From a virus: a stretch of 49,560 nucleotides of DNA. The stretch is from positions 1 through 49,560 of IMG/VR virus record IMGVR_UViG_3300005613_003244. One strand, written 5' to 3'. The number at the start of each line of letters is the position of its first letter. The first letter of the stretch is position 1. The translations under genes were made by a program, and so were the position numbers. Under the pieces are notes generated by a model that was not told the origin of the DNA, did not search any database, and was given only the letters and a program-made list of their open reading frames with translations. Below are positions 1 through 49,560 of this stretch, piece by piece.

Positions 1-1
1 G

Positions 2-268
2 TTTTCATATACTGATAAAAAAGGAAAAACAGTAGAAAAAATAGATAACACAAGAATAAAGTGGAAAACTTGGGAGTATTATTACACAGACCCTACTCCT
101 TGGACTCAAGAAGATATCAATGAGTATATAAAAAATGGAACATTAAACAGTAAAGAATCAAATAAGGCATTAAGACTTATGAAAGAAATGAGAATTCAAG
201 AAAGGACAAAAAATGAAAAGAAAAATGGTAGTGCTGGGCCTAGCGACTATGCTAGTCTTATTATGTAA
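2..268 (+). CDS. C-terminal fragment of an unknown protein (cut by window edge)
   Basis: An open frame enters from the left edge and runs to a TAA at 266-268, giving at least 88 residues. The visible part is charged and aromatic, with the segment WKTWEYYYTDPTPWTQED followed by a Lys/Glu-rich helix. It overlaps the next gene by 56 bases in another frame, as several neighbours do. The family was not recognised, and the true start lies outside the window. It may be a real gene end or a chance open frame; the codon bias towards A/T and the predicted helix favour a real gene. Confidence 0.55.
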   Translation, partial: FSYTDKKGKTVEKIDNTRIKWKTWEYYYTDPTPWTQEDINEYIKNGTLNSKESNKALRLMKEMRIQERTKNEKKNGSAGPSDYASLIM

Positions 269-515
269 TAAATCTTATGCAGATAATTACTACTATTATA
301 GTCCAGCTCAAGTAATTGCATATCCTATTCCTCAAGTTCAAAATAATTTTTACACAACAAATAATACATACTATACACCAAGATTTAGATATCGTCTGGT
401 TCCTGTTTATAGATATGAATTGGTTAAACCTGCTCCTGTTTATGGTTTTAGTTGGTTAAGACACCCAGTTTATCAACCTGTTACAGAGTGGCAATGGGTT
501 CCTGTTATTAGATAA
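213..515 (+). CDS. Small exported Tyr/Pro-rich protein
   Basis: 100 residues. The N-terminus looks like a Sec signal peptide: MKRK, then a hydrophobic stretch (about residues 5-17), then a SYA-D cleavage-like site near residue 23-24. The mature part is rich in Tyr, Pro, Val and Arg (YYYYSPAQ, RYRLVPVYRYELVKPAPVYG) and contains no recognisable domain. The composition is like that of secreted surface or cell-envelope proteins. It starts inside the end of the preceding partial gene and is followed 21 bases later by the next gene with its own AAAGGAG site. Function unknown. Confidence 0.7.
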   Translation: MKRKMVVLGLATMLVLLCNKSYADNYYYYSPAQVIAYPIPQVQNNFYTTNNTYYTPRFRYRLVPVYRYELVKPAPVYGFSWLRHPVYQPVTEWQWVPVIR

Positions 516-536
516 ACACTAAAAGGAGTTTTTAAT

Positions 537-746
537 ATGAGTAAAGATATTTGCTCTTTGTTATTTAATCAAATTGATAAGCCTAAAAATTTTGAAATGT
601 GCAAAGCTATAAATATATATGACAACAAATATAGGATCAATATATATACTAGAATACATGATAGTATTTACGACATTGAAAAGAAAAGAATAACACAAAG
701 CTATTTTGCAAAACTGAAAGATAACGAGTTAATTATTATAGCATGA
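537..746 (+). CDS. Hypothetical small protein, 69 aa
   Basis: A strong AAAAGGAG ribosome site lies about 8 bases before the ATG. The protein is small and mixed in charge, with an alternating hydrophobic/polar pattern suggesting beta strands (KYRINIYTRIHDSIYDIEKK). Its stop overlaps the ATG of the next gene (ATGA-type arrangement), so the two are probably translationally coupled. No family was recognised. Confidence 0.7.
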   Translation: MSKDICSLLFNQIDKPKNFEMCKAINIYDNKYRINIYTRIHDSIYDIEKKRITQSYFAKLKDNELIIIA

Positions 747-949
747 TTGGTATTTTTACGATTATCTTAATTTGCCTCTTGACTACAGTGGGTTCATTGA
801 GTATAATAATATCGTTAGTAACTGAGCGAGAATATTTTTCACAATATATTCCAACCCAACCGACTCTAAACGCCACAAATAAGCATAATGAGTTGGATAA
901 AGATATTGTAAAATATTTTGCATCAGATTATTTTGCAGAGGATAATTAA
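743..949 (+). CDS. Small single-pass membrane protein
   Basis: 68 residues with one strong N-terminal transmembrane segment (about residues 3-26, GIFTIILICLLTTVGSLSII) followed by a polar, acidic tail of about 40 residues. It overlaps the stop of the preceding gene by four bases, which suggests translational coupling. It is probably an inner-membrane anchored phage protein of unknown role. Confidence 0.65.
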   Translation: MIGIFTIILICLLTTVGSLSIIISLVTEREYFSQYIPTQPTLNATNKHNELDKDIVKYFASDYFAEDN

Positions 950-954
950 AAATT

Positions 955-1335
955 ATGAGGATTCAAATGAATAATCTACCAAGAAAATGGATCTCAACAA
1001 GATATTTACTTCCAGATGAAGGACAGAAGATTTATTATTTCTGTGATTTTTTAGGTATATTTAGGGGTGAATATCATTTAGAAAAAAATAGAGTTGCTAT
1101 TGCACTTAGTCCTCATATTTTTATTAGTAATCATGGCAAACTAGATATTGATGAAGTTACATACTGGATGCCATACGATCACTCTCTTAGAGATATGATC
1201 CCACTACCTCCAGATTATAAAAAGTCTGATATAGAAACCGACCAATACCACCAAGACAGATATGGTGAAGTGGTAGAAATACCAGAACAACACAGACAAT
1301 TAGTTTTTAGTTATGAAATTATAGGAGAAATTTAA
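955..1335 (+). CDS. DUF551-like protein
   Basis: 126 residues. The pattern WISTRYLLPDEGQKIYYFCD near the start and VTYWMPYD...IPLPPD later matches the DUF551 layout common in phages (WIPVSERLPE-G..., then THWMPLPEPP). A second ATG at residue 5 (MNNLPRKW) is an alternative start. The molecular function of DUF551 is unknown. The stop codon shares bases with the next ATG (TTTAATG), so the two genes are closely coupled. Confidence 0.75.
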   Translation: MRIQMNNLPRKWISTRYLLPDEGQKIYYFCDFLGIFRGEYHLEKNRVAIALSPHIFISNHGKLDIDEVTYWMPYDHSLRDMIPLPPDYKKSDIETDQYHQDRYGEVVEIPEQHRQLVFSYEIIGEI

Positions 1336-1574
1336 TGAATAGATTTATTAGAGCATTAGAAGCAAAATACCAAGCAAATATAGAGGAGGCACTTGCTACA
1401 CTAGATTTGTACCTAAATAAAGCAGTTGGTGTTGGAGAACATCCAGATGTTTTAGATGTACTAGATAAATACATGTCTATTTTGGATGAAAATAAATCGA
1501 AACTAGAAACATTAAGATCTTTGTTTCTTCCAGTAAATGAACCTGTAGACAATGTGGTGTCAGAGCAAAAGTAA
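1335..1574 (+). CDS. Hypothetical helical protein, 79 aa
   Basis: A mostly alpha-helical sequence (MNRFIRALEAKYQANIEEAL...) with regular Leu spacing and an acidic second half, starting at the stop of the DUF551 gene. No cysteines and no signal peptide. Phage genomes often carry similar short helical proteins downstream of DUF551 genes, but no function can be assigned from sequence. Confidence 0.65.
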   Translation: MNRFIRALEAKYQANIEEALATLDLYLNKAVGVGEHPDVLDVLDKYMSILDENKSKLETLRSLFLPVNEPVDNVVSEQK

Positions 1575-1617
1575 TTTTAAATTTTTTAGCTTAGTTTTCA
1601 TAATATTTTTTTGCTCT
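1562..1617 (+). repeat. Widely spaced 9-bp inverted repeat at gene end
   Basis: AGAGCAAAA at 1562-1570 is matched by TTTTGCTCT at 1609-1617, with a very AT-rich 38-base interval. It covers the stop codon of the preceding gene. It could form a long stem-loop that protects or ends the transcript, but the right arm has no U-tract directly after it, so a terminator call is weak. Confidence 0.3.
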
Positions 1618-1629
1618 AGGTTATGCAGT

Positions 1630-1641
1630 AGCAATATTGCT
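1630..1641. promoter_or_regulatory. 12-bp perfect palindrome upstream of a promoter (possible operator)
   Basis: AGCAATATTGCT is a perfect palindrome ending nine bases before the -35 box at 1651. Position and symmetry fit a dimeric regulator site. No regulator is identified and the motif was not seen at the other promoters, so this is an inference. Confidence 0.3.
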
Positions 1642-1650
1642 GCCCTAGAG

Positions 1651-1678
1651 TTGACATTTGTATTGGATATGTTATACT
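1651..1678 (+). promoter_or_regulatory. Sigma-70 type promoter
   Basis: TTGACA at 1651-1656, a 16-base spacer and TATACT at 1673-1678. The expected transcript start is about 1684-1686, only about ten bases before the ATG at 1695, so the leader would be very short. It drives the group of small genes leading towards thyX. Unlike several other promoters here, its spacer has no CGAT core. Confidence 0.75.
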
Positions 1679-1694
1679 GTGTTTGGAGTACAAT

Positions 1695-2039
1695 ATGAAG
1701 CAAGAACACATTGACCTTATTGACGAATGGTGCAACATTCTGGAAATTAAAACCAACAAAGATGTACCTGCTGTTAATAAAACTTACTTTTGGTTTAAGA
1801 TTAACAAGAAATATACTAGGATAGTTAAGGTTGACGGTTGGGAACAACAAGAAACTGTTCATGCCTTTGTAGATAATAAAACCTTGGATGTTTATAAAGC
1901 AGCAAGTTGGAAGTCTCCAGTAAAAGATGCTAGATATAATTTAATCACTACTTATTACAAACTACTAAATGACTGCGAATGGACAGGCGGCTATTTATAC
2001 AAATCGGGAGTTAAAAAGGTAAAAGCATATGGTTGCTAG
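1695..2039 (+). CDS. Hypothetical protein, 114 aa
   Basis: The open frame reaches back to a TTG at 1683, but the GGAG at 1685-1688 is well placed for the ATG at 1695 (MKQEHIDLIDEW), so that start is preferred. Its features are an acidic N-terminal helix, a KTYFWFKINKKYTRIVKVDG strand-rich middle, and a C-terminal part with aromatic residues. It resembles a small alpha+beta phage protein; no family was recognised. It overlaps the next gene by 11 bases. Confidence 0.7.
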   Translation: MKQEHIDLIDEWCNILEIKTNKDVPAVNKTYFWFKINKKYTRIVKVDGWEQQETVHAFVDNKTLDVYKAASWKSPVKDARYNLITTYYKLLNDCEWTGGYLYKSGVKKVKAYGC

Positions 2040-2250
2040 TGAAGTTAAAAGAGAGGTTAAGTATCTAGAAAAAAAAGAAAAAATCAAAAATCTTTTGGAA
2101 ACTTTTGGATATGAAAATATTCTTAGATACATGATAGAAGATTTGGACAATATAGAAGATATAAATACTAGTCAAAGTATGTATTTATTTAGACTAATAT
2201 CGTGTTTAGAAGATGCTTTAGAAACCTATCCAAGAATTAAAAATGTCTAA
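2029..2250 (+). CDS. Hypothetical helical protein, 73 aa
   Basis: A highly charged helical protein (MVASEVKREVKYLEKKEKIK...) with a hydrophobic C-terminal helix. Its start overlaps the upstream gene and its end overlaps the next, so it sits in the middle of a tightly packed operon. Nothing in it points to an enzymatic function. Confidence 0.6.
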   Translation: MVASEVKREVKYLEKKEKIKNLLETFGYENILRYMIEDLDNIEDINTSQSMYLFRLISCLEDALETYPRIKNV

Positions 2251-2476
2251 AGAAACTAAGCCACTTAAATACTTATCTGTTCTGCCAGAAAAGAAAAAGC
2301 AAATAGCAAATATTTACAAAGAATATCAGGTTACAGAATATATAGAACAACTATACGATCTTATAGACTATCAAATGAAAATAATTAATGACCAACGTAA
2401 ACAAATTATTGCTGATAAACATAAAGAAGCCTGGAAGCATTATTATAAATCTTTAGACGAATACAACAAATCTTAA
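2243..2476 (+). CDS. Hypothetical coiled-coil protein, 77 aa
   Basis: The sequence is dominated by a long amphipathic helix (residues about 15-77, rich in Lys, Gln, Ile, Tyr), probably a coiled coil. It overlaps the upstream gene by eight bases. No domain was recognised. Confidence 0.6.
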   Translation: MSKETKPLKYLSVLPEKKKQIANIYKEYQVTEYIEQLYDLIDYQMKIINDQRKQIIADKHKEAWKHYYKSLDEYNKS

Positions 2477-2513
2477 TATAGATATTTACCAAAGAAGAAA
2501 TTGAAGCAAGGAA

Positions 2514-2792
2514 ATGTTGATGAAGTGGACAGCAGTTAAAAGTTGGGCTAAAGATCATGGATATACAACTTTTAGAGAAAAAACCGATAGAGTTGACAAT
2601 CCTAATGAATATGATTATTATTGGGGCAAGACAGATGATCCTGCTGTAACTGGTTGTTCTATTAGCGTAAGTAATCTGGCAAAAGACATTTATAACCACA
2701 TAACAGATAATAAATTTATTGAACATCAACAACAATATAGAGACTCATTATCTACACAGGACATAAAACATGACACAGGATTCCGAATCTGA
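2514..2792 (+). CDS. Hypothetical protein, 92 aa
   Basis: An AAGGAA ribosome site lies just upstream of the ATG; a second ATG follows two codons later. The body contains W-K-D-HGYTTF and DYYWGKTDDPAVTGCSISVSNLAKDIYNHIT, suggesting a small alpha/beta domain. The end overlaps the next short gene by 23 bases. No family was recognised. Confidence 0.65.
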   Translation: MLMKWTAVKSWAKDHGYTTFREKTDRVDNPNEYDYYWGKTDDPAVTGCSISVSNLAKDIYNHITDNKFIEHQQQYRDSLSTQDIKHDTGFRI

Positions 2793-2928
2793 AGAAGTAA
2801 AAACTCAGAGCATAACAGTATCTACAATTCTAGGCAAGGCTGTTGAAGCTATCGTCGCTTATATTACGATATGGTTTTTTAAACCTTTATGGGATAAACT
2901 AATAAAATGGTGGAACAAAAATGAATAA
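2770..2928 (+). CDS. Small membrane-associated protein, 52 aa
   Basis: An ATG at 2770 opens a 52-residue frame: an acidic N-terminus (MTQDSESEEVK), then an amphipathic/hydrophobic stretch (about residues 18-37, ILGKAVEAIVAYITIWFF), then a Lys/Trp-rich tail (KPLWDKLIKWWNKNE). It overlaps both the preceding gene (23 bases) and thyX (8 bases), the packing typical of this region. It is probably membrane bound; its role is unknown. Confidence 0.55.
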   Translation: MTQDSESEEVKTQSITVSTILGKAVEAIVAYITIWFFKPLWDKLIKWWNKNE

Positions 2929-3547
2929 CACAGTAGAGTTGATAGGGTATTATGGTAATGATAAAATACATGCTTGTAGTGCGTGGACTAGCACATCTAG
3001 AGATTTATCAGAAGATAAAATAAGCAGAATAGATAAGCTACTAAATATGTTAGCTAAAGAAGGACATCACACACCATTTGAAAAATCTTATTTACATTTT
3101 TTAGTAACAACAGATATTGCTTCTCATATTCATATTATTAAGCACAGAATAGGAGTTAGTGTGAATGGAGAATCTGCTAGATATAAAGAAATAAAAGAGG
3201 ATAAATATTTGATTCCAGAGGACTGGCCCGAACTTTGGAAGCAACATTTAGAAAACTATACAAAAGAAGGACTAAGACTATATCATGATTGCTTAAATGA
3301 TTTGGTAGATAATTATGGTATGGATCGTAAAAGAGCAAAAGAATCTGCTAGATTTTTTAGGGGTTATAACACACAGATAACAGCAGATGTTAGTTTTAAC
3401 TGGAGAAGTTTTTATCATTTTCAATCACTGAGAAACAAATCTAATGCTCAAAAAGAAATAAGAGACATAGCTGAACAAATGTTGCATTTAGTTAAAAATA
3501 TAAAAGATAATCCCTTTAAACATACCCTTGATGCCTTTGGTCTTTAA
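2921..3547 (+). CDS. thyX: FAD-dependent thymidylate synthase ThyX
   Basis: 208 residues, the usual ThyX size. ThyX makes dTMP from dUMP using methylenetetrahydrofolate and reduced FAD, and phages use it to raise dTTP supply. The signature loop is present as KHRIGVSVNGESARY at residues 74-88; the first Arg of the classical RHR motif is Lys, a change seen in phage members. HHTPFEK (49-55) and the C-terminal SFYHFQSLRNKSNAQKEIR block also fit. The start overlaps the small membrane gene upstream. It is the last gene before a new promoter at 3556. Confidence 0.93.
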   Translation: MNNTVELIGYYGNDKIHACSAWTSTSRDLSEDKISRIDKLLNMLAKEGHHTPFEKSYLHFLVTTDIASHIHIIKHRIGVSVNGESARYKEIKEDKYLIPEDWPELWKQHLENYTKEGLRLYHDCLNDLVDNYGMDRKRAKESARFFRGYNTQITADVSFNWRSFYHFQSLRNKSNAQKEIRDIAEQMLHLVKNIKDNPFKHTLDAFGL

Positions 3548-3555
3548 AACTCAAG

Positions 3556-3584
3556 TTGACACGGCGCTTCAGTCGATATATAAT
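3556..3584 (+). promoter_or_regulatory. Sigma-70 type promoter with CGAT spacer core
   Basis: TTGACA (3556-3561), a 17-base spacer and a perfect TATAAT (3579-3584). The spacer ends in GTCGATA, next to the -10 box. Transcription would start near 3591, and AAGGAG at 3591-3596 serves the ATG at 3605. It drives the UV endonuclease gene. Confidence 0.85.
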
Positions 3585-3604
3585 AGTGGGCAAGGAGCCA
3601 ATTT

Positions 3605-4549
3605 ATGATTAAGCCGGGGTTGTGTTGCATTTCTCTTGAACTTAAAGAGCAGGGCTATAGTTTTCAAACCATGACCTATAAGCGTTTCTCCTGTTTGCCA
3701 AGAGATGAAGCCTTAGATATTTTAGGTTGTCGTATACTCAACAATATGCAGGTCACAGATGCTACAATACAACACTGTGCGAATAACGATTATTGTTATC
3801 GCATTAGCAGTGATCTATTTCCTCTCATTACTTATACTGACGCCAATATTGCTTTGGATCAACTGCCGAATTATGAAGCAATAGAGCAATCGTTTGATGC
3901 TATAGCCAAAACAATTAGAGAAACAAATGTTCGCATATCAGTTCATCCAAGTGAATATGTTGTATTAGCATCTACGAACCAAGATGCTGTAGAGCGTTCA
4001 ATTACAGAACTAAATTTTTACAGTAATTTTCTTGACAGGATTGGTTGTCCTTCCGATTATAATTCTCCTATGAATTTACATATCAATAATAGACAAGGAA
4101 GCAACGATGAGGTTGTAAATAGGTTTATTAAAAATTACAATAGACTTGACGATAATTGTCGCAATCGTCTAGTGATAGAAAATGACGATAAACTTAATTG
4201 TTGGTCTGTAAAGCAACTAGTAGAGGATTTCCACCCCAAGACTAATATCCCAATCACCTTCGACTATCTTCACCACGCTTGTCATCCAGAAGGTTGGACT
4301 GAACAACAAGCACTAGAAGAATGTTATATGACATGGGGTTATTATAGACCATTATTTCACTACAGTGAAAATATTCCAGACCATCCAAATCCTCGTAAAC
4401 ACGCAGACTATGCTACTAAAGAAATTAATACATATGGACTAGATTTCGACTTAGATTTTGAGGTTAAGGCAAAATGTCGTGCTATCTCTCACTATCTGGA
4501 ACTTTATCCGACTTTCGCAGGTTATCCTTCTCAAATGGTTGCACTTTAG
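3605..4549 (+). CDS. uvsE: UV damage endonuclease UvsE/UvdE
   Basis: 314 residues, the normal length of the UvdE family, a TIM-barrel metalloenzyme that nicks DNA 5' of UV photoproducts and some other lesions. Recognisable blocks are YRISSDLFPL (65-74), ISVHPSEYVVLAS (111-123), MNLHINNRQG, RLVIENDDK and FDYLHHACHP, which supply His, Glu and Asp metal ligands. A good AAGGAG site precedes the ATG and a strong promoter sits just upstream. The gene probably protects the phage genome from light damage, which suits an aquatic or surface-exposed host. Confidence 0.92.
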   Translation: MIKPGLCCISLELKEQGYSFQTMTYKRFSCLPRDEALDILGCRILNNMQVTDATIQHCANNDYCYRISSDLFPLITYTDANIALDQLPNYEAIEQSFDAIAKTIRETNVRISVHPSEYVVLASTNQDAVERSITELNFYSNFLDRIGCPSDYNSPMNLHINNRQGSNDEVVNRFIKNYNRLDDNCRNRLVIENDDKLNCWSVKQLVEDFHPKTNIPITFDYLHHACHPEGWTEQQALEECYMTWGYYRPLFHYSENIPDHPNPRKHADYATKEINTYGLDFDLDFEVKAKCRAISHYLELYPTFAGYPSQMVAL

Positions 4550-4696
4550 ATGAGTGGATGGCTCATATTATTCACTGGGTGTATATATCTATGGGTGTCT
4601 ATAGAGCAGGCACATAAAGGTAATTGGGGTATGTGTATAGCTTATTGTGGTTATGCTTTCGCAAATATTGGACTTTATATGTTAGCATCTAAATAG
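4550..4696 (+). CDS. Small two-pass membrane protein, 48 aa
   Basis: It starts directly after the uvsE stop. Two hydrophobic segments (about residues 3-18, GWLILFTGCIYLWVSI, and 28-46) are separated by a short polar loop (EQAHKGNWG). This resembles the very small inner-membrane proteins common in T4-like phages. Function unknown. Confidence 0.6.
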   Translation: MSGWLILFTGCIYLWVSIEQAHKGNWGMCIAYCGYAFANIGLYMLASK

Positions 4697-4707
4697 GAGT
4701 AAGTACC

Positions 4708-4863
4708 ATGCAAGAACCAGTAAGATTATCTCTGACAACTGGAGAACCACATAAGGATAACATAAAACATTATCCTCTTCCAAGCATTGAACAAGAACTT
4801 TGGGACACAATTCAAGAACAAAAAAATGAGAGAGAAGATAATAAGGAAAGCAATAAAGATTAG
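4708..4863 (+). CDS. Hypothetical acidic protein, 51 aa
   Basis: The sequence TAGGAGTAAGTACCATG gives a well spaced ribosome site. The protein (MQEPVRLSLTTGEPHKDN...) is short, hydrophilic and ends in a charged helix. It overlaps the deaminase start by 38 bases. No function could be inferred. Confidence 0.5.
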   Translation: MQEPVRLSLTTGEPHKDNIKHYPLPSIEQELWDTIQEQKNEREDNKESNKD

Positions 4864-5266
4864 CTACGACAAATTCAAGCCCAACCCTTATCAAAGAAGA
4901 TATCATTATGCCTTTGCTTTTGACGGTAAGAAAATAATTGGGTTTGCTAAAAACAACCCTATTAAAGTTAATGCAAAGGCTTATAGGATGGGCCAAAAAT
5001 TTAATATCCAAACCTACTTAGATTTTCCTTTTTCACATGCTGAATCTCATCTTATTTCTCAACTACTTGATACATATAACTCCATTCGTTCTGATTGGTC
5101 ATTGGTTGTATTACGAATTAATAGACAGGGGAAAATACTACTAAGTAAACCGTGCCAAAATTGTCAAAAAATTCTTGATGCTGTAGGCTTTAAAAAAGTA
5201 TATTGGAGTATTGATAAGAATAATTTTGCTACTAATAATAGGATAATAGAGTTATGTCAACGTTAA
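4826..5266 (+). CDS. Zinc-dependent nucleoside/nucleotide deaminase-like protein
   Basis: The frame is open from 4787, but the ATG at 4826 (MREKIIRKAIKISYDKF) gives a natural protein of 146 residues. It carries the cytidine-deaminase superfamily zinc motifs HAE at 71-73 and PCQNC at 109-113, with the Glu as proton shuttle. The closest roles would be dCMP, cytidine or base deamination, or RNA/DNA editing; the substrate cannot be told. It sits among ThyX, UvsE and nucleotide enzymes, so a part in pyrimidine supply is plausible. Its end overlaps the next gene by 13 bases. Confidence 0.72.
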   Translation: MREKIIRKAIKISYDKFKPNPYQRRYHYAFAFDGKKIIGFAKNNPIKVNAKAYRMGQKFNIQTYLDFPFSHAESHLISQLLDTYNSIRSDWSLVVLRINRQGKILLSKPCQNCQKILDAVGFKKVYWSIDKNNFATNNRIIELCQR

Positions 5267-6171
5267 TAACAGGAAGTACAGGACTACTGGGTTCTGCATT
5301 AAAAGGCTTCTTTCCTAATGCAATATATGTATCGTCTAAAAACGCTAATCTAGTTGATGTAGATAATACATTTCGACTAATACAAACATATAAACCAGAC
5401 TGCGTTATTCATTTAGCAGCAAATGTTGGTGGTCTTTTTAAGAATATGAGAGACAATGCTGGCATGTTTTCTAGTAATTTGAGAATGAATACCAATATAG
5501 TCGATGCTTGTGTAGAAAATAAAGTTACAAAATTTATAGGGTGTTTATCTACTTGCGTATTTCCAGCAAAGGTGGAGTATCCTATATATGAAAATATGCT
5601 ACATGATGGTGAGCCTCATGATTCTAATTTTGGATATGCTTATGCAAAAAGGATGATGGAAGTTCACTGTAGGGCGGTTTCGGAACAGTATGGATATAAA
5701 TACAAGTGTGTAATTCCTACAAATATTTATGGGCCACACGATAACTTTAGTTTAACGGATGGTCACGTTATTCCTGCTCTAATTCATAAGGCATATATTG
5801 CACAGAGGAATGGAACTAATTTCTCTGTTGCTGGTAGTGGATTACCAGAGAGACAGTTTATTTATTCGGCAGATTTAGCACATTTGATCTATAAACTAAA
5901 CCATCATATGTACGATTGGGTTTCTCCCATGACTATTGCAGAAGAAAAAGAATATAGCATATATTATGTAGCAAAAATTATTGGTGAATATTTTGGAGTG
6001 TGGGAAAGAACTGGATTTGATAACAGTCTACCAGATGGTCAACATAAAAAGTATGCTGATAATGAAAGACTCAAGAGATATATTGATGATTTTAAATTTA
6101 CTCCATTAGAAATTGGACTGAGAAATACTATGGATTGGTTCGTTAAAAATTACGACAAAGCAAGAAAATAA
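5254..6171 (+). CDS. fcl: GDP-L-fucose synthase-like NAD(P)-dependent epimerase/reductase
   Basis: 305 residues of the extended short-chain dehydrogenase family. The nucleotide-binding TGSTGLLGSAL is at 6-16, and HLAANVGGLFKNM, the Ser/Thr pair in CLSTCVFP (about 99-100) and Tyr128-x3-Lys132 (GYAYAKR) form the active-site set. TNIYGPHDNF and SGLPERQFIYSADLA match GDP-fucose synthase (3,5-epimerase/4-reductase of GDP-4-keto-6-deoxymannose). The role would be to make GDP-fucose or a relative for glycan modification. A related phage gene could act on another NDP-4-keto sugar. No GDP-mannose dehydratase was seen in the window. Confidence 0.85.
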   Translation: MSTLITGSTGLLGSALKGFFPNAIYVSSKNANLVDVDNTFRLIQTYKPDCVIHLAANVGGLFKNMRDNAGMFSSNLRMNTNIVDACVENKVTKFIGCLSTCVFPAKVEYPIYENMLHDGEPHDSNFGYAYAKRMMEVHCRAVSEQYGYKYKCVIPTNIYGPHDNFSLTDGHVIPALIHKAYIAQRNGTNFSVAGSGLPERQFIYSADLAHLIYKLNHHMYDWVSPMTIAEEKEYSIYYVAKIIGEYFGVWERTGFDNSLPDGQHKKYADNERLKRYIDDFKFTPLEIGLRNTMDWFVKNYDKARK

Positions 6172-6183
6172 TTCAAGCGAGGC

Positions 6184-6212
6184 TTGACAAACACCGATAC
6201 TAGTGATATACT
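6184..6212 (+). promoter_or_regulatory. Sigma-70 type promoter with CCGATACTAG spacer
   Basis: TTGACA (6184-6189), a 17-base spacer containing ACCGATACTAGTGA, and TATACT (6207-6212). The same CCGATACTAGT string occurs in the promoter at 15935. The leader then carries TTTCACAGGAGACTAAGG before the ATG at 6245. Confidence 0.85.
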
Positions 6213-6244
6213 AGAGGAAATCAATCTTTCACAGGAGACTAAGG

Positions 6245-6649
6245 ATGCCAAAGGGTAAGAAAACTTGCGACAATTGCGGAACTATGACAGGCCCAAGGGC
6301 ATATATGTGTTCTAATTGCAATACCCCATTTACTTTCGCTGTTCAAAGCAGAGAAAAGAAAAACACTAGGATTATTCGTGAATTTAACTGGAGAGAACTT
6401 GAAGCGGGAGAAAAAATCAAGGCTACTGGTGGCCCTTATTATGTGAGAGGTGCTGATTTTATTCCAATGGGATATCGTGGAAAGTTTACGGTTATGAGTC
6501 TTGATGACGAAGGAATTCTGGCTTATTCTGATAAGGGTGGGTATTGCCATATTTATATGGGCAAGGATAAACAGTGTCCAGAAACTAAAATGTGGAAAAC
6601 CAAACACAAACTTATTAAACTAAAAATCAAGAACCCACAATTGGTGTAG
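6245..6649 (+). CDS. Zinc-ribbon protein, 134 aa
   Basis: The N-terminus carries two CxxC knuckles (CDNC at about 8-11 and CSNC at about 22-25), a typical zinc ribbon. The rest is beta-rich (GPYYVRGADFIPMGYRGKFTVMSLDDEGILAYS), suggesting an SH3-like or KOW-like barrel that could bind nucleic acid. It is the first gene after a strong CGAT-type promoter, so probably expressed early. The exact role is unknown. Confidence 0.65.
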   Translation: MPKGKKTCDNCGTMTGPRAYMCSNCNTPFTFAVQSREKKNTRIIREFNWRELEAGEKIKATGGPYYVRGADFIPMGYRGKFTVMSLDDEGILAYSDKGGYCHIYMGKDKQCPETKMWKTKHKLIKLKIKNPQLV

Positions 6650-6668
6650 TCTTCTCTAGGAGAAAATT

Positions 6669-6947
6669 ATGCCACCAAACAAAAAACACAAAGATAAAGA
6701 TAGTGTTAGAACTATTGAAACGCCAAGTGCGTTTGGTTCTCACTCAAACATGGTTGTAGACATTAGTGAATACAACCACAATATACCAAAAGATAAGATT
6801 ATTTGTCAGGATGAAAGGGGATACTATGTCACCTATAAGAATAGGATTGACAATGGATTATCCGATCCTTGCAGGTATGCTTGTCCACTGTGCAGATTTA
6901 ACAACCTAAATATTATTTTCTCCAGTTGGGACATTTTAAGAAAATAA
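6669..6947 (+). CDS. Hypothetical protein with Cys pairs, 92 aa
   Basis: A GGAG site precedes the ATG. The N-terminus is basic and disordered (MPPNKKHKDKDSVRTIE), the middle has DERGYYVTYKNRID, and the C-terminal half holds CRYACPLC, which could bind zinc with another Cys. The neighbouring genes also encode a zinc ribbon and an HTH protein, so a regulatory role is possible but unproven. Confidence 0.55.
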   Translation: MPPNKKHKDKDSVRTIETPSAFGSHSNMVVDISEYNHNIPKDKIICQDERGYYVTYKNRIDNGLSDPCRYACPLCRFNNLNIIFSSWDILRK

Positions 6948-6956
6948 CTCAAGGAC

Positions 6957-6985
6957 TTGACAACCAACGGTCGATAATATATATT
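6957..6985 (+). promoter_or_regulatory. Sigma-70 type promoter with CGAT spacer core
   Basis: TTGACA (6957-6962), a 17-base spacer with GGTCGATAATA, and TATATT (6980-6985). It lies directly after the stop of the preceding gene and drives the HTH gene at 7057 and perhaps the first tRNAs. Confidence 0.8.
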
Positions 6986-7056
6986 AGAACAAGTAGGGGT
7001 TGATTGGTGGCGATTCAAGCCCTTTGGTAACTAAGCCACAACTAGAGGATTTAATT

Positions 7057-7287
7057 ATGACGAAGCAGGATCGTGTTATTAACTATCTTTCAAGAGGTCG
7101 GACTCTTAGCCAAGATAGTGCAGCGTCAATGTTCGATGTGGGTAATCTACGAGCTACGGTAAGCGACATTAAGCCTATCGTTTCAAAGCGTGGATTTAAG
7201 GTTCATCGAACGGTTGGTCGTAATGGCGAAACTCGTTATGGTCTTACTCCAAAGGCAACGCGATGTAGACACAGTTCTACAACGTGA
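7057..7287 (+). CDS. Small winged-helix/HTH DNA-binding protein
   Basis: The open frame begins earlier, but AGAGGA at 7043-7048 fits the ATG at 7057 (MTKQDRVINYLSRGRTLSQ). 76 residues. RVINYLSRGRTLSQDSAASMFDVGNLRATVSDIKPIV is a helix-turn-helix pattern and KVHRTVGRNGETRYGLT is a beta-hairpin wing. Small wHTH proteins of this form are common in phages. It may regulate nearby promoters, possibly the CGAT-type ones, but that link is only positional. Confidence 0.72.
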   Translation: MTKQDRVINYLSRGRTLSQDSAASMFDVGNLRATVSDIKPIVSKRGFKVHRTVGRNGETRYGLTPKATRCRHSSTT

Positions 7288-7296
7288 TAAATAAAA

Positions 7297-7318
7297 GGTC
7301 TTAGGTAAAACTAAGACC
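7297..7318 (-). terminator. Stem-loop with U-tract on the minus strand
   Basis: GGTCTTAG (7297-7304) pairs perfectly with CTAAGACC (7311-7318) around a six-base loop. Read on the minus strand it is followed by TTTTATTTATC, the form of an intrinsic terminator; on the plus strand there is no U-tract. It would end minus-strand transcripts coming from the antisense endonuclease gene through the tRNA cluster. It might instead be a processing hairpin ahead of the first tRNA. Confidence 0.45.
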
Positions 7319-7322
7319 AAAA

Positions 7323-7394
7323 GCCCACATAGTATAATGGTTATTACAGTTGATTTGTAATCATCGGATGGGGGTTCGATTCCCTCTGCGGGCT
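7323..7394 (+). tRNA. tRNA-Thr (UGU)
   Basis: Cloverleaf: acceptor GCCCACA/TGCGGGC (one A-C mismatch), a short D arm with GG in the loop, anticodon arm GTTGA-TTTGTAA-TCATC (one T-T mismatch), and T arm GGGGG-TTCGATT-CCCTC. The anticodon is TGT. CCA is not encoded. The two mismatches are tolerable but lower certainty slightly. Confidence 0.82.
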
Positions 7395-7395
7395 T

Positions 7396-7465
7396 TACGG
7401 GGTCGTCTAAAGGTAAGACAGCAGATTTTGGTTCTGCTTATCGGAGTTCAAGTCTCTGCCCCGTA
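7396..7465 (+). tRNA. tRNA-Gln (UUG)
   Basis: Acceptor TACGGGG/CCCCGTA pairs perfectly, the anticodon arm is GCAGA-TTTTGGT-TCTGC with anticodon TTG, and the T arm is CGGAG-TTCAAGT-CTCTG. The discriminator is G. CCA is not encoded. It follows tRNA-Thr after about one base, so the two are processed from one transcript. Confidence 0.93.
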
Positions 7466-7470
7466 GTTTT

Positions 7471-7541
7471 TGTGAGGTAGCATAAAGGTAATGCCGCAAA
7501 CTGTTAATTTGTTTTATGTCAGTTCAAATCTGACCCTCACA
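7471..7541 (+). tRNA. tRNA-Asn (GUU)
   Basis: Acceptor TGTGAGG/CCTCACA, D stem GCAT/ATGC, anticodon arm GCAAA-CTGTTAA-TTTGT with anticodon GTT, T arm GTCAG-TTCAAAT-CTGAC. All stems pair well. The discriminator is G. Confidence 0.93.
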
Positions 7542-7565
7542 GCTTAAAAATTCAAGTCCAAAGGG

Positions 7566-7593
7566 TTGACAAGACGATAACATATGGTAGAAT
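7566..7593 (+). promoter_or_regulatory. Sigma-70 type promoter for tRNA pair
   Basis: TTGACA (7566-7571), a 16-base spacer with GACGATAAC, and TAGAAT (7588-7593). The predicted start falls about 4-6 bases before the tRNA at 7604, so the tRNA transcript would have almost no leader. Confidence 0.8.
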
Positions 7594-7603
7594 GAGATAA
7601 CAA

Positions 7604-7684
7604 GCGAGTGTGCGGGTGGTGTCCCCGCAGCGGATCTTATAAGTCCGTGGTTTATCCAATCCGGGTTCAATTCCCGGCACTCGT
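7604..7684 (+). tRNA. tRNA with UAU anticodon (Ile-type) and a long variable arm
   Basis: Acceptor GCGAGTG/CACTCGT, D stem CGGG/CCCG, anticodon arm CGGAT-CTTATAA-GTCCG placing TAT at 34-36, and T arm CCGGG-TTCAATT-CCCGG. The variable region is 13 bases, TGGTTTATCCAAT, able to form a TGG/CCA stem, which is a class II (Leu/Ser/Tyr) feature. A UAU anticodon would read AUA, a frequent codon in this AT-rich genome. Charging identity (Ile or a class II amino acid) cannot be settled by eye. Confidence 0.75.
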
Positions 7685-7707
7685 ACTAGTGTTTATATTT
7701 ACCTTCT

Positions 7708-7781
7708 GGGGGTGTAGCCAAGCGGTCTAAGGCATTCGACTTTTAATCGAAGGATTCGTGAGTTCGAATCTCACCGCCCCT
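7708..7781 (+). tRNA. tRNA-Lys (UUU)
   Basis: Acceptor GGGGGTG/CGCCCCT with wobble ends, D stem GCC/GGC, anticodon arm TTCGA-CTTTTAA-TCGAA with anticodon TTT, T arm GTGAG-TTCGAAT-CTCAC. The 3' half is overlapped on the other strand by the C-terminal codons of an endonuclease gene. Confidence 0.92.
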
Positions 7782-8360
7782 ACTTTCTATAACTTTTTTT
7801 AGTTCATTAATACAACCTATTACGTTTTCTTTAACTTGTTTTGCTGTAAATCTTTTTACTATCCAACCGTTAGATTTACTAAAATTATCACGACGAGCAT
7901 CTATATTTTTTACTTTATTAGTATTATGTGTAGCCCCATCAATTTCAACGTCGATCTTTAAATCAAGAAAAGCAAAATCGTATTGATATAAACCAACCCT
8001 GTAATTATATTCCCAACCAGTAATATTACTCGATATTAATGCGTTTTGAAAAATTTTTTCCGGATAACTTTGCTTAGAACTGTGATTAACTAAATAAGGA
8101 ACCTTATCAGGATTTTCTTCTAAGTATTTTATTCTTGCTTTAGAAATTTTTTGTTTTGTTGCTTCTGAATGAGTTCTTTTGTGTTTTTTATTATATAGAA
8201 TTTGTGCATCTGACATATTACGAGATTTAAATCTTCCATTCTTTACGGCTGATAAAATTGTGGCTTGGCATACTCCAAAGTGATTAGTAATATCTCTCCA
8301 AGTATGTCCTTGATCATAAAATTTTTGTATTTCTACCCAGTTATATTTTGTTTTATTCAT
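7743..8360 (-). CDS. Homing endonuclease, Vsr/EDxHD-like
   Basis: The frame is open further upstream, but the ATG at 8360 (MNKTKYNWVEIQKFYDQG) starts a domain-like protein of 205 residues. The N-terminus has an HTH for site recognition (WRDITNHFGVCQATILSAVKNG). A NUMOD3-like helix follows (HKRTHSEATKQKISKAR), then a Vsr/DUF559-type nuclease core: QYDFAFLDLKIDVEIDGATH with RRDNFSKSNGWIVKRFTA. This fold is the one linked to I-Bth0305I and to environmental split-intein loci. It is free-standing, opposite to all neighbours, and its last 13 or so codons are the antisense of tRNA-Lys. Confidence 0.8.
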   Translation of the reverse strand: MNKTKYNWVEIQKFYDQGHTWRDITNHFGVCQATILSAVKNGRFKSRNMSDAQILYNKKHKRTHSEATKQKISKARIKYLEENPDKVPYLVNHSSKQSYPEKIFQNALISSNITGWEYNYRVGLYQYDFAFLDLKIDVEIDGATHNTNKVKNIDARRDNFSKSNGWIVKRFTAKQVKENVIGCINELKKVIESRGGEIRTHESFD

Positions 8361-8440
8361 AGCAATGATCTCATAAAATAAAATTAAACATAAGACTATT
8401 ACTTTATACACCATACTCGCCAAAAGGAGGAAATTATGAG

Positions 8441-8469
8441 TTGACAAAACGGTTGAGGGGTGGTATAAT
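8441..8469 (+). promoter_or_regulatory. Sigma-70 type promoter
   Basis: TTGACA (8441-8446), a 17-base spacer and TATAAT (8464-8469), nearly consensus. It drives the 46-residue gene, the phosphoribosyltransferase and probably the fractured guaC. Its -35 box overlaps a two-codon ATG-AGT-TGA frame that follows a strong AGGAGG at 8425-8430. Confidence 0.85.
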
Positions 8470-8509
8470 TTAGTCTGTAGATGTTCGATTGTGTTGATAG
8501 GAGAAAAGT

Positions 8510-8650
8510 ATGGAAGATTACAACTGGGAATATGTAGATGATAATTCTGTTGATTATCTTGACTCCATGACAGAAAGCGCATACTATGCAGATGAAAAGA
8601 ACGAGTGGGAAAAATACTATTACGAAATTCATGAAGAAATCGAATATTAA
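8510..8650 (+). CDS. Small very acidic protein, 46 aa
   Basis: An AGGAGA site precedes the ATG. The protein (MEDYNWEYVDDNSVDYLDS...) is dominated by Asp, Glu and Tyr, with almost no positive charge, as in some DNA-mimic or inhibitor proteins, though nothing else supports that role. Its TAA overlaps the next ATG (TTAATG), so it is coupled to the phosphoribosyltransferase gene. Confidence 0.65.
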   Translation: MEDYNWEYVDDNSVDYLDSMTESAYYADEKNEWEKYYYEIHEEIEY

Positions 8651-9132
8651 TGCAAACCCCTGTTTCTGAACAACTCATAAATAGAAGAACAGAAGATGGT
8701 AGTTGGTTACAGGGATGTGATCATACTACGATTCTTCTTAATCCTAAGATCAGAAATAAAATTATACTACAGTGCGTTGATGTTCTCAGATCATATTCAG
8801 ACAATTTTGATTCTATTGCTTGCTGTGGAATTAGTGGATTGTTGGTAGTTCCGCAAATTTCTGAACTACTTAAAAAAAATATTATTGTTGTTCGTAAAAA
8901 AAACGACAAAAGATATTCGCCTTTTCAGTATGAAGGAGTAGTTCCTAAAAAATATGTGATTATTGACGATCTTATTTGTAGTGGTAAAACAGTTAAACAT
9001 ATTATTAAAACCATTAGTGATGATTGTGTAAGAGCAGAATGTATCGGAATTTATTGCTTTCTAAAAGATAAGTGTGCATATAAATCAGATCACCCCTTGT
9101 GCAAAAGAGACTTAGGAATAGAATATTTATGA
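8650..9132 (+). CDS. Phosphoribosyltransferase
   Basis: 160 residues with a PRTase type I fold. The PRPP-binding loop KYVIIDDLICSGKT lies at about 101-114, with two acidic residues then SGKT, and CCGISGLLVVPQI (58-70) fits the preceding strand-loop. Members salvage purine or orotate bases by joining them to PRPP to give the nucleotide. It overlaps guaC by four bases, so a purine substrate (hypoxanthine, guanine or similar) is likely but inferred only from context. It is shorter than most bacterial Hpt/Gpt proteins. Confidence 0.8.
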   Translation: MQTPVSEQLINRRTEDGSWLQGCDHTTILLNPKIRNKIILQCVDVLRSYSDNFDSIACCGISGLLVVPQISELLKKNIIVVRKKNDKRYSPFQYEGVVPKKYVIIDDLICSGKTVKHIIKTISDDCVRAECIGIYCFLKDKCAYKSDHPLCKRDLGIEYL

Positions 9133-10019
9133 AAATTAATAATGATCCAAAACTAGATTTTGATGATGTTTTGCTTGTGCCACAAAGATCAAAAACAGCA
9201 TCAAGAAAAGAAGTAGAATTAAATAGAAATTTTTCTTTCTATCATTCAACTAGAACTTGGTCTGGTATTCCTATTTTTGCAGCGAATATGGATACCACCG
9301 GAACTTTTGCTATGTCTAATAAGCTAAGAGAATATAATCTGCCAACGTGTATTCACAAACATTACGAAATAGACACATTAAAAAATGAACTACTCTATCC
9401 AGACCATCAATGGTGGAGTATGGGAATTAAGGATAGCGACGTAACAAAGCTAGTAAGGTTTGTAGAACACACTGGTTATGTTCCAAATCTATGTATTGAT
9501 GTAGCAAATGGTTATACTGATGATTTTGTAAACTTTTGCAATATGATTAGAGAAAGATGTTTAACACAATGGAGCTTCAATTCTCCCATCATTATGGCTG
9601 GTAACGTATGCACTCCAGAAATGGTTCAAGAAATTATTCTGCATGGTGGAGTAGATATTGTTAAGATTGGTATTGGCCCCGGCAGTGCTTGCACTACGAG
9701 GCTTAAAACTGGATGTTTTACGGCAGATTCAAAAGTCAACACATCATCTGGCCCGAAGAACATAAAGGATGTTAGCGTTGGAGAATTGGTATTGACACAC
9801 GATGGCACATATCAGCCCGTAACAAATATTCATAATAATGGGTTCAAGGATAATCTTGTTGAAATAAATGGAATAACTTGTACAGACGATCATGAATTCT
9901 ATGTTGTCAACAAGTCTGATCAAGACAAGATTACTGAGTATAATATTCACGACTTTGCATATTGGCTAGAAGCAAAAAATATTTCCGAAGAAAATCATTT
10001 TATCATAGAAATTCTTTGA
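9129..10019 (+). CDS. guaC: GMP reductase N-terminal half fused to N-terminal split intein
   Basis: The start is the ATG at 9129 (MKINNDPKLDFDDVLLVPQR), matching the start of bacterial GuaC; the longer frame would begin inside the upstream gene. Residues 1-195 are the GuaC barrel: AANMDTTGTF, CIDVANGYTD, and catalytic Cys188 in GIGPGSACTTRLKTG. At residue 196 the sequence switches to an intein: CFTADSKVNTSSGPKNI (block A), VGELVLTHDG, and block B CTDDHEFYVV. It stops at 10017-10019 after 101 intein residues. The homologous enzyme would continue from TRLKTG straight into GYPQ. The remainder of the enzyme is encoded from 10887. Confidence 0.93.
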   Translation: MKINNDPKLDFDDVLLVPQRSKTASRKEVELNRNFSFYHSTRTWSGIPIFAANMDTTGTFAMSNKLREYNLPTCIHKHYEIDTLKNELLYPDHQWWSMGIKDSDVTKLVRFVEHTGYVPNLCIDVANGYTDDFVNFCNMIRERCLTQWSFNSPIIMAGNVCTPEMVQEIILHGGVDIVKIGIGPGSACTTRLKTGCFTADSKVNTSSGPKNIKDVSVGELVLTHDGTYQPVTNIHNNGFKDNLVEINGITCTDDHEFYVVNKSDQDKITEYNIHDFAYWLEAKNISEENHFIIEIL

Positions 10020-10084
10020 TGAACATATTGTAAAATTGTGTATAAATTGGTGATAAGAAACCTTATTTATATACGGAGATACAA

Positions 10085-10804
10085 ATGTCAAAATCAAATT
10101 ATAATCTATGTGAACAAGAAGTGAGAGATTTACTTAAAAAAGAAAAAAATGCTGACTATATTGCTGAATTCTATGGGTGTAGCAAGAGTTTAGTATACTC
10201 TTTTTGCAAGCAAAATAATATTGACTGGCCTAAGCTGAATTTAGTAGGTTATAAATACCATTGGTTGGAAGTAGTTAAAAAAAGTGGATCTAAAAATGGA
10301 CAAGTTTATTGGATATGCAAATGTAAATGCGACAAGGAAATAGAACTACCCACAAAAACCATAACAAGAAACGAAAGAAAATCCTGTGGTTGCTGGATGA
10401 AAAGTAAGCAATACAGCAGAAGTCATTATTTATGGAGTGGCTATGGAGACATACATGGAAAATGGTGGGGTAATATTAAGAGGGGTGCTGCAAAACGTTT
10501 TCACAAGTTTGAATTAGATATAGAAGATGCTTGGAATTTATTTTTACAACAGGATCGTAAGTGCGCATATAGTGGCGTTGTTTTAAAATTTGCCTTAACA
10601 ATGAAAGGATCTTCGGATACTACAGCATCTTTAGATAGGATAGATTCAAGCAAAGGTTATACACTTGATAATGTTCAATGGGTTCATAAAACTGTTAATA
10701 TAATGAAACAGGGACTGTCTGATAAAGATTTTAAATACTGGATTAAAACAATAGGAGATAATCTTGAAATTCAAACTAACGGAAGTCACAAAAAAAGAAG
10801 TTAA
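10085..10804 (+). CDS. HNH-type homing endonuclease lodged between split-intein halves
   Basis: 239 residues. N-terminal HTH (ADYIAEFYGCSKSLVYSFCKQ), then a zinc/DNA-binding segment (VYWICKCKCDKEIELP...SCGCW), then an HNH-like core DRKCAYSGVVLKF...ASLDRIDSSKGYTLDNVQWVHKTVN, a pattern found in many phage HNH homing enzymes. An ACGGAG site precedes the ATG. The last 13 codons overlap the start of the C-terminal intein gene in another frame. Its site between the two halves suggests it spreads the whole fractured locus by cutting intein-free guaC alleles. Confidence 0.85.
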   Translation: MSKSNYNLCEQEVRDLLKKEKNADYIAEFYGCSKSLVYSFCKQNNIDWPKLNLVGYKYHWLEVVKKSGSKNGQVYWICKCKCDKEIELPTKTITRNERKSCGCWMKSKQYSRSHYLWSGYGDIHGKWWGNIKRGAAKRFHKFELDIEDAWNLFLQQDRKCAYSGVVLKFALTMKGSSDTTASLDRIDSSKGYTLDNVQWVHKTVNIMKQGLSDKDFKYWIKTIGDNLEIQTNGSHKKRS

Positions 10805-11444
10805 TATTTCTCAGGAAATGTTTGACCTTACTGTAGAAAACAATCATTCATACTGTGTAGGCTTAGAAAAAATAATTGTACACAATTGTGGATATCCTCA
10901 ACTATCTGCTATAATGGAGTGTTCACATGCTGCTCATGGTTTAAGGGCTGGTAAAAGTAGACTTGGATTAATTTGTGCTGACGGGGGTTGCAGAAACCCA
11001 TCGGATGTATCAAAAGCATTTGCTGCCGGTGCAGATTTTTTGATGTTGGGTGGTATGCTGGCGGGAGCAGATGAGTGTGAAGGAGACTGGGAATATGAGT
11101 ATAAATGCGAAAGTAAGCCAGACAATATTGTGAATAAAACCTTAACTTGGTGGCAACCTATTGATCCTGGCAATAATGCAGAAAAAAGAAAGAAAACCTT
11201 AAAGTTTTATGGTATGTCATCACATAATGCTCAACAAAAATATGGAGGTATACAAAATTATAGAACAAGTGAAGGAAGAACTAAAACCATACCATATAAA
11301 GGATCTGCTTCTATTGTAGTAGAAGATATTCTTGGGGGATTAAGAAGTTCTTGTGCTTATATCGGAGCAACCTGCCTAAAAGACATGAATAAATGTGCAG
11401 AGTTTAATATTGTAAACAGAACTCATTTTGATCAAAGTTTGTAA
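10764..11444 (+). CDS. guaC: C-terminal split intein fused to GMP reductase C-terminal half
   Basis: It starts at a TTG (10764), set by AGGAG at 10753-10757 seven bases upstream. Residues 1-41 are the C-intein: MKFKLTEVTKKEVNISQEMF, then DLTVENNHSYCVG (block F), then a terminal VHN at 39-41. Splicing would leave Cys+1 (10887) followed by GYPQLSAIMECSHAAHG, the exact continuation of GuaC. Later blocks are LICADGGCRNPSDVSKAF, FLMLGGMLAG, FYGMSS and DILGGLRSSCAYIGA. The spliced enzyme would have about 380 residues; bacterial GuaC has about 347, and the extra length lies in an inserted loop after LAGADE. Confidence 0.93.
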   Translation: MKFKLTEVTKKEVNISQEMFDLTVENNHSYCVGLEKIIVHNCGYPQLSAIMECSHAAHGLRAGKSRLGLICADGGCRNPSDVSKAFAAGADFLMLGGMLAGADECEGDWEYEYKCESKPDNIVNKTLTWWQPIDPGNNAEKRKKTLKFYGMSSHNAQQKYGGIQNYRTSEGRTKTIPYKGSASIVVEDILGGLRSSCAYIGATCLKDMNKCAEFNIVNRTHFDQSL

Positions 11445-11776
11445 TGCCAAGAAAGATTTGTATTTATTGTAAAAAAAGAAAGAACTTAAAATCTTTTCCT
11501 AAGCACATTAAGTATAAGGATGAATTAGATACCAGATGTAGACAATGTATAAAAAAATCTTCTAAGCTATTAAGTAAACTTAGAAAACATGCACCACCCA
11601 AACCAGCAAGATGCGAAATTTGCAATAAGGCTAAACCACTTAATCTAGATCATTGTAGAATATCAAAAAAAATTAGAGGATGGTTGTGTACAGAATGTAA
11701 TACTGGACTAGGTAAACTGGGCGATAATATTGAAGGAGTAGTAAAAACTTTCAATTATCTTTATAAAAAGGGGTAA
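11444..11776 (+). CDS. Recombination endonuclease VII-like protein
   Basis: 110 residues. The C-terminal half CEICNKAKPLNLDHCRISKKIRGWLCTECNTGLGKLGDN is the endonuclease VII pattern (zinc-binding CxxC pairs, LDH metal site, RGWLC, N-GLG). T4 gp49 of this family resolves branched DNA before packaging. An N-terminal CIYCKKRK...CRQC ribbon precedes it. It abuts guaC (TAATG overlap), so it may be a resolvase or another selfish nuclease carried by the fractured locus. It ends 11 bases before the tmRNA. Confidence 0.78.
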   Translation: MPRKICIYCKKRKNLKSFPKHIKYKDELDTRCRQCIKKSSKLLSKLRKHAPPKPARCEICNKAKPLNLDHCRISKKIRGWLCTECNTGLGKLGDNIEGVVKTFNYLYKKG

Positions 11777-11780
11777 TAAT
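11770..11780 (+). promoter_or_regulatory. Possible promoter element ahead of the tmRNA
   Basis: GGGGTAATAAT ends seven bases before the tmRNA 5' end at 11788, the spacing expected for a -10-like box. Similar strings occur at 27685, 43506, 44093 and 47481 next to gene starts. No clear -35 box is present, so it may need a phage sigma factor. It overlaps the end of the endonuclease VII gene. Confidence 0.35.
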
Positions 11781-11787
11781 ATTTATC

Positions 11788-12141
11788 GGGCTGGTAATGG
11801 TGTCGATTGGATAATTATTTTTATGATTAGCAAGTAGTGGTTGATCGACAGGCCACTTTAAAAGTCGATTAAAAACGCTTTAACTGGCGAAACTCAGTTA
11901 GCACTCGCCGCTTAATTATAGCGGTGACGATCTTCGGAAGCGATGAAGGTAGCGTCCAAAAGATCGTTGTAAAATCCTTTCGCTCCTATCATAATCGACG
12001 GGTGGTAGGCTAAGATTTGTCGATAGGATTGGTGAATGTTGTTCATTCTTTAGCCAATTCCAAAATTTTATGAATGAAATAAACTTGTAGAAGTTATAAA
12101 AAGATTATTACAACACGCAAGTTCGACTCTTGCCCAGTCCA
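11788..12141 (+). ncRNA. ssrA: tmRNA (transfer-messenger RNA)
   Basis: About 354 bases. The 5' GGGCTGG pairs with 3' CCAGTCC, and the 3' end has a full T arm GCAAG-TTCGACT-CTTGC with discriminator A; the next bases are CTT rather than CCA. The 5' segment TGGTGTCGATTGG matches the conserved tmRNA start. An internal frame ...GETQLALAA then TAA (stop at about 11912-11914) is a typical tag ending in LAA, the ClpXP-type degron. The resume codon is uncertain: the frame is open back through TGG-less codons encoding KNALT. A pseudoknot-rich segment follows. tmRNA frees stalled ribosomes and tags the unfinished protein. No smpB was seen in the window. Confidence 0.88.
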
Positions 12142-12144
12142 CTT

Positions 12145-12420
12145 ATGAAAATTAAACTACTTTTAATACTACTGGCATTTTATTTTTTTGATACAATAAC
12201 TAGCCATCCAGTATTTTTATTCATAACAGACAATAGACCCAAAATAATAACCTATTGGAATATCTCTCCAAGTATTATTCACATAGATATAATTGCCGAT
12301 AAACCAATTATTTCACCAAAAGCCATATCTTATGAGTCAATAAACATATTCTTTTTCCCTAAAGATTTTACATTAATACATACAATAAGTATTACTAATT
12401 ATAAAACAAAAGAAATATAG
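12145..12420 (+). CDS. Small exported or membrane protein, 91 aa
   Basis: The ATG at 12145 starts four bases after the mature tmRNA end; the earlier TTG lies inside the tmRNA and is unlikely. MKIKLLLILLAFYFFDTITS is a signal peptide or signal anchor. The remainder is rich in Ile and Pro (SPSIIHIDIIADKPIISPKAIS), with no known domain. No good ribosome site is visible, so expression is uncertain. Confidence 0.5.
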   Translation: MKIKLLLILLAFYFFDTITSHPVFLFITDNRPKIITYWNISPSIIHIDIIADKPIISPKAISYESINIFFFPKDFTLIHTISITNYKTKEI

Positions 12421-12426
12421 CCGGTG

Positions 12427-12462
12427 TATTCTAACCTTAGATATCAAAGAAAGGTTGGAATA
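12427..12462 (+). promoter_or_regulatory. Leader hairpin that may mask a ribosome site
   Basis: TATTCTAACCTT (12427-12438) pairs with AAGGTTGGAATA (12451-12462) with one G-U pair, leaving a 12-base loop. The right arm contains the only AAGG-like ribosome site and ends two bases before the ATG at 12465, so folding would block translation. It could also act as a processing or stabilising stem. Confidence 0.45.
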
Positions 12463-12464
12463 TT

Positions 12465-12728
12465 ATGTTGATAAAAAAATCTATTGATCATCTAAAACAC
12501 AACAGTATGACATATGTGGAGCATCTAAAGTTTGCTTTTTTTCACGGATTAAGATGTTTAAAAGCTGGCGTCTTACTAATAATTCATTCAATAATTCCAG
12601 CGCTATTTCCAAAAACTGGATCAAAATTAGTTAATAAACTCAATAAAGATTTTACTGAACATAATGATTGGCTTGAACTAAAGGCTAAAATGGAAGCATT
12701 TAAAAACATATACAAATCAAATGACTAA
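12465..12728 (+). CDS. DUF6356-like membrane-associated protein
   Basis: 87 residues. The pattern MTYVEHLKFAFFHGLRCLKAGVLLIIHSIIPALFPKTGSKLV matches the DUF6356 family common in phages, with a hydrophobic central helix (about residues 30-48) likely in or on the membrane. The role is unknown. It overlaps the following coiled-coil gene by eight bases. Confidence 0.78.
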   Translation: MLIKKSIDHLKHNSMTYVEHLKFAFFHGLRCLKAGVLLIIHSIIPALFPKTGSKLVNKLNKDFTEHNDWLELKAKMEAFKNIYKSND

Positions 12729-12942
12729 ACAAACAGAAATAAAAGTATTGTCTTTAGAACTACAACAACAAGAAGTAATTGCAAATAATTTACAAAAGAA
12801 AATAGGCAGATACGAAAAAGCAAATTCTATCGTTAAAAATACTATTGCTCAACAAGACATTGATGATCTAAAAACAGAACTAGAAACAGCGGAACTGCAA
12901 AAAGAAATTTTGTCATCAAAAATAAAATCTCTCCAAGACTAA
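12721..12942 (+). CDS. Coiled-coil protein, 73 aa
   Basis: Almost entirely one amphipathic helix rich in Gln, Glu, Leu and Lys (LSLELQQQEVIANNLQKKIG...), with two likely coiled-coil stretches. It overlaps the DUF6356 gene. It may be a structural or scaffold-like protein, but there is no direct evidence. Confidence 0.65.
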   Translation: MTKQTEIKVLSLELQQQEVIANNLQKKIGRYEKANSIVKNTIAQQDIDDLKTELETAELQKEILSSKIKSLQD

Positions 12943-12951
12943 AGATTATGC

Positions 12952-12980
12952 TTGACAACTGCCGATAGATAGGATATACT
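12952..12980 (+). promoter_or_regulatory. Sigma-70 type promoter with GCCGATAG spacer
   Basis: TTGACA (12952-12957), a 17-base spacer containing GCCGATAGATAGGA, and TATACT (12975-12980). The leader continues GGGGGAAACACAGGAGGAACTACA, with a strong AGGAGG site for the ligase ATG. Confidence 0.88.
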
Positions 12981-13005
12981 TGGGGGAAACACAGGAGGAA
13001 CTACA

Positions 13006-14307
13006 ATGACGCATGATTTTCATTATGTTTGGGGGATGGTGCGTGACCTTAGGGCTACAAGTAGCACTATTGATAAGCAGGGGATTATTGAAGATTATTG
13101 CAATCACGATAGTGAAGCAGCAGAATTTACCAAGAATATTCTTCTCTACACATACCATCCTCTTTGGCAATATAATGTCACTAGCGATAATCTCAAGAAG
13201 AAATCTCATCTTAGAGGTAAAGATTTCGGAGATATTTTCTTTTTGCTCAATGCACTAAAAGACCGTCAGGTTACTGGTCACGATGCTATTGGGGCTGTAA
13301 ATTCTTTCGTTGATCTTTATCCAGACTATGAGGAACTCGTTCACTGTATCATCGACAAAGACTTGAAAACCCGTGCTGGCGACAAGATTATTAACAAGGC
13401 TATTCCAGATCATATTCCAGAGTTTAGTGTTGCTCTTGCTGATAAATATGATCCTAATATTGTAGATTGGAAAGATCGTTGGTTTGTCTCACGTAAACTA
13501 GACGGGTTAAGACTAATAGCCATAGTAGACAATCATGGAAATGCTTCTTTTTATTCTAGAACAGGTAAAAGTTTTAATACTTTGAGTGTTGTGGCTGATG
13601 GCATTAAAACTCTAGGTATTACTAATGTTGTATTTGACGGTGAACTATGCTTGATTGATGAAGATGGTAATGAAGATTTTCAAGGCATTATGAAAGAGAT
13701 TCGTAAGAAAGATCATAATATTAGTAATCCTTCATATAAAATATTCGATTGTTTATCTCACAATGAATTTTATTCTAAAAAAAGCACCAGACTTCTTTCA
13801 GAAAGACTTAATAATCTAGACCTTATTCTAGAAAAAAATGAATGTCCTTGTCTGAGTGTTCTTGAACAAGATAGGGTTGAGGACGATAATGATTTTGACC
13901 AATGGATTGAAAAGTCTACAAAAGAAAAATATGAAGGACTTATGCTGCGTAAAGACGCTCCATATAAAGGCAAACGGTCTAAAGACCTTTTAAAGTATAA
14001 AGCCTTTAACGATGACGAATACGAGGTTGTAGGGGTAGAGAATGGGCCATTCCGATATGTAAAGAATGGTGCAGAATATGAGGAAGAGATGTTAAGTTGT
14101 GTATATATTTCTCATAAAGATCATCTTGTCAGAGTTGGTAGTGGATTTACTATAGAAGAAAGACAAGATTTTTATCAAGATAAGAATAAGATATTAGGTA
14201 AGGTAATTCAGGTACAATACTTTGAAGAAACTAAAAACCAAGATGGTGGTATTAGTCTAAGGTTTCCTACTTTTAAATACCTATATGGAGATGCTAGAAC
14301 TGTATAA
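13006..14307 (+). CDS. ATP-dependent DNA ligase
   Basis: 433 residues, close to the size of T4 DNA ligase. The nucleotidyltransferase motif I is KLDG at 164-167 (context RWFVSRKLDGLR), with Lys164 as adenylation site. Motif III-like VFDGELCLID, motif IV EGLMLRK and motif V LLKYKAF follow, then a C-terminal OB-fold region. It seals nicks during replication and repair by way of ligase-AMP. The N-terminal 140 residues form a helical ligase domain as in larger phage ligases. It is preceded by a CGAT-type promoter and a strong ribosome site. Confidence 0.93.
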   Translation: MTHDFHYVWGMVRDLRATSSTIDKQGIIEDYCNHDSEAAEFTKNILLYTYHPLWQYNVTSDNLKKKSHLRGKDFGDIFFLLNALKDRQVTGHDAIGAVNSFVDLYPDYEELVHCIIDKDLKTRAGDKIINKAIPDHIPEFSVALADKYDPNIVDWKDRWFVSRKLDGLRLIAIVDNHGNASFYSRTGKSFNTLSVVADGIKTLGITNVVFDGELCLIDEDGNEDFQGIMKEIRKKDHNISNPSYKIFDCLSHNEFYSKKSTRLLSERLNNLDLILEKNECPCLSVLEQDRVEDDNDFDQWIEKSTKEKYEGLMLRKDAPYKGKRSKDLLKYKAFNDDEYEVVGVENGPFRYVKNGAEYEEEMLSCVYISHKDHLVRVGSGFTIEERQDFYQDKNKILGKVIQVQYFEETKNQDGGISLRFPTFKYLYGDARTV

Positions 14308-14319
14308 CGCATTGAATAA

Positions 14320-15162
14320 ATGACTAAACTAACAATAGGTATGTCTACATATGATGATTACGATGGAGTTTACTTTTCCATAGTGGCATTGAAACTATAT
14401 CAAAATCTACCACAAAATACAGAAATTTTAGTTATAGACAACAATCCTATGAGTCAACATGGCCCATTTGTGAAACAGCTATGCCAAGCAACAAATGCAA
14501 AATATGATACATACACAGAAAAAAAGAGTACAAGCGTCAGAGAGGAAATTTTCAAAAAAGCAGAGGGAGAGTATGTATTATGTATGGATTCTCATGTTTT
14601 ATTACACGCTGGAGCTATAGCAAGTTTACTTGATTATTACAATAAAAACCCAGATACTAAAGATATAATATCTGGGCCTCTATGCTATGAGGGTGGAGCA
14701 ATTGCTGCAACCCACATGGATGAAATATGGAGAGATCATATGTATGGAACATGGGGAATAAATGAAGAAGCAATAAAAATTGGAAAACCTTTTAAAACAA
14801 GAATGATGGGTCTTGGTATATTTTCTTGTAAAAAATCTAATTGGCCAGGTTTTAATAAAAATTTTATAGGTTTCGGTGGAGAAGAAGGCTATATACACGA
14901 AAAAATAAGAAGGAATGGGGGAGAATCCATATGTATTCCACAGCTAAAATGGACTCACAGATTTGGTAGGCCAAACGGTGTAAAATATCCCTTAGCAATA
15001 GAAGATAGGATATATAATTATTTCATAGGGTGGTTAGAAATTACAAAAAATCCTAATGATTTTATGATATACAAAATTAGCCAACACTTTAAGGAACAAA
15101 CAAAAAATCCAGATATGATAAATAAAATCTTTAAAAAAGCTAGGGGAGTAATGTCAATATAA
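14320..15162 (+). CDS. Family 2-like glycosyltransferase
   Basis: 280 residues with a GT-A layout: MTKLTIGMSTYDDYDGVYFSI, then EILVIDNNP, then a metal-site like DSH in GEYVLCMDSHVLL, and later FGGEEGYIHEKIRRNGG, an acceptor/base region seen in GT2 enzymes. It would transfer a sugar from an NDP donor to a phage or host glycan. It sits 12 bases after the ligase gene and directly before a GT6-like gene (TAATG overlap), so the two probably act together. Confidence 0.82.
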   Translation: MTKLTIGMSTYDDYDGVYFSIVALKLYQNLPQNTEILVIDNNPMSQHGPFVKQLCQATNAKYDTYTEKKSTSVREEIFKKAEGEYVLCMDSHVLLHAGAIASLLDYYNKNPDTKDIISGPLCYEGGAIAATHMDEIWRDHMYGTWGINEEAIKIGKPFKTRMMGLGIFSCKKSNWPGFNKNFIGFGGEEGYIHEKIRRNGGESICIPQLKWTHRFGRPNGVKYPLAIEDRIYNYFIGWLEITKNPNDFMIYKISQHFKEQTKNPDMINKIFKKARGVMSI

Positions 15163-15938
15163 TGGTAATCAGTATTGTTCTTTTAGCTAGCAATGGATAC
15201 TTGCCTCTAGGCATTAGGTTTATCAAAAAATTTTTATACTACTATCGTGGAAATAGTAATGTAAAATTTTATATTTTTGGAAATGAAGATCCTTACCAAT
15301 ATTTGTCTGATGAAGAATCAAAATATGTATCCCCAGTTTATTATAAATGTAGATCTTGGAGTGATGGTGTTTATGCTAAGTACACAAATATTCTTTCATT
15401 AAGAAACATTATCTCTAATTATATTTTTTATTTTGATGCAGATACCGATATAGTTTCTCCTTTTGATGAGAAATGGTTTATAGGAGATATGTGTGCCTCA
15501 GAACATTTTGATAATAAAATTGGAATGAAAGATCAAAAGCCTTATGATCGTTATGCTAGATCAAGCTGTTATATAGGTTATGACACCAAACTAGATCAGC
15601 AGTATTATCATGCACAATTCTTTGGTGGTAAAAAACAAAATATATTGAATTTTTGCACTAAAATAATTGGATTAATAGACAGAAACAAAAAACATAAACA
15701 TGAACCAATATGGAACGATGAAAGCTATATTAATTTCTATTTTCATAAAAACCCTCCAACTAAAATGATTGAATATAAGAATTTTCAATTCCGTGTGAGT
15801 GATAAGGGAGGTATTGAGAATTTGAGAAATCCAAAATTAGATATAACTTTTTTGAAAAAACGCATGATAAAAAATAGAAATAATATATACGACTTGATTG
15901 ACGGTAGGATAAGCAATATTCTAAAGAACACGACTTGA
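15162..15938 (+). CDS. GT6 family glycosyltransferase (ABO blood-group type)
   Basis: 258 residues. The donor-metal motif is DADTDI in IFYFDADTDIVSPF; further GT6 marks are ASEHFDN, then YDRYARSSCYIGYD, YYHAQFFGGKKQNIL and PIWNDESYINFYFHKNPPTK. The vertebrate ABO and alpha-1,3-galactosyltransferases carry the equivalents HDESHLNKYF and KPTK. The family adds Gal or GalNAc in alpha-1,3 linkage with retention. Bacterial and cyanophage GT6 genes are known but rare. It lacks the N-terminal membrane anchor of the animal enzymes. Its last codons overlap the next promoter. Confidence 0.83.
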   Translation: MVISIVLLASNGYLPLGIRFIKKFLYYYRGNSNVKFYIFGNEDPYQYLSDEESKYVSPVYYKCRSWSDGVYAKYTNILSLRNIISNYIFYFDADTDIVSPFDEKWFIGDMCASEHFDNKIGMKDQKPYDRYARSSCYIGYDTKLDQQYYHAQFFGGKKQNILNFCTKIIGLIDRNKKHKHEPIWNDESYINFYFHKNPPTKMIEYKNFQFRVSDKGGIENLRNPKLDITFLKKRMIKNRNNIYDLIDGRISNILKNTT

Positions 15939-15963
15939 CAAGCCGATACTAGTAGTGTAGAAT
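15935..15963 (+). promoter_or_regulatory. Sigma-70 type promoter with CCGATACTAGT spacer
   Basis: TTGACA (15935-15940), overlapping the GT6 stop codon, a 17-base spacer AGCCGATACTAGTAGTG and TAGAAT (15958-15963). The leader carries ATCACAGGA and TTTTTGGAGACTA, strings repeated in the leader of rIIA. Confidence 0.85.
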
Positions 15964-15999
15964 GGAACGTATCACAGGAATTGCTACTTTTTGGAGACT

Positions 16000-16704
16000 A
16001 TGATGGAAACCGTTTTGGAAAAGACTACTAAAAAAACCACCTATTGTCGGAGTCGAGCAGATGAGTTCTTTGCAACATTTCCTAAAGAAAAGATTTCAGC
16101 ATATAAGGAGTACTGGGAGGGTGTACGACCACAGAATCACGGTGATATTTTTAGGCGCTATCTCTTTGCTTACTGCTCTGTTCATACTAGTTGGAAGGGG
16201 AATTGCTACGGTTACAATGCCATTAAAAACTACGAAGAATGGATAGACAACAAAGAAACCTTGCGAGAAAAACTAGCAGGATCAGGAGTAGGGCTTCATA
16301 ATAATCGCACCAAGTATATTTGGGACTTTGCTGCACAGTTTTGGGCTAATCCTAAAGATTTTTATCTGACCACTAAGAAGTATCACGTTAAGAAGCGTGA
16401 CGAGATCGTAAACAAGATTATGGGTCTTGGTATGGCAAAGGTTAGTTTTGCTCTTGAAATGATCCATCCAAATGAGGCCCGTACACTATGTTTGGATGTA
16501 CATATGCTTCGGTTATATGGTATGGAGCATCTGACATATACTAAAAGCAAGGAAGGTATTAGTAAATATAAAAGAGCTGAACGACATTGGATGGTTAATT
16601 GTGGCAAGTTGAAAACGCCTTCTTATATTGCTCGGTGTGCTTATTGGGATCATTTGCAGGGCAAGGATGATAGTAGATATTGGTCTTACGTTTTGGAGGC
16701 TTAA
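16000..16704 (+). CDS. HhH-GPD type DNA glycosylase-like protein
   Basis: Two ATGs (16000, 16003) follow GGAG at 15993-15996; about 234 residues. The block KIMGLGMAKVSFALEMIHP followed by ARTLCLDVHMLRLYG resembles the helix-hairpin-helix plus catalytic Asp (LDVH) of base-excision glycosylases. The rest is helical (VRPQNHGDIFRRYLFAYCSVHTSW...). The likely job is removal of damaged bases, in line with the UV endonuclease and ligase in the same window. The lesion is unknown, and it could be a HhH protein without glycosylase activity. Confidence 0.72.
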   Translation: MMETVLEKTTKKTTYCRSRADEFFATFPKEKISAYKEYWEGVRPQNHGDIFRRYLFAYCSVHTSWKGNCYGYNAIKNYEEWIDNKETLREKLAGSGVGLHNNRTKYIWDFAAQFWANPKDFYLTTKKYHVKKRDEIVNKIMGLGMAKVSFALEMIHPNEARTLCLDVHMLRLYGMEHLTYTKSKEGISKYKRAERHWMVNCGKLKTPSYIARCAYWDHLQGKDDSRYWSYVLEA

Positions 16705-16803
16705 ATGAGTCAGAACGGAAAAGGAGATAAACCAAGACCTGTTAATAAAAAACTATATGATGAAAACTATGAAAAGATTTTTAGAAAGATAAAGGAAAAA
16801 TGA
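16705..16803 (+). CDS. GKGD small conserved phage protein, 32 aa
   Basis: MSQNGKGDKPRPVNKKLYDENYEKIF is a very short conserved sequence seen in many phage genomes (GKGD-x-RP, then a Tyr/Phe-rich helix with NYDKIF). It begins directly after the glycosylase stop and its TGA overlaps the next ATG. Function unknown, but the conservation supports a real gene. Confidence 0.75.
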   Translation: MSQNGKGDKPRPVNKKLYDENYEKIFRKIKEK

Positions 16804-16907
16804 GTCATACAATATGGGAAGTATTGAGTGTGTGGTGGGTTGTACTTGTTGTTGATTTATCTGTATGGTATTGTTTCTATAGAATAGCAAACAAAAGCAA
16901 GATATAA
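16800..16907 (+). CDS. Tiny membrane protein, 35 aa
   Basis: The ATG overlaps the preceding TGA (ATGA). One hydrophobic, Trp/Val-rich segment (about residues 8-27, VLSVWWVVLVVDLSVWYCF) ends in a basic tail. Probably a single-pass inner-membrane peptide. Confidence 0.55.
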   Translation: MSHTIWEVLSVWWVVLVVDLSVWYCFYRIANKSKI

Positions 16908-16921
16908 TAAACAAATACTTT

Positions 16922-17563
16922 ATGATAAAATATTTTACCATATACGGAGAAAGAAACAGTGGAACTAAATTATTAGAAACAATTATTAGAGAATGTTTTG
17001 ATTTAGAATTAACCTGGCGTTTTGGATATAAACATTTTTTTGGACATCAAAAACACAAAATAAAACAAGAAAATCGAACATTATTTTTAGGAATAGTAAG
17101 AAATCCATATAACTGGATTAATTCTATGATAAAAAGACCATATCATGTTCCAGAAACAAATAGAAAAAACATAAAAAATTTTTTATTCAACGAATGGTAT
17201 TCTGTGTATGATGAACAAAAGCACGGAAATAATCTTGGTAAAGAAATATATGAAGATAGATATTGGATAAATAATACTCGTCATTGTAATATATTTCAAA
17301 TGAGACAAAGGAAATTATTGTTCTTAAAAAAAGATATGCCAAATATAGCTAAAAATTATTATTTAGTTAGATACGAGGACTTATGTAAAAACCCTAACAG
17401 TACATTGAGCAATATTAATAACATTTTTAGAATACAAAAAAGCGGGCATCTTTGTACACAAATAGAAAAAAAATCAGTGAATATAGAAAAAAGACTAAAA
17501 CAAATAATAACAAAATATATAAGCTGGACAGAAGAATATATGTTTAATTATAGAGAGGAATAA
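16922..17563 (+). CDS. Sulfotransferase-like protein
   Basis: 213 residues. GERNSGTKLLETIIRE near the N-terminus is in the position of the PAPS 5'-phosphosulfate loop; LGIVRNPYNWINSM resembles the 3'-phosphate site, and YYLVRYEDLCKNPNSTL is the conserved block of the sulfotransferase superfamily. Substrates would be glycans or small molecules, in keeping with the sugar enzymes around it. A kinase-like P-loop protein is less likely because the loop is GTK within a sulfotransferase context. Confidence 0.72.
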   Translation: MIKYFTIYGERNSGTKLLETIIRECFDLELTWRFGYKHFFGHQKHKIKQENRTLFLGIVRNPYNWINSMIKRPYHVPETNRKNIKNFLFNEWYSVYDEQKHGNNLGKEIYEDRYWINNTRHCNIFQMRQRKLLFLKKDMPNIAKNYYLVRYEDLCKNPNSTLSNINNIFRIQKSGHLCTQIEKKSVNIEKRLKQIITKYISWTEEYMFNYREE

Positions 17564-17564
17564 C

Positions 17565-17666
17565 ATGATAGACAATATGAATATCTATGATTACTATCTT
17601 ATGGTAGTAGGTATAAACCCTAACACTATAACCGAAATAATAAATCAAACAACAATTAGAATATGA
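17565..17666 (+). CDS. Hypothetical peptide, 33 aa
   Basis: A short frame (MIDNMNIYDYYLMVVGINP...) linked by a single base to the preceding stop and overlapping the next ATG by four bases. The packing supports translation, but the peptide itself shows no motif. Confidence 0.4.
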   Translation: MIDNMNIYDYYLMVVGINPNTITEIINQTTIRI

Positions 17667-19135
17667 TAAATATCTTAAAAGAACATCCATACATAAGCCA
17701 AGATGTTTCTATTGAACAATATAGTTTTCCGTATCACCATTATGTTTTACACAATGTATTTAATGAAGATATTTATAATCTTATTGTCAACGATTGCATA
17801 AAAAATACAAAAAGAACTAAAAGATATTGTGATTTAGAAAATAGTAAAACAGATTATGCTGGTAAATTAGAAAATATTCCAAACGAAAAAATAAAAAAAG
17901 GAACAGATTTTTTTACGAGTGATCTTTGGAAAGAATTTAATGAACAAATATTTGATTTGATTCTAACAAAATATATAGCTTTAAGTTTTCATGTTCATGA
18001 TGCTCCAGCAAAAAAGGGTTTTTTGCACTCAGATTTTAATATTTGCTCTTTTATGAAAACTAAGAAGAAATATCAATTAATAAATGCTCCATATGCTAAT
18101 GATGAAGACGATGATTTTGTGAAGGTTATGAGGAGCGTTGCTTTTCTTTATTACTTTAATAATAATCCAGAGCTTTCTTTCACTGGCGATGGGGGTACTG
18201 ATATATTTGACGATAAAAGAAAACTTTTCAACACTATTAAAGCCACAAATAATTCTTTGTTGTGTTTTGAAATAACCCCAATAACATATCATGCTTTTGC
18301 TGGTTCGTCATATGATAGATTCGCAATAGTGGGTTGGCTGCACTCAACTCCTGCAAAAGCAATACGCAAAAATATAGACTTAGTAAGAAAAAAATTTAAG
18401 CCAGATAATACTTTTTCAGAAAAATGGCCTAATAAAACTTATTGGCCTTTTACTAAAGATGTGGAATTTAACACATTGTTCAATGAAGATGCATATAAAA
18501 TTGCAAAAGAATTTAATCTACCAATTTTCGAGAAAAAAACAAATATCTTAATATTGGGTGGGACTCAAATGTTTGGTAGGGCATTTGTAGAAAGACTATT
18601 AGAAAAAAAGAAAGATATTAATATAACATTAGCAAACAGGAATATTACAAACCCAGAACTTTTCCCGTCTACAGAACATATCTTAATAGACAGAAATAAT
18701 AAAAAATTATGTAAAGAACTATCAAGACAAATTGAATATGATTTAGTTGTAGATTTTTCTTGCTATAACATTGATCAATTTAAAAATACACATGACTATC
18801 TTAGATACAAGAAATATGTTTTTGTATCAACCATTTCTGCTCAAGCAAATTCTATACAAGGAATGAATAATCAAAATCCACTTAAAGAATATGCTATTAA
18901 AAAAAGAGAAGTAGAAAACTATATCGTCACACTTGATAACTGTGATGACATAATCATATATAGACCTTGTGCTTTATACGGAAAAAATGATTATACTCAA
19001 AGATTTGAAGAAAAAAATGGTAAATTCTACATTAAAAATTCAGACTATTGTGTTTCTGATGATACTTCTGGAATGTATACTCATGTTAACCGTGCTGCTG
19101 ATATAATATTAAGTATGGTCAAAAAGTGTATATAA
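17663..19135 (+). CDS. Fusion of 2OG-Fe(II) oxygenase and NAD-dependent epimerase/dehydratase
   Basis: 490 residues in two parts. Residues about 20-230 look like a 2-oxoglutarate/Fe(II) oxygenase of the prolyl-hydroxylase type: HSD at 122-124 for iron, distal His210 in ITYHAFAG, and Arg219 in YDRFAIVGWLHS for 2OG. Residues about 293-490 form a Rossmann epimerase: NILILGGTQMFGRAFVERLL, later FVSTISAQAN, YAIKKREVEN and RPCALYGKNDYTQR. A hydroxylase and a sugar-nucleotide enzyme in one chain suggest tailoring of a sugar or a glycosylated protein. The catalytic Tyr of the second half (EYAIKK) is present. Confidence 0.78.
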   Translation: MINILKEHPYISQDVSIEQYSFPYHHYVLHNVFNEDIYNLIVNDCIKNTKRTKRYCDLENSKTDYAGKLENIPNEKIKKGTDFFTSDLWKEFNEQIFDLILTKYIALSFHVHDAPAKKGFLHSDFNICSFMKTKKKYQLINAPYANDEDDDFVKVMRSVAFLYYFNNNPELSFTGDGGTDIFDDKRKLFNTIKATNNSLLCFEITPITYHAFAGSSYDRFAIVGWLHSTPAKAIRKNIDLVRKKFKPDNTFSEKWPNKTYWPFTKDVEFNTLFNEDAYKIAKEFNLPIFEKKTNILILGGTQMFGRAFVERLLEKKKDINITLANRNITNPELFPSTEHILIDRNNKKLCKELSRQIEYDLVVDFSCYNIDQFKNTHDYLRYKKYVFVSTISAQANSIQGMNNQNPLKEYAIKKREVENYIVTLDNCDDIIIYRPCALYGKNDYTQRFEEKNGKFYIKNSDYCVSDDTSGMYTHVNRAADIILSMVKKCI

Positions 19136-19162
19136 TATTATTTCAACAAAAGAAGTATTATT

Positions 19163-19477
19163 ATGAAATATATTTTGACTTTTTTACTATTGTCTGTATC
19201 AAATCAATGTCTAGCTAAAGAATTAATAGTAGTGGGAGCAAATTGGTGTCGATATTGTGTTCAACAAAAACAATATTTACAAAAAAATCCTAATATTATA
19301 GAAGGTTTTGTATACCAATATATTGATATAGATAATAATCCAGAACTAATAGATAAATTAAATATAAAAGTTTATCCTACTTCATTCATTTTTGATGATA
19401 ATAAAAAAATAGGAGAGCTTAGAGGATTTAGTATTAATAAATTTAAAGAATGGATAAATAAACATGAAAAAAAATAA
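19163..19477 (+). CDS. Exported thioredoxin-like protein
   Basis: 104 residues. A signal peptide (MKYILTFLLLSVSNQCLA) is followed by a thioredoxin fold with the active site WCRYC in VVGANWCRYCVQQKQYL, the cis-Pro region VYPTSFIF and a short C-terminal helix. It should act in the periplasm on disulfides, perhaps of phage-made exported proteins. It overlaps the next gene, a second thioredoxin-like protein, by 14 bases. Confidence 0.82.
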   Translation: MKYILTFLLLSVSNQCLAKELIVVGANWCRYCVQQKQYLQKNPNIIEGFVYQYIDIDNNPELIDKLNIKVYPTSFIFDDNKKIGELRGFSINKFKEWINKHEKK

Positions 19478-19739
19478 ATATCTTGTTATTTTTGGAACAG
19501 ATTGGTGTCAACAGTGTACACAGTTAAAAGAATTTATTCAAAACAATACATCAGTTGTAAAGAATTTTAATGTTGATTATTATGATCACGATTCATCTCC
19601 ATCCAATATTGATGTTGAAGGATATCCAACTATTTTGTTGCTAGAACCGTATGGAGAGACAGATAAATTTATAGAGATAGCTAAGACAACAGGTTTTTCA
19701 GAATCACACTTTATGGAATGGTTAAAATATTATGATTAG
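19464..19739 (+). CDS. Cytoplasmic thioredoxin/glutaredoxin-like protein
   Basis: 91 residues without a signal peptide. The active site is WCQQC in IFGTDWCQQCTQLKEF, and VEGYPTILLLEP supplies the cis-Pro loop. It may serve as electron donor to phage or host reductases. The tandem with an exported thioredoxin suggests a redox pair on either side of the membrane, although no transmembrane DsbD-like carrier is seen. Confidence 0.8.
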   Translation: MKKNKYLVIFGTDWCQQCTQLKEFIQNNTSVVKNFNVDYYDHDSSPSNIDVEGYPTILLLEPYGETDKFIEIAKTTGFSESHFMEWLKYYD

Positions 19740-19920
19740 TAAATTACAAAAAAACAAAAAAAACGGGATGATCTTTGGAGTTTGTGCAGGACTGGCTGAT
19801 TATACTGGGATAGATGTAAGTTTATTGAGAATTGCTACTGTCGTTGGAACAATAATGACGGGAAGTATTATTTTGTGGATTTATTTGCTGTTAGCAATAT
19901 TTTTGCCTCAAAAATCTTAA
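19732..19920 (+). CDS. PspC domain protein
   Basis: 62 residues: KLQKNKKNGMIFGVCAGLADYTGIDVSLLRIATVV is the PspC signature, followed by a transmembrane helix (about residues 39-57, MTGSIILWIYLLLAIFLP). Host PspC senses envelope stress; a phage copy could keep the membrane intact during infection or tune the host stress response. It overlaps the thioredoxin gene by eight bases. Confidence 0.85.
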   Translation: MISKLQKNKKNGMIFGVCAGLADYTGIDVSLLRIATVVGTIMTGSIILWIYLLLAIFLPQKS

Positions 19921-19966
19921 TATAAACCAAAGTTGTTTTCAAATCTTTTTAAGGATATATTCAAGG

Positions 19967-20365
19967 ATGATATATACTTTCCCCAACTTGTCTAAATTAG
20001 TAGAATTACATAATGAGGCTAGACAAAAATCTTGGTTTGGTAAAATACCAGACCTTCAAATAGACGATAAACTAATGTCATATGCTTCTGAATGGTCTCA
20101 AAAAATGGCAGAGGATAATAATTTGAGTCACAGCAACATAAGAAACATAATGAAGCTGGGATTTAGTAGTGTTGCTGAAAATATTGCACATGGACAAAAG
20201 GATGAAAAAAGCGTAATGAAAACTTGGCTATGGAGTCCAGGCCACAGAAGAAATATTATGAATAAATCAATGACACATATTGGTTGTGGATTTTCATATT
20301 CTGAAAGAAATACCATTTATTGGTGCGTATGTTTTGGAAAAAAGAAAAACCAAACTGTATCTTGA
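19967..20365 (+). CDS. CAP/SCP-domain protein
   Basis: 132 residues. LVELHNEARQKSWFGKIPDLQIDDKLMSYASEWSQKMAEDN and NLSHSN...AENIAHG, then WSPGHRRNIMNKSMTHIGCGFS with YWCVCFG are the classic CAP (PR-1/SCP) blocks, with His and Glu of the usual cavity. Most relatives are secreted, but no signal peptide is visible here. The role in phages is unknown; cell-wall binding has been proposed for bacterial members. The TGA overlaps the next promoter. Confidence 0.85.
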   Translation: MIYTFPNLSKLVELHNEARQKSWFGKIPDLQIDDKLMSYASEWSQKMAEDNNLSHSNIRNIMKLGFSSVAENIAHGQKDEKSVMKTWLWSPGHRRNIMNKSMTHIGCGFSYSERNTIYWCVCFGKKKNQTVS

Positions 20366-20390
20366 CAAATTCTGTGTTGCATGGTACAAT
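20362..20390 (+). promoter_or_regulatory. Sigma-70 type promoter, now separated from tRNA-Leu
   Basis: TTGACA (20362-20367), a 17-base spacer and TACAAT (20385-20390). The next plus-strand gene is tRNA-Leu at 20854; between them lies a minus-strand endonuclease gene. The promoter probably served tRNA-Leu directly before the endonuclease arrived. Confidence 0.75.
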
Positions 20391-20417
20391 AACTCTTAGT
20401 AGCAAAGGACTTAAATT

Positions 20418-20846
20418 TTATTTGATAATTCCAGCATGAAGTTTCCTATGGCAGTTAGAGCAAACAACAGTACATTTAGAAATTTCTTTTAAAATAGTTT
20501 TTTTTGAATGTGAACTGTTCTTCATTCTGGAAATATTTGCTTCTTTTACCTTTGGGTCTTTATGATGAAAATCTAAACAAACAGGAGTTTTTTCTTTACA
20601 GTATTTGCAGCCTTTACTACTTTTGTACTTATTGATAAAGTCTTTATTCTCCTTTTTGTATTTTTTGTTTCTAATTTTTGTTTTATATAGATATCTTTGT
20701 TTATTTAATTCATAGTGTTGTTTATGATATTTAGCCTGACATTCTTTACATCTACTTTGTAATTTACCTAGTTTTTTATTTTTGAAACCAAAGCATGATT
20801 CAGTTTTTTCTTCTTGACAGACGGAACATTTTTTGGTATCATTCAT
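20418..20846 (-). CDS. HNH endonuclease, free-standing, antisense
   Basis: The ATG at 20846 (MNDTKKCSVCQEEKTESCFG) gives 142 residues; a longer frame would run into the antisense of tRNA-Leu. N-terminal CSVC...CKEC zinc ribbon, basic linker (YHKQHYELNKQRYLYKTK), then HNH core CKYCKEKTPVCLDFHHKDPK with CTVVCSNCHRKLHAG. It is a typical phage homing HNH. It lies seven bases from tRNA-Leu and opposite to all neighbouring genes, splitting the tRNA from its apparent promoter. Confidence 0.85.
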   Translation of the reverse strand: MNDTKKCSVCQEEKTESCFGFKNKKLGKLQSRCKECQAKYHKQHYELNKQRYLYKTKIRNKKYKKENKDFINKYKSSKGCKYCKEKTPVCLDFHHKDPKVKEANISRMKNSSHSKKTILKEISKCTVVCSNCHRKLHAGIIK

Positions 20847-20853
20847 TGTATCC

Positions 20854-20935
20854 CTCACGGTGGTGGAATTGGTATACACAAGACACTTAAAATGTCTCGG
20901 CATCTTGCCTTGCGAGTTCGACTCTCGCCCGTGAG
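20854..20935 (+). tRNA. tRNA-Leu (UAA)
   Basis: Acceptor CTCACGG/CCGTGAG pairs perfectly. D arm with GGAATTGGTA, anticodon arm AGACA-CTTAAAA-TGTCT with anticodon TAA, long variable arm (CGGCATCTTGCCTTG region) as expected for Leu, and T arm GCGAG-TTCGACT-CTCGC. The discriminator is A. CCA is not encoded. Confidence 0.95.
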
Positions 20936-20992
20936 ATTATACACCGTTTTACGATGTATTTGATTTTTAACTTTAACCAGAAAGATTTTGAT

Positions 20993-21154
20993 ATGAATAG
21001 TAAGAGTTATTTTCTTGTTGGTGCTTTCGCCAGTTTTTGCCTTAGCGTTGGCATTTGGTTTCTTGGAACTCCAGAAGTCGCTAAGGAGCAAGGCATTTTT
21101 GTGGGTCTTTGGGTTCCGAGTATTCTATCACTAGGAAGTTATTTTAATGAGTGA
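20993..21154 (+). CDS. Small two-helix membrane protein, 53 aa
   Basis: The ATG at 20993 (MNSKSYFLVGAFASFCLSVG) is preferred to the earlier frame start, which lies next to the tRNA. Two hydrophobic segments flank GTPEVAKEQGIFVG; the string EQGIFVGLWVPSILSLG resembles a conserved small phage membrane protein. It overlaps the next gene by eight bases. Confidence 0.7.
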   Translation: MNSKSYFLVGAFASFCLSVGIWFLGTPEVAKEQGIFVGLWVPSILSLGSYFNE

Positions 21155-21293
21155 TTTCGCATTATTTGTTTGCGGAGTTGTGGTTACGCTCATCGTTGGG
21201 ATGGGCGTAATTACAAGCCAGGTTTTTATGGGGTATAGACAATTTATGGCACAGGGGATTAATAGTGATGACAAAATCAAACAGACTATGTAA
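21147..21293 (+). CDS. Small membrane protein, 48 aa
   Basis: One transmembrane helix (about residues 4-28, FALFVCGVVVTLIVGMGVIT) followed by a polar tail (YRQFMAQGINSDDKIKQ). It overlaps both neighbours. Probably works with the preceding membrane protein; role unknown. Confidence 0.6.
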   Translation: MSDFALFVCGVVVTLIVGMGVITSQVFMGYRQFMAQGINSDDKIKQTM

Positions 21294-21588
21294 TTGTTAT
21301 GTGCAAAATACTTCTGATAAATCTCACTTTAAAGCATTTGAAATTGTTACCTGTAGAGAAATGCCTGATTATGAGGGAGGAACAATTATAGAAGAAGTTA
21401 AAACTGCTGAAGAGTTTCTGAACACCGATGAAGAGGCTTTAGACGATCCTTTCTATAGGATATATGCCATATATAAAGACGGCGCTTTTAAAGCCAGAAA
21501 AGCTATAGGTGATTTTCATAATATAGTGGATGCAACTATTTTTCTTGAAGAAATTACTGGTAATAAAGTCTATATTTATTCTTACTAA
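21268..21588 (+). CDS. Hypothetical protein, 106 aa
   Basis: The ATG at 21268 is preceded by GGGGATT and overlaps the membrane gene. Acidic alpha/beta protein with CNCYVQNTSDKSHFKAFEIV and KTAEEFLNTDEEAL...FYRIYAIYKDGAFKARKAIG. It resembles small phage proteins with a ferredoxin-like pattern; no family could be named. It ends on the next ATG. Confidence 0.6.
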   Translation: MTKSNRLCNCYVQNTSDKSHFKAFEIVTCREMPDYEGGTIIEEVKTAEEFLNTDEEALDDPFYRIYAIYKDGAFKARKAIGDFHNIVDATIFLEEITGNKVYIYSY

Positions 21589-22142
21589 TGATCAATAACA
21601 ATTATTCTGTAGACACCAGTTGGTGTGACTCTGGTGGTTACTGTGACTTTATGCCAATCAAAGGTCACAAAGATTTAGGCTTTAAAAACTTTAAGAATAA
21701 AAGCAGAGCAAAAAAAGCCTGGAACTTTCAACATATATTATCAAAATACAATCTGGCCCCACGACTAATAACACCATTATGCAAAATACCTTACTCATAT
21801 GATTTGGAGGTTCTCAAAGTATGGGAGCCCAAATATTCTATTACTGATTGGGGTTTTGTTACTCAAAAGGCTATTATGCTAGAAGAAGAAGATAAGCCTA
21901 TGAGGAGACTGCAAAATTTAGTGGATAAAATTTATGAAAAGACCTGTATCAAATTTTGGGACTGTCATTGGACAAATGTGGGCTATATTAAATATAAAGG
22001 TAGAAACAAGCTAGTTTGCATAGATACTGGTGAAGAAAGTTTTCAAGGGTATGCTAATGCTTGGGCCTATGAAGAACCTGGGCCAAAATGTCCATATTGT
22101 AATATCTATGCTTGTGAGTGTTCAACAGTATTTACGGAATAA
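21588..22142 (+). CDS. Hypothetical protein with kinase-like C-terminal motifs
   Basis: 184 residues. The segment FWDCHWTNVGYI followed about ten residues later by LVCIDTGEESF resembles the catalytic loop (HxxN-type) and the metal-binding D-x-G of protein-kinase-like folds. The N-terminal half has SRAKKAWNFQHILSKYNLAPR, reminiscent of lobe packing, but no Gly-rich loop or clear Lys. A C-terminal CPYCNIYACEC could bind zinc. Treated as unknown, with a tentative kinase-like relation. Confidence 0.55.
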   Translation: MINNNYSVDTSWCDSGGYCDFMPIKGHKDLGFKNFKNKSRAKKAWNFQHILSKYNLAPRLITPLCKIPYSYDLEVLKVWEPKYSITDWGFVTQKAIMLEEEDKPMRRLQNLVDKIYEKTCIKFWDCHWTNVGYIKYKGRNKLVCIDTGEESFQGYANAWAYEEPGPKCPYCNIYACECSTVFTE

Positions 22143-22153
22143 AGGATAAATTT

Positions 22154-22474
22154 ATGCCATATATTGACGAAGAAGAAAGAAAAGAATTAGATCAATCTAT
22201 TAAAATAATGGTTGAATCTATATTGGATAATAAAACATCATTAAATAATCCTCAAGACTTCAGTAATTTTTTAGGACGTATCAACTACTGTTTTTCTAGA
22301 ATAATTATGGGTGTTATGAGAAATATTTCATATAAGAATATAGCAATGGCTACTGGTGTATTAGAAAATATAAAACAAGAATTCTATCGCAGAATAGCTG
22401 CTCCTTATGAAGAGTTAAGAATCAGAGAAAATGGAGATATCAAAGAATATAGGAGATTAAGCAATGACCGATAA
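22154..22474 (+). CDS. DUF6899-like phage protein
   Basis: The ATG at 22154 follows AAAGGA with good spacing. 106 residues: MPYIDEEERKELDQSIKIMV, later FLGRINYCFSRIIMGVM and GVLENIKQEFYRRIAAPYEELRIRENGD, which match a family widespread in large phages and annotated as DUF6899. All-helical, function unknown. It overlaps the next gene by 11 bases. Confidence 0.78.
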   Translation: MPYIDEEERKELDQSIKIMVESILDNKTSLNNPQDFSNFLGRINYCFSRIIMGVMRNISYKNIAMATGVLENIKQEFYRRIAAPYEELRIRENGDIKEYRRLSNDR

Positions 22475-22712
22475 ATTGATAGAGCAGTTAAAAAAACATA
22501 TAGATAAAAATCATAAAGACTTAATCACAAAATATAATGTTCTTGTAAAAAGAACCAATAGTATAATTACTAGTCTTTCTAAAATAGACGAAAAGTTAAA
22601 TTATTTGGTAGAAACTATGTCTATGTTTGAATTAGTTGAAGAAGATGAGGAGGAAGAATTCGATCCATATCATGTTGATCCAGAAGATTATGAAGATCCA
22701 GAAACAGATTAA
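22464..22712 (+). CDS. Coiled-coil protein with acidic tail, 82 aa
   Basis: Residues about 5-55 form a long coiled coil (LIEQLKKHIDKNHKDLITKY...), followed by a strongly acidic, Asp/Glu/Pro-rich tail (VEEDEEEEFDPYHVDPEDYE). This may be a protein-protein adaptor. The gene ends three bases before the rIIA promoter. Confidence 0.65.
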   Translation: MTDKLIEQLKKHIDKNHKDLITKYNVLVKRTNSIITSLSKIDEKLNYLVETMSMFELVEEDEEEEFDPYHVDPEDYEDPETD

Positions 22713-22715
22713 TGC

Positions 22716-22744
22716 TTGACAACACAGGAAGCCGATGGTATACT
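22716..22744 (+). promoter_or_regulatory. Sigma-70 type promoter for rIIA-rIIB
   Basis: TTGACA (22716-22721), a 17-base spacer with GAAGCCGATGG and TATACT (22739-22744). The leader repeats ATCACAGGAC...TTTTTGGAGACTACATAG, close to that of the glycosylase gene at 16 kb. Confidence 0.88.
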
Positions 22745-22786
22745 TAGGCTATCACAGGACAATTTCAATTTTTGGAGACTACATAG

Positions 22787-25411
22787 ATGAAACTTGCAGA
22801 TCGTACCGTTGAGATTCACAGCCGTGGCATGGATAGTACCAATCAGTTCACCATCGCCCAGACTAGCAAAATGTTTAAAATCCTTTCGGACTCTCTATAT
22901 TCCGATAAGGTTATGGCAGTCATCAGAGAACTGTCTACTAATGCTTATGACGCTCATGTTGCAGCAGGTAACAAGAATCCTTTTAAGGTAATTCTTCCTA
23001 CTCAGGCCAATCCTAATTTTACGGTGCGTGATTATGGTACTGGGCTTAGTCAAAAGGACATGGAGGAACTGTATACCACATATGGTGCGTCCAATAAGAA
23101 TGACAGTAACGATTTTACTGGCTGCCTTGGTCTTGGTTCTAAGAGTCCATTTGCTTATACTAAGAGTTTTAGTACCACCTCTTACTATAATGGCAAAGCG
23201 TACAACTACATAGCGGCTATGGATGAAAATGGAGTACCTAGTCTAAATCTTTTTGGGATTAGTGATACTAGCGAACCTAATGGTCTTGAAATTAGTTTTG
23301 GTGTTAAGCATTATGATTTTGGTGAGTTTTCTCATAAGGCTAAAAGAATTTTTCACTACTTTAAGACCAAGCCTATTATTGAAGGTGGTACAGAAGATAG
23401 TCTTATTGACCATTCATATTCTCACCATAACTATGTGATTGATGGTGACGGGTGGAAGGTTGGCAGGCTATCTGCGGACTACAATCAATTCCCCAGTTCT
23501 TCTAACAATGCTGGTGGAGTTGTTGCGGTCATGGGCAATATCGCCTATCCTGTTAGTTCTGATAAAATTATTGGTGAAGAAGAAGAAACTACCAATAGTA
23601 ATATTCAAAAGTGGAATCGAACTTTCAAAAGGGCGGATGTTGATAACTGGAAGAATCTAGTCAGAGAAATTCTTAATGCTGGACTATATCTGCAAATCCA
23701 ATTTGATATTGGTGAATTGGAGATGGATGTTAGTCGTGAGGGCTTGCAGTACACAAAGAATGTAATCAATGTGCTGCGTAAAAAGACTCAAGAAATTTAT
23801 CTTCAACTCAAAGAAGATATGACCACTAAGGTCGCAGAATCTAAGACTTTGATAGAAGCATATCAGACATACTATAACCTGAGTGATCTTGCTGGTGGGT
23901 ATAGTGCGGGTGCTAGTTGGACTGATCCTGACGGGAATAAGCACGAACTGTCTAGTGGCAAAGACCTTGAATACAAACTTGGAAAGCACAAGCAACTATA
24001 TGCTATGAATTTTAGGTCTGGCACATATCGTAGTCGCAGACTTGTTTATCTAACAGATAAAATCCATAGTGAGACTCTTAACGGTAAAGGTAGCAACTAC
24101 TACTGGAACGCATCAACTAGAAAAGATAAGATTGTATTTTTCCAGTGTGATACTAGAAGTGCCGAGAGTGCCAAGACGATAGTCACAAAGTATTGCAATC
24201 TCAATAATTGTTTTGGTTATCTTATGGTTGATAGTGAAAATCCTGAGACTGATTCTGATAAGGGTTTTGACGATCTTATCAAGGATGTTGGTGCTGATAA
24301 TATTCTCAAGGTTTCAGATTATCGTAGTCTAATGAGGTCTGGGACTCGCAAAAGCGGTGGAGTCTCTGGTAGGATTAGTGCTGATGAAATCTTTATTATC
24401 TCAAATTCTAAAGATTGTGATAGTCACTGTAGTCGCCTGTCTGGTAAAGTCCTTAATGATTCTGATCATCTTAGAGAATTGTCTGAAGAATTGCTTAATA
24501 GTCTGGAGGATAGTGACCAGATCCTATATATTCCAATGACTAGATATGCGGCAGAAGAAGGTTGCATCAGTATCTACAATGTATACAGAAGATTGCTGCA
24601 TAAAGAAGAGGACGGTTTGCTAACTAAGATTTGCAAAAATAAGAATGTGTTTGCAATCAAGAAGGCTTCTGTTGATAAACTCAAGAAGCAAGGATATAAT
24701 CTTGTAGACTTTACCAAGTGGATTAAGCCTAGAGTAGATCATCTTGTTAAAAAGTTTTCTAAGGCAACAGCCAAGTATGAAGCCATCATGAATTATTGTC
24801 AGAATCAATATAGTTCTGATGATGAATCTTCTAAAACAAGATGGAATAATACTCATACAGACAGAAGAATAGCATATCATGTTATTAATATGTGCGGGTT
24901 TAACTATCGAGAGATTATCCAAAACTCTACACTTTCAGACCTTGTAGATCAATGGATGGTGATGGAATTTTTCACAAACCATGTAATGAGTGATGAAAAG
25001 TTCAAGAGTCTTGATAATAATGATTATCTTGCTCACATGACAAAGATTTTGCACAAATATGGTTTGAACGGTTGTGATCCAGCCAAGATTAAAGAGAACC
25101 ATGTAAAACTTATGGCTCTTTATGCCCAGATTGGGCAGGTGTACGGTTCATATGATGAGTTTGAAATGTCGGAAAATGTATCGAAATATACTAACAAGAT
25201 TGGCAAAATGTCAGACCTGAGAAAAAATCTTCAAGCAGAGGTTGACAAATCACCGATGTTGAAGTATATTGTTAGTGCGGTCGATGAAGAAAGCATCCAA
25301 GAGATCGGAAGCAAACCATTAACAGCAGACGGTTACTATGGATACAAGAGTGACTGGTATGCTAACAATGATCGTGAGAGTTTGGGTAAGGATTTAGGTA
25401 AATTGGTTTAA
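22787..25411 (+). CDS. rIIA: rIIA-like protein (GHKL ATPase fold)
   Basis: 874 residues, larger than T4 rIIA (about 725). The N-terminal GHKL ATPase shows the N-box ELSTNAYDAH (Asn52), the DYGTG box (82-86) and CLGLGSKSPFAYTKSF (113-128), as in rIIA and GyrB/Hsp90/MutL-like enzymes. The long C-terminal part is unlike common domains. rIIA, with rIIB, is membrane associated in T4 and needed to overcome the lambda Rex exclusion system; the exact biochemistry is unknown. It is followed 27 bases later by rIIB under the same promoter. Confidence 0.9.
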   Translation: MKLADRTVEIHSRGMDSTNQFTIAQTSKMFKILSDSLYSDKVMAVIRELSTNAYDAHVAAGNKNPFKVILPTQANPNFTVRDYGTGLSQKDMEELYTTYGASNKNDSNDFTGCLGLGSKSPFAYTKSFSTTSYYNGKAYNYIAAMDENGVPSLNLFGISDTSEPNGLEISFGVKHYDFGEFSHKAKRIFHYFKTKPIIEGGTEDSLIDHSYSHHNYVIDGDGWKVGRLSADYNQFPSSSNNAGGVVAVMGNIAYPVSSDKIIGEEEETTNSNIQKWNRTFKRADVDNWKNLVREILNAGLYLQIQFDIGELEMDVSREGLQYTKNVINVLRKKTQEIYLQLKEDMTTKVAESKTLIEAYQTYYNLSDLAGGYSAGASWTDPDGNKHELSSGKDLEYKLGKHKQLYAMNFRSGTYRSRRLVYLTDKIHSETLNGKGSNYYWNASTRKDKIVFFQCDTRSAESAKTIVTKYCNLNNCFGYLMVDSENPETDSDKGFDDLIKDVGADNILKVSDYRSLMRSGTRKSGGVSGRISADEIFIISNSKDCDSHCSRLSGKVLNDSDHLRELSEELLNSLEDSDQILYIPMTRYAAEEGCISIYNVYRRLLHKEEDGLLTKICKNKNVFAIKKASVDKLKKQGYNLVDFTKWIKPRVDHLVKKFSKATAKYEAIMNYCQNQYSSDDESSKTRWNNTHTDRRIAYHVINMCGFNYREIIQNSTLSDLVDQWMVMEFFTNHVMSDEKFKSLDNNDYLAHMTKILHKYGLNGCDPAKIKENHVKLMALYAQIGQVYGSYDEFEMSENVSKYTNKIGKMSDLRKNLQAEVDKSPMLKYIVSAVDEESIQEIGSKPLTADGYYGYKSDWYANNDRESLGKDLGKLV

Positions 25412-25438
25412 GGGTTTTTAATCACAGGAGTTTTAATA

Positions 25439-26272
25439 ATGAGCGTTCCTTTTATGTGGGTTGATGGTAATCTGACGGTGATCTTGGCTAACAAGGCTCA
25501 CCAAGTTCTTCCAGATCATACAAATTACAAGTTGATTCTGGAGGCTCTGCCAACTGCAACAGAAGATGAGTTGTTGGGATTGGTAGACATTGAAAAGGCA
25601 GTTGCCAATTATAGCAACGGTCAGGTTGAAGTGAAGAACGGGCGAGTTCTCTTTGAGGGCGAAGAAGTTCATGGAAGTATCAGTAAGAGAATTCTAGAGT
25701 TTATGAGCAAGGGTCTGCCGTTTGAGCCTCTCGTAAATTTCTTGAAGAATCTTATGGAGAATCCAAGTATGCAGAGTCAGACTGAACTGTATGACTTCTT
25801 GGAGCATGAAAATCTTCCTATTACTGAAGATGGACATTTCCTTGCATATAAGGCTGTAACCTCAGGATTCAAGGATAAATATCGCGGAACTTTTGACAAC
25901 AGAGTAGGTCAAGTTTGCACAATGCGTCGAGCCAAGGTAGACGATAATCGCTCTGTTGGATGCTCACAGGGACTTCATGCTGGAGCATTGAACTATGTGG
26001 CATCATACGGAAGTGTTGAGGCTGGGGATAAAATTGTTATCGTTAAGATTAATCCTCAAGATGTTGTCAGTGTTCCTAGTGACTGTAATTGCGAGAAACT
26101 TCGCACTTGCAGATATGAAGTAGTCGGTGAATATCAGGGTGAATTGCTCAAGCCTCTTTACAAGAGTGAGTTTGCCGAAGATGAATACCATGATGATGAA
26201 GATGATAACATCTATGACCAGTATGATGAAGATTACTGGGATCAGTATGATGAAGATGACGAAGATTATTGA
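25439..26272 (+). CDS. rIIB: rIIB-like protein
   Basis: 277 residues. The conserved rIIB core is evident: ENLPITEDGHFLAYKAVTSGFKDKY, then VGQVCTMRRAKVDDNRSVGCSQGLHAG and VIVKINPQDVVSVPSDC, then EKLRTCRYEVVGEY. The leader carries TCACAGGAG. The C-terminal 35 residues are an Asp/Glu/Tyr repeat tail (YDEDYWDQYDEDDEDY) that is not usual in T4 rIIB. It probably pairs with the rIIA product. Confidence 0.9.
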   Translation: MSVPFMWVDGNLTVILANKAHQVLPDHTNYKLILEALPTATEDELLGLVDIEKAVANYSNGQVEVKNGRVLFEGEEVHGSISKRILEFMSKGLPFEPLVNFLKNLMENPSMQSQTELYDFLEHENLPITEDGHFLAYKAVTSGFKDKYRGTFDNRVGQVCTMRRAKVDDNRSVGCSQGLHAGALNYVASYGSVEAGDKIVIVKINPQDVVSVPSDCNCEKLRTCRYEVVGEYQGELLKPLYKSEFAEDEYHDDEDDNIYDQYDEDYWDQYDEDDEDY

Positions 26273-26306
26273 TTCTGTGATTGGAAGGGTGAGCATTTTG
26301 GGCTAT

Positions 26307-26330
26307 GGTGGTTCGATCCCGCCACATCCT
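26307..26330 (+). other. tRNA 3'-half-like remnant in the 26273-26430 gap
   Basis: GGTGG-TTCGATC-CCGCC (26307-26323) is a perfect T arm with the usual TTCGATC loop, followed by ACATCCT as a 3' acceptor strand. No matching 5' acceptor AGGATGT, anticodon stem or D arm could be built upstream. It may be the leftover of a tRNA gene. Apart from this and the GAGG site for the primase, I see nothing in this 158-base gap. Confidence 0.35.
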
Positions 26331-26430
26331 CTGCAACTAGATTCTTGTATCTGCTTTTGGTAGGAGTGTTTTCTGCCCCAGAGACAAATAACTTTCGATT
26401 TTAGATTAAGTACATTGAGGAAAATTTATT

Positions 26431-27669
26431 ATGGGAAATTTTAGTAGTGATTTGGGTTTTAATCCATTTGACAAGAACAAAGATGCAGGCATCAGTCTTA
26501 GTAAGATGGTAATTTTTTTTGATTCTTTTTCACAAACCCACATCTTTTGTCACAACGGTAATCCTCGCAAGAAAATTAGTAGTATGCAACATACTAGCCA
26601 TCTAAACGAGGTAATTGCAGCAAACAATAAGGGTTCTGATGCTTACTTTTATGTAAATGGTGGACGTAAGCAATATGCGATAAATAAAATTGCCGCCTGC
26701 TTCTGTGATATGGATGCTGGGCGTGATGAAGAAGGCAAGTATTTTAAGCCTAGTGTAGTAATGAAGCACAAGGAGAGGTTCCTCCAGAAGATCAATGAAT
26801 TTCCTGTGCCTCCTAGTTGGGTTGTAGATACTCGTAACGGTTATCAGTGTTACTGGATTCTTAATCCAAATGATCGTCAAGTTAATAAAACAACATGGAA
26901 GGGTGTACAGAAAAAGTTGGCTAATCATTTTGGTGGAGATCCTCTCGCCATTAAGATTAATCAGATTTTTCGAGTACCTTATACTTGGTGGCGTAAAGGT
27001 TGGGAGGGTAAGGCTCCTTACTTTACCAGTATCCTAAAAGGCAGCACGGGTTATGCTATGGGTTTTAATGATCTCAAGAACGCTCTTGAAGGAACATCGG
27101 CAAATATTGACTATAGAAAAATCAATAAGAGCAGCAATGCTTGGTTTGATGCTTGGAAGGTAGTCTCTGACGAGGCTGCTGCTAATGGTACTCCAGTAGA
27201 AAAAATGAGTTATCAAGATCAAAAACAATTGCATCGTAAAGTTGCTGATATTGTTTTTCAAGCATCTCATGGTCAAGAAGCACCAATCATTAACAGTCAA
27301 GAGTATACTCCTGATTATAGGAACCCTAATGATAGCGGTTCTATTACCGACCATGCAAAAGCTGTACTTAAAACAATTAGTCAGGATAGGGTTGACGAGT
27401 TGGTGAATAAGTATGGGGATAACAGAACCACTGGTGAGCCTCAACCAGTAACCTCTATCGCCGGTTCTGATATGCCTGTGTATGATCCACACAAAGTGCT
27501 TCCTAGCGTCGATTTAAATGCTGACACTCAGCAGACCTTCCTTTTAAAGAAAACCGTAGAGTTCCTCAACCAAGTCTCTACACCGCTATGGTTCAGTAAG
27601 AATCACTTCCTGAGTAGAGCGGCTAGGGAACTTGCTGACGAGATTAGCGATAAGTTCTGTGTGGGTTGA
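26431..27669 (+). CDS. AEP-superfamily (RepB/D5-like) DNA primase
   Basis: 412 residues. The archaeo-eukaryotic primase core shows motif I as CFCDMDAGRD (the DxD metal site), motif II region as WVVDTRNGYQCYWIL and motif III as INQIFRVPYTWW (Arg). This layout matches primases of the RepB/primase-polymerase group in plasmids and large phages. It would make primers for phage replication. The C-terminal 200 residues show no helicase motif, so the helicase must be separate. It follows the rII operon and precedes RuvB-like and other DNA genes. Confidence 0.78.
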   Translation: MGNFSSDLGFNPFDKNKDAGISLSKMVIFFDSFSQTHIFCHNGNPRKKISSMQHTSHLNEVIAANNKGSDAYFYVNGGRKQYAINKIAACFCDMDAGRDEEGKYFKPSVVMKHKERFLQKINEFPVPPSWVVDTRNGYQCYWILNPNDRQVNKTTWKGVQKKLANHFGGDPLAIKINQIFRVPYTWWRKGWEGKAPYFTSILKGSTGYAMGFNDLKNALEGTSANIDYRKINKSSNAWFDAWKVVSDEAAANGTPVEKMSYQDQKQLHRKVADIVFQASHGQEAPIINSQEYTPDYRNPNDSGSITDHAKAVLKTISQDRVDELVNKYGDNRTTGEPQPVTSIAGSDMPVYDPHKVLPSVDLNADTQQTFLLKKTVEFLNQVSTPLWFSKNHFLSRAARELADEISDKFCVG

Positions 27670-27694
27670 TTTTGAAGTGGCTACGGGGTATAAT
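27666..27694 (+). promoter_or_regulatory. Weak sigma-70-like promoter overlapping a hairpin
   Basis: TTGATT (27666-27671), a 17-base spacer and TATAAT (27689-27694). The -10 box is preceded by GGGG and lies in the left arm of an inverted repeat, so either the promoter or the hairpin could be the working element. Confidence 0.4.
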
Positions 27695-27730
27695 GTAGTA
27701 TTCCGTTATACCTCGTAGTCCTTCATTTTT
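27681..27730 (+). terminator. Hairpin with following T-rich tract after primase gene
   Basis: CTACGGGGTATAA (27681-27693) pairs with TTATACCTCGTAG (27706-27718), with one G-U pair and a 12-base loop. It is followed by TCCTTCATTTTT. The 13-bp stem and T tract suit an intrinsic terminator just after the primase stop. Because the left arm also contains TATAAT, an operator role is an alternative. Confidence 0.5.
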
Positions 27731-27742
27731 CTGGAGAAAATT

Positions 27743-28159
27743 ATGCATCAAGAACCAGAGCATGAAGATTACGACGATGACGATTATAACTTTTATCCAC
27801 ATCAAGATAATCAAGACAATAATAATATTCCATTTTCTTTTGACTGGAATACTTGGGAAATGTGGTTATCAGATGTTTTGAAAGAAATTATTCAGCAAGA
27901 AAACATTGAAGGTAATACTTGGACTTTTACTTTTCCAAACTACTCTTCGCAAAAGAAAAACAAAAAGAAACAAAATCCAGAACTTAACAACAATATTTTA
28001 TATTTTGGAAAAAATCAATATGATGAAGCAATTTGGAAAACTAAGTATTTTATCTGCAACTATTTTGACATACAATATAAAAATCATTTTATGGCTCATG
28101 CTGCACATATTATTAAACAACCTAATTATTACCGCTCTATGTTTGATATACTGAATTAA
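27743..28159 (+). CDS. Hypothetical acidic protein, 138 aa
   Basis: TCTGGAGAAAATT precedes the ATG. The first 30 residues are an Asp/Glu/Tyr/Asn-rich disordered tail, then NTWEMWLSDVLKEIIQQENIEG with a helix, a Lys-rich linker (KKNKKKQNPELN) and a C-terminal helix pair containing CNYFDIQYKNHFMAHAAHII. No family was recognised. It sits between primase and the RuvB-like gene, so a replication accessory is conceivable. Confidence 0.65.
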   Translation: MHQEPEHEDYDDDDYNFYPHQDNQDNNNIPFSFDWNTWEMWLSDVLKEIIQQENIEGNTWTFTFPNYSSQKKNKKKQNPELNNNILYFGKNQYDEAIWKTKYFICNYFDIQYKNHFMAHAAHIIKQPNYYRSMFDILN

Positions 28160-28169
28160 GGATCTTTAT

Positions 28170-28586
28170 ATGAATAATAATGAATGGCTAGAAATACACA
28201 ACATAAAAGAATTTACAGATTTTATTAGAAATATAGTCTATGTTAGTTTTTTAGACTCTACAGAAGATGAAGAAACCTATGAGATAGATATTTCCAAGAG
28301 TTTTGAAACTCTTACAAAAGCAGAAAAAGAGGAAATGGAGGAAGTCCTAAATACAAAGGAATGTTCTAACATTATATTAGAAAATTCTAGAAGATTAAAA
28401 AATAAGAAAACCAAAAAGATAAAGTATCTCATAAACGACCAGCTTTTACACAAAATTATTGAAAGCATAAACCAAAGAATGGTAAGCAATATTATTGCTA
28501 AGCTAGTTAAAAAGGGTGTTTTAGAGTCTGCTTTTGATGAAGAAAAAAACGATTTTGTATTTTGGAACAAAGAAAAGGACAAGTAA
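28170..28586 (+). CDS. Hypothetical protein with winged-helix-like end, 138 aa
   Basis: Helical N-terminus (WLEIHNIKEFTDFIRNIVYVSF), acidic middle, and a C-terminal block LLHKIIESINQRMVSNIIAKLVKKGVLESAFDEEKNDFVFW that reads like a winged helix with a terminal beta wing. It overlaps the RuvB-like gene start by one base, suggesting coupled expression. It may be a DNA-binding accessory; the family is unnamed. Confidence 0.65.
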   Translation: MNNNEWLEIHNIKEFTDFIRNIVYVSFLDSTEDEETYEIDISKSFETLTKAEKEEMEEVLNTKECSNIILENSRRLKNKKTKKIKYLINDQLLHKIIESINQRMVSNIIAKLVKKGVLESAFDEEKNDFVFWNKEKDK

Positions 28587-29476
28587 TGTCAACTTATAGA
28601 CCTGCAAGTTTTGATGATGTGATTGGGCAACAGGATGTTATTAGAAGGATTAAAATATCTGTTTTTGGATGCAAACAAAAACACAAGGCTTTGTCCCATA
28701 TCCTTTTGGATGGGCCACCGGGATTAGGCAAAACAACAATTGCTTCTGCTATCGCTAATGAACTAGGTGTTGAATTAATTACAGCAAATGCAGCATCAAT
28801 CAGAAGTGTAACAAGTATGACAAAATATCTGCTTAATTTATCAACTTACTGTGTGCTGTTTATTGATGAAATCCATCGTTTGCCAAAATTAGTCGAAGAA
28901 TTTTTGTATCCAGTAATGGAAGACTTTAAGGCCACTATTATGTCGGGTGGAGAACCAGAAGAAATAGACATTCCTAGATTTACTTTAGTTGGAGCAACAA
29001 CTAGTGGAGGTAGTTTGAGTCAGCCTTTTTATGACAGATTTACAATCAAAGAACATCTTAAATTTTATAGCCAAGATGAACTAGCTAAACTAGCAAGGTT
29101 GAACGCTGACAAGTCTGGATTGTCTATTACAGAAGATGTTGCAAATGAAATTGCGGGTAGAAGTAAAGGTACTCCTAGAATTTTAAACGCTAGACTGGAA
29201 TGGTACACAAACTATAAGGCTTGTTTTTCGGATCAAGATATTGATGTAAATCAAGTGTTTTTAGAACAAGGTATTGATTCAAAAGGCTTGGATGAAAATG
29301 ATAGAAAGTATTTAAATGTTCTACAAAATAATCTAGGTAATCCTTTAGGTATTAAAAATATTTCTGGTATGACAGGAATTTCTATGGATACTATTGAAAA
29401 TAGTATTGAGCCATATTTGGTAAGGATGGGATATGTAGTAAGAACAAGCAAGGGTCGTATTATTGGAAAGTATTAA
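28586..29476 (+). CDS. ruvB: RuvB-like AAA+ ATPase
   Basis: The ATG at 28586 gives MSTYRPASFDDVIGQ, as at the start of RuvB. 296 residues. Walker A GPPGLGKT (43-50), Walker B LFIDEIHRLP (91-100), sensor region TLVGATTSGG, FYDRF arginine-finger area, and SKGTPRILNARL. The C-terminal winged helix YLNVLQN...NISGMTGISMDTIENSIEPYLVRMG also matches. RuvB drives branch migration of Holliday junctions with RuvA. No RuvA or RuvC was found here; the endonuclease VII-like protein at 11.4 kb could be the resolvase partner. A phage RuvB is unusual. Confidence 0.9.
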   Translation: MSTYRPASFDDVIGQQDVIRRIKISVFGCKQKHKALSHILLDGPPGLGKTTIASAIANELGVELITANAASIRSVTSMTKYLLNLSTYCVLFIDEIHRLPKLVEEFLYPVMEDFKATIMSGGEPEEIDIPRFTLVGATTSGGSLSQPFYDRFTIKEHLKFYSQDELAKLARLNADKSGLSITEDVANEIAGRSKGTPRILNARLEWYTNYKACFSDQDIDVNQVFLEQGIDSKGLDENDRKYLNVLQNNLGNPLGIKNISGMTGISMDTIENSIEPYLVRMGYVVRTSKGRIIGKY

Positions 29477-29492
29477 TAGTTGGTGTATTAAG

Positions 29493-29521
29493 ATAAGACA
29501 TTTACTCAGAAGGTGTCTTAT
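29493..29521 (+). promoter_or_regulatory. Leader hairpin holding the HNH start codon
   Basis: ATAAGACA (29493-29500) pairs perfectly with TGTCTTAT (29514-29521) around a 13-base loop that contains AGAAGG. The first two bases of the ATG at 29520 are in the stem and the ribosome site is in the loop, so folding should reduce translation. Similar leader stems control homing endonuclease genes in T4. Confidence 0.5.
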
Positions 29522-29834
29522 GAAATTCAATATATTTAATTTTATACCATTAAGATTTACCAAAAGGGCTATAGGATGGTCTAAAGTAAGAGCAGAACAT
29601 TTAAAAAAATACCCTAAATGCGCTGCGTGTGGAACAGAAAAAGGTCTTGAGGTTCATCATATAAAGCCTTTTCATGAATTTCCAGAACTTGAATTAGAAC
29701 CAACAAATCTTATAACTTTATGTAATAAATCTTGTCATCTGTATTTTGGACATTTAAAATACTTTCAAAGCTGGAATCCTGATGTTGTAATAGATTCAGC
29801 TAAATATTATGAGAAAATCAAATCAAGACCATGA
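29520..29834 (+). CDS. HNH endonuclease, 104 aa
   Basis: The ATG at 29520 (MKFNIFNFIPLRFTKRAIGW) is preferred over an earlier frame start that lies within the RuvB gene end. The HNH core is CAACGTEKGLEVHHIKPFHEFPELELEPTNLITLC followed by CHLYFGH. Single-domain HNH proteins of this kind act as homing nicking enzymes or, next to terminase genes, in packaging; here it stands alone. It overlaps the protease gene by four bases. Confidence 0.83.
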   Translation: MKFNIFNFIPLRFTKRAIGWSKVRAEHLKKYPKCAACGTEKGLEVHHIKPFHEFPELELEPTNLITLCNKSCHLYFGHLKYFQSWNPDVVIDSAKYYEKIKSRP

Positions 29835-30583
29835 ATAAAATATTAGCTGTATTATTTTTATCTTTTTGTAATTTATGTTTTGCTGGAACAATGAGGCATG
29901 ATGTTCCAGAAAATAAATATATAGAATTTGGTAATAAATTTTATTGTGTAAAAAAAATAATAGGGGTTACAGAAGAGAACAACAATAAAACGTATTCTAT
30001 AGGATCGTGTGTTATACTTAATAGTAATTGGGTTATTACGTGCGCACATCTGGTTGAAGAAAAAATAGATTATATTTACATAGAAATAGAGGGTCAAGAA
30101 TATATTATAGATAAATTTATTGTAAATAAAGATTATAGTAGTGAAAAAATGCAAGCAGACATTGCTATTGGTTTTTGTAAAAAGGGGTTTGGTAATATAG
30201 CTGAGCCTGAACTGTACGAAACAAAAATAAAGATAAACGATTATTGTAGTTTTGCTGGATATGGTAGATATGGCAATATGTTAGTTGGAGCAAAAAAATA
30301 TGATGGAAAAATTAGGGGTGGAACTAATATAATCGATTCTTATTTTAAAAAAGATATGGTAATTATTAGTGGATCAAAAGATAATACAAAAACACAATTA
30401 GAATTTTTACCAAATGTAGGAGACAGTGGTGGTGGATTGTTTATTAGAGGTAAACTTGCAGGAATAACATCGTTGATACTTAGTAAAGATAAAATTGCTG
30501 ATTCAAATTACGGAGATGAAGGAGCTTTTGTACAAATATATCCCTACCTAGACTGGATTAAAAAATATGTTCAGAAAAAATAA
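29831..30583 (+). CDS. Exported trypsin-like serine protease
   Basis: 250 residues. Signal peptide MNKILAVLFLSFCNLCFAG (about 1-19), then a chymotrypsin-fold protease with His73 in VITCAHLV, Asp110 in QADIAIGF and Ser198 in VGDSGGGLF, so the triad is complete. Most likely it acts in the periplasm or outside the cell. It overlaps the subtilisin-like gene by 17 bases, making a two-protease unit. This is unusual in phages; possible uses are host surface digestion or superinfection control. Confidence 0.88.
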   Translation: MNKILAVLFLSFCNLCFAGTMRHDVPENKYIEFGNKFYCVKKIIGVTEENNNKTYSIGSCVILNSNWVITCAHLVEEKIDYIYIEIEGQEYIIDKFIVNKDYSSEKMQADIAIGFCKKGFGNIAEPELYETKIKINDYCSFAGYGRYGNMLVGAKKYDGKIRGGTNIIDSYFKKDMVIISGSKDNTKTQLEFLPNVGDSGGGLFIRGKLAGITSLILSKDKIADSNYGDEGAFVQIYPYLDWIKKYVQKK

Positions 30584-31463
30584 ATGTTCACTGCTTCCAC
30601 ATATCAGACAAAATATTTATGGTCTTGATTATAATAATCAACAAGTTATTCCTTGGTCAATATCTCATTTCAATGTTCAACAGCAGTGGTCGAAAGCGCA
30701 GGGAGAAGGTGTCACAGTAGCCGTAATAGACACTGGATGCGACTTAGATCATCCTGATTTAAAACATAGTCTAGTGGATGGCTATAATTTTATAGGACGC
30801 AACAAGGCTCCTGTTGATGATAATGGTCATGGTAGTCATGTTGCTGGTACAATAGCAGCAGAAAACAATAAAAAAGGAATAGTTGGCGTTGCTCCTAAAG
30901 CAAAAATAATGCCAATAAAAAGCTTAGGAAAAGATGGTACAGGTGATCTAAGTAGCATATGCGAAGGAATACTATTTGCAGCCGATAATGGAGCCGATAT
31001 AATCGCAATGTCATTAGGCACACAAAATGGATCAATGTATATGAGGCAGTGCATTAATTATGCAGTAGATAAGGGTTGTGTTATTTTCTGCGCAGCAGGG
31101 AACAGTGGCAAAAAAAGCGAACTAATGTATCCAGCAAAATATACAGATACTATTTCTATAGGATCAATATCTAATAATCTTAAGATATCTAATTTTAGTT
31201 GCAGTACGGGTAGCGAACTAGATTTCCTAGCACCTGGAGAAAATGTAATAAGTTGTGTACCAGATGATAGTTACGCAAACATGAGTGGTACTAGCATGGC
31301 AAACCCATTTGCCGCCGGATGTGCAGCGCTGTTGATGTCATATAAGAAAAGAAGATTAACAAAGTTTGATTATATAGAACACTTTAGCAGAACAAGCTTA
31401 AAGCCGGAGTATTTATTTAAAAAATATAAGTCAAGGGGAATCATAACTCCAAATCTTAGATAA
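30567..31463 (+). CDS. Subtilisin-like serine protease (S8)
   Basis: 298 residues with the complete subtilase set: Asp55 in VAVIDTGCDLDHP, His88 in DDNGHGSHVAGT, oxyanion Asn179 in CAAGNSG and Ser243 in MSGTSMANPFAAG. There is no signal peptide and only about 45 residues before the catalytic domain, so an intracellular or virion-bound enzyme is likely. A capsid-maturation role is one possibility, as phage proheads need proteases, but most use other families. Confidence 0.9.
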   Translation: MFRKNKCSLLPHIRQNIYGLDYNNQQVIPWSISHFNVQQQWSKAQGEGVTVAVIDTGCDLDHPDLKHSLVDGYNFIGRNKAPVDDNGHGSHVAGTIAAENNKKGIVGVAPKAKIMPIKSLGKDGTGDLSSICEGILFAADNGADIIAMSLGTQNGSMYMRQCINYAVDKGCVIFCAAGNSGKKSELMYPAKYTDTISIGSISNNLKISNFSCSTGSELDFLAPGENVISCVPDDSYANMSGTSMANPFAAGCAALLMSYKKRRLTKFDYIEHFSRTSLKPEYLFKKYKSRGIITPNLR

Positions 31464-31507
31464 CAACCCATGCTTAATATTAGCTGTACAGCAATGTGTG
31501 TCAAGTC

Positions 31508-31535
31508 TTGACATAAACATAAGTTTTGATATAAT
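31508..31535 (+). promoter_or_regulatory. Sigma-70 type promoter
   Basis: TTGACA (31508-31513), a 16-base spacer and TATAAT (31530-31535), in the gap after the subtilisin gene. It is the last promoter of this kind seen in the window. The spacer lacks the CGAT core. Confidence 0.85.
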
Positions 31536-31555
31536 CAAGTAGAAAGGTTTAGTTG

Positions 31556-31720
31556 ATGCAAGAGCGTATAAATAAACGAAATAGAAAAAAAACAAATAAC
31601 AAGAGAAGGCTTGACTTTGACGAAGAAAACAGAAGAAGAAAAGACTTTAAGAGAAGGAAAAGAAATATAAAGGAACAAGATTATGAAGAAGAAGATCAAT
31701 ACTCCAAGTATAATTACTAA
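31556..31720 (+). CDS. Small Arg/Lys/Glu-rich protein, 54 aa
   Basis: MQERINKRNRKKTNNKRR... is extremely charged, basic in the first half and mixed later, with a Tyr-rich end. It follows promoter 31508 after AGAAAGG. It overlaps the next gene by 38 bases. It may bind nucleic acid or be disordered; no family is known. Confidence 0.5.
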   Translation: MQERINKRNRKKTNNKRRLDFDEENRRRKDFKRRKRNIKEQDYEEEDQYSKYNY

Positions 31721-31961
31721 AATATACAACTTTACAAAAAGTTTATACAATCATATTGTAACAGGAATGCAGAAATCTTCTTATGAGACAATAGACTATA
31801 GATATGGGATATGTGAAGGTTGTGAATTTTTTCAGGTAAATATAGAAAATAATGAAGTAATTACCACTTGCAATGTTTGCGGGTGTGCTTTGTCTAAAAA
31901 GAAAATTTTTATGAATAAGTTGGCTTGGAAAGACCAGAAATGCCCTGAAGGAAAATGGTGA
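31683..31961 (+). CDS. Zinc-ribbon protein, 92 aa
   Basis: YRYGICEGCEFF and CNVCGCALSKKKIF...CPEGKW give Cys pairs like those of a family of small phage zinc-ribbon proteins. The N-terminal 35 residues form a basic amphipathic region. It could bind zinc and nucleic acid or form part of a virion or packaging assembly; the function is not known. Confidence 0.7.
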   Translation: MKKKINTPSIITKIYNFTKSLYNHIVTGMQKSSYETIDYRYGICEGCEFFQVNIENNEVITTCNVCGCALSKKKIFMNKLAWKDQKCPEGKW

Positions 31962-31962
31962 A

Positions 31963-32463
31963 ATGAGACTAAAAAAAAGATATAACAGTTTATTTTACTA
32001 TACATCTGATTTGATAGATAGTGTAATAAGCTCAACCAATAATAGCCCAGTAGAAACTAGTATAGTCATCCCAAATATGGGATCTGGAGTTTTTTTTAGA
32101 AAGACTGCTGATAAATTTCCTATTTTATCAAAATCTTTGGATATTCAGAAAAAAAGGCCTGGAGAAATTTCAACAACAGAAATTTTTAAATCACAACATA
32201 ACAACGTTTACTTTTGTCAACTTTATTCTGAAAAACAGCAATCAAATTCTTCTAGAAGTATTGATTATATATTTTTATGTAAAGCTATGCTTAATTTAAG
32301 GTATTTTTGTTTTAGAAAACATACAACGGAAGAAAGAAGGGTTGAAATACACCTACCTAAGAGTATTGCTTCTGTTGGAGGCAGATGGAGTACAGTTGCA
32401 GACTTAATTGAGGATTGTTGGGTTGATCAAGGAATACCTACTTTTATCTATAGGAATGACTGA
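31963..32463 (+). CDS. Possible macro-domain-like protein, 166 aa
   Basis: The C-terminal block IHLPKSIASVGGRWSTVADLIEDCWVDQGIPTFIY resembles the conserved end of macro domains (PKIGCGLGG-x-W-x2-V, then LIEE, then VTVY), and the N-terminal IVIPNMGSGVFFRKTADKFP could match the earlier AGIA-x-FRK loop. Macro domains bind or process ADP-ribose. The Gly-rich loops are poorly conserved, so the relation is tentative. Confidence 0.5.
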   Translation: MRLKKRYNSLFYYTSDLIDSVISSTNNSPVETSIVIPNMGSGVFFRKTADKFPILSKSLDIQKKRPGEISTTEIFKSQHNNVYFCQLYSEKQQSNSSRSIDYIFLCKAMLNLRYFCFRKHTTEERRVEIHLPKSIASVGGRWSTVADLIEDCWVDQGIPTFIYRND

Positions 32464-32537
32464 TGTTTTATTATTTTATGATTTTCGCTCTTTTAGTAGG
32501 ACTTTTAAACGGATGGTATTATGGAGATAGTGAATAG
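32463..32537 (+). CDS. Tiny membrane peptide, 24 aa
   Basis: MFYYFMIFALLVGLLNGWYYG is nearly all hydrophobic, overlapping the stop of the gene before (TGATG) and the start of the gene after by 17 bases. The packing and clear membrane character suggest it is translated, but the small size makes it uncertain. Confidence 0.35.
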   Translation: MFYYFMIFALLVGLLNGWYYGDSE

Positions 32538-33060
32538 ACTTAAAGGCCAGCGTGTTTATCTTGCTGGTGCTATGGATAGGGTTCCAGACAGAGGTTCTTC
32601 TTGGAGAGAAAAAATAACACCATTTCTAGAAGAATTAAATATTATTGTTTTTGACCCATTGAAAAAACCCGGAAATATTGGATTAGAAGATGAAGAAACA
32701 CATAAAGTTAAAAAACAACTGAAAGCTGAACGCAAATATGATCAACTAGCAGAAATCATGAAAGCTATTAGATCAGTTGATTTAAGGCTTGTTGACATAA
32801 GTGATTTTTTAATTGTACACTTAGATACTGATACCCATCCCTGTGGAACATTGGAAGAAATTTTTCTTGCTAATAGACAAAAAAAACCAATCATAGTACA
32901 TATAGAACAGGAAAAGCATAATTGTCCAGACTGGCTATTTGGGGCGATACCTCATGAATTATTTTTTAGTGATTGGGATCAGATTATAGAATACTTGTGC
33001 CACATAAACAATAGTCCAAAAATAAACACACTTAAAAGATGGTATTTTCTCAATGGATAA
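32521..33060 (+). CDS. Nucleoside 2-deoxyribosyltransferase-like protein
   Basis: 179 residues. RVYLAGAMDRVPDRGSSWREKI, FDPLKK, VDLRLVDISDFLIVHLDTDTHPCGTLEEIFLA and KKPIIVHIE follow the nucleoside deoxyribosyltransferase layout, with the catalytic Glu in GTLEE. The enzyme would swap bases on deoxyribonucleosides or hydrolyse a nucleotide glycosidic bond. It fits with the other nucleotide genes (ThyX, deaminase, PRTase, GuaC). It overlaps the next gene by eight bases. Confidence 0.75.
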   Translation: MEIVNRLKGQRVYLAGAMDRVPDRGSSWREKITPFLEELNIIVFDPLKKPGNIGLEDEETHKVKKQLKAERKYDQLAEIMKAIRSVDLRLVDISDFLIVHLDTDTHPCGTLEEIFLANRQKKPIIVHIEQEKHNCPDWLFGAIPHELFFSDWDQIIEYLCHINNSPKINTLKRWYFLNG

Positions 33061-33808
33061 AACACTAGTTTGTACAACATATTTTTCTAAAAAAATACAT
33101 CCAAATAATCCCAATGACAGATGGGTTGTAGGAAAAGATAGCGATGGTAGAGTTTTACAAAATAACATAAAATATATAGAACCATGGTATAATTCTATAA
33201 ATAGTCTTGGTATTAAAGGATTAGTTTTTTATGACAATCTCACAAAAGAATTTATAAATAAATATCAAAATAATAATGTTACTTTTCATAAAGTTGAAAA
33301 CTCAGAGTATTCCAATAACGATTGGAGATTTTTTGTTTATAGGGATTTCTTAAAAGATAAACTTTATGATTCTGTATTTTTAACAGACGGTTCTGATGTA
33401 ATAATATCGCAAGACCCTGCTAAAATTATTACAGAACATCCTGATATAGATTTCTTTATCTGTAAAGATAGTATTAAATTAGCGGATTTTGGATATTTAG
33501 CTGTTCATCAACAGGCTGGCTGGGAAAACTATTCTTGGTTCGCAATGCAGTGTTTACAAAGAAAATTAGATCTTATCAATATGGGTGTCATCGGGGGTAC
33601 TTACTCTAACATATGTCAATTCCTAGAAGTGTTCTGCGAAACAAGAACTAAAATGGCCAGCCCTAATTTTAATGCAGATATGTGGGTTGGGCAATATGTT
33701 TTCAGACATTTATTAAAAGATAAAAACATAATGCTAGGAGAACCTTTTACAAGCGAATTTAAGAAATACCAAACAGACAGGAAGGATGTATATTTTATAC
33801 ATAAATAA
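33053..33808 (+). CDS. Glycosyltransferase-like protein
   Basis: 251 residues. N-terminal TTYFSKKIHPNNPNDRW, then VFLTDGSDVIISQDPAKI with a D-x-x-D metal-type motif, and later MGVIGGTYSNICQFLEVF, a usual GT-A feature where the sugar acceptor sits. It belongs with glycosyltransferases that share no clear named family. It is the first of the glycan-cassette genes at 33-39 kb. Confidence 0.68.
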   Translation: MDKTLVCTTYFSKKIHPNNPNDRWVVGKDSDGRVLQNNIKYIEPWYNSINSLGIKGLVFYDNLTKEFINKYQNNNVTFHKVENSEYSNNDWRFFVYRDFLKDKLYDSVFLTDGSDVIISQDPAKIITEHPDIDFFICKDSIKLADFGYLAVHQQAGWENYSWFAMQCLQRKLDLINMGVIGGTYSNICQFLEVFCETRTKMASPNFNADMWVGQYVFRHLLKDKNIMLGEPFTSEFKKYQTDRKDVYFIHK

Positions 33809-33809
33809 T

Positions 33810-34511
33810 ATGAAAGATGTATTAGTTATAATGGGCAATGGCCCTTCGTTGAAAGATTTGAACTGGGATTCTCTAGAAGGTTGTGATACTTTCGGCTTAA
33901 ATGGGGCTTATAGAATATATGAAAAAATGAATTGGTATCCTACATATCATGGTTGTTTTGATCAGATAGTAACAGATTGTCATCAAGAAAATTTTATTAA
34001 ACTAATAAATACAGGAAAAATACAAAGACATTTTTATATCAACAACATGTCTGATAAACCTAATTTTACACATATTAATATGCAGTTGTACGGTAGAACT
34101 AATCATGTAAATAAAACTCCAGAAGACTTTAAATTTTTTACAGACAATGGAAATAGCGGAGTCAACGCTTGTTCAGTAGGTATGTGTTTAGGATATAAAA
34201 AGATTGTTCTTGTAGGAGTAGACTGCAACTACAAAAATTATGTAGAGGGTGCTGTTCCACACAAAACTGGATTAAAAATGGCTAAAACCCCATCTAAAAA
34301 CCCCAACTATTGGTTTGATGATTATCAGCAAAAAGGAGACGAATACAATATTCCAAGGGGTGATCAGTTTATGAAACCTACATGGTGTGCATTTAGTAGT
34401 ATCGCTAAAGAAAATGGAGTCAGGATCATCAATTCTAGCAGTGCGTCAAAACTAGATTGTTATGAGAAAATACCACTAGAAGAAGCTATAGCAGAATGTA
34501 CGACTACCTAA
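33810..34511 (+). CDS. DUF115/GT42-like glycosyltransferase
   Basis: The ATG at 33810 (MKDVLVIMGNGPSLKDLNW) follows the upstream stop by one base; an earlier ATG at 33786 is inside the previous gene. GNGPSLKDL with TFGLNGAYRI and NSGVNACSVGMCLGYKKIVLVGVDC resembles the DUF115/MptE-like and GT42 sialyltransferase group, in which a GNGPSL loop binds the donor. Some members transfer CMP-activated acidic sugars. A CMP-sugar synthetase gene is two genes further on, so an acidic sugar donor is plausible. Confidence 0.7.
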   Translation: MKDVLVIMGNGPSLKDLNWDSLEGCDTFGLNGAYRIYEKMNWYPTYHGCFDQIVTDCHQENFIKLINTGKIQRHFYINNMSDKPNFTHINMQLYGRTNHVNKTPEDFKFFTDNGNSGVNACSVGMCLGYKKIVLVGVDCNYKNYVEGAVPHKTGLKMAKTPSKNPNYWFDDYQQKGDEYNIPRGDQFMKPTWCAFSSIAKENGVRIINSSSASKLDCYEKIPLEEAIAECTTT

Positions 34512-35587
34512 TTGTTGGGGCTGGATTATTTGGTGCTGTTTTCGCTAGACAAATAACTGACGCTGGCGCTAAGTGTTATGTTATAGATCGTCGCAAACAC
34601 ATTGCTGGTAATTGTTTTTCGGAAAAAATTAACAATATACATGTTCATAAATATGGTCCTCATATCTTCCATACAAATAACTCTAAAGTATGGGAATATA
34701 TAAATAAATATACAGAGTTTAATAATTTCACATACAGACCGAAAGTGTGGAATGGCGGTAAGCTATATTCATTCCCTATTAACATGATGACACTTTATCA
34801 ACTATGGGGTGTTACTAGTCCGAGAGAAGCTGAAATCAGGCTAAATAATTGTAAAGTAAAAATCGATAATCCACAAAATCTTGAAGAATATGCACTGTCT
34901 CAAATAGGCACAGAAATATATGAGAAGTTTTTCTATGGATATACAAAGAAACAATGGGGCAGAGAACCCCGCCAGCTTCCTGCATCAATTATTAAGAGAA
35001 TACCTATTAGACTTACATTTGATGATAATTATTTTAATGACAGATATCAAGGTATTCCGGTTAATGGATATACAGAGGTTGTAGAAAAGTTACTAGATGG
35101 TATTCCACATGATACCGGAGTTGATTTTTTGAGCGACAAACACACATACAATAAGCTAGCCAAAACAATAGTATACACAGGAAAAATAGATGAGTTCCAT
35201 GATTACAGATTGGGTGAGTTGGAGTGGAGAAGTTTACATTTTAAACATATAGTAAAAGATACCAAAGATTATCAGGGCGTTGCTGCAATAAATTATACAG
35301 ATGACAAAATTCCGTTTACAAGAATTGTAGAACATAAACACTTTAACAATGACATATCTGACCAGACCGTTATTACTAAAGAATACCCACAAACATGGGA
35401 TAAGACGAAAGAATCTTTCTATCCTGTTAATGACGAAAAGAATAACAAGCTTTATCAAAAGTATAGAGATTTGACAACAGAAACAAGAACAATATTTGCT
35501 GGCCGATTGGGAAGTTACAAATATTATAATATGGATCAGATAATAGGCTCTGCTTTATATAAATCTAATCAAGAGGTTAATAGATGA
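34496..35587 (+). CDS. glf: UDP-galactopyranose mutase
   Basis: 363 residues, the length of Glf. The FAD dinucleotide loop DYLIVGAGLFGAVFAR (3-18), then DRRKHIAGNCFSE, GPHIFHTNN and YGYTKKQWGR, FDDNYFNDRYQGIPVNGYT and YYNMDQIIGSALY are all family hallmarks. The enzyme converts UDP-galactopyranose to UDP-galactofuranose, used in surface polysaccharides. It overlaps the preceding gene by 16 bases. Confidence 0.93.
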   Translation: MYDYLIVGAGLFGAVFARQITDAGAKCYVIDRRKHIAGNCFSEKINNIHVHKYGPHIFHTNNSKVWEYINKYTEFNNFTYRPKVWNGGKLYSFPINMMTLYQLWGVTSPREAEIRLNNCKVKIDNPQNLEEYALSQIGTEIYEKFFYGYTKKQWGREPRQLPASIIKRIPIRLTFDDNYFNDRYQGIPVNGYTEVVEKLLDGIPHDTGVDFLSDKHTYNKLAKTIVYTGKIDEFHDYRLGELEWRSLHFKHIVKDTKDYQGVAAINYTDDKIPFTRIVEHKHFNNDISDQTVITKEYPQTWDKTKESFYPVNDEKNNKLYQKYRDLTTETRTIFAGRLGSYKYYNMDQIIGSALYKSNQEVNR

Positions 35588-36366
35588 AGATATGTCTACT
35601 AGAAGTTGGCCCTAAAGGGCCACTCAAAGAAATTAGAAGCGAAATAATAGAAGATTTTGGTGATGACTATTTTTATGTCACACACGATGAAGAAGTAGAC
35701 GGCGCTTTGTCATTTAATAAAGGCAGGTGTTGGGCAGAGAACAGGAACTATCTTGCTGCTAATGTCCCTAGAAATTACGACTACTATTGGTTTACTGACT
35801 ATGACGTAAAGTATATGGTTAAAGAAGGTCGCATCAAAGATCAGATTGTTAAAGATTTAGAACTTATGAAACCATCTGTCATGGTATGCGACTGTCCTAG
35901 TAGAGTACATGATAATAGTGGTGGAATTAGAAACACTGGAGACAAATATAAAAATATAGCTATGTCTAATAACCATATGAAAATTGTACATAAAGATTTA
36001 TTGGATTGGTTTTTCCCTATGCCAACACAATTTGGTGGTATCCATGATTGTTGTCATTTTTTTAATGTTTTAGAAATTCCATTTTTAGATTCAATTATAT
36101 GTACATTCAACGTACAATGTAAAGGAATTATTAGTGAACCCAGAAGTCAGGGCGGGAATATGCAAGCTATGCATCAATATATATCTCAGGCATTTGGTCC
36201 GCTGCTGCCACAAAAAACAACACATAATGAGTTTAAGTTTATTATGCAACATAGAGCTAGTGTTTCTACTCCACAGAAATTTACAGGTATTAACGATATA
36301 GAATTAAATAATTACTTTAACATAAAACATTCTGTCTTTAAGGAAAATCGTAGTTGTATCGAATAA
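35584..36366 (+). CDS. Glycosyltransferase-like protein
   Basis: 260 residues. DYYWFTDYDVKYMV carries a D-x-D motif, with SVMVCDCPSRVHDNSGGIRN and later NMQAMHQYISQAFG. The fold appears to be GT-A-like. It overlaps glf by four bases, so it may use UDP-galactofuranose made by that enzyme, although this is a guess from position. Confidence 0.6.
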   Translation: MKICLLEVGPKGPLKEIRSEIIEDFGDDYFYVTHDEEVDGALSFNKGRCWAENRNYLAANVPRNYDYYWFTDYDVKYMVKEGRIKDQIVKDLELMKPSVMVCDCPSRVHDNSGGIRNTGDKYKNIAMSNNHMKIVHKDLLDWFFPMPTQFGGIHDCCHFFNVLEIPFLDSIICTFNVQCKGIISEPRSQGGNMQAMHQYISQAFGPLLPQKTTHNEFKFIMQHRASVSTPQKFTGINDIELNNYFNIKHSVFKENRSCIE

Positions 36367-36370
36367 AAAA

Positions 36371-37018
36371 ATGAAAATATTTATACCCATCAAACACAAC
36401 TCTCAAAGAGTTCCTAGAAAAAACTTCAGGTTGTTTCATGGTAAACCTCTATGGAAACATACAGTAGATAAGATTTCTGAAAAACACACAGTATATATAG
36501 ATACCGATTCTAAAGAAATTATTAATGAGTGTAATAGTCTAGCTAATGTTATAGTATATGAAAGACATGAATCTTTATTGGGAGATAAAACATCAGTCAT
36601 CTCTTTGCTAAAAAATTTCAAAGAGCGATATCAGATAAAAGATTATATTTGTCAAATCCATGTAACATCTCCCTTCTTGGATTTAAAACATATTCAAGTT
36701 GCTAAAGACAAATTGCAAGAAGGTTATGATTCTGTATTTGGGGTTAACGAGATTCGACAAAGATTATGGAGAAAAGAGTCCTACGGATACTGTCCAATAA
36801 ACCACAATCCCATGAAACTAGAACAAACTCAAGACTTACCAAAATATTATTACGAAAATTCTTACCTGTATGCATTTAAACCTCATGTCTTGGATAATAA
36901 TAACAGAATAGGTACAAATCCATATCTTTTTGAGATAGAATTTCCTTATAATCTGGATATTGATACAGAAGATGACTGGAGATTGATTACAAATATAAAA
37001 AGCAATGATGGGGGATAA
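36371..37018 (+). CDS. CMP-sugar synthetase (NeuA/KdsB-like cytidylyltransferase)
   Basis: 215 residues. IFIPIKHNSQRVPRKNFRLFHGKPLWKHTVD is the cytidylyltransferase signature (CTP site), followed by VYIDTDSKEI, ICQIHVTSPFLD, DSVFGVNE and FPYNLDIDTEDDW, as in CMP-N-acetylneuraminate and CMP-KDO synthetases. It activates an acidic ulosonate sugar with CTP. Lacking substrate-specific signatures by eye, the sugar (sialic, legionaminic, KDO-like or other) is unresolved. Confidence 0.83.
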   Translation: MKIFIPIKHNSQRVPRKNFRLFHGKPLWKHTVDKISEKHTVYIDTDSKEIINECNSLANVIVYERHESLLGDKTSVISLLKNFKERYQIKDYICQIHVTSPFLDLKHIQVAKDKLQEGYDSVFGVNEIRQRLWRKESYGYCPINHNPMKLEQTQDLPKYYYENSYLYAFKPHVLDNNNRIGTNPYLFEIEFPYNLDIDTEDDWRLITNIKSNDGG

Positions 37019-37021
37019 CAA

Positions 37022-37582
37022 ATGGCTAGTCATAACATCTTAATAAGCTATATTAATAAAGACAAAAAAATTAAAAATAAAAACATCATAGAAATAGGAA
37101 CTACCAGAGAAGTCACAGATAAACAAGATAGTTCTTCAAAATTTTATTTATTGTCTAAAAAGAAGCAATTTAATTTTATTACTGTGGATATGGATCCAGA
37201 AAACACTAAGAACATTAAGTCTAGATATCCAGACATTAATGCAATATGCTCTAAAGGCGAAGATTTTCTAAAGAAATATTCTGGCACTATAGACTATTTA
37301 TATTTAGATGCTTTTGATTTTTATCATGGTAACCATAGCCAAAAAAGAAAAGCAAGCTATAAAAAAAATTTAGGGTGTGATATTACTCCAGACGATAAAT
37401 TATGCCACCAAATGCATCTTGAGTGTGTTCAAAACGTTATTGACAAAATGCCATCAAGGTCTATTATTGTAATAGATGATGTTATAGACAGCAAAAGAGG
37501 CAAGGGTGTTACGGCTATACCATTTTTATTATCTAATGGCTTTTCATTAATTCAATCTAACTGCACATTCCAAAAGGACTAA
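37022..37582 (+). CDS. Class I methyltransferase-like protein
   Basis: 186 residues. NKNIIEIGTTREVTD resembles the SAM-binding motif I and FITVDMDPENTKNI the acidic end of strand 2, while IDYLYLDAFDFYHGNHS and SIIVIDDVIDSKRGKG are later strands. The fold is Rossmann-like. Methylation of a sugar is plausible from its place between the CMP-sugar synthetase and aldolase genes. Absence of a strong GxGxG means SAM binding is probable, not certain. Confidence 0.58.
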   Translation: MASHNILISYINKDKKIKNKNIIEIGTTREVTDKQDSSSKFYLLSKKKQFNFITVDMDPENTKNIKSRYPDINAICSKGEDFLKKYSGTIDYLYLDAFDFYHGNHSQKRKASYKKNLGCDITPDDKLCHQMHLECVQNVIDKMPSRSIIVIDDVIDSKRGKGVTAIPFLLSNGFSLIQSNCTFQKD

Positions 37583-37585
37583 ATT

Positions 37586-38353
37586 ATGAAATTATCCTGG
37601 CAACAAATTCCTTCAAATATAATTACAGAAATAATGTGTAAAGGTTTTGATGGTGTTGTGTTAGATACAGAGCATGGTTGCTTTAATAACGAAAGTATTT
37701 ATAACTCAATACAAATAATAAAACTAAAAAACCTAAAGGCTTTTGTCAGATTAACTGAAATTTCAGACACTCTAATCAGAAACTGTCTTGACGCTGGGTG
37801 CGATGGACTTATTTTTTCCACCATAGAAACAGAACAACAGTGTCAACACATAGTCAAATCATGTTATTATCCACCAAAAGGACAAAGAGGACTTGGCTTA
37901 GTTAGAGAAAACCTATGGGGAGAAAAACAGTCTTTTACTAATAAAATGCCCATTATAGTCCCACAAATAGAATCAAAAACTGGAATAGATAATATTGAAA
38001 AGATAAAAGCTTATGGTTTTGATTATTATCTCATTGGTCCTTACGACTTATCTTTAAGTCTTGATATTCCTGGTGATTTTAAAAATATCAAATTTCAAGA
38101 AGCAATTAAGCAATTAAGGTCTTCTATACCAAATGAAAGAATGGCTATTCATATTCCCAAAGATATAGAAAAGTGGGATTTATGGGAATCAGAAATGTCA
38201 GAATGGCTAGAATACAAAAAATATGGCCTGATATGCTTAGGTATGGACACAATAGCCTTGCTTAACTACAATAAAAGAATATTGTGTCAATTCAACAATC
38301 CAAAAATACAATCTACTAATATTCCACAAATCAAATATTATGCAGGAGAATAG
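37586..38353 (+). CDS. HpcH/HpaI-type class II aldolase
   Basis: 255 residues. GVVLDTEHGCFN, LIFSTIETEQQ, CYYPPKGQRGLGLVR and IVPQIESKTGIDNIEKI, then DYYLIGPYDLSLSL all match the HpcH/HpaI family with its Glu/Asp metal ligands (QIE). These enzymes join or split pyruvate-type donors and aldehydes to 4-hydroxy-2-oxo acids. Next to a CMP-ulosonate-type synthetase it may help make the acidic sugar. Citrate lyase beta relatives are less similar. Confidence 0.83.
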   Translation: MKLSWQQIPSNIITEIMCKGFDGVVLDTEHGCFNNESIYNSIQIIKLKNLKAFVRLTEISDTLIRNCLDAGCDGLIFSTIETEQQCQHIVKSCYYPPKGQRGLGLVRENLWGEKQSFTNKMPIIVPQIESKTGIDNIEKIKAYGFDYYLIGPYDLSLSLDIPGDFKNIKFQEAIKQLRSSIPNERMAIHIPKDIEKWDLWESEMSEWLEYKKYGLICLGMDTIALLNYNKRILCQFNNPKIQSTNIPQIKYYAGE

Positions 38354-39442
38354 ATGAATACTCTAAACTATCTGGCCCCTATCAACAATACTACAGGATA
38401 CGGTATTACTTCAACAAATATATTAAAGGCTATATATAAAAAAAATAACATCTTGCCATACCTTTTTCCTATGGGTGGTGTTACTGTAGATGGTCCTGAT
38501 GAGAAGAAATTGATAGAAAACATAATATCTAAATTCAAAAATGGTTTTGATACGAAAGCCCCATGCTTAAAGGTTTGGCATCCACACGACCTAGCTCTTA
38601 GCGTAGGCAAAGGAAAGTATGGTGCTTTAATATTTTTTGAACTAGATACCTTAAAAGATATTGAAAAAATACATATTAATAATCTTGATGTTGTATTTGT
38701 AGCGAGTCAATGGGGCAAAAAGGTTCTTGAAAACAATGGTATTAGTACCAAAATAGTTGTTTCTCCATTAGCCGTAGATACAGAAATATTTCAGGATCGT
38801 GAGCAAGAAAAAGCTATAGATAAAGATACATATAAATTTGTGAACATAGGTAAATGGGAAATAAGAAAAGGACACGATTTCTTGTTAGAAGCATTTAATA
38901 ATGCTTTTACCACAGAAGATAAGGTAGAACTATATATGATAAACCACAACCCTTTTCTCAGTCAGCAAGAAAATCAAATTTGGGTAGATATGTACAAAAC
39001 TAGTGAATTAGGAAGCAAAATAACTCCAATCGCAAGAATATCAACTCATTTTGAGCTTGCCAATTTCATAAGAGGTATGGATTGTGGATTTTTTCCAGCT
39101 AGGGCGGAGGGTTGGAACAACGAAATTTTGGAAGTAATGGCATTGAACAAGCCAATAATTACTACAAATTATTCTGCACATACAGAATACTGTACTAAAG
39201 ACAATGCATTTTTAATAGATATTGATGAATTAACTATTGCTGAAGATGGTAAATTCTTCAATGGAGAAGGAAAGTGGGCCGATCTTGAAGAAAAACAAAT
39301 GGAGCAAACTGTAGAGTATTTAAGAAGGGTGTATAAAGAAAATATCAAGACTAATCCAAATGGTTTAGAAACTGCTAAAAAATATACCTGGGACAATACA
39401 GCCTCTATAATTACAAGGGAGATGTTTGATGCCTCTACCTAA
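38354..39442 (+). CDS. Family 4 (GT-B) glycosyltransferase
   Basis: 362 residues. GT-B layout with N-terminal GYGITSTNILKAIYKKN and C-terminal VNIGKWEIRKGHDFLLEAFNNAF, then PARAEGWNNEILEVMALNKPIITTNYSAHTEYC, the typical E-x7-E sugar-nucleotide region of the glycosyl_transf_1 domain. It would build a phage or host surface glycan with an NDP-sugar donor. It starts one base after the aldolase stop and overlaps the next gene by 14 bases. Confidence 0.85.
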   Translation: MNTLNYLAPINNTTGYGITSTNILKAIYKKNNILPYLFPMGGVTVDGPDEKKLIENIISKFKNGFDTKAPCLKVWHPHDLALSVGKGKYGALIFFELDTLKDIEKIHINNLDVVFVASQWGKKVLENNGISTKIVVSPLAVDTEIFQDREQEKAIDKDTYKFVNIGKWEIRKGHDFLLEAFNNAFTTEDKVELYMINHNPFLSQQENQIWVDMYKTSELGSKITPIARISTHFELANFIRGMDCGFFPARAEGWNNEILEVMALNKPIITTNYSAHTEYCTKDNAFLIDIDELTIAEDGKFFNGEGKWADLEEKQMEQTVEYLRRVYKENIKTNPNGLETAKKYTWDNTASIITREMFDAST

Positions 39443-39974
39443 ACACAAATCTGGTGAAGACAGAAACAAATTCGTAAATCGTTGCATGAGCGATTCTGTT
39501 GCTAAAAAAGAATTTCCAGACACTAAACAGAGAGTAGCATACTGCGTTAAAGAAGCTCGTGAAGGAGCCAAATCATCTTTAATGCAGGATGTACACGACG
39601 AACTATTGACCTCTCAAGCCACTTGGGATGACGAATATGATGAGTGGACATGGGAAGTTGTTGCAGAAATGATATATGATGAAGACGGAAATGCTCTTGG
39701 GGCAGAATATCAGGGTAGAAAAGTAACATTAAATAAACCATTTTTGACTCCAGACGGCCCAAAGAAAAGAAGTGTTTATGTTAAGAACGATAAGGGTAAT
39801 GTTGTTAAGGTTAATTTTGGAGACAAAAATATGACCATTAAGAAGAGTGACCCTGCTCGTAGAAAGTCATTTCGTGCTAGACATAATTGTGAGTCACCGG
39901 GCCCAAAATATAAAAGTCGCTACTGGTCATGCAAATTTTGGATTTTAATTCCATTAATATTAATGGTAATCTAA
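39429..39974 (+). CDS. Conserved phage structural/packaging-associated protein
   Basis: The ATG at 39429 gives MPLPKHKSGEDRNKFVNRCMSDSVAKKEFPDTKQRVAYC, an N-terminal block often fused to phage head or protease proteins. The C-terminal half NKPFLTPDGPKKRSVYVKNDKGNVVKVNFGDKNM, then DPARRKSFRARHNC and KYKSRYWSCKFW is conserved in cyanophage-like genomes. The last ten residues beyond CKFW are hydrophobic and may be an extension. 181 residues; exact role unknown. It marks the change from glycan to virion genes. Confidence 0.7.
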   Translation: MPLPKHKSGEDRNKFVNRCMSDSVAKKEFPDTKQRVAYCVKEAREGAKSSLMQDVHDELLTSQATWDDEYDEWTWEVVAEMIYDEDGNALGAEYQGRKVTLNKPFLTPDGPKKRSVYVKNDKGNVVKVNFGDKNMTIKKSDPARRKSFRARHNCESPGPKYKSRYWSCKFWILIPLILMVI

Positions 39975-40012
39975 ACAAATATCTTCTGGAGAAACAGGGA
40001 GTATTTCAGTAA

Positions 40013-40699
40013 ATGTCCCTCATAAACGATATACAGAAGGCACTGGCTGAAAAGCTAGACAATATCGACAGTCTGAAATATAAGCAAAATTATGACTATC
40101 TAAAGACACCATCTGCTAATATTATTTTCCCTGAGTTGGGAGATATCAATCCTTTTGATATTGTTAAAAGACCCAGTAAAAACTCTAGTCCAGAAACCAA
40201 AAAAGAATTAGACCACATAGCCAATCTAGCGAATAATAGGACTATAGAGGAAGTTAAATTGGTATATAATGTAGATGAAAATCCTATGTTTTTATACGAA
40301 CCAATTATTGAAAAGTTAAAGTTAGATTTTCCTTATCATAAATTCAATACGATATATGAAAATATAGTCTCGCCTCTTATAGACCACTTAAAAAACTATT
40401 ATAATAGAGCTAGGCCATTTCAGTTAGCAGAACTATATAACATTAAAATAGATAGAATTATTACCAAAACCCATCATACGCCCTCATATCCGAGTGGGCA
40501 CACGATGTATGCTGCTCTAATTTCTGAAATTTTATCTTCTATATATCCCGAAAAAAAGACTACTTTTGAAGATTTAATACAAAAAACAGCACTTGCTCGT
40601 GTATTACAGGGTGTGCATTATCCTTCTGACAATGAAGCGTCTATTAAAATTATCAAAACCATTTATCCAAAACTGAGTGAATACTATGAGAAAATATGA
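40013..40699 (+). CDS. PAP2-superfamily phosphatase-like protein
   Basis: 228 residues. The PAP2/acid-phosphatase motifs are seen: YNRARPFQ for domain 1, PSYPSGHTMYAAL for domain 2 and ARVLQGVHYPSDN for domain 3 with the catalytic His and Asp. No transmembrane helices or signal peptide are evident, unlike lipid phosphatases, so a soluble phosphatase is likely. Substrates could be sugar or nucleotide phosphates. It overlaps the next gene by 14 bases. Confidence 0.8.
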   Translation: MSLINDIQKALAEKLDNIDSLKYKQNYDYLKTPSANIIFPELGDINPFDIVKRPSKNSSPETKKELDHIANLANNRTIEEVKLVYNVDENPMFLYEPIIEKLKLDFPYHKFNTIYENIVSPLIDHLKNYYNRARPFQLAELYNIKIDRIITKTHHTPSYPSGHTMYAALISEILSSIYPEKKTTFEDLIQKTALARVLQGVHYPSDNEASIKIIKTIYPKLSEYYEKI

Positions 40700-41108
40700 T
40701 ATTTTATCTGATATAAATAAATCTTTGTCTAGCGAAAACGAAACTCCAGAAACAGAACTAAATGAATATAAGCAAGATTTTCTTGAAATGAATATAGGAT
40801 CACTAAATGGTATTATGAGAAGCGCACAAAGCATACTAGAATCATTAGATGACCCAACAGTAAAAAACAACTTGACAGAAAGCTGGATACAGGGTAAAAT
40901 TGCTATAACAGAGGATTACATGCGAACTATACATGAATTTGTAAAGTATGTTCCTTCAGATGACGATAATGCTTTTGCTGGTGACAAACCCGGCTTATGG
41001 GAAAACATCAGAAAAAAGAAAGAAAGAGAAGGAAAAAAATATCGTCCATCTAAACCTGGAGATAAAGACAGGCCAAATCCAGAAGCATGGAAAAAAGCCC
41101 AAAAATAA
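40686..41108 (+). CDS. Phage protein with basic C-terminal tail, 140 aa
   Basis: The ATG at 40686 (MRKYDILSDINKSLSSENE) lies inside the end of the phosphatase gene. The middle is helical (GSLNGIMRSAQSILESLDDPTV); the tail GLWENIRKKKEREGKKYRPSKPGDKDRPN resembles a recurring C-terminal motif in phage structural and scaffold proteins (GLW-NI-KR-R, then PGSKG). Probably a virion or assembly protein. Confidence 0.65.
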   Translation: MRKYDILSDINKSLSSENETPETELNEYKQDFLEMNIGSLNGIMRSAQSILESLDDPTVKNNLTESWIQGKIAITEDYMRTIHEFVKYVPSDDDNAFAGDKPGLWENIRKKKEREGKKYRPSKPGDKDRPNPEAWKKAQK

Positions 41109-41140
41109 TTTGATTTAAGTTTAACACTATAGGAATTACA

Positions 41141-41731
41141 ATGGAAAAAGAATACAAGGATCTTGTAGAATATATTGATATGGCAAAAAAGACAATTAAT
41201 GCATTTTCTAATAGAATATGCCCAGGAATTTGCAACCAAATGAGCAATAGTGAAGATGCTATTGCAGATATAGCATATGCTATGATGTCAGCCGATTGGA
41301 AATATGATGCTTCTAGAAAAGGAAAGATTAGCAATCAATCAAAGTCTAGATATTCATATAGGAATCAATGTGCCATTTGGGCCATCCAAACATATATAAA
41401 AAAATACCTAAAAAGTGGCAAAACCCTATATCTTAACAATCTGATAGGAGACGAAGATGATGCAAGTTTTTCTGATATACTAGAGGACGAATCTCAACAA
41501 GAACCACTAGAAAATATAATTGAAAAAGAACAGCATACAATTAAATCTGAATTGATTAAAGAAATATTTTCATCAGAAATATTAACAGACAGTCAAAAAG
41601 ACAAATTGAGAATGTACTATATTGATGGATTTAGTTTAGCAAAAATAGGTGATCATTATGGAGTAACTAGAGAGGCTATTAGACAGAATATCAAAAATTC
41701 TGTTAGTAAGTTACAGGAGGCTCTTGTATGA
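41141..41731 (+). CDS. RNA polymerase sigma factor, phage late type
   Basis: 196 residues. The middle holds a region 2-like helix set (AIADIAYAMMSADWKYD...YSYRNQCAIWAIQTYIKKY) and the C-terminus a region 4 HTH: LTDSQKDKLRMYYIDGFSLAKIGDHYGVTREAIRQNIKNSVSKL. Size and layout are close to T4 gp55 and other phage sigma factors. It lies in the virion region, whose gene borders lack sigma-70 -35 boxes, so it probably directs late transcription. Confidence 0.86.
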   Translation: MEKEYKDLVEYIDMAKKTINAFSNRICPGICNQMSNSEDAIADIAYAMMSADWKYDASRKGKISNQSKSRYSYRNQCAIWAIQTYIKKYLKSGKTLYLNNLIGDEDDASFSDILEDESQQEPLENIIEKEQHTIKSELIKEIFSSEILTDSQKDKLRMYYIDGFSLAKIGDHYGVTREAIRQNIKNSVSKLQEALV

Positions 41732-42159
41732 AAATTTATGTTCTATCAGCAATTTTTTCAGCCGATCCGTCTCAGAATAAACCATATTTGCTTACTTCCA
41801 ATAATGATGCAGAGCTTCTTCCAATAATAGAAATTGAAAATACCGAACATTTTCATAAAGAAATATTTCATAAAATAAAATCAATTTTTACACTAGATAC
41901 CATTAAGGTAGAATCTGATTGTAGTTATAATTTTTTAGACATTCAAAATGATTTGTCAGTACAATATGTCGTAGATCATTATGAATTTGTAAAAAAAGAC
42001 GATTTGATAATTACTTACGGAGGAGTATTGCTTAAATATCCTTGTTTGGAAAATTTTACTTGGACTGAATATAAATTGAATGATCAATACAATGGCTATA
42101 GCCCTGATACAAATCTTAATTTATTATTAGATTATATCATACAAAGAATAAACCTATAA
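41728..42159 (+). CDS. Hypothetical protein, 143 aa
   Basis: Coupled to the sigma factor by a four-base overlap. Beta-rich start (KIYVLSAIFSADPSQNKPYLLTSNNDAELLPIIEI) and acidic, aromatic body with a C-terminal helix. It resembles no family I can name. Association with the sigma gene may reflect late regulation, but nothing in the sequence shows it. Confidence 0.6.
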   Translation: MKIYVLSAIFSADPSQNKPYLLTSNNDAELLPIIEIENTEHFHKEIFHKIKSIFTLDTIKVESDCSYNFLDIQNDLSVQYVVDHYEFVKKDDLIITYGGVLLKYPCLENFTWTEYKLNDQYNGYSPDTNLNLLLDYIIQRINL

Positions 42160-42161
42160 AT

Positions 42162-42788
42162 ATGCACAATAACGATATCTTGCAAGATATTCATACCTAT
42201 GGAGCAACTCTAAGTTGTAGAGATATATTTTTACATAATTTTTTTTCTGGCACAGAAGAGGATAATCCTGGTGTTGATTATAGGATGGCAAATATATTCT
42301 TAAAGAATTTAAAAATGCTTGAGAACAAATCTTCCGACCCCATAACAATCCATATGAATAGTATTGGTGGCTCATGGTCGGATGGTATGGTTATATACGA
42401 TGCTATACTAATGTCAAAATGTTATATTAGCGTTATTGCTTACGGTCAGGCAGAAAGTATGAGTAGTATTATTCTACAAGCAGCAGACCAAAGACTAATC
42501 ACACCAAATACATACTTAATGTTACATTATGGTTCTACCAGTGCTAGTGGTGATTATCTTAGCACTCAAAACTGGATACAATATGAAAAGTATCTTTGTG
42601 ATACTATGCTAGACATATATTCAGAATGTTGTCTTAAGGGTAAATTTTTTAAAGAAAAATATATTAAACCAGATTTGAAAAAAATAAAAAATTTTTTATC
42701 TAAAAAATTACAAGATGGAGATTGGTACATGACATCAGAAGAAGCTGTATATTATGGCTTTGCAGACAAAGTTATTAAGAAATCCTAA
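42162..42788 (+). CDS. clpP: ClpP-like serine protease
   Basis: 208 residues. ITIHMNSIGGSWSDGMVIYDAI, then VIAYGQAESMSSIILQAAD with Ser99, and TYLMLHYGSTSASG with His122 are the ClpP core; the third catalytic residue is not obvious. WYMTSEEAVYYGFADKVI closes the fold. In tailed phages such proteins often serve as prohead proteases, while host ClpP degrades tagged proteins with ClpX. Here it is notable because a tmRNA with a ClpXP-type tag is in the same window. Confidence 0.85.
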   Translation: MHNNDILQDIHTYGATLSCRDIFLHNFFSGTEEDNPGVDYRMANIFLKNLKMLENKSSDPITIHMNSIGGSWSDGMVIYDAILMSKCYISVIAYGQAESMSSIILQAADQRLITPNTYLMLHYGSTSASGDYLSTQNWIQYEKYLCDTMLDIYSECCLKGKFFKEKYIKPDLKKIKNFLSKKLQDGDWYMTSEEAVYYGFADKVIKKS

Positions 42789-42819
42789 TGGTGTAATTTA
42801 TAGTAGTCCTTATACTACT

Positions 42820-43497
42820 ATGATGTATTCCAACATGAAAATAGAATTTCAATATACAGACTATTCTTCTTCAAATCAAGAAATACTTTCTGTTTTGCAT
42901 GAGATAGAAAAATTTTCTTTTGTTGAAAAATTTAGTGTTCTGCCTCCTTATATTAAATACCTCTCAGAAAAACTTTCACCAGACAGTAAAATAAATATTT
43001 CTTCGGTTATAGATTTTCCTTTTGGTATACTATCTACAAACAATAAACTAGATATTATTAAAAGGTCTATTCAAGATGGGGCCAAGTCTATAGAAATAGT
43101 TATGCCATCGTTTTTAATAAATAATAGACAGAATACAAAAATTAAACAAGATATCGAAAAATGCTATGATTTATGCTCAAAATATGCTGTAAATTTACAC
43201 TATATTCTAGAATACCGCATTTATAATTATTCGTGTCTATCTAGGCTAGTAAAACTTCTATTAGGATTTAATCTAAATGACATTTATATCTCTACAGGAT
43301 GTAGAATAGATGATATATATGATCATATTATTGCAATAGCTATGATCATCAAAGAAAATACAAACGCTAATATTATTTGCAATGCAAATATATTTAATAA
43401 AGAACATCTAGAAATATTAGAATCATCCAATTTAAAACACTTTAGGGTTAATAGCATCAACTCTCTTTCTATGGTTCGAGAAAAATACCAAATTTAA
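42820..43497 (+). CDS. DeoC/DERA-like aldolase fold, catalytic Lys apparently lost
   Basis: Starts at 42820, 42823 or 42835 are all in frame; the longer frame to 42754 overlaps clpP. About 225 residues. SVIDFPFGILSTNNKLDIIKRSIQDGAKSIEIVMP matches the DERA start (VIGFPLG, then A-x2-GA-EIDMV). The later LHYILEYRI and IYISTGCRI align with the strands K-x-I-x-E and KTSTGF, but the Schiff-base lysine position appears to be Ile. It may be a non-catalytic or altered relative. Confidence 0.62.
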   Translation: MMYSNMKIEFQYTDYSSSNQEILSVLHEIEKFSFVEKFSVLPPYIKYLSEKLSPDSKINISSVIDFPFGILSTNNKLDIIKRSIQDGAKSIEIVMPSFLINNRQNTKIKQDIEKCYDLCSKYAVNLHYILEYRIYNYSCLSRLVKLLLGFNLNDIYISTGCRIDDIYDHIIAIAMIIKENTNANIICNANIFNKEHLEILESSNLKHFRVNSINSLSMVREKYQI

Positions 43498-43505
43498 ACC
43501 ATTTT

Positions 43506-43536
43506 GGGGTAAAATAATTAGTTCCTATAGCTATAG
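43506..43536 (+). promoter_or_regulatory. Candidate late promoter element plus palindrome
   Basis: GGGGTAAAATAATTA (43506-43520) resembles the motif ahead of the tmRNA and of other late genes. It is followed by the perfect palindrome CTATAGCTATAG (43525-43536). Both lie in the gap before the structural gene at 43566, which has a TGGAGAATAG ribosome site. No -35 box is seen. Confidence 0.4.
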
Positions 43537-43565
43537 TTAACCGATCAACCATATGGAGAATAGAA

Positions 43566-44090
43566 ATGGCAACAGTACAACAGGGCAACTCAGCCGTAAC
43601 AGCTACCAGCACAATCAATAATGGTGGAACAGCCATAAATGTTGGTACTTCTAGTGTTTTAGATACCAGATCATTAGGCACAGCAGATGTAGGCGTATTT
43701 GGTTCAGCAGTAGTTTCTGGGGTTAATGCAGAAAAAGCAGTAGATGCTGGTACTTTTGCATACGATAATCAAACTGGCCTGATAATGAGAGTAACAGAAT
43801 CTCTTGCAACAGTTTCAAATGATGTTCTTGTTTCTGCTGCTGATGATGTAGAGAATGCAAGAAGTATTCATCAAATTTCTGGGGTGTGGATAACTGATCA
43901 AACTAGTGCCATTAGAAATGGCGCTTGGAATTCTTACAGTGGTGAATTTAGTCCTGCTACAACAGGAGAATTAACAGACTTTGGTGTTGATGCAGCAGCT
44001 AATCCAACAAGACCTATTCCTGGCGAATTATATTATCTTCAAGGTGGTAAAACTCCAGTAACTGGAACTTATTCATCTAAAAATACTTAA
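43566..44090 (+). CDS. Probable structural (head or fibre) protein, 174 aa
   Basis: Rich in Gly, Ala, Thr, Ser and Val with no Cys or Trp-rich core: MATVQQGNSAVTATSTINNG...GTSSVLDTRSLGTADVGVFG. This composition and beta-strand pattern is typical of virion decoration or fibre proteins. It is a single-gene unit with a candidate promoter in front and a strong terminator behind, the arrangement of a highly made structural protein. The family is not identified. Confidence 0.65.
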   Translation: MATVQQGNSAVTATSTINNGGTAINVGTSSVLDTRSLGTADVGVFGSAVVSGVNAEKAVDAGTFAYDNQTGLIMRVTESLATVSNDVLVSAADDVENARSIHQISGVWITDQTSAIRNGAWNSYSGEFSPATTGELTDFGVDAAANPTRPIPGELYYLQGGKTPVTGTYSSKNT

Positions 44091-44113
44091 TAGGTGTATA
44101 ATCATTTTAGAGA

Positions 44114-44146
44114 AGCCAGGGATGTAAAGGCATCTCTGGCTTTTTT
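44114..44146 (+). terminator. Intrinsic terminator
   Basis: AGCCAGGGATG (44114-44124) pairs with CATCTCTGGCT (44131-44141, one G-U pair) around a six-base loop, followed by a run of T residues. It is the clearest rho-independent terminator in the window and closes the structural gene at 43566. Confidence 0.92.
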
Positions 44147-44170
44147 ATTACCATAAATTGGAGCAATGGT

Positions 44171-44503
44171 ATGTCAGACCCAAATACAGTAGGTAATTTT
44201 TTAGAAAGTCTTACTACCTCAATGCTTAGTGTAATTATAGCACTAATAGGATTTTGGACTACATTTATTAAAAACTTAGTAAACAGAAAAGATGTAGAAG
44301 AAATGATTCATAGATGTTCTCAGTCTAGTCAGTATTCTCAAGACCGACAATACATTATGGAAAGATTAAATAGTCATAAAGAAGATACAAATATTTTATT
44401 TAAGGCATTAGAAAAAAATACAGAAGTTATGACAGAATTAAAAATACAGATAGCTACACTAGGCAAAACATTAGAAGCATTAGAAAATAGAATCGAAAGG
44501 TAA
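44171..44503 (+). CDS. Membrane protein with coiled-coil tail, 110 aa
   Basis: One transmembrane helix (about residues 15-34, TTSMLSVIIALIGFWTTFIK) followed by a long coiled coil (ERLNSHKEDTNILFKALEKN... to the end). The layout is like small phage holin- or spanin-associated proteins, but without a signal peptide or lipobox this is only a guess. It is followed directly by the tail-fibre gene. Confidence 0.6.
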   Translation: MSDPNTVGNFLESLTTSMLSVIIALIGFWTTFIKNLVNRKDVEEMIHRCSQSSQYSQDRQYIMERLNSHKEDTNILFKALEKNTEVMTELKIQIATLGKTLEALENRIER

Positions 44504-44507
44504 TATT

Positions 44508-45467
44508 ATGGCATATGAATATGGTAAAACCAAAATTCAATTAAGAAGAGATACAGCTGCAAATCTCTCTGCTGTTGTTCTTGATAATGGAGAGCCAGCA
44601 TACGCTACCGATACACAAGTTCTTAAAATAGGCAATGGTTCAGATAGCTTTTCTGCCCTGGCAGGTATCGCTGGTGGTGGTATTTCCGATTTAACGGGAG
44701 ACAGCGTTAACCAACGATTAGAATATACAAACGAATCTGGAGTAATTTCATATGTAGATCTTGCTTGGACAATGGATGATACAAACTTAGCAAGATTAGT
44801 TAGTGGCACTATTAATAGTTCTGGAATTGCTACTTTTGAAAGAGATGATGCTACTACATTTACAGTAGATTTCAGTTCTTTATTTGACGGAGATATAACT
44901 TCTGTTACTGCCGGAACAGGTCTTTCTGGTGGAGGTACAACTGGAGACATAACTCTTAATATCGACTCTACAGTAATTCAAAGCGGAGATAACGTTAGTC
45001 AACTAGTAAATGATGCTGCCTATATAACAGGATATGTCGAAACAGATCCTGTGTTTGGAGCATCTGTAGCTTCTATCATTAGTAGCGGAGATATATCTAA
45101 TTGGAATGAATCATATAGTTGGGGAGATCATAGTTCTAGCGGATATTTAGTATCAGGAAATAATGTAAGTCTACTAAACAATGATGTTCCATACTTAACT
45201 AATATAACTGGCTTGGATACTACCAACTTTGATTCTTCTACAGTTGTAACAGAAGCCGATGGCATTAGTAGTAATGACAATGACACCACTCTGCCAACGT
45301 CAGCTGCTGTTAAAGATTACGTAGACAATAATACAGTGATAGGAATCGCTAGTGATACTGGTGTTGCTGGTGGGGGCACTTCTATAGCTAACATTGTAAT
45401 TATTGCTAGTTCTGATTATAGTGGAATTACTCCCGATACATCAACACTATATTTTGTGACTGGATAG
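44508..45467 (+). CDS. Tail fibre protein (N-terminal baseplate-type domain)
   Basis: 319 residues. The first 55 residues, KTKIQLRRDTAANLSAVVLDNGEPAYATDTQVLKIGNGS, match the N-terminal domain of phage tail-fibre/hyaluronate-lyase-like proteins (RRDTA-NW, E-A-YDT-L-IGDG). The rest is Ser/Thr/Asp/Gly-rich and strand-rich, with the stretch SVTAGTGLSGGGTTGDITLNID, a fibre repeat. It probably forms a trimeric fibre that recognises the host. Confidence 0.8.
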   Translation: MAYEYGKTKIQLRRDTAANLSAVVLDNGEPAYATDTQVLKIGNGSDSFSALAGIAGGGISDLTGDSVNQRLEYTNESGVISYVDLAWTMDDTNLARLVSGTINSSGIATFERDDATTFTVDFSSLFDGDITSVTAGTGLSGGGTTGDITLNIDSTVIQSGDNVSQLVNDAAYITGYVETDPVFGASVASIISSGDISNWNESYSWGDHSSSGYLVSGNNVSLLNNDVPYLTNITGLDTTNFDSSTVVTEADGISSNDNDTTLPTSAAVKDYVDNNTVIGIASDTGVAGGGTSIANIVIIASSDYSGITPDTSTLYFVTG

Positions 45468-45468
45468 C

Positions 45469-47085
45469 ATGTCTAAAGAAATATACGATAAAATTTTAGG
45501 TGCGTTGGTTAAAGGCGTAGAGCCTGATATAGAAAACGTAGAATCATTAGGATATGTTAACTTCAAAAGCACAGCATCTTCATCTATAAATATGGGCGGG
45601 ACTGATGTAAATAGAGTTTATGTTTGCGAAGATACAATTCATGTCCCCAATCAAACAGACTTCTCCGCAGATGTTTTAATAATAGGTGGTGGAGGAGGTG
45701 GTGGAAGTGGTCAAGGTGGCGGTGGCGGTGGTGGTGGATATAGAGAGTTTACTAAAAAATATTATAAAGGAACAAGTTATACTGTGACCGTTGGTGCTGG
45801 CGGTTCTGTTAATTCTAATGGAAGTGACAGCTCTATCGAAAAAATAGGAAATGGGGGTGGTGCCGGAGGAAATGCGCAAGGGGCAACGCAAGAAGCCTGT
45901 AATGGTAAAGACGGTGGATCTGGCGGTGGTAGTGGATTAACAACTAATCAATCTTTTAGAAAAACATACAGCGGAAATTCTTTAGACACTAGATGTAACG
46001 GCTCTAGTCAGGGATACCCCGGAGAACCCGGACCATTAGAAGTTCTAAGTTCTGGTGGTGCTGGTGGTACTGGAAGCAATTTTAATGGTGGTCCCGGTAA
46101 AACCAGTAATATTACTGGAGCTAGCGTAGGTCGTGGCGGTGGTGGTGCTTGTGGCTTTGGTTCTGGTACTGCCACGGATGGCGGCGGGAATCCATACAGC
46201 AATGGCACAGTAAATACTGGTGGTGGTGGTGGTGGTGGTGGTGGAAATGGAGGCTCTGGGTTTGTTTGTATTAAATTCCCAGACACCATTACGATTACAA
46301 TTGACTGGGGCTTATCATATACATCATACACAAGCGACGGCTATACTACTGTTCAGTTTATTGCTGGTACAGGTACAATTTCATTTAATAGTGCTGGCGG
46401 CGGCAGTAGTGAATATTTAGATACATTATTATTGTACCCATTTGATTCTGATGCAAACGACGCAAGTAGCACTGGCAACAATTTGACACTAACCAACGCA
46501 TCAATTGATACAAGCGTTAAGAAATACGGGGCCGGATCTCTTAAATTTACAGGCTCTGTAGCAAACGGTAAAGCTCAAGGAGTTATGCCGTCATTAGGAA
46601 CGGGGGATTTTACCATAGAATTTTGGTTGTATATGGCCAGCATGAGTAGCAATCAATACATTCTGGATAGGGGGCAGGGCAGTAATTTTTCCTATGACAG
46701 CCCCGGTTTCGCGTTATTTACAACAACCAGCAGTAGATTTTCTTGGATGATAAAAGATTCTTATGACTCAGAAGAAGGGGCATATTTGACATCTTTACAG
46801 ATAAACTCCTCCTCCTTATCTTCAGCCATAGGATCTTGGGTTCATGTCGCCCTAGTAAGACAAGGAACAATATATCGTATGTATATAGACGGAACGCAGG
46901 AGGCTTCTGGGGCAGGATCGGCTACAGATTTTACCCAACATAATTTCGCTATTGGAGACGCAATGGTTAATGGTGGTGGCGTATTCCAAAATTCATATGT
47001 AGATGACTTTAGATTATCATCAACCTCGGTATACCCAGATGGAACAACATTTACTGTACCATCAGCAGCGCATCCAACCAGTTAG
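45469..47085 (+). CDS. Glycine-rich tail protein with LamG-like domain
   Basis: 538 residues. Residues about 60-270 are glycine-rich runs (GGGGGGGSGQGGGGGGGGYRE and similar), a form common in phage fibre tips. From about 320 to 538 there is a concanavalin/LamG-like domain: YPFDSDANDASSTGNN, DFTIEFWLYMAS, SWVHVALVRQGTIYRMYIDG, YVDDFRLSS. LamG domains bind carbohydrate, so this is a likely host-surface adhesin. It overlaps nothing and follows the fibre gene closely. Confidence 0.8.
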   Translation: MSKEIYDKILGALVKGVEPDIENVESLGYVNFKSTASSSINMGGTDVNRVYVCEDTIHVPNQTDFSADVLIIGGGGGGGSGQGGGGGGGGYREFTKKYYKGTSYTVTVGAGGSVNSNGSDSSIEKIGNGGGAGGNAQGATQEACNGKDGGSGGGSGLTTNQSFRKTYSGNSLDTRCNGSSQGYPGEPGPLEVLSSGGAGGTGSNFNGGPGKTSNITGASVGRGGGGACGFGSGTATDGGGNPYSNGTVNTGGGGGGGGGNGGSGFVCIKFPDTITITIDWGLSYTSYTSDGYTTVQFIAGTGTISFNSAGGGSSEYLDTLLLYPFDSDANDASSTGNNLTLTNASIDTSVKKYGAGSLKFTGSVANGKAQGVMPSLGTGDFTIEFWLYMASMSSNQYILDRGQGSNFSYDSPGFALFTTTSSRFSWMIKDSYDSEEGAYLTSLQINSSSLSSAIGSWVHVALVRQGTIYRMYIDGTQEASGAGSATDFTQHNFAIGDAMVNGGGVFQNSYVDDFRLSSTSVYPDGTTFTVPSAAHPTS

Positions 47086-47095
47086 GAATATTTTT

Positions 47096-47479
47096 ATGGC
47101 ACATTACGCTTTACTAGATGAAAACAACATTGTCCTACAAGTGATTACCGGAAAAGACGAAGGCAGAGACACTGAGTGGGAACTATATTATGGTAATCTA
47201 ACTGGTAAAATCTGCAAACGCACATCATACAATTCTATGGCTGGACAACACTCCATGCCAGATTGCACATGTTTTCGTAAAAACTATGCCGGCATAGGTT
47301 ACACATATGATGAAACCAGAGATGCATTTATTCCACCAAAACCGTATAATAGCTGGGTGCTTAATGAAGATTCTTGCACTTGGGAAGCCCCGGCCCCCAT
47401 GCCAACAGAACCATTGGGGGAAAATAAATTTTATATTTGGGATGAAGACAGTATTAGCTGGATGATAAACCAAGCTTAA
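47096..47479 (+). CDS. Conserved tail protein, 127 aa
   Basis: The start is the ATG at 47096 (MAHYALLDENNIVLQVITGKDEG); the longer frame lies inside the LamG gene. The block FRKNYAGIGYTYDETRDAFIPPKPYNSWVLNEDSCTWEAPAP is strongly conserved in tail proteins of cyanophage- and pelagiphage-like genomes. It is probably a small fibre or tail-spike-associated protein. Confidence 0.75.
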   Translation: MAHYALLDENNIVLQVITGKDEGRDTEWELYYGNLTGKICKRTSYNSMAGQHSMPDCTCFRKNYAGIGYTYDETRDAFIPPKPYNSWVLNEDSCTWEAPAPMPTEPLGENKFYIWDEDSISWMINQA

Positions 47480-47480
47480 T

Positions 47481-47496
47481 GGTGTATATAAATAAG
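47481..47496 (+). promoter_or_regulatory. Candidate late promoter
   Basis: GGTGTATATAAATAAG contains TATAAATA (47487-47494), the T4 late promoter core, about 34 bases before the ATG at 47529. The genome encodes a gp55-sized sigma factor, which fits. The low complexity of the sequence means it could be chance. Confidence 0.4.
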
Positions 47497-47528
47497 AATA
47501 TTCACACCCTCTTTAAAAAGGTATAAAA

Positions 47529-47759
47529 ATGGCCATTTCTACGACAGATGTAATTACTCCAGCAAATACAGGATCAGACAATATCAGTAATGGCAATGCT
47601 GTATTACATGTAACAGAAGGTGGGCTAACTAAATCTCTTCCTACAGATTCTTATGCTTCTAATCCTACTTTTAGTGGCGTAGAAGCTAAATATACAGATA
47701 GGTTTGATGAAATTGCTTACTACAATACTGCTAGCGGGATTGATGGCGGAGGCGCATAA
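47529..47759 (+). CDS. Small structural-type protein, 76 aa
   Basis: Ser/Thr/Asn/Gly/Ala-rich, hydrophilic, no Cys (MAISTTDVITPANTGSDNIS...). Composition resembles the structural protein at 43566 and other virion proteins. It is preceded by AAAGG and overlaps the next gene by one base. Confidence 0.6.
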   Translation: MAISTTDVITPANTGSDNISNGNAVLHVTEGGLTKSLPTDSYASNPTFSGVEAKYTDRFDEIAYYNTASGIDGGGA

Positions 47760-48268
47760 TGTATAAGCCAGGATATCGTACTTCGGAATTTTGGTTTACT
47801 TTAGTTAGTTTTATTATTAGTGGTTTATTTTTATTTGGTATTATTAAAGATGATAGTACCAAAGACGAATTAATAGGCGTGGTAACACATTCTGTTGAAA
47901 GTATAATATTAATCATAGGGCAGTTTGGCATTTTTTGGAGATATTTAGATCATAGAAATAAATACAAAAGAGACTATAGCAAAAATCAGCAAAAAGAATA
48001 CGAAAACATAGGTAAAGAACTAGAAGATTATATTGGGGTTGACACAAAGTCCGATCTTATTAATATAAATACAGCAACTTTAGGCAAGTTAATACAACTA
48101 CCTCATATTGGTCCAGGATTAGCTAAAAAAATTATTGACTACAGAATTGAAAACGGATTTTTCCAAGATATTGCAGATCTTATATTGGTTGGTGGTATCG
48201 GTGAACAGACTTATGAAGATATAAAAGAATATATTACTACAGGAGATTCTAATGGAGAAGACAACTAG
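47759..48268 (+). CDS. Membrane protein with ComEA-like helix-hairpin-helix domain
   Basis: 169 residues. One or two N-terminal membrane segments (about residues 9-28 and 42-62), then a polar linker, then ININTATLGKLIQLPHIGPGLAKKIIDYRIENGFFQDIADLILVGGI, the ComEA/HhH DNA-binding motif. A membrane-anchored DNA-binding protein might hold DNA at the membrane during entry or packaging, but this is inference. Confidence 0.75.
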   Translation: MYKPGYRTSEFWFTLVSFIISGLFLFGIIKDDSTKDELIGVVTHSVESIILIIGQFGIFWRYLDHRNKYKRDYSKNQQKEYENIGKELEDYIGVDTKSDLININTATLGKLIQLPHIGPGLAKKIIDYRIENGFFQDIADLILVGGIGEQTYEDIKEYITTGDSNGEDN

Positions 48269-48728
48269 TGATTTAGTTAGGGATGAGTTAAAATCTTTAA
48301 CTGATTATAGTAAGAAAGTATTTTCCACAGTACATTCTTTCGCCATATCTGAAGTGTGGAAAATTTTACAACTATTAGTGGCATCAACAGTTCGCATTAT
48401 AGAAAACATAGCTATAGATTTATCTGGTCAAGAAAAAAAACAACTAGCTATGGAATTAATAGAAAATTTTTATGACGATATCTTTGTACATATTGATTTA
48501 CCATTTCTTCCTAGTGCAGTAGAGTCGGTTATACACAGCTATATTAAAAAAATACTAATGATGCTCGTCGATTCTGCTATAGATGCAATGGTTTCTACAT
48601 TTAAGGATGTTGGGATTTTTTCAAAAGAAACAGTTATTGCTCAAACAGATAGACAAAAAAAGAAGCCCTTTAAAGATTTTTGTGGTAACATAGGTAAAAT
48701 AATAGGAGACATAAATGATGGTCCATAA
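48252..48728 (+). CDS. Hypothetical helical protein, 158 aa
   Basis: Mostly alpha-helical, with an amphipathic stretch around residues 30-60 (HSFAISEVWKILQLLVASTVRIIENIAIDLSG) and a central helix HSYIKKILMMLVDSAIDAMV that may contact membrane. It overlaps both neighbours (17 and 14 bases), suggesting a coupled membrane-protein operon. Function unknown. Confidence 0.55.
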   Translation: MEKTTSDLVRDELKSLTDYSKKVFSTVHSFAISEVWKILQLLVASTVRIIENIAIDLSGQEKKQLAMELIENFYDDIFVHIDLPFLPSAVESVIHSYIKKILMMLVDSAIDAMVSTFKDVGIFSKETVIAQTDRQKKKPFKDFCGNIGKIIGDINDGP

Positions 48729-49071
48729 TTTAGAAACTTTCGGAGCAGGTATCAAAACAGTGGATGTTTTATTATATACTGGAGTAGCAATAGTTGTTTA
48801 TGTTTTATTTAAAGAACAGGTACACTCTTTGTTTAATAAAGTAAAAGACAGTCTGAATAAAACCAAAACCCCTAACTTACCAAGTGTTGATATGGGTGAT
48901 TACAATAATTTAGAACCTGATACTCAAGATGATATATTTTTTCAATTGATAATGAGCTGGAAACAAACAAGAGATCTAGCAGAAAGTTATGGAGCAAATA
49001 AGGCTGTAGAGATTGCTGATCAAATGTTTCCACACCTAGTACCAGGGGAACAAAACCATGATGAAGAATAA
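48715..49071 (+). CDS. Single-pass membrane protein, 118 aa
   Basis: ATAGGAGACATAA precedes two ATGs. One transmembrane helix (about residues 16-32, VDVLLYTGVAIVVYVLF) is followed by a basic linker and an acidic C-terminal domain (DTQDDIFFQLIMSWKQTRDLAESYG). It overlaps the next gene by 14 bases. Role unknown; possibly part of a membrane or virion unit with its neighbours. Confidence 0.6.
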   Translation: MMVHNLETFGAGIKTVDVLLYTGVAIVVYVLFKEQVHSLFNKVKDSLNKTKTPNLPSVDMGDYNNLEPDTQDDIFFQLIMSWKQTRDLAESYGANKAVEIADQMFPHLVPGEQNHDEE

Positions 49072-49558
49072 ATTAGTCCTAGCTGTTGGGATCGTCTTAA
49101 TAGGCTTTGGTTTATTTGGTAAGTACTCGCCCACAGATACTTTAAAACCGACCGCTCCTGCTGTAGAGAGCTATGTTATAGACGCTCCTAGCGACGAAGC
49201 GTTATTAGAAAAAGCCCGGTCTGTGGTTTCGGTTCTAAAAGAATCAAACGATTCTACCAAAAGATTAGATTGTCTAAAATTATCTTCACTATATTGTGAT
49301 ATGGCCACACTAATAGAATTAGACAATAATGATACAGTTATTAAAGATACTGCCTCTATTCGTGAAGCAAACAGTCTTGCTGGTAAAATGCTTAGATTAA
49401 ATATTAAAAATAAATACCCAAATCTTGCAGAATCTTGCAAAAAACTAATTGTTGAAGCTATTGGAGAAGACGATGTGGTATTAGATGAAAATATGAGAAA
49501 AAAGGCCTGTGATGCTTTTAGGGCTTTAAGTTGGGCTTTTTACGAGGGTAGTAAATAA
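49058..49558 (+). CDS. Membrane-anchored protein, 166 aa
   Basis: An N-terminal anchor or signal (MMKNKLVLAVGIVLIGFGLFG) is followed by a helical, acidic domain with three pairs of Cys (CLKLSSLYC and others), which would form disulfides if exported. AGGGGA at 49044 serves the ATG. The stop at 49556-49558 shares a base with an ATG at the window edge, so another gene probably continues to the right. Confidence 0.6.
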   Translation: MMKNKLVLAVGIVLIGFGLFGKYSPTDTLKPTAPAVESYVIDAPSDEALLEKARSVVSVLKESNDSTKRLDCLKLSSLYCDMATLIELDNNDTVIKDTASIREANSLAGKMLRLNIKNKYPNLAESCKKLIVEAIGEDDVVLDENMRKKACDAFRALSWAFYEGSK

Positions 49559-49560
49559 TG

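Follow-up and report, generated by a model that had tools for sequence, protein, structure and literature searches.

How did a phage gene for GMP reductase come to be broken in two by a split intein, and does the insert that broke it still move? The question is raised by positions 9129-11444 of one IMG/VR virus record, a metagenomic virus contig of 49,560 bases whose whole length was analysed and is called the window here. Fractured genes with split inteins form a known class, credited to Dassa et al. 2009 in the citing passages of PMC7090010 and PMC7891396. The first of these attributes to the same study the IMPDH-1 split intein in a fractured IMP dehydrogenase gene, and the biochemistry of that intein is summarised in PMC11766414. 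The evidence discussed below points very strongly to a mobile split-intein cassette in a tailed-phage GMP reductase gene.

A first-pass annotation, made from the letters of the window, had proposed a GMP reductase gene (guaC) fractured by a split intein, with an endonuclease gene in the break. Profile matches of the exteins, the intein and the endonuclease agree with this proposal (Table 1). The first-half open reading frame (9129-10016) starts with ATG at 9129 and encodes 296 aa, that is 195 aa of GuaC followed by a 101-aa N-intein (CFTADSK...CTDDHEFYVV...). The second (10764-11444) starts with TTG at 10764, preceded by AGGAG and overlapping the 3' end of the endonuclease gene by 41 bases, and encodes a C-intein (...DLTVENNHSYCVGLEKIIVHN) after which GuaC resumes with Cys-Gly-Tyr-Pro, from 10887 to 11441.

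Table 1. Features of the fractured guaC locus in window coordinates.
Feature	Position	Strand	Evidence or remark
Phosphoribosyltransferase gene	8650..9132	+	overlaps guaC start; directly 5' of intein-free guaC in related viruses too
N-extein, GMP reductase (GuaC) residues 1-195, active-site loop GIGPGSACTTRLKTG	9129..9713	+	GMP reductase profile matches
N-intein, 101 aa: Cys1, block B T57-x-x-H60	9714..10016	+	Pfam Hint_2, IMPDH intein profile; stop codon 10017-10019
RNA hairpin just 5' of endonuclease gene	10036..10076	+	z-score -4.2; base includes part of Shine-Dalgarno GGAG (10075-10078)
Free-standing HNH endonuclease gene, 239 aa	10085..10804	+	PHROG matches, phage HNH relatives
C-intein, 41 aa, TTG start: block F DLTVENNHSY, block G VHN	10764..10886	+	NCBIfam intein_Cterm
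C-extein, GuaC residues 196-380, first residue +1 Cys (CGYPQLSAIM)	10887..11444, stop included	+	GMP reductase profile matches

The two halves rejoin exactly, as the annotation had claimed: the joined exteins give 380 aa with no missing or repeated residue and match the GMP reductase profile NF003470 over positions 1-338 in a single stretch of 402 bits, above the cut-off of 397, whereas the separate halves score 209.5 and 171.7 bits and both stay below it. The matches of the halves abut, running from 1 to 194 in the first (with the intein Cys1) and from 193 in the second (with the intein Asn). Intact viral GuaC proteins (L002 and L007) reach 419 bits against NF003470; the stricter cut-off of TIGR01305 (492) is attained neither by the joined GuaC nor by these two intact ones. 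The insertion, placed by the annotation a few residues after the active-site Cys, lies 7 residues past it (GSACTTRLKTG↓C, with the arrow marking the site). An enzyme gene in two parts whose exteins rejoin without loss, with a free-standing endonuclease reading frame between them, is the layout of fractured genes with split inteins, which the annotation had recognised. The nearest solved structures to the spliced GuaC are the human GMP reductases; between the GGMLAG and FYGMSS motifs, these viral GuaC proteins are longer than the human enzyme by a segment of about 30 residues (spliced residues ~258-297).

Intein blocks were recovered by profile search in both halves, as the annotation had led us to expect. 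The N-intein matches Pfam Hint_2 (8e-7), the C-intein matches NCBIfam intein_Cterm (22.4 bits, cut-off 15.6), and both are matched by profiles of viral IMPDH inteins. The residues of a class 1 intein are in place, namely Cys1, the block B TxxH (T57, H60), H40-N41 in the C-part and Cys at +1, and with the exception of the +1 residue the class 1 splicing residues are invariant throughout the IMPDH/GuaC intein family. AF2 models the N-intein as an intein-like N-lobe (pLDDT 87); compared with PDB structures, this model comes closest to gp41-1 and other inteins, though at weak E-values (0.02 and above). Searching the PDB by sequence returned gp41-1 at E 0.013; Ika8/Ika4, ranked above it, were discarded as composition matches. 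The intein profile found no match in 84,980 bacterial/archaeal genomes.

The gene in the break encodes predicted N-terminal DNA-binding helices, a zinc-ribbon-like motif (CKCKC..CGCW) and a C-terminal HNH-type region. Its product has no Pfam match and is assigned to the HNH family by its matches to PHROG 3322 (2.4e-21) and PHROG 374 (2.8e-18), both HNH/endonuclease families, and by phage HNH endonucleases found with tblastn at up to 46% identity. The only close relative in viral contigs is that of L022, the second carrier discussed below, and the differences between the two show a codon-position bias (p=1.4e-4). An AF2 model made without an alignment gave no usable fold (pLDDT 36). The HNH endonuclease in the guaC break is predicted to be a homing endonuclease.

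Despite 3 substitutions between the window and L022, no pair is broken in the inner stem of the hairpin just 5' of this gene; in the IMPDH-1 loci L036 and L037 a different hairpin sequesters AGGAGG. By covering the ribosome-binding site, the guaC hairpin would probably limit endonuclease synthesis on read-through mRNA and keep its output low. Between 8600 and 11900 no sigma-70 promoter or terminator rises above chance. Matches to the T4-late-like TATAAATA number 20 against 12 expected, none convincingly placed on the + strand 5' of the endonuclease gene.

Comparison with L022, an independent virus contig with an unrelated neighbourhood, informs us on the history of the insert. L022 has the cassette at the same codon, with identical order, spacing and junctions, and these two are the only carriers found. 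Like any virus contig from a metagenome, the window might have been joined from unrelated pieces, an artefact that the annotation had warned of. Both halves, however, belong to one orthologous guaC within a syntenic neighbourhood, and because another virus with other flanks has the same structure, misassembly is very unlikely, indeed close to negligible.

Within guaC, the two carriers share 70.9% of nucleotides in the N-extein and 71.7% in the C-extein, as against 93.5% in the N-intein, 87.7% in the leader, 93.8% in the endonuclease and 95.9% in the C-intein, so that the 1.17-kb insert is overall ~94% identical; the flanks of guaC do not align. Synonymous divergence (dS) is 0.19-0.26 in the insert and 1.9 or saturated in the exteins, where the estimates are at or beyond saturation. 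The fitted change points of identity, 9705 and 10891, differ from the splice borders (9714 and 10886) by 9 and 5 bases (Fisher p 9e-48). The surroundings of guaC differ in their kinship too. The window is syntenic with four intein-free contigs (L002, L003, L007 and L010) in the order phosphoribosyltransferase-guaC-(two small genes)-DNA ligase, and L022 has the order rIIA-rIIB-guaC in common with the intein-free L014.

Both viruses might have inherited an insert that simply evolves slowly from a common ancestor, and the extein tree does not reject the carriers as sisters (AU p=0.245), so the argument for transfer rests on the identity step and synteny. Vertical descent at equal mutation rates would not produce an insert with about one tenth of the synonymous divergence of the exteins, a step aligned with the splice borders and unrelated neighbourhoods around the carriers, and we therefore judge it very improbable. 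Recent horizontal transfer of the complete split cassette between viruses is the simplest reading. The comparison is strong evidence for such transfer; it indicates that the whole package moved lately between viruses as a selfish unit, and shows a split-intein locus moving as one, with sharp borders, presumably through cutting by the endonuclease.

Does the intein still splice? Of the 65 differences in the insert, 43 lie at third codon positions (p=7e-8), and because of this concentration the N-intein, the endonuclease and the C-intein are, as judged from their substitutions, all under selection to work. Trans-splicing of the GuaC halves is a prediction from sequence, and working split enzymes without splicing exist, such as a phage ribonucleotide reductase whose gene a homing endonuclease has split, an example that PMC10448857 mentions by citation. 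Splicing could thus have been lost and guaC be merely split, its fragments forming a non-covalent enzyme or being dead remnants. We regard this as very unlikely: neither virus has lost any of the splicing residues, the inteins have dN/dS of ~0.05-0.12 in addition to the third-position bias, and an intein that no longer worked would burden the active-site loop with a tail of 101 aa and a head of 41 aa.

The origin of the cassette can be approached through its relatives. Using an IMPDH-1 N-intein sequence as query, real IMPDH-1 loci (86-95% identical) were recovered in viral contigs, and the set was enlarged by profile search and cleared of near-copies to leave 20 viral IMPDH loci. In all 20 the insertion is at (G/A/T)G(G/P)G↓S-x-C or the equivalent loop position, with Ser at +1. 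Twelve are split with an endonuclease reading frame in the break, 6 are split with 87-151 bases between the halves and 2 are contiguous. The endonuclease has been lost from the split inteins of L035, L056, L062, L066, L069 and L076, with a remnant reading frame left in L056, and the inteins of L054 and L080 are the contiguous ones; together the IMPDH loci show the complete range of states at a single site. Downstream (3') of the IMPDH C-half, the IMPDH-1 phages L035-L038 have a gene for a protein resembling adenylosuccinate synthetase (PurA/PurZ type by eye), a hint of 2-aminoadenine DNA.

Profiles built from the viral IMPDH inteins only, with the GuaC rows excluded, match the two GuaC intein halves at E 9.5e-34 and 1.2e-10, and in six frames of the window these two reading frames are their sole matches. 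The N part is 30-49% identical to the 20 loci and the C part 34-51%, and every splicing residue is retained. Because IMPDH-only profiles match both halves and the splicing residues are conserved, the GuaC intein is, on sequence grounds, homologous to the IMPDH-1 inteins, its nearest kin, which bears out the relationship suggested by the annotation; yet it is no IMPDH-1 allele. The annotation had also taken the two sites to differ, and the fetched IMPDH-1 loci show this directly: their junction GIGGG↓S-x-C corresponds to NF003470 positions 183/184 and has Ser at +1, while the GuaC junction TRLKTG↓CGYPQ corresponds to 193/194, exactly 10 residues downstream, and has Cys. The endonucleases in the IMPDH breaks are also of another type, with NUMOD3 repeats and mostly DUF559/Vsr-like nuclease domains, in place of the HNH type of the GuaC break.

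Set against L035-L038, the GuaC intein has 40-44% (N) and 49-51% (C) identity and is broken at the same position (101 + about 40 aa). Both systems sit in a phage purine-nucleotide enzyme of the same fold and have an endonuclease gene in the break with a Shine-Dalgarno hairpin 5' of it; they differ in host enzyme, site, +1 residue and endonuclease. Other systems resemble it in part. The AceL NrdHF split intein, in a phage-like contig, has the fractured-gene layout with a 98-aa IntN, a 48-aa IntC and a free endonuclease between them, but its host is NrdHF, its intein is class 3 and its endonuclease is of the GIY-YIG type (PMC7891396). The split intein of phage MIJ3 also has an HNH endonuclease gene in the break and is alike in layout, but its host is DNA polymerase B (PMC6892783). 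Finally, gp41-1 (PDB 6QAZ) is likewise class 1 and the closest solved intein to the GuaC N-intein by sequence and fold, but it is distant in sequence and has a gp41 helicase host and Ser at +1 (PMC11766414).

A tree of the inteins places the GuaC pair among those of IMPDH, beside L055 and L068 (support 90/86), but a tree constrained to group all IMPDH inteins is worse by only 6.6 log units (AU p 0.09). Such nesting would imply that the intein jumped ectopically and that its endonuclease was exchanged, and the tree suggests that the GuaC intein may have arisen in this way, by passing from IMPDH to the paralogous GuaC.

From these pieces a mechanism can be proposed. The tandem gene set would yield two precursors, GuaC(1-195)-IntN and IntC-GuaC(196-380), whose intein halves would come together and, acting as a class 1 intein, cut themselves out and ligate the exteins to give a GMP reductase of 380 residues. 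The predicted target of the HNH endonuclease is the conserved stretch of intein-free guaC that codes for GSxCTTRxKTG/CGYPQLSA, and recombination repair of the cut would copy all three parts of the insert (N-intein, endonuclease and C-intein) into the recipient allele at once, a complete-cassette transfer that the sequence comparison supports.

Class 1 splicing requires Cys, Ser or Thr at +1. Both carriers have Cys there, whereas full-length intein-free viral guaC alleles have either Cys (9/16) or Val (7/16), and therefore only some of them could tolerate the cassette. In Haloferax, an unsuitable +1 residue stops splicing and not endonuclease recognition (PMC10643990). We propose that Val alleles may be protected or would lose GuaC function if invaded. 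The full scenario, in which an IMPDH-1-type split intein passed from IMP dehydrogenase to a new site in the paralogous GuaC, 10 residues off, swapped its endonuclease for an unrelated HNH enzyme and now spreads in phages as an indivisible three-gene cassette, with the +1 Cys/Val polymorphism deciding which alleles can be invaded, is put forward tentatively, as possible rather than probable.

Further elements were noticed in these contigs. Just 3' of the fractured guaC the window encodes a tmRNA (11788-12144, +) with the ARAGORN tag GETQLALAA and 92 bits to Rfam tmRNA (gathering score 47), which default Rfam filters miss; phage tmRNAs are already known (e.g. PMC8928761). A DUF559-type endonuclease reading frame (7746-8372, -) overlaps a tRNA-Lys gene on the opposite strand (7708-7783), and a CxxC-rich, endonuclease-like one (20421-20903, -) overlaps a tRNA-Leu gene (20854-20936); both are putative mobile genes at tRNA genes. 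Another intein in L022, with an endonuclease-like insert, lies in thyX (3-1235). A UvsW-like helicase gene (VMVDE↓CHMAKAD) is fractured in L023-L026 (about 4245-7051) by a split intein with an endonuclease reading frame and has a contiguous intein at the same site in L027-L031, giving close before/after pairs of gene fracturing. DNA-polymerase-like genes are fractured by split inteins in L041 (4356-7275, DnaE-like, beside thyX), L079 and L085 (polymerase-like exteins).

In the literature searched, which covered the Dassa et al. 2009 survey (reportedly 26 loci) through its citing papers, no paper describes a GMP reductase with an intein. The layout itself is known from fractured genes, including the HNH case of phage MIJ3, and the GuaC host locus is real, its mobility being documented with unusual clarity. 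Both its host enzyme and its insertion site are new among the natural split inteins. The IMPDH-1 relatives are among the fastest known split inteins and are widely used protein-ligation tools, and the GuaC intein, with Cys at +1 and a different, HNH endonuclease, suggests itself as a candidate orthogonal pair. More broadly, the locus is a clean example from nature of a gene that a split intein has divided into separate genes and that nonetheless travels as one unit, and the natural +1 Cys/Val polymorphism makes the limits of intein invasion testable.
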